A DNA stretch of 11,563 nt from contig DOZZ01000046.1 of the NCBI GenBank assembly GCA_003517725.1, positions 7,359-18,921 of the forward strand, read 5' to 3'. The translations under genes and the position numbers were made by a program. The number at the start of each line of letters is the position of its first letter. Within the stretch, counting starts at the first letter, position 1. The stretch comes from Bryobacterales bacterium. GTDB taxonomy: Bacteria > Acidobacteriota > Terriglobia > Bryobacterales > Bryobacteraceae. The notes below the pieces were generated by a model. That model did not search any database and had not been told where the DNA came from. It saw only the letters and a list, made by a program, of their open reading frames with translations. Of the stretch, positions 1 through 11,563 are shown piece after piece.

Positions 1-125
1 TATGCGAGCCGCTCGGCACCGCGAAGGTGTATTGGAACGTCGAGTGGAACCAGCGCTGGCTTTGTTAGAGCGCCGGGAAGGCGGTGTTGCCACCGGCGTT
101 GATGTGCAGCGGCGCCCACGCGCCC
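1..125 (-). pseudogene. Malectin-like domain remnant, broken by a stop
   Basis: One minus-strand frame reads HINAGGNTAF, then PAL, then a TAA stop, and continues in the same frame as QSQRWFHSTFQYTFAVPSG up to the window edge. This resembles the beginning (INAGG) and the middle (PALYQ-x-RW, then an aromatic-rich strand and VPxG) of malectin-like carbohydrate-binding domains, which are frequent in large secreted acidobacterial proteins. About 40 residues that usually separate the two blocks are missing, and the TAA sits where a Tyr codon is expected. I therefore read it as a decayed fragment continuing off the left edge. The assignment is from memory of the family pattern and is moderate at best. 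The stretch 126-188 holds nothing I recognise. Confidence 0.42.
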
Positions 126-188
126 CATGGTGGTAGGCCCCGGTGAATTAGCATACGGTCCGATTCGGCCGCGCCGATGACGAGCTAG

Positions 189-824
189 CTAGCGACGCAT
201 TCGCCGCAATCCCAAACAGGCCAGCGCCGACCCGGCCAGCAGCCACGTAGCCGGTTCGGGAATGCTGCTCTCACCCGGTGCATTGGCAGTACCGGTAAGA
301 TCTCTCACCAGTAAGGCGCCCGCTCCGCCCGTGTTGCTGAGAATAAAATCTAACGTGTTCACTCCGGAAACAAAACCCGAATTGAAGGAAAAGGCGGTCA
401 GCGTGTTGAAGGATGTGGCCGTGTTGCAGAACGGGATTATGCCGCCCAAAGTGCCCCCATTGAGGGCCACGTGGCCGCAGTTATCGGCCGCCCAGTTACC
501 CGTAAGATTGGCGGTCGCGGGATTCAGGCCAGTGAGATCGAACAGGAGCCGGAAAGTAGCGGGATTGGTGGGCGTGGTGCCATCGGCAGCTTCCGAAATC
601 CAGCGGGCCGTAGCATCTTCCGGATAGTAACCAGCCTGAAAATAGGTCACCGCGTTCTGAAGGGTCTCCACCACCGAGTAGTGGGTATCGACCGTGCCAT
701 TACTGCCGCTGAGCGCCACATCGGAACTGTTCGTGCCGGAATTGAACAATGTGATAGTGTTCGCGCTGCACAAGGTTGCGGCGCAAAAAAGCACCACGAA
801 TCGCCCCAATAATCTCCGATTCAT
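189..824 (-). CDS. PEP-CTERM sorted secreted protein
   Basis: A 211-residue exported protein of unknown function. It has an N-terminal signal peptide (basic MNRRLLGR, then a hydrophobic stretch ending near residue 20). The C-terminus is a typical PEP-CTERM sorting signal: PEP at about residues 189-191, a short hydrophobic helix, then a basic tail ending RRMRR. In this system the tail is thought to be processed by an exosortase and the protein released or displayed at the surface, often with exopolysaccharide. The middle (about 25-185) is rich in Gly, Thr, Asn and Ser, as in extracellular beta-rich proteins; two Cys (in ADNCGH and PFCNT) could form a disulfide. The start is supported by AGGAG eight bases upstream. 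No exosortase gene is in the window. Confidence 0.85.
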   Translation of the reverse strand: MNRRLLGRFVVLFCAATLCSANTITLFNSGTNSSDVALSGSNGTVDTHYSVVETLQNAVTYFQAGYYPEDATARWISEAADGTTPTNPATFRLLFDLTGLNPATANLTGNWAADNCGHVALNGGTLGGIIPFCNTATSFNTLTAFSFNSGFVSGVNTLDFILSNTGGAGALLVRDLTGTANAPGESSIPEPATWLLAGSALACLGLRRMRR

Positions 825-933
825 TCAAGTTTCTCCTGCTTTAATAGCGTTACCGTTAACTAAATTAGCAATGAAATACTTGAAAAAGCATACACCAAAA
901 GGGCCGCCACTACCAGTCAATTTACAGGATTGC

Positions 934-962
934 GAAGCATGCCGGGCGCCAGGCGGTAGAAT
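934..962 (+). promoter_or_regulatory. Candidate promoter of the interrupted tRNA-Leu
   Basis: TAGAAT at 957-962 (five of six matches to TATAAT) lies 24 bases before the first base of the tRNA 5' half. The -35 position, around 934-939, is a poor match. If it is the original tRNA promoter, it now reads through the truncated 5' half and straight into the intron-containing tRNA 83 bp further on. The remainder of the 825-986 gap holds only the Shine-Dalgarno region of the leftward PEP-CTERM gene. Confidence 0.35.
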
Positions 963-986
963 TGACGGTTGGGGACTCGGCCCCAG

Positions 987-1025
987 GCCCGGGTGGCGAA
1001 ACCGGCAGACGCAACGGACTTAAAA
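987..1025 (+). pseudogene. 5' half of split tRNA-Leu(UAA)
   Basis: Acceptor strand GCCCGGG, a D-arm region (GCGAAACCGGCAGACGC), then anticodon-stem strand ACGGA and the whole anticodon loop CTTAAAA with anticodon UAA. The sequence then diverges: there is no variable arm, T-arm or matching acceptor strand CCCGGGC afterwards. These missing parts are found at 5065-5114, and the 7-bp acceptor helix between 987-993 and 5104-5110 is perfect. The gene was therefore cut by an insertion rather than decayed. Alone this half cannot make a tRNA. Confidence 0.93.
1011..1025 (+). repeat. Left attachment-site core (attL)
   Basis: GCAACGGACTTAAAA is identical to 5050-5064. The bases on either side differ (C before and G after here; T before and T after at the right copy), so the shared core is exactly 15 bp. 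It covers the end of the D arm, one anticodon-stem strand and the anticodon loop, a classic crossover position for tyrosine recombinases that use tRNA genes. Confidence 0.85.
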
Positions 1026-1069
1026 GTCCGATCGGGTCAGCCGTTGTTTCGTGCTACCTTTGAAACCGT

Positions 1070-1398
1070 GCGGGCGTGGCGGAATCGGCAGACGCATCGG
1101 ACTTAAGCGAAAGAACTTGAGTGCTCGTCGGGAAACCGGCGGTGCAGAGCTGCTCAAAGTCGGGGAACCCTGTAACATGGCGATCCCGAGCCAAGCCCGG
1201 CCCGAGTCAGGCCGGGAAGGTGTAGAGACTAGACGGGCAGCACCTAACATCCCGGAACCGTCCGGGACATGGTGAAGGGATAGTCCAGACCCCAAACCCC
1301 ATTGCGAAAGCGGTGGGCGGCGGCGAAAGCCGTGGACGGGTATGAAAATCCGTTGGACCGCAAGGTCCGTGAGGGTTCAAGTCCCTCCGCCCGCACCA
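1070..1398 (+). tRNA. tRNA-Leu(UAA) containing a group I intron
   Basis: Exon 1 is 1070-1104 and exon 2 is 1345-1398; spliced length is 89 nt. The acceptor helix GCGGGCG/CGCCCGC is perfect, the discriminator is A, and CCA is encoded. The variable arm is a 5-bp stem (GGACC/GGTCC) with GCAA loop, and the T stem is GAGGG/CCCTC. The anticodon loop becomes CTTAAAA (anticodon UAA) after splicing. The anticodon stem has an unusual U-U opposition at its outer pair (T27 and T43). The gene differs from the split tRNA in acceptor, variable and T stems, so it is not a recent duplicate. A T-rich stretch (1400-1408) follows it. Lying 44 bp inside the element, it is presumably the functional substitute for the gene the element destroyed. 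Confidence 0.94.
1105..1344 (+). ncRNA. Group I intron (IC3-like) in tRNA-Leu(UAA)
   Basis: A 240-nt intron inserted after U34, the position of the well-known cyanobacterial and plastid tRNA-Leu introns. It ends in the required G (1344). GAGT at 1119-1122 can act as the internal guide, pairing with exon bases ACTT (1101-1104) with a U-G wobble at the splice site. The core strands are present: Q-like ATCCCGAGCCAAGCC (1183-1197), R-like GTAGAGACTAGACGG (1222-1236) and S-like AAGGGATAGTCC (1275-1286). P7 forms between GACTA (1227-1231) and TAGTC (1281-1285). Several GAAA tetraloops cap small helices, for example at 1131-1134 and 1324-1327. No homing endonuclease ORF fits, as is usual for this class. 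It is expected to self-splice with guanosine. Confidence 0.92.
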
Positions 1399-1422
1399 AC
1401 TTTTCTTTGCCCTCGCTTCGAA

Positions 1423-1459
1423 GCCGAAAGACGGCGGGTCACCATGATCCCGCTTCGGC
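1423..1459. other. Stem-loop between converging genes
   Basis: GCCGAA (1423-1428) pairs with TTCGGC (1454-1459), and GCGGG (1434-1438) with CCCGC (1449-1453), leaving a 5-base bulge and a 10-base loop. It lies between the rightward tRNA and the end of the leftward methyltransferase gene. There is no U-tract directly after it on either strand, so intrinsic termination is not clear; it may be a barrier or 3'-end protection structure. Confidence 0.35.
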
Positions 1460-1530
1460 GTAGGGGATGGCACCATTCCGCGCAGGGCAAATTCCCTTTG
1501 AACTGTCGGGCAATCTCTCCGCCGTGATCG

Positions 1531-2241
1531 TCAGGATGAAGAGTGCAACGAAGACGTGGCCAATCCTTCCCTTGCCGAACCGGGAGACGGCTTGTCCGCC
1601 CGAACACAGAGAAACGCCGCGCCGACCGGGCTGATTCTGGACAACAAGCTGTCGAGAGGCACCAGCCACTTCGCGACCAGCCGCGACGGCTGATAGTACA
1701 CGCCTCCGCGCACCGCGCCGAATTCCAGATGACCGGATTGCACCAAATGGCGAAGTTCGTCCGTTGTCCAGAAATGCGCTTCCCGCGCCAAGGCCCAGAG
1801 GCTGTAACGCCCTAGTTCCCCGATCACGACGATGCCGCCGGGCCGCAGCACACGCGCCATTTCCTGGACCGCTGCCGCGCGGTCGGTCACCCAGCAGAGA
1901 ACAGTCACGGCGATGACCACGTCGAACGACGCCGGTTCGAAGAGGAGCGCCTCTGCGCGACCTTCGCGCCACTCCACGGACACGCCCGCGGCGCTGGCGT
2001 GCCGGCGCGCCGCATCGAGCATCGCCGGGGAAATATCAAGGCCCGTCACCGTCGCGCCCAATCGCGCCGCATGAATTGGATAGGCGCCGTCACCGCAGCC
2101 GACATCGAGGACTCGAAGACCGGCCAGGTTGCCGGCGAGCGTGAATACGGCTTCTTTCTCAAGAGACTCCGTCCGCGCGCCTAATTCGGATTCCCGCCAG
2201 CGGGCGTAAGCCTCGGGGCGGATCGCCGTCTCCTTGCCCAT
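1531..2241 (-). CDS. Class I SAM-dependent methyltransferase
   Basis: A 236-residue protein of the Rossmann-fold methyltransferase type. Motif I is VLDVGCGDGAY (44-54), an acidic residue after the second strand (GLDIS, D69) should bind SAM ribose, FDVVIAVTVLCWV (106-118) is the motif IV region, and LRPGG (132-136) is typical of the UbiE/Methyltransf_11 group. The substrate cannot be read from the sequence. It starts 10 bp after the DsrE-family gene and is the last gene of the leftward sulfur cassette, so a small thiol, sulfide or metal/metalloid substrate is possible, but that is inference from context. The tail after about residue 215 is low in motifs and rich in Ser. Confidence 0.85.
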   Translation of the reverse strand: MGKETAIRPEAYARWRESELGARTESLEKEAVFTLAGNLAGLRVLDVGCGDGAYPIHAARLGATVTGLDISPAMLDAARRHASAAGVSVEWREGRAEALLFEPASFDVVIAVTVLCWVTDRAAAVQEMARVLRPGGIVVIGELGRYSLWALAREAHFWTTDELRHLVQSGHLEFGAVRGGVYYQPSRLVAKWLVPLDSLLSRISPVGAAFLCVRADKPSPGSAREGLATSSLHSSS

Positions 2242-2251
2242 GCCCGCTTCC

Positions 2252-2602
2252 CTAAAAAACGATTACCCGCTCCGCGTCCTGCGTCCATACGGCCAGCTCG
2301 TCGAGCGTGCTGCGATGCGCGCCTTCGGCCAGCGCCTCCGCCTTGAGACCGCGGCCGTCCATGCACGTCCCGCAGACACCGATCTTGCCGCCCTTCGCGG
2401 CGAGGGTTTTCAGCATCCGTTCGATGTTGTAATAGCCGTTCGGCGTGACCTGGCCGCTCGCGCCGCACGACGCCGCGTCCCCTATGAGAAACACCGAAAC
2501 GGCGTTCCCTTCGGTCTTGGCCAGCGCGTTCGCCAGCCGCAGGCCGTTATAGCTGCGCTCCGTTCCATACGGCGGGTCGTTCAGGATAAAGACGTATTTC
2601 AT
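2252..2602 (-). CDS. DsrE-family sulfur-carrier-like protein
   Basis: A 116-residue soluble protein of the DsrE/DsrF/YchN-like fold. It opens with a beta strand MKYVFILNDPPYG, has SVFLIGDAASCGASG around 36-50, and a Cys motif GVCGTCMDGRG at 75-85. Cys46, Cys77 and Cys80 are candidates for carrying persulfide; in related proteins a Cys in this region passes sulfane sulfur to or from rhodaneses and TusA-like partners. AAGGAG ten bases before the ATG supports the start. It sits 22 bp after the sulfide:quinone reductase-like gene and 10 bp before the methyltransferase, clearly in one transcription unit. The partner may be the rhodanese domain of the upstream regulator or a host protein. Confidence 0.82.
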   Translation of the reverse strand: MKYVFILNDPPYGTERSYNGLRLANALAKTEGNAVSVFLIGDAASCGASGQVTPNGYYNIERMLKTLAAKGGKIGVCGTCMDGRGLKAEALAEGAHRSTLDELAVWTQDAERVIVF

Positions 2603-2624
2603 TTATATTGCGCTCCTTGTGGTG

Positions 2625-3866
2625 CTAGATCGCGACCGGAATTCCGTATGCCTTACCGCCCGTTTTGAGCAGCGTTGCGTAGAACTCGCGCTTCCAGCCC
2701 GGCGGCGTGAGCCACCATTTCTCGAACAGCACCTTGCCGATGTGCCAGGCCCTCCCGATTTGCCGCAGATTCACCAGCGGCGCGGGCTCGGCGAAGAAAT
2801 TGCCGTAGGCGATACCGGCCAGGTCCTCTCCCGCCTCCAGCATGCAATACCCATCCCCGCAGAACTCGCTCCGCGGCTGACTGCCCGAGATTTCAGCGGC
2901 GATCCGCGCGGCCACGACTTCCGCCTGCGCATGCGCAAAGACCCCGGCTTTCGGCAGCATCATCGGGACATCGGGCTTCCATCGTCCGGGGATCGAGACG
3001 GCCGTCGCGTCTCCGATTGCGTAAACCCTTTCCGATTGCGTCGCCAGCGTGTGCGCGTTGACGGGGACCCAGCCCGCCGGATTCGCGATCCCGGCATCGC
3101 GCAGAACCGCAGACGGCCGGTGAGGCGGAATCGCCACGAGCAGGTCGTAGGGGAACGCCTCGCCCTGCTGGAAGCGCAGAGTTCGAGCATCTGCATCGAC
3201 CGTCGTGAGCGCATGAAGCGGGTGAAAGCGAATGCCCTTCGACTGAAGCATTTGCTCGACCGCCGCGCCGAGTTGCGGACCGGCGACCGGCATTGGTTGA
3301 GGCTCCGGGGTGAACAGGTGCAGCTCGCTTTTCGCGGAGAGGCCCCGTTTCCGCAAGTAATTCGCGATGAGCATTGCGCCCTCATGGGGCGCGCCCGGAC
3401 ACTTGTAGGGCATCGCGGCGACCACGACTGCAACCCGCCCGCCTGAGAACCGCGCAAGAACGTCTCTCAGTCGCGCCGCCCCTTCAAAGGTATAGAACGT
3501 CTCCGCGCCTTCCTTCAGGCCAGGGACCGCTTCCGGCGCGAGTTCGGCGCCGAGAGCGACGATGAGGTAGTCATAGCCGATATTTCCGGCCGTCGTCGCG
3601 ACTTGCTGCCCGGCAAGATCGAGTCCCTCCACGCTGCCATGAACAAATTCCACGCCTTGCTGCAGCAGCTTCGTCAGGGGCCGCCGGATGTCCTCCGGCC
3701 TGCGATCCCCCGTCATCAGCCAGAGGAACGACGGCGCAAAGGCATGCTCCGCGTTTCGTTCCACGAGCACGACGCGGTGTTCAGCGGAGAGCTTCCGGCG
3801 CAGATCGTTCGCGGCAACAATGCCTCCCACGCCGCCGCCGAGGATCACAACCGTTTTTGAAGCCAT
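2625..3866 (-). CDS. Sulfide:quinone reductase-like flavoprotein
   Basis: A 413-residue two-dinucleotide-binding-domain flavoprotein. The FAD-binding start is VVILGGGVGG (6-15), and the second FAD signature is VYAIGDAT (281-288). Cys156 in YKCPGAP aligns by motif with a conserved catalytic Cys of sulfide:quinone reductases. FCGDGYC (335-341) supplies the C-terminal Cys; the third Cys seen in some types (near 128) is absent, where the sequence reads FYTFEGA. The C-terminal region (370-395, with EKWWLTPPGW) could give membrane-surface attachment. The likely reaction is oxidation of sulfide to polysulfide with transfer of electrons to quinone. An upstream in-frame ATG exists, but AAGGAG eight bases before 3866 fixes this start. 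It lies 52 bp after the regulator gene. A flavocytochrome-c-like or NADH dehydrogenase-like role cannot be excluded. Confidence 0.85.
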   Translation of the reverse strand: MASKTVVILGGGVGGIVAANDLRRKLSAEHRVVLVERNAEHAFAPSFLWLMTGDRRPEDIRRPLTKLLQQGVEFVHGSVEGLDLAGQQVATTAGNIGYDYLIVALGAELAPEAVPGLKEGAETFYTFEGAARLRDVLARFSGGRVAVVVAAMPYKCPGAPHEGAMLIANYLRKRGLSAKSELHLFTPEPQPMPVAGPQLGAAVEQMLQSKGIRFHPLHALTTVDADARTLRFQQGEAFPYDLLVAIPPHRPSAVLRDAGIANPAGWVPVNAHTLATQSERVYAIGDATAVSIPGRWKPDVPMMLPKAGVFAHAQAEVVAARIAAEISGSQPRSEFCGDGYCMLEAGEDLAGIAYGNFFAEPAPLVNLRQIGRAWHIGKVLFEKWWLTPPGWKREFYATLLKTGGKAYGIPVAI

Positions 3867-3918
3867 AGTTCTTTCTCCTTGGTGGCCCGACGCCCGTCTG
3901 ACAGGAAACGTCTGAAAT

Positions 3919-4578
3919 TCATCTCGGTTCCTCGCCGGCGACAACCGGAAAACCCTGCGCACGCCATTCTGGAACGCCGTCTTCCAGCCGCATCGCCCGG
4001 AAGCCTTTCGCGCGAAGCGTTTTTACGGCTTCAACCGCCAGCACACAGTACGGACCGCGGCAATAAGCCACGATTTCTTTTCCGCGCGGGAGCTTCGAGA
4101 GGCGCGCGGTCAATTCTTTCAGCGGCACCGAAATCGCGCCCGAAATGTGCGCGGCCCGATATTCTTCCTCGGGACGAACATCGAGGAGGATGACTTCGCC
4201 CTTCCGGATGCGGTTCACCAGCGTCTTCTTCTCCACCGGCTCCAGGGAATCCGGCGCTTCCCTGAACTGCCGCAGGATCGAATCGACTTCGGCGAGCCGT
4301 TTCTCCCCGAGCGATCGCAGGGTTTGGAAGAAGGCGCAGACAGACTCATCCGCCAGCCGATATGTCACGAACAGGCCCGCCTTCTCGGTTTCCACCAGCC
4401 GCGCGGCATGCAGGACGCGCAGGTGTTGCGACGCGTTCGCCACAGTCAGGTCCGCCTCGCGTGCGAGGGTTTCGACCGTTCGCGGCCCCTGGCAGAGCAG
4501 ATCGAGCAATTCGAGCCTGGCTGCGGTGGCGACTGCCTTGCCCAACCGGGCCAGTTGTTCGTAAAGATCTTTTTTCAT
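3919..4578 (-). CDS. ArsR-family regulator fused to rhodanese domain
   Basis: A 219-residue two-domain protein. Residues about 10-95 form an ArsR winged helix (LLDLLCQGPRTVETLA, then ANASQHLRVLHAARLV as the recognition helix region). Residues about 115-212 are a rhodanese domain with VILLDVRPEEEY (129-140), HISGAISVPL and the active loop CRGPYC (173-178). Cys173 is the expected persulfide-bearing residue. Two further Cys, C29 and C81, lie in the DNA-binding domain and might sense sulfide or persulfide, though their spacing is not an obvious match to BigR/SqrR. The fusion suggests that persulfide state and repression are linked in one protein. It precedes the sulfide:quinone reductase-like gene and is the probable repressor of the inverted-repeat promoter at 4841-4870. 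Its start ATG overlaps the stop of the decayed upstream gene (ATGA). Confidence 0.9.
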   Translation of the reverse strand: MKKDLYEQLARLGKAVATAARLELLDLLCQGPRTVETLAREADLTVANASQHLRVLHAARLVETEKAGLFVTYRLADESVCAFFQTLRSLGEKRLAEVDSILRQFREAPDSLEPVEKKTLVNRIRKGEVILLDVRPEEEYRAAHISGAISVPLKELTARLSKLPRGKEIVAYCRGPYCVLAVEAVKTLRAKGFRAMRLEDGVPEWRAQGFPVVAGEEPR

Positions 4579-4793
4579 ACCGTTGTACCCTTACGTTGAC
4601 GTGTTTCATACATGACGGTCGCCACAAATTACGCCCGACAGGAACGTCAGAGCGCCGATGGCGCCGATAGCCCATCGCACGCCGAGGGCGTCCGCGAGGC
4701 TTCCGGCGAGCAGGGCGCCGACCGCGTATCCGCCGTCGCGCCAAAGCCGATAAACAGCCATTTTTGCAGGGTCTCGACATCGACGTTTTCCAT
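4575..4793 (-). pseudogene. Remnant: rhodanese start joined to MFS transporter end
   Basis: From ATG 4793, with GGGAG upstream, the reading is MENVDVETLQKWL, typical of the first residues of a rhodanese domain. A frame change then leads to VYRLWRDGGYAVGALLAG, a recognisable piece of the last transmembrane region of a major-facilitator transporter (VYRxWRDxGYAxGA). Near the end a single extra T in an ATTT run shifts the frame. Without it the protein would end in VMYETRQ and stop in an ATGA overlap with the regulator start. So a deletion fused a rhodanese gene start to an MFS gene end, and a 1-base insertion followed. The intact ancestor was probably the first part of this operon. Not expected to make a working transporter. 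Confidence 0.7.
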
Positions 4794-4840
4794 GTGTTGA
4801 ATCTCCCGTTGCGGGCCTGTACTGGCAAACCCACTATAAA

Positions 4841-4870
4841 AGTATTCAATAGATTACTTGAGTATGTCAA
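4841..4870 (-). promoter_or_regulatory. Sulfur-cassette promoter with embedded operator-like repeat
   Basis: On the minus strand a perfect -35 TTGACA (4865-4870) is followed after 18 bases by AATACT (4841-4846), a four-of-six -10. The spacer and edges contain TACTCAA - 8 bases - TTGAATA (4843-4864), an imperfect inverted repeat with six of seven positions symmetric. A repeat of this size lying between -35 and -10 is where an ArsR-type repressor typically binds. Transcription would run left into the rhodanese/MFS remnant and then the ArsR-rhodanese gene, so autoregulation is likely. Binding is inference. Confidence 0.6.
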
Positions 4871-4977
4871 GCCGATCCGTCAAGGGGGACACGCCGTGGT
4901 AATTGCAGGCTCCAGGCGGCGCGGCTTACATGGCTGGTAAGATGCGGGTTTGGCGAGAGATTTCAAAAGGGCGAAAT

Positions 4978-5029
4978 TTACACAGTTCCTTACACAGTTT
5001 CACAGTTCCAGAATGTAACCATAACTGTG
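4978..5029. repeat. CACAGTT repeat cluster beside the right junction
   Basis: CACAGTT occurs at 4981-4987, 4993-4999 and 5001-5007, the first two within a longer TTACACAGTT unit, and inverted as AACTGTG at 5023-5029. The stretch is AT-rich compared with its surroundings and ends 20 bp before the 15-bp core. Position and iteration are what one expects for arm-type binding sites of a tyrosine recombinase or of an excisionase. No such cluster is seen at the left end. Function is inferred from placement only. Confidence 0.5.
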
Positions 5030-5049
5030 CCAGTTACTTACAGGTTAAT

Positions 5050-5064
5050 GCAACGGACTTAAAA
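5050..5064 (+). repeat. Right attachment-site core (attR)
   Basis: Second exact copy of GCAACGGACTTAAAA. To its right the tRNA continues naturally (TCCGT completes the anticodon stem), and to its left is element sequence ending TTAAT. The element's circular site, rebuilt from both junctions, would contain CGGACTT-AA-AAGTCCG, a perfect 7-bp palindrome. Confidence 0.85.
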
Positions 5065-5114
5065 TCCGTTTTCCGGCAACGGAAGTGCGGGTTCAAGTCC
5101 CGCCCCGGGCACCA
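5050..5114 (+). pseudogene. 3' half of split tRNA-Leu(UAA)
   Basis: After the repeated core come TCCGT (anticodon-stem strand), a variable arm TTCCG-GCAA-CGGAA, the T arm GCGGG-TTCAAGT-CCCGC and the acceptor strand CCCGGGC followed by ACCA. The acceptor strand pairs perfectly with 987-993 and with nothing suitable just upstream here. The sequence preceding the core (5030-5049) does not supply a D arm, so this half is also non-functional by itself. Confidence 0.92.
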
Positions 5115-5117
5115 CAT

Positions 5118-5165
5118 AAAAAAACGCGGCGCCGATCGGAACTGCCGGTCGACGCCGCACCTTTT
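5118..5165. terminator. Bidirectional intrinsic terminator
   Basis: A long hairpin runs from GCGGCG (5126-5131) to CGCCGC (5153-5158), with most of the intervening bases also pairing around an AACTG loop. Seven A (5118-5124) precede it and CTTTT follows it. On the minus strand it ends the leftward secreted-protein gene with a run of seven U; on the plus strand it would have ended the original tRNA-Leu transcript. Confidence 0.75.
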
Positions 5166-5182
5166 AACTAGCCGGGAAGTGA

Positions 5183-5533
5183 CTAGGTTTTTTTCTTCTT
5201 GCCTCCGGGCATCACCACGTTCGAGACCTTGATGGTGTCGCCGGTCATCTCGCCCGTCAGTTTCACGGTATGCCCGGCGTGTTCCGCCAGACCCGCGTAG
5301 TCCTGGTTGTCGATGTTATAGACCTTGCCCTTGCTGACGAAAACGTATTTCGCGCCGCCCTTGATACAGCCTTCGGTGCAGTCGCGGGCCGACATCTTGG
5401 CCCCGTGCTCGCCAGCCATGTGCTTGGCGCCGCACTTGCTGTCGCTGATCGAGCCGGTCCAGGTCTTTTCAGCCGCGAAGGCCGAACCGCCCAGCAGTGC
5501 CGCCAGCATCAAAACATTTAATGCAGCTTTCAT
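5183..5533 (-). CDS. Small secreted protein of an acidobacterial family
   Basis: A 116-residue protein with a clear signal peptide (MKAALNVLMLAALLGGSAFA, cleavage after the second Ala of AFA likely). The mature part starts with EKTWTGSISDSKCGAKH. Cys in SKCG, DCTEGC and the motif GGAKYVFVSKGKVYNIDNQ recall a small beta-rich family very common in Acidobacteriota; I believe it is annotated DUF5818, but could not check. The C-terminal half (HTVKLTGEMTGDTIKVSNV) looks like an OB-like or beta-sandwich repeat, and the tail is Lys-rich (GGKKKKT). Function unknown. GGAGG lies before the ATG, only 14 bp after the M20 peptidase stop, so the two are probably co-transcribed and both exported. Confidence 0.8.
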   Translation of the reverse strand: MKAALNVLMLAALLGGSAFAAEKTWTGSISDSKCGAKHMAGEHGAKMSARDCTEGCIKGGAKYVFVSKGKVYNIDNQDYAGLAEHAGHTVKLTGEMTGDTIKVSNVVMPGGKKKKT

Positions 5534-5547
5534 AAATCCCTCCGCTT

Positions 5548-6942
5548 CTAGTGTAGCGCCGCCGGCTGGGAGAGAATTTTGACCAGGTTGTAGAGAAACG
5601 TCTGGCCTTCGAAGAACGCCTGTACGCCCATGCGTTCATCACGCCCGTGGAAGCGTATATCGTCGCGATCCATGAAGAAGCCCTGCACGCCATAGGTTGG
5701 AATGCCCACGGCGCGCAGATAGCGCCCGTCGGTGGCGGCCATCAACATCATCGGTAGCACTGGTACGCCGGGCCACAGGGTGTCGGTCGCCTTGCCTACC
5801 GCTTGCAGCACATCGGGACGCATGGGCGAGGCCGGCCCCTTCGTCATCTCCGCGACCAGGTGCATGCTCACCTGATCGTCGGCCGCTACCTTTTGCAGAG
5901 TGCTCTGCACGTACTCGACGGAATCCTCCGGGAGCACGCGGCAGTTGACCGTGGCCGCCGCCAATTGCGGCAGTGCGTTCACGGCATGGCCGCCTTCAAG
6001 TTGCGTGGCCACGCAAGTGGTGCGCAGCGTGGCGTTCCACGCTGGCGACATCGCCGCTACCCGCTGCATGGCGTCCTGCGAGCCTTGCGCCACAAGCGCC
6101 AGATCGTGCGCCGCGGAGCCGCTGGCAATCTTCGACATGCGCTCAAAGTAGACGCGCGTGACGTCATTGGTCTTCATGGGAAAGCCAAAGCGGCCCAAAC
6201 GGTCGAGTGCGCCCGCCAGATGATAGATGGCGTTGTCCGGCACCGGCATAGAGCTGTGGCCGCCTTTGTTGCGTACTTCGAAGCGAAAGTTGAGCACGTA
6301 CTTCTCGCTCACCTGAATATCGTTCGAAATGCGCTTGCCGCCGGCCATCTCGCCCCAGCCGCCTTCGTTAAGGCAGAACTCGGCATCGAGCAGGGCGCGA
6401 TGGTTTTTGAGCAGCCAGTCAACGCCGTTGTAAGGGCCGCCGCCTTCTTCATCCGCCGTGAGCGCCACGATAATGTCGCGGTCGGGTTTGAAGCCCTCGC
6501 GCTTGTAGCGGATCAGGTTGGCGATCCACACGGCCGCCTGCGCTTTGTCGTCGCCGGTGCCACGGCCATAGAAGTAACCGTCGCGCTCGAGGAACTTAAA
6601 AGGGTCCATGCTCCAGTCTTCGCGCTTGGCTTCGACCACGTCGGTGTGAGCTAGCAGCAGAATGGGCTTGAGTGCCCCGCTCCCGTGATAGCGCACCACC
6701 AGATTGGCCTTCTTGGGGATGCCCCCGCCGACGAAGATATCGGACTCCGGGAAGCCAGCCGCGCGCAGGCGCGCCGCCACGGCTTCAGCCACTGGCGTAG
6801 TGGCGCCGGTCGTGAACCCGGATTGTATCTCCACCATCTCTTTGTAGATATCGCGCGCCAGTTGCCGCTCCGCTTCGGGCGGCAAAGTCTGAGCACTCAG
6901 CGCGAAAGTCAACAGCAGCGGCGCGAAAGCATGTCGGAGCAT
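5548..6942 (-). CDS. Secreted M20-family metallopeptidase
   Basis: A 464-residue dizinc peptidase/deacylase of the M20 (ArgE/DapE/carboxypeptidase) family with a signal peptide (about residues 1-18, ending SAQT). Metal and catalytic residues are visible in order: LLLAHTDVV (His99, catalytic Asp101), GRGTGDDKA (bridging Asp near 131), TADEEGGG (general base and metal Glu165/166), NEGG (Glu193 region) and a C-terminal FHGRDER (His432). The lid or dimerisation domain follows about residue 205 with RNKGGHSSMP. The likely role is hydrolysis of peptides or acylated amino acids outside the cytoplasmic membrane. The substrate cannot be told. It is the first gene of a two-gene leftward unit with the small secreted protein and diverges from the KaiC-like gene. 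Confidence 0.9.
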   Translation of the reverse strand: MLRHAFAPLLLTFALSAQTLPPEAERQLARDIYKEMVEIQSGFTTGATTPVAEAVAARLRAAGFPESDIFVGGGIPKKANLVVRYHGSGALKPILLLAHTDVVEAKREDWSMDPFKFLERDGYFYGRGTGDDKAQAAVWIANLIRYKREGFKPDRDIIVALTADEEGGGPYNGVDWLLKNHRALLDAEFCLNEGGWGEMAGGKRISNDIQVSEKYVLNFRFEVRNKGGHSSMPVPDNAIYHLAGALDRLGRFGFPMKTNDVTRVYFERMSKIASGSAAHDLALVAQGSQDAMQRVAAMSPAWNATLRTTCVATQLEGGHAVNALPQLAAATVNCRVLPEDSVEYVQSTLQKVAADDQVSMHLVAEMTKGPASPMRPDVLQAVGKATDTLWPGVPVLPMMLMAATDGRYLRAVGIPTYGVQGFFMDRDDIRFHGRDERMGVQAFFEGQTFLYNLVKILSQPAALH

Positions 6943-7016
6943 GCCGTATTATTCCATGGGATTAATTCCAGGGGTCGAGGCGTTCAGCACCACCGCTGTT
7001 ACGCCCTGGGCCGTGT

Positions 7017-7061
7017 CGGACAGGAACTTACGCAGTTCGCTACAGTAGAGTCGAACTGCGT
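7017..7061 (+). promoter_or_regulatory. Perfect 10-bp inverted repeat upstream of the KaiC-like gene
   Basis: ACGCAGTTCG (7030-7039) and CGAACTGCGT (7052-7061) are perfect inverted copies separated by 12 bases and end 31 bp before the kaiC-like ATG. A weak promoter CGGACA (7017-7022) - 18 bases - TACAGT (7041-7046) would place its -10 inside the spacer, so a dimeric repressor or activator bound here would control the gene. A plain RNA hairpin in the leader is the alternative. Confidence 0.45.
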
Positions 7062-7092
7062 TCCAGTTCCGGCAGATATTCCCAGGAGACTT

Positions 7093-8607
7093 ATGCTTCC
7101 CAGCGAAACGACACAGCAGCAGCGGTCCACCGCGAAAACCGGTATTCCGGGGCTGGATGAAGTCTTGTGCGGCGGATTTCCGGCCGATCGCCTGTACCTG
7201 CTGGAGGGCGATCCGGGCACTGGAAAAACCACCATCGCGCTGCAGTTTCTGCTTGAAGGCGTGCGGCTGGGCGAGGCTTGTCTCTACATCACGCTGTCGG
7301 AAACTGAAGACGAACTGCAGAGCGTGGCCCAGTCGCATGGCTGGTCCTTGCACGGGGTTTCGCTTTATGAGCTGCAAGCGCAGGAAAACAAGCTCAACCC
7401 GGAGCAGCGATATACCATTTTTCATCCCGTCGAAGTGGAACTGGATAAGACCATGAATCTGATCTTCGAGGAGGTCAAACGGGTTAACCCGAAGCGCGTC
7501 GTTTTCGATTCGCTTTCTGAAATGCGCCTGCTGGCCCATGACTCGTTGCGATTCCGGCGGCAGATTTTGGCGCTCAAGCAGTTTTTCGCAAAACGGGAAA
7601 CTACCGTGTTGCTGCTCGACGACAACACCATCGAGGGTCATGACCTGCAGCTCCAAAGTATCTGCCATGGCGTGTTGGCTCTCGAGAGCCGCTGGGCTGA
7701 GTTCGGCCCGCCCCGCCGCAAGTTGCGCGTGGTCAAAGTGCGCGGGCTCGCGTTCCGCGAGGGAGATCATGATTTCGCCATCCGCCGCGGTGGCGTGTAC
7801 CTGTATCCGCAGCTTCCCGAAGCCGGCAAAGACTCGCCCCAGAACTGGGAACTGGTCAGCAGCGGCATGGCCCAGCTGGATTCGCTGTTGGGAGGCGGCC
7901 TCAATCGCGGCAGCAGCGCACTGCTGTTGGGCCCCTCCGGCTGCGGCAAATCCACCTTGGCTACGCTGTATGCCTGCGCCGCCGCGGAGCGCGGGGAGAA
8001 GGTCGCGGTCTACATCTTCGAGGAGAATCGGAACATTTTCCTGCGCCGCGCGCAACGCACGGGCCTGCCGGTTGAGAAGCACGTGGCCGCCGGACGCATC
8101 ACGCTGAACCAGGTTGATCCCGCCGAATTGTCGCCGGGCGAATTTGCCCATTTGGTGCGCCAAGCTGTCACCCAGGACAAGGCTCGGATGGTAATTATCG
8201 ACAGCGTCAACGGCTACCTGAACGCCATGCCCAGCCAGCAGGCTCTGCTGCTGCACATCCACGAGTTGCTGACGTACCTGGGACAGCAACAGGTGCTCAC
8301 CTTCCTGGTGGTGGCCCAACACGGCCTGGTCGGTTCGGCCATGGCTTCGCCGGTCGATGTGAGCTATCTGGCGGACTCCGTGGTGTTGCTCCGCTACTTC
8401 GAAACGGGGGGAGCCATACGCCAGGCTCTCTCGGTGGTCAAAAAGCGTGACGGCGGCCATGAGCGCACCGTGCGAGAGCTGCAACTGACCGCCGAAGGGC
8501 CCACGGTGGGCGCGCCGCTGAAGGACTTCGAAGGCGTGTTGAGCGGCACTCCAGTGTATCGGGGTCCGGACCCGCTGCTCGCGAAGCGCGGAGATCCGCT
8601 TTCGTGA
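7093..8607 (+). CDS. Tandem-domain KaiC-like ATPase
   Basis: A 504-residue protein with two RecA/KaiC domains. Domain 1 (about 15-245) has Walker A GDPGTGKT (39-46), a Glu pair region SETEDE (69-74) and Walker B RVVFDS (135-140). Domain 2 (about 253-480) has Walker A GPSGCGKST (280-288), the Glu pair FEEN (309-312) and Walker B MVIIDS (366-371). KKRDGGHERTVREL (450-463) corresponds to the conserved KxRxSxHE-type region near the end of KaiC-family domains. No kaiA or kaiB is nearby, so this is a signalling KaiC homologue and not evidence for a clock. AGGAG lies four bases before the chosen ATG; the open frame upstream overlaps the M20 promoter and gene and is rejected. Its TGA overlaps the GTG of the kinase gene (GTGA), implying coupled translation and a shared pathway. 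Confidence 0.88.
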   Translation: MLPSETTQQQRSTAKTGIPGLDEVLCGGFPADRLYLLEGDPGTGKTTIALQFLLEGVRLGEACLYITLSETEDELQSVAQSHGWSLHGVSLYELQAQENKLNPEQRYTIFHPVEVELDKTMNLIFEEVKRVNPKRVVFDSLSEMRLLAHDSLRFRRQILALKQFFAKRETTVLLLDDNTIEGHDLQLQSICHGVLALESRWAEFGPPRRKLRVVKVRGLAFREGDHDFAIRRGGVYLYPQLPEAGKDSPQNWELVSSGMAQLDSLLGGGLNRGSSALLLGPSGCGKSTLATLYACAAAERGEKVAVYIFEENRNIFLRRAQRTGLPVEKHVAAGRITLNQVDPAELSPGEFAHLVRQAVTQDKARMVIIDSVNGYLNAMPSQQALLLHIHELLTYLGQQQVLTFLVVAQHGLVGSAMASPVDVSYLADSVVLLRYFETGGAIRQALSVVKKRDGGHERTVRELQLTAEGPTVGAPLKDFEGVLSGTPVYRGPDPLLAKRGDPLS

Positions 8608-10202
8608 AAACGCTGGAGCAGTGCGTCGTGGTGGTGGCCCCGGTCGGCCGCGACGCAGCGCTCACCAGCGAGATTCTGGCTCAGTCCGGGATCCGGGCAA
8701 GAATCGCGCCGGATCTGATCGACGTGGCGCGCCGGCTGGGGGACGGAACCGGCGCCCTGCTGTTCACCGAAGAGGCGTTATTGCCCGCGCATACGCCGGT
8801 GCTGCTGGCATCCATTCGCGCACAGCCGGCGTGGTCCGATATTCCGATTATCGTGATGATCGGCAACGGGAAAGCGGATCGCGCGCCGGGCCAGTCCATG
8901 CGGCAACTATTCGGTCCGCATGGCAACATCACGCTGCTCGAGCGGCCGGTGCAATTTGAAACGCTGCTGGCCGCGCTGCACTCGGCCTTGCGCGCGCGCC
9001 GCCGCCAGTACGACATGCGCGATTACCTCGCGGAGCGCCAGCAACAGGAAGAGCAACTGCGGGAAACCCAAAAGCTCGAGAGCATCGGCGTGCTGGCGGG
9101 CGGTGTCGCGCACGACTTCAATAACCTGCTGACCGGGATTCTGGGCAACGCCAGTCTGCTGCTGGAGAACGCGCTCCCCGGCTCCTTCGAATACCAGGCG
9201 TTGAGCGAAGTGGTCAAAGGGTCGGAGCGCGCCGCCGAGCTGACCCAGAACCTGCTGGCCTACGCCGGCAAGGGCCGCTTCATAATTCGGCCTCTGGACT
9301 TGTCGCAAATGGTTCAGGAGATCGCCAGGCTGGTTCAGAATCTGATCCCCAAAACGGCCGAACTGCGCATCGAGGCGGCCGCGGGGCTGCCCCCGGTTGA
9401 GGGCGACAGCGGTCAGTTGCAACAGATTGTTATGAACCTGATCATCAACGCAGCCGAGGCACTGGAAGAGCGCCGAGGTGGTTGGGTGCATGTCTCGACC
9501 GGCTTGTTCGAGAGCAAGGCCGGCAATGAAGATTACCTTGGCAAGCCCGTGCCGCCGGAGCCGTATATCTGCCTGACGGTACGTGACAACGGGACCGGCA
9601 TGGACGCGGCTACGCGCAAGCGCGTCTTCGATCCGTTCTTTACGACTAAGTTCCAGGGCCGCGGGCTGGGCCTGGCGGCGGTGCTCGGAATCGTGCGCGG
9701 CCATCGCGGCTATCTGCAAGTGGAGAGTCAGCCCGGCGCCGGCACTACTTTCCGCGTGCTGCTGCCCCCCGGCCGGCCGCCCGCGCGGGAAGCGCCCGTT
9801 AGCGCCGCGGCCACTCCGGAGGCCGGCGGGAAGGCCATTCTGGTAGTGGATGACGAGCCGTCGGTGCGGTCCGTGGTGCAGCGTGCCCTGAGCGCCAAAG
9901 GCTACCGCGTGGTGCTCGCGGAAAATGGCCAGATGGCGCTGGACCTGTTTAATACGGCGCCCGCCGACATCGGCCTGGTGCTGCTCGACCTGACCATGCC
10001 GGTGATGGGCGGCGAGGAAACTTATGCCCACATCAAGCGTGCCAGCCCCGAACTGCCCGTGATTCTGTCGAGCGGCTTTTCCGGCGCGAGCCTGGCCGAA
10101 CGATTCGCGGGAAAAGGCTTCAGCGGCTTTCTGCAAAAGCCCTTTTCGGCCGCGCAACTGGTCGACAAAATAGCGCAGTGTCTGGCGCCGCTGGTCCGCT
10201 GA
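8604..10202 (+). CDS. Hybrid histidine kinase with C-terminal receiver
   Basis: A 532-residue soluble kinase with no membrane segment. Residues 1-130 look like a degenerate receiver: the fold pattern is present but the phospho-Asp is missing (GALLFTEEAL). A coiled linker (about 138-158) leads to HisKA with GGVAHDFNNLL (His170). The ATPase has NLIINAAEAL (N-box Asn278/282), DNGTG (329-332 region) and the glycine-rich GRGLGLAAV. A true receiver follows at 409-528 with VVDDEPS (Asp416/417), the phosphoacceptor Asp462 in LLDLTMP and Lys512 in QKPF. Start is GTG at 8604, sharing bases with the KaiC-like stop. Signal likely passes from the KaiC-like partner or the pseudo-receiver to His170, then Asp462. 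There is no output domain, so a further response regulator or phosphotransfer protein must lie elsewhere. Confidence 0.9.
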   Translation: MKTLEQCVVVVAPVGRDAALTSEILAQSGIRARIAPDLIDVARRLGDGTGALLFTEEALLPAHTPVLLASIRAQPAWSDIPIIVMIGNGKADRAPGQSMRQLFGPHGNITLLERPVQFETLLAALHSALRARRRQYDMRDYLAERQQQEEQLRETQKLESIGVLAGGVAHDFNNLLTGILGNASLLLENALPGSFEYQALSEVVKGSERAAELTQNLLAYAGKGRFIIRPLDLSQMVQEIARLVQNLIPKTAELRIEAAAGLPPVEGDSGQLQQIVMNLIINAAEALEERRGGWVHVSTGLFESKAGNEDYLGKPVPPEPYICLTVRDNGTGMDAATRKRVFDPFFTTKFQGRGLGLAAVLGIVRGHRGYLQVESQPGAGTTFRVLLPPGRPPAREAPVSAAATPEAGGKAILVVDDEPSVRSVVQRALSAKGYRVVLAENGQMALDLFNTAPADIGLVLLDLTMPVMGGEETYAHIKRASPELPVILSSGFSGASLAERFAGKGFSGFLQKPFSAAQLVDKIAQCLAPLVR

Positions 10203-10263
10203 CCGCGGTCGCGGGATCTCCGCGCCGGACTGTATGACTCGCGTAGTTAGAAGCTACAATCTG

Positions 10264-10291
10264 TTGCGTAAGCATGAATAGCTCTTATGTT
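10264..10291 (+). promoter_or_regulatory. Candidate promoter for the small basic protein and acpS
   Basis: TTGCGT (10264-10269) and TATGTT (10286-10291), separated by 16 bases, lie 20 bp before the ATG at 10312. Each hexamer matches the sigma-70 consensus at four positions. A small hairpin CGCGG-GATCT-CCGCG (10210-10224) sits just after the kinase stop but has no U-tract, so termination between the two units is uncertain. Confidence 0.35.
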
Positions 10292-10311
10292 ATGGTTGTT
10301 CAGGAGAGCTA

Positions 10312-10602
10312 ATGGCACGATCAAAAAGCAACCAAGACACCACCATGTTAGAAATGGCATTGGTTGGCTACGAGTTTCAAAAATTGAAGATAGACGAGAA
10401 GATTCGCGAAATACGCGAGACGCTGGCGGGCGCAAGCAGCTCCAGCGCTGCTCCGGTCACCGATCACGTGCGCCGCGCGAAAACGGCGGTGCCGAAGAAA
10501 CGCCGCACTCTGAGCGCCGAGGCGCGCAAGCGAATCGCCGCCGCCCAAAAGCGCCGGTGGGCCGAACACCGCAAGAATCAGGCTGCCCAGGAAAAATCGT
10601 AG
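10312..10602 (+). CDS. Small basic protein with a Lys/Arg-rich C-terminus
   Basis: A 96-residue protein with no family I can name securely. Residues about 12-40 (MLEMALVGYEFQKLKIDEK onward) look helical and amphipathic. A Ser/Ala linker follows, then RRTLSAEARKRIAAAQKRRWAEHRK (about 65-89), strongly basic. I recall similar LSxEARxRIAAAQKxRWA tails in short acidobacterial and planctomycete proteins, where a nucleic-acid-binding role is often guessed. CAGGAG seven bases upstream supports the start. It ends 17 bp before acpS, which probably belongs to the same transcript. A role in DNA or RNA binding is inference from charge only. Confidence 0.7.
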   Translation: MARSKSNQDTTMLEMALVGYEFQKLKIDEKIREIRETLAGASSSSAAPVTDHVRRAKTAVPKKRRTLSAEARKRIAAAQKRRWAEHRKNQAAQEKS

Positions 10603-10619
10603 GAGCTTGGGTTTGGGCC

Positions 10620-10997
10620 ATGATAGTCGGCACGGGTCTGGACGTGGCGCGTGTAGATAGGATTCAGGCCGCCGCGACACGCTTCGGAAAGCGTTTTCTG
10701 GAGCGTGTCTTCACGCCGCGCGAGATGGCTTACGCGGACTCGAAGGCAAACCGCTTTGAGCGTTATGCCGCGCGCTTCGCCGCAAAGGAAGCCGGGATGA
10801 AAGCCATCGGCACAGGCTGGCGGCGCGGCGTGAGGTGGCACGATTTCGAAGTGGTTAACCTGAAGACAGGACGCCCCACGCTACAGCTGCACGGGCGCGC
10901 CAGGGCAGTGGCGGATGAGTTGGGCGTTGCCAATATCTGGCTATCGCTAACTCATACGGAGGAGTTCGCCATGGCTCAGGTTATTTTGGAGACTTAG
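10620..10997 (+). CDS. acpS: Holo-acyl-carrier-protein synthase
   Basis: A 125-residue phosphopantetheinyl transferase of the AcpS type, the usual length. It attaches 4'-phosphopantetheine from CoA to the serine of acyl carrier protein, an essential step in fatty-acid synthesis in the cytoplasm. Motifs: GTGLDVARVDRI with Mg-binding Asp8, VFTPRE (30-35), RYAARFAAKEAGMKAIG with Glu57, and LSLTHTEEFAMAQV (108-121), matching the SxSH-like end of the family. The Shine-Dalgarno AGGAG (10602-10606 region) is rather far (about 14 bases) from the ATG, but there is no better start in frame. Its TAG overlaps the TAA of the converging cinA gene by sharing TTAG. Confidence 0.93.
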   Translation: MIVGTGLDVARVDRIQAAATRFGKRFLERVFTPREMAYADSKANRFERYAARFAAKEAGMKAIGTGWRRGVRWHDFEVVNLKTGRPTLQLHGRARAVADELGVANIWLSLTHTEEFAMAQVILET

Positions 10998-11563
10998 GCC
11001 GTTCGCTGCAGGCGGCGGCGCAGCATGTCGAGCGCCATCTGCCCGGCAAACTGTTTGACGCGCGCGCGATCGCCGAAAAACTGGCGGTGTATTACACTCG
11101 CTCCGGCGGCATCGGCGAGCGCCACAAAGATAGTCCCGGCGGGCGCCCGCGGACCGTCCGTGCCGGGGCCCGCGTTTCCCGTAATGGCCAGCGCGTAAGT
11201 GGCGCCGCTTCGCAAACGGGCGGCATTGGCCATCAGTTCCGCCACCTCTTTACTAACCGGCCCATACTGCTCGATCAGGGCTTCATCAATGCCCAGCACA
11301 GTAACTTTCATGCGCCGGTTATAGACGACGAAGCCGCCCAGAAAATAATCCGAGCTGCCGGGCACCTGCGTCACGCGTTCGGCCAAACCACCGCCGGTAG
11401 CGCTCTCGGCGACTACCAGCGTGGCGTGCTGGCGCCGCAGCAAGTCGCCAATCACGGCTTCCAGAGTTTCACCGCCCCGCGAGTAAATGCGATCCGCCAG
11501 CTTCAGTTCAATCTGCGCGCCCACTTCGGCCAGCAGCGCGCCGGCCTCCGCCTCGCTGCCGCA
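10994..11563 (-). CDS. cinA: CinA C-terminal (nicotinamide mononucleotide amidohydrolase) domain, partial
   Basis: At least 190 residues open to the right edge of the window. The C-terminal CinA domain is complete: TLVVAESATGGGLAERVTQ with the catalytic Ser region, VPGSSDYFLGGFVVYNRRMK, GPVSKEVAELMA, AITGNAGPGTDGP and FFGDRARVKQ. This domain deamidates nicotinamide mononucleotide to nicotinic acid mononucleotide in the pyridine nucleotide cycle. A GTG at 11522-11524 could be read as a start, but the frame stays open upstream with 13 more codons (ending at the edge), and the sequence preceding the domain looks like the linker after a MoaB-like domain. I therefore favour the long CinA form with its N-terminus outside the window. 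Confidence 0.85.
   Translation of the reverse strand, partial: CGSEAEAGALLAEVGAQIELKLADRIYSRGGETLEAVIGDLLRRQHATLVVAESATGGGLAERVTQVPGSSDYFLGGFVVYNRRMKVTVLGIDEALIEQYGPVSKEVAELMANAARLRSGATYALAITGNAGPGTDGPRAPAGTIFVALADAAGASVIHRQFFGDRARVKQFAGQMALDMLRRRLQRTA

Follow-up and report, generated by a model that had tools for sequence, protein, structure and literature searches.

A cargo cassette that interrupts tRNA-Leu(UAA) and carries a replacement whose anticodon loop is split by a group I intron

The tRNA-Leu(UAA) gene of a Bryobacterales bacterium is interrupted by a 4.0-kb insert. We consider it probable that this insert is a non-autonomous cassette from a family of tyrosine-integrase elements, and that it supplies a replacement tRNA-Leu(UAA) whose intron splits the attachment core in DNA. 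At the level of assembled sequence, our comparisons demonstrate the split gene, the replacement, its linkage to an integrase, the recurrence of the arrangement and, in most hosts examined, no other copy of the tRNA gene. For the wider joint reading, in which the group I intron is a recombination shield, the element is the sole supplier of the tRNA, the unit of recombinase and intron tRNA has spread between Acidobacteriota and Pseudomonadota and integron-like arrays of integrase-less cassettes have arisen from it, we find the case about evenly balanced.

The DNA analysed, here called the window, is a stretch of 11,563 nt from a MAG (GCA_003517725.1, contig DOZZ01000046.1, positions 7,359 to 18,921). 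Its features are as follows.

987 to 1025, + strand: 5' half of the native tRNA-Leu(UAA), core at its end, attL side (ARAGORN, joined with 5065 to 5114)
1011 to 1025, + strand: left 15-bp core GCAACGGACTTAAAA, anticodon stem and loop (repeat search, family D4)
1026 to 1069, + strand: cassette left end, 44 bp, containing a conserved stretch that resembles a promoter, TTCGTGCTA..TTGAAACCGT (recurs in relatives)
1070 to 1104, + strand: 5' exon of the replacement tRNA-Leu(UAA), last base U34 (ARAGORN; exon parsing)
1105 to 1344, + strand: group I intron, 240 nt, terminal G (RF00028, 34.8 bits, E 3.5e-7; covariation in relatives)
1345 to 1398, + strand: 3' exon of the replacement tRNA-Leu(UAA), including CCA (ARAGORN; exon parsing)
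1531 to 2241, - strand: cargo, SAM-dependent methyltransferase (PF08241, E 1.4e-29)
2252 to 2602, - strand: cargo, DsrE-family protein (PF02635, E 1.2e-26)
2625 to 3866, - strand: cargo, pyridine nucleotide-disulphide oxidoreductase, sulfide:quinone reductase-like (PF07992; NF049943, E 6.3e-74, below cut-off)
3919 to 4578, - strand: cargo, ArsR-type regulator with a fused rhodanese domain (PF01022 and PF00581; NF033788 above cut-off)
4931 to 5049, + strand: cassette right end, reaching to the core (match to right ends of relatives)
4977 to 5004, + strand: arm-type direct repeats TTTACACAGTTCCTTACACAGTTTCACA (motif search in family genomes)
5050 to 5064, + strand: right copy of the 15-bp core GCAACGGACTTAAAA (repeat search)
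5065 to 5114, + strand: 3' half of the native tRNA-Leu(UAA), including CCA, attR side (ARAGORN)

When 987-1025 and 5065-5114 were joined, ARAGORN recognized a perfect 89-nt tRNA-Leu(UAA), confirming what a sequence-only reading of this DNA had claimed. That reading also held that the element destroys its target without rebuilding it, and this was borne out: the 5' half continues into the left end of the element, and 4 kb separate it from the 3' half. The core forms perfect direct repeats (1011-1025 and 5050-5064) at both insert ends within the split tRNA. A core longer than the 15 bp of the window was seen in G512. We rejected chance or misassembly because the same junctions were found across many separate assemblies; the assembly error that the sequence-only reading had feared is unlikely. 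The stretch TTCGTGCTA..TTGAAACCGT is a putative promoter. The TTTACACAGTTCCTTACACAGTTTCACA motif, allowing up to three mismatches, occurred in 12 of 237 genomes of the window's family, with a reversed-pattern control giving none among the matches listed, and its repeats are putative arm sites.

The complete second tRNA-Leu(UAA), at 1070-1398, begins 44 bp inside the left core. It had been proposed from the sequence that the insert bears its own tRNA-Leu(UAA) with a group I intron in the anticodon loop, and we could place this intron at positions 1105-1344, where it separates U34 from A35; the joined exons fold as tRNA-Leu(UAA) in ARAGORN. The intron matched RF00028 from end to end at 34.8 bits (E 3.5e-7), below the gathering score of 50, which was exceeded in four of 12 loci scanned in relatives (L340, 61.8; L338, 58.2; L364, 53; L268, 50.1). 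Two-sided changes were present at 22 of 53 predicted pairs in a set of 28 introns, chosen by a pattern that demands a terminal G and hence uninformative on that base. The last base was G in 15 of 16 aligned loci, the exception being a relic (G045). Exons spliced in silico to a complete tRNA-Leu(UAA) in 45 of the 46 parsed loci (52 positions tried, six without a parsed exon), with G006 as the single failure; G045, G107, G020, G254:C75, G284:C344 and other relic or partial matches were not counted. Self-splicing is predicted from this joining of the exons to a tRNA. A further claim, that the core is split in DNA and restored in RNA, stood as regards the split by the intron, and the spliced anticodon arm of the window regains 14 of the 15 core bases rather than all of them. 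As another candidate we rejected LOOT RNA (RF03000), which overlaps the 3' part of the intron and scored 37.4 bits against a gathering score of 46.4. In the window the intron gene was missed by ARAGORN in default mode, by RF00005 and by Rfam at gathering score, and ARAGORN with the intron option detected it but called tRNA-Ser. The apparent absence of tRNA-Leu(UAA) from such a genome is explained by this escape from standard searches.

We searched for the same arrangement elsewhere. Of the 237 genomes in the window's family, 13 others gave matches that span both 5' half and intron tRNA; the split 5' half was clear in nine, decayed in three (G261, G246, G002) and a whole gene in G006. An intron tRNA near a split 5' half, which the sequence-only reading had suggested looking for, was thereby present in 12 other genomes. 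The autonomous form has the order split 5' half, integrase (about 394-418 aa), intron tRNA, and was found in G254 and in nine of 18 genomes inspected from other families (G405, G512, G399, G540, G474, G442, G333, G458, G331). The first copy in G512 has a broken integrase. The integrases of relatives scored above cut-off with PF14659 and below it with PF00589; a PF00589 search did not list the integrases of the element family, which were located by reading the DNA from split half to replacement. No solved structure was similar to the integrase by sequence. Among the 237 genomes and 32 intact-tRNA loci we found no uninterrupted site flanked as in the window, so that the suggested comparison with relatives having an uninterrupted locus yielded none. 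None of 30 best-match loci (own included) for the M20 peptidase adjoining the insert, searched in the 237 genomes, had a tRNA, and the flanks shared no neighbourhood with the 32 loci except for G006 with itself and weak matches. One weak match lands on a different integrase adjoining the tRNA.

ORF and profile searches found no tyrosine integrase gene inside the window's element. Its own genome gave no match to the family-type integrase at E 1e-40 and only two matches to PF00589, one with an internal stop. Because the integrase is absent here and present in relatives such as G254 and G405, the window's element is best read as a non-autonomous cassette derived from integrase-bearing relatives. 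It is one of several such cassettes, with mostly unrelated cargo and some in tandem; tandem copies (G088, G253, G258, G512) meet at a core and not within the replacement gene. One genome, G272, combines an integrase element inserted at Leu(CAA) with an integrase-less cassette at Leu(UAA). Since no close integrase was found in the window's own genome, we infer mobilization in trans from G272. The sequence-only reading was right about the destroyed target and the intron-bearing replacement; the missing integrase and the spread across phyla had escaped it.

To survey integrase loci we took the best 80 of at least 376 integrase relatives and one of three viral-contig relatives (the other two being distant), and read 600 bp downstream of each. 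These 81 loci came from Acidobacteriota, Pseudomonadota and others, and in 13 of them the search pattern recognized no target tRNA. Within this best-80-plus-one set, split Leu(UAA) targets were accompanied by an intron tRNA in 30 of 34 loci, or 30 of the 32 with enough sequence, in several phyla; two of the 34 (L333 and L375) had no replacement. At split Leu(CAA) targets of the same set the intron tRNA occurred in none of 19 loci and an intronless Leu(CAA) in nine, and none of the 15 loci beside an intact tRNA had any replacement. An apparent decayed tRNA is borne by L384, one of the ten CAA loci scored as having none. Two loci (L327, L366) have an intronless Leu(UAA) gene after the integrase. 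The native remnant extends beyond the anticodon arm towards the T arm in L361 and L375, and the crossover there was therefore not at the anticodon core. One element inserted in Leu(CAA) bears a UAA-type tRNA (G333:C9). Integrase and intron-tRNA distances were correlated (r 0.72, 28 distinct loci, 0 of 10,000 permutations as extreme), also in Pseudomonadota only (r 0.67, 11 loci, 36 of 10,000), in permutation tests that ignore shared ancestry.

We propose that the tyrosine-integrase elements insert into the anticodon arm of tRNA-Leu genes by site-specific recombination. Because element and target share just a short core, insertion splits tRNA-Leu(UAA) and destroys it. The element brings a whole replacement tRNA-Leu(UAA), placed directly 3' of the integrase gene or, in integrase-less cassettes, directly after the left end. 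The group I intron after U34 would interrupt the attachment core in the replacement's DNA, so that the integrase would be unable to insert into or recombine with it, and self-splicing would rejoin the anticodon arm in RNA. The window's cassette would have been moved by an integrase provided in trans from an autonomous relative.

Does the intron act as a shield? All 25 of 25 nt of the spliced arm agreed with the native site in four of 12 elements with a native arm readable on both sides (13 tried, G294 left out), and the intron is therefore the sole difference in these four. In the six elements read from the window's family, the replacement differed from the native arm at one to three of 17 nt, which might protect even without an intron. 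The shield proposed by the sequence-only reading draws its support from comparison with relatives, and the differences in the window's own family speak against it. Difference from the target in the stem averaged 2.56 of 8 nt in intronless replacements (n=9, none identical) versus 1.39 in those with an intron (n=28, four identical; one-sided p 0.007, shared ancestry ignored; L310 and L313, which were not parsed, are absent); three of the nine intronless ones differed at just one of 8 nt. Intronless Leu(CAA) replacements are distinguished from the target in the stem instead. These comparisons suggest that the intron conceals the replacement from the element's recombinase. It is possible, if somewhat doubtful, that the intron is a neutral passenger, captured with an already intron-bearing tRNA-Leu(UAA), and that stem differences protect from the integrase. 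Intronless replacements at nine of 19 Leu(CAA) loci of the best-80-plus-one set and at Leu(UAA) in L327 and L366 agree with such a passenger, as do the one to three arm differences in the window's family, the two genomes (G120, G146) whose intron gene has no integrase match close by, and the standing of tRNA-Leu(UAA) as a classic intron host in cyanobacteria. Against a passenger speak the four elements that only the intron distinguishes over 25 nt, the intron in 30 of 32 UAA loci across phyla in that set, and the greater stem change in intronless replacements.

We regard it as highly improbable that the intron tRNA simply belongs to the chromosome and that elements landed beside it by chance or homology. 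Intron tRNAs without an adjoining split gene do exist (G025, G011, G032, G120, G146); they would count against the sequence-only reading, by its own terms, if they sat at the place of the window's split gene. Four loci without a split gene (G118, G090:C50, G528, G424) keep integrase remnants just 5' of the intron tRNA. In 30 of the 34 UAA loci among the best 80 of at least 376 relatives plus one, the integrase is followed by the intron tRNA, which is found in none of 34 CAA-split or intact-tRNA loci and varies together with the integrase. On this linkage we rejected a stand-alone intron gene with a neighbouring insertion. An addiction module, in which the replacement is retained mainly since loss of the element kills the cell, a stabilization like that of toxin-antitoxin systems, is unlikely on present evidence. 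Reading of UUA codons requires tRNA-Leu(UAA). No other tRNA-Leu(UAA) was found among 35 RF00005 matches in the window's own genome (the MAG is 81% complete), in line with the expectation of the sequence-only reading. Among 65 genomes with an element, relic or intron tRNA (an organelle-like contig was set aside), an intact intronless bacterial UAA gene (up to two mismatches) was not found in 57, leaving the intron tRNA as the only tRNA-Leu(UAA) found, and was retained in eight. In G006, where a whole native-type gene adjoins, the replacement now lacks its 5' acceptor strand and does not fold. The 57 genomes, the need of UUA codons for this tRNA and the damaged replacement in G006 would suit addiction; on the other hand, the native tRNA would be reconstituted by precise excision, which makes clean loss harmless and only imprecise loss lethal, and the replacement may be the mere price for using the site.

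Group I introns occur in tRNA-Leu(UAA) of cyanobacteria and plastids. The introns described here resemble these in separating U34 from A35, in their group I core and in the terminal G, but are element-borne, integrase-adjacent and found in Acidobacteriota and Pseudomonadota. Small units, mostly unrelated cargo, tandem arrays and a recombinase encoded elsewhere recall integron cassettes, a likeness of layout; here, in contrast, the core is a tRNA anticodon arm and every unit has a tRNA gene. Elements that target tRNA genes keep or rebuild the whole gene, according to the sections consulted of PMC8371274 and PMC4383910. Islander-type islands, as described there, rebuild the target at the junction from an attP fragment (PMC4383910); they share with our elements a tyrosine integrase (in autonomous relatives), an anticodon-arm core, end repeats and a target fragment at one end, whereas in the window the target is left in two pieces and a further, complete tRNA takes its place. 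Archaeal integrative elements likewise use tRNA gene sites with crossover in the anticodon loop, and their integration restores an uninterrupted target copy in the account of PMC8371274. Tycheposons are also cargo elements that use a tyrosine recombinase and sit at tRNA genes; compared by description, they differ in that the consulted part of PMC10872708 describes no intron-bearing replacement tRNA for them. Archaeal tRNA introns have been proposed to protect the host from integration (Randau and Soell, cited in PMC3293823), and PMC3293823 also sees a benefit for an integrated archaeal element that had the intron in its attP. In our elements, too, integration would be blocked by an intron in the attachment site; unlike the archaeal case, a bacterial element here bears an entire second tRNA gene, interrupted by a group I intron, as the replacement. 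We found no integrase element with an intron-bearing replacement tRNA described in the open-licence literature.

Taken together, an essential tRNA is broken and replaced by an element family, and the host would therefore rely on the element for its UUA codons. If our reading is true, many tRNA-Leu(UAA) introns of non-cyanobacterial bacteria would be element-borne, and the replacement copy would be an attachment site in RNA and not in DNA. This would give a self-splicing intron a concrete, testable selective role and provide a bacterial setting for the idea that tRNA introns block integration.

The tRNA-Leu(UAA) gene of the window is split by an insert between 1011 and 5064, and its joined halves were read by ARAGORN as a canonical 89-nt tRNA-Leu(UAA). 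Both insert ends carry a perfect 15-bp core, and the parts relevant here are as follows.

987-1025, 5' half of the native tRNA-Leu(UAA)
Left end, 44 bp, between the left core and the replacement tRNA
1070-1398, second tRNA-Leu(UAA), interrupted after U34 by an intron of 240 nt; ARAGORN folds its joined exons into a tRNA-Leu(UAA)
5065-5114, 3' half of the native tRNA-Leu(UAA)

The sequence-only reading, a tRNA gene broken by an insert that brings its own intron-interrupted copy, thus holds on both points. The intron matched the group I intron model RF00028 end to end (E 3.5e-7, relaxed settings, below the Rfam gathering score), and both the split and the replacement gene were missed by ARAGORN without its intron option and by Rfam at gathering score. 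The insert encodes an ArsR-rhodanese, an SQR-like flavoprotein and a DsrE protein, which together look like a sulfur-metabolism set, and a methyltransferase. No integrase was seen within it, and repeats of TTACACAGTT lie at its right end; from their typical form we infer that they are integrase arm-type sites. A sub-threshold match to LOOT RNA (RF03000) covers the 3' part of the intron (1241-1334), and some members of LOOT RNA may be fragments of introns of this kind. A 51-aa ORF without a Pfam match (4606-4761), possibly a gene remnant, adjoins the right end.

The replacement had been taken for the only UAA-decoding leucine tRNA of its host. In the MAG that holds the window (contig C81; 3.9 Mb, 326 contigs, 81% complete), a pattern search found no intact intronless UAA gene; RF00005 gave 35 matches, and ARAGORN read leucine tRNAs UAG, CAA, GAG and CAG. 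Across parsed loci the exons are predicted to splice to a complete tRNA-Leu(UAA) in 45 of 46, the sole exception being genome G006, where the intron tRNA lacks the 5' acceptor strand and a whole native-type gene adjoins. An intact intronless UAA gene was present in 8 of 65 genomes with an element, relic or intron tRNA (G006, G258 and G264 among 25 genomes, G333 among 20, and G546, G548, G549 and G556 among 20), by a pattern that allowed two mismatches, which a more diverged gene could escape, and with some genomes incomplete. G545 was counted as lacking one, its single copy being on an AT-rich, organelle-like contig. An AT-rich tRNA cluster (locus L419, G545:C79) in a Phenylobacterium MAG looks like organelle contamination.

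The arrangement recurs within the family. With 987-1399 as query against 237 genomes, 35 matched at E 1e-12 or better, and in 13 besides the window's own the match spanned the 5' half and the intron tRNA. The split 5' half is clear in nine (G088, G296, G272, G271, G294, G252, G090, G253, G284) and decayed in three (G261, G246, G002); G006 has a whole tRNA gene at that place. The native 3' half lies downstream in the window's genome (G000), G272, G294, G252, G246 and G006; for G253 and G296 it is on a second contig. Inserts measure about 1 to 9 kb and their genes are mostly unrelated (G252 carries an RND efflux set, G246 a glyoxalase-type protein and G296 a protein kinase), with some genes common to G294 and G006 and to G088 and G258. 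Tandem copies occur within single contigs of G088, G253 (C470) and G258, and the right-end/core/left-end junction was read in the first two. We therefore place the window element in a set of cassettes that lack an integrase. A cassette relic (L080, G045:C282, 2909-3090) has lost most of its intron core by deletion, and splicing of its tRNA is therefore probably no longer possible.

Insertions in tRNA-Leu(CAA) are marked by the right-end motif as well. A 61.6-kb island in this gene (G059:C198, 40271-101850; L190, L191, L192, L176) encodes a T4SS coupling protein, a ParA-like protein and, between the left core and an intronless tRNA-Leu(CAA) replacement whose anticodon stem is altered, a 394-aa integrase. 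In G254 an integrase 88% identical to it lies between a split tRNA-Leu(UAA) and an intron tRNA, and G272 combines an integrase element at CAA with an integrase-less cassette at UAA. Among 18 genomes with an intron tRNA from other families of the class, a whole integrase precedes that tRNA in nine (G405, G512, G399, G540, G474, G442, G333, G458, G331) and integrase pieces in three (G528, G348, G424); no close integrase match was found there in the other six. For G512, G399, G458, G348, G442 and G540 the right end was read together with the core and the native 3' half.

Distances between integrases correlated with those between intron tRNAs (r 0.72, 28 distinct loci, 0 of 10,000 permutations), also within Pseudomonadota alone (r 0.67, 11 loci, 36 of 10,000), although loci share ancestry in both cases. 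In the intron tree (62 rows), Pseudomonadota and Acidobacteriota are intermixed and many inner branches are weak; 14 of 16 cassettes fall in one clade with the autonomous element of G254 and four other rows, and those of G253 and G090 have introns from another clade. These two (L126, G253:C470, 1577-1876; L073, G090:C52, 16513-16796) have the common left end, which, with their other-clade introns, suggests that intron or tRNA was swapped by recombination.

Islands restore their target, according to passages of the Islander paper (PMC4383910) and of an archaeal review (PMC8371274), whereas here tRNA-Leu(UAA) stays split and a replacement is supplied. That tRNA introns block integration was proposed by Randau and Soell, as cited in PMC3293823, which also describes an archaeal element that brought in an intron with its attP. 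Our searches of open-licence papers turned up no description of a bacterial element with a group I intron replacement tRNA.

Since the anticodon arm itself serves as the core, an ordinary replacement would become a new integration target; an intron that splits the core in DNA could hide it from the integrase. The main rival remains a passenger intron with no shielding role. None of the nine intronless CAA replacements is identical to its own target, each differing at one or more of 8 nt (mean 2.56). Intron replacements are closer to theirs (28 loci, on average 1.39 of 8 nt, four identical; one-sided p 0.007, with loci sharing ancestry). In 4 of 12 readable elements (G512, G399, G442, G540) the spliced arm is identical to the native site across 25 nt, so the intron is the replacement's only distinction, and in tandem copies the junction lies at a core and not inside the replacement gene. 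Against shielding, three of the nine intronless replacements are just one base away from their targets, and two loci also count: L361, where the native remnant reaches past the anticodon arm, and G333:C9, where a UAA-type replacement accompanies a CAA target.

The relation between target and replacement was followed in 81 loci, the best 80 of at least 376 integrase relatives in named genomes plus one viral contig; Maricaulis alexandrii LZ-16-1 and Pelagibacterium luteolum CGMCC 1.10267 are isolates among the hosts. A split Leu(UAA) lies upstream in 34, with an intron tRNA-Leu(UAA) downstream in 30, a contig end in two and none in two. The 19 loci with a split Leu(CAA) have an intronless Leu(CAA) in nine, none in ten and an intron in no case. 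An intact Arg, Phe, Met, Asn or Lys tRNA precedes 15 loci, all without a replacement, and in 13 the pattern found no target tRNA. In the mismatched integrase element in tRNA-Leu(CAA) of G333:C9 (L279), the contig ends within the UAA-type intron tRNA. In the integrase relatives L375 (Rhizobium pisi) and L361 the tRNA-Leu(UAA) remnant extends beyond the anticodon arm in the direction of the T arm; L375 has an intron match ~5 kb away on the other strand. At 3243 and 11733 of L130 (G213:C119), tRNA-Leu(UAA) is also the target of another kind of integrase, which duplicates its 5' half; the gene at the right end thus stays intact.

UUA has no decoder other than the UAA tRNA, and UUG can also be read by the UAA tRNA. 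This difference in codon reading would explain why elements in tRNA-Leu(UAA) nearly always bring a replacement and those in tRNA-Leu(CAA) often bring none.
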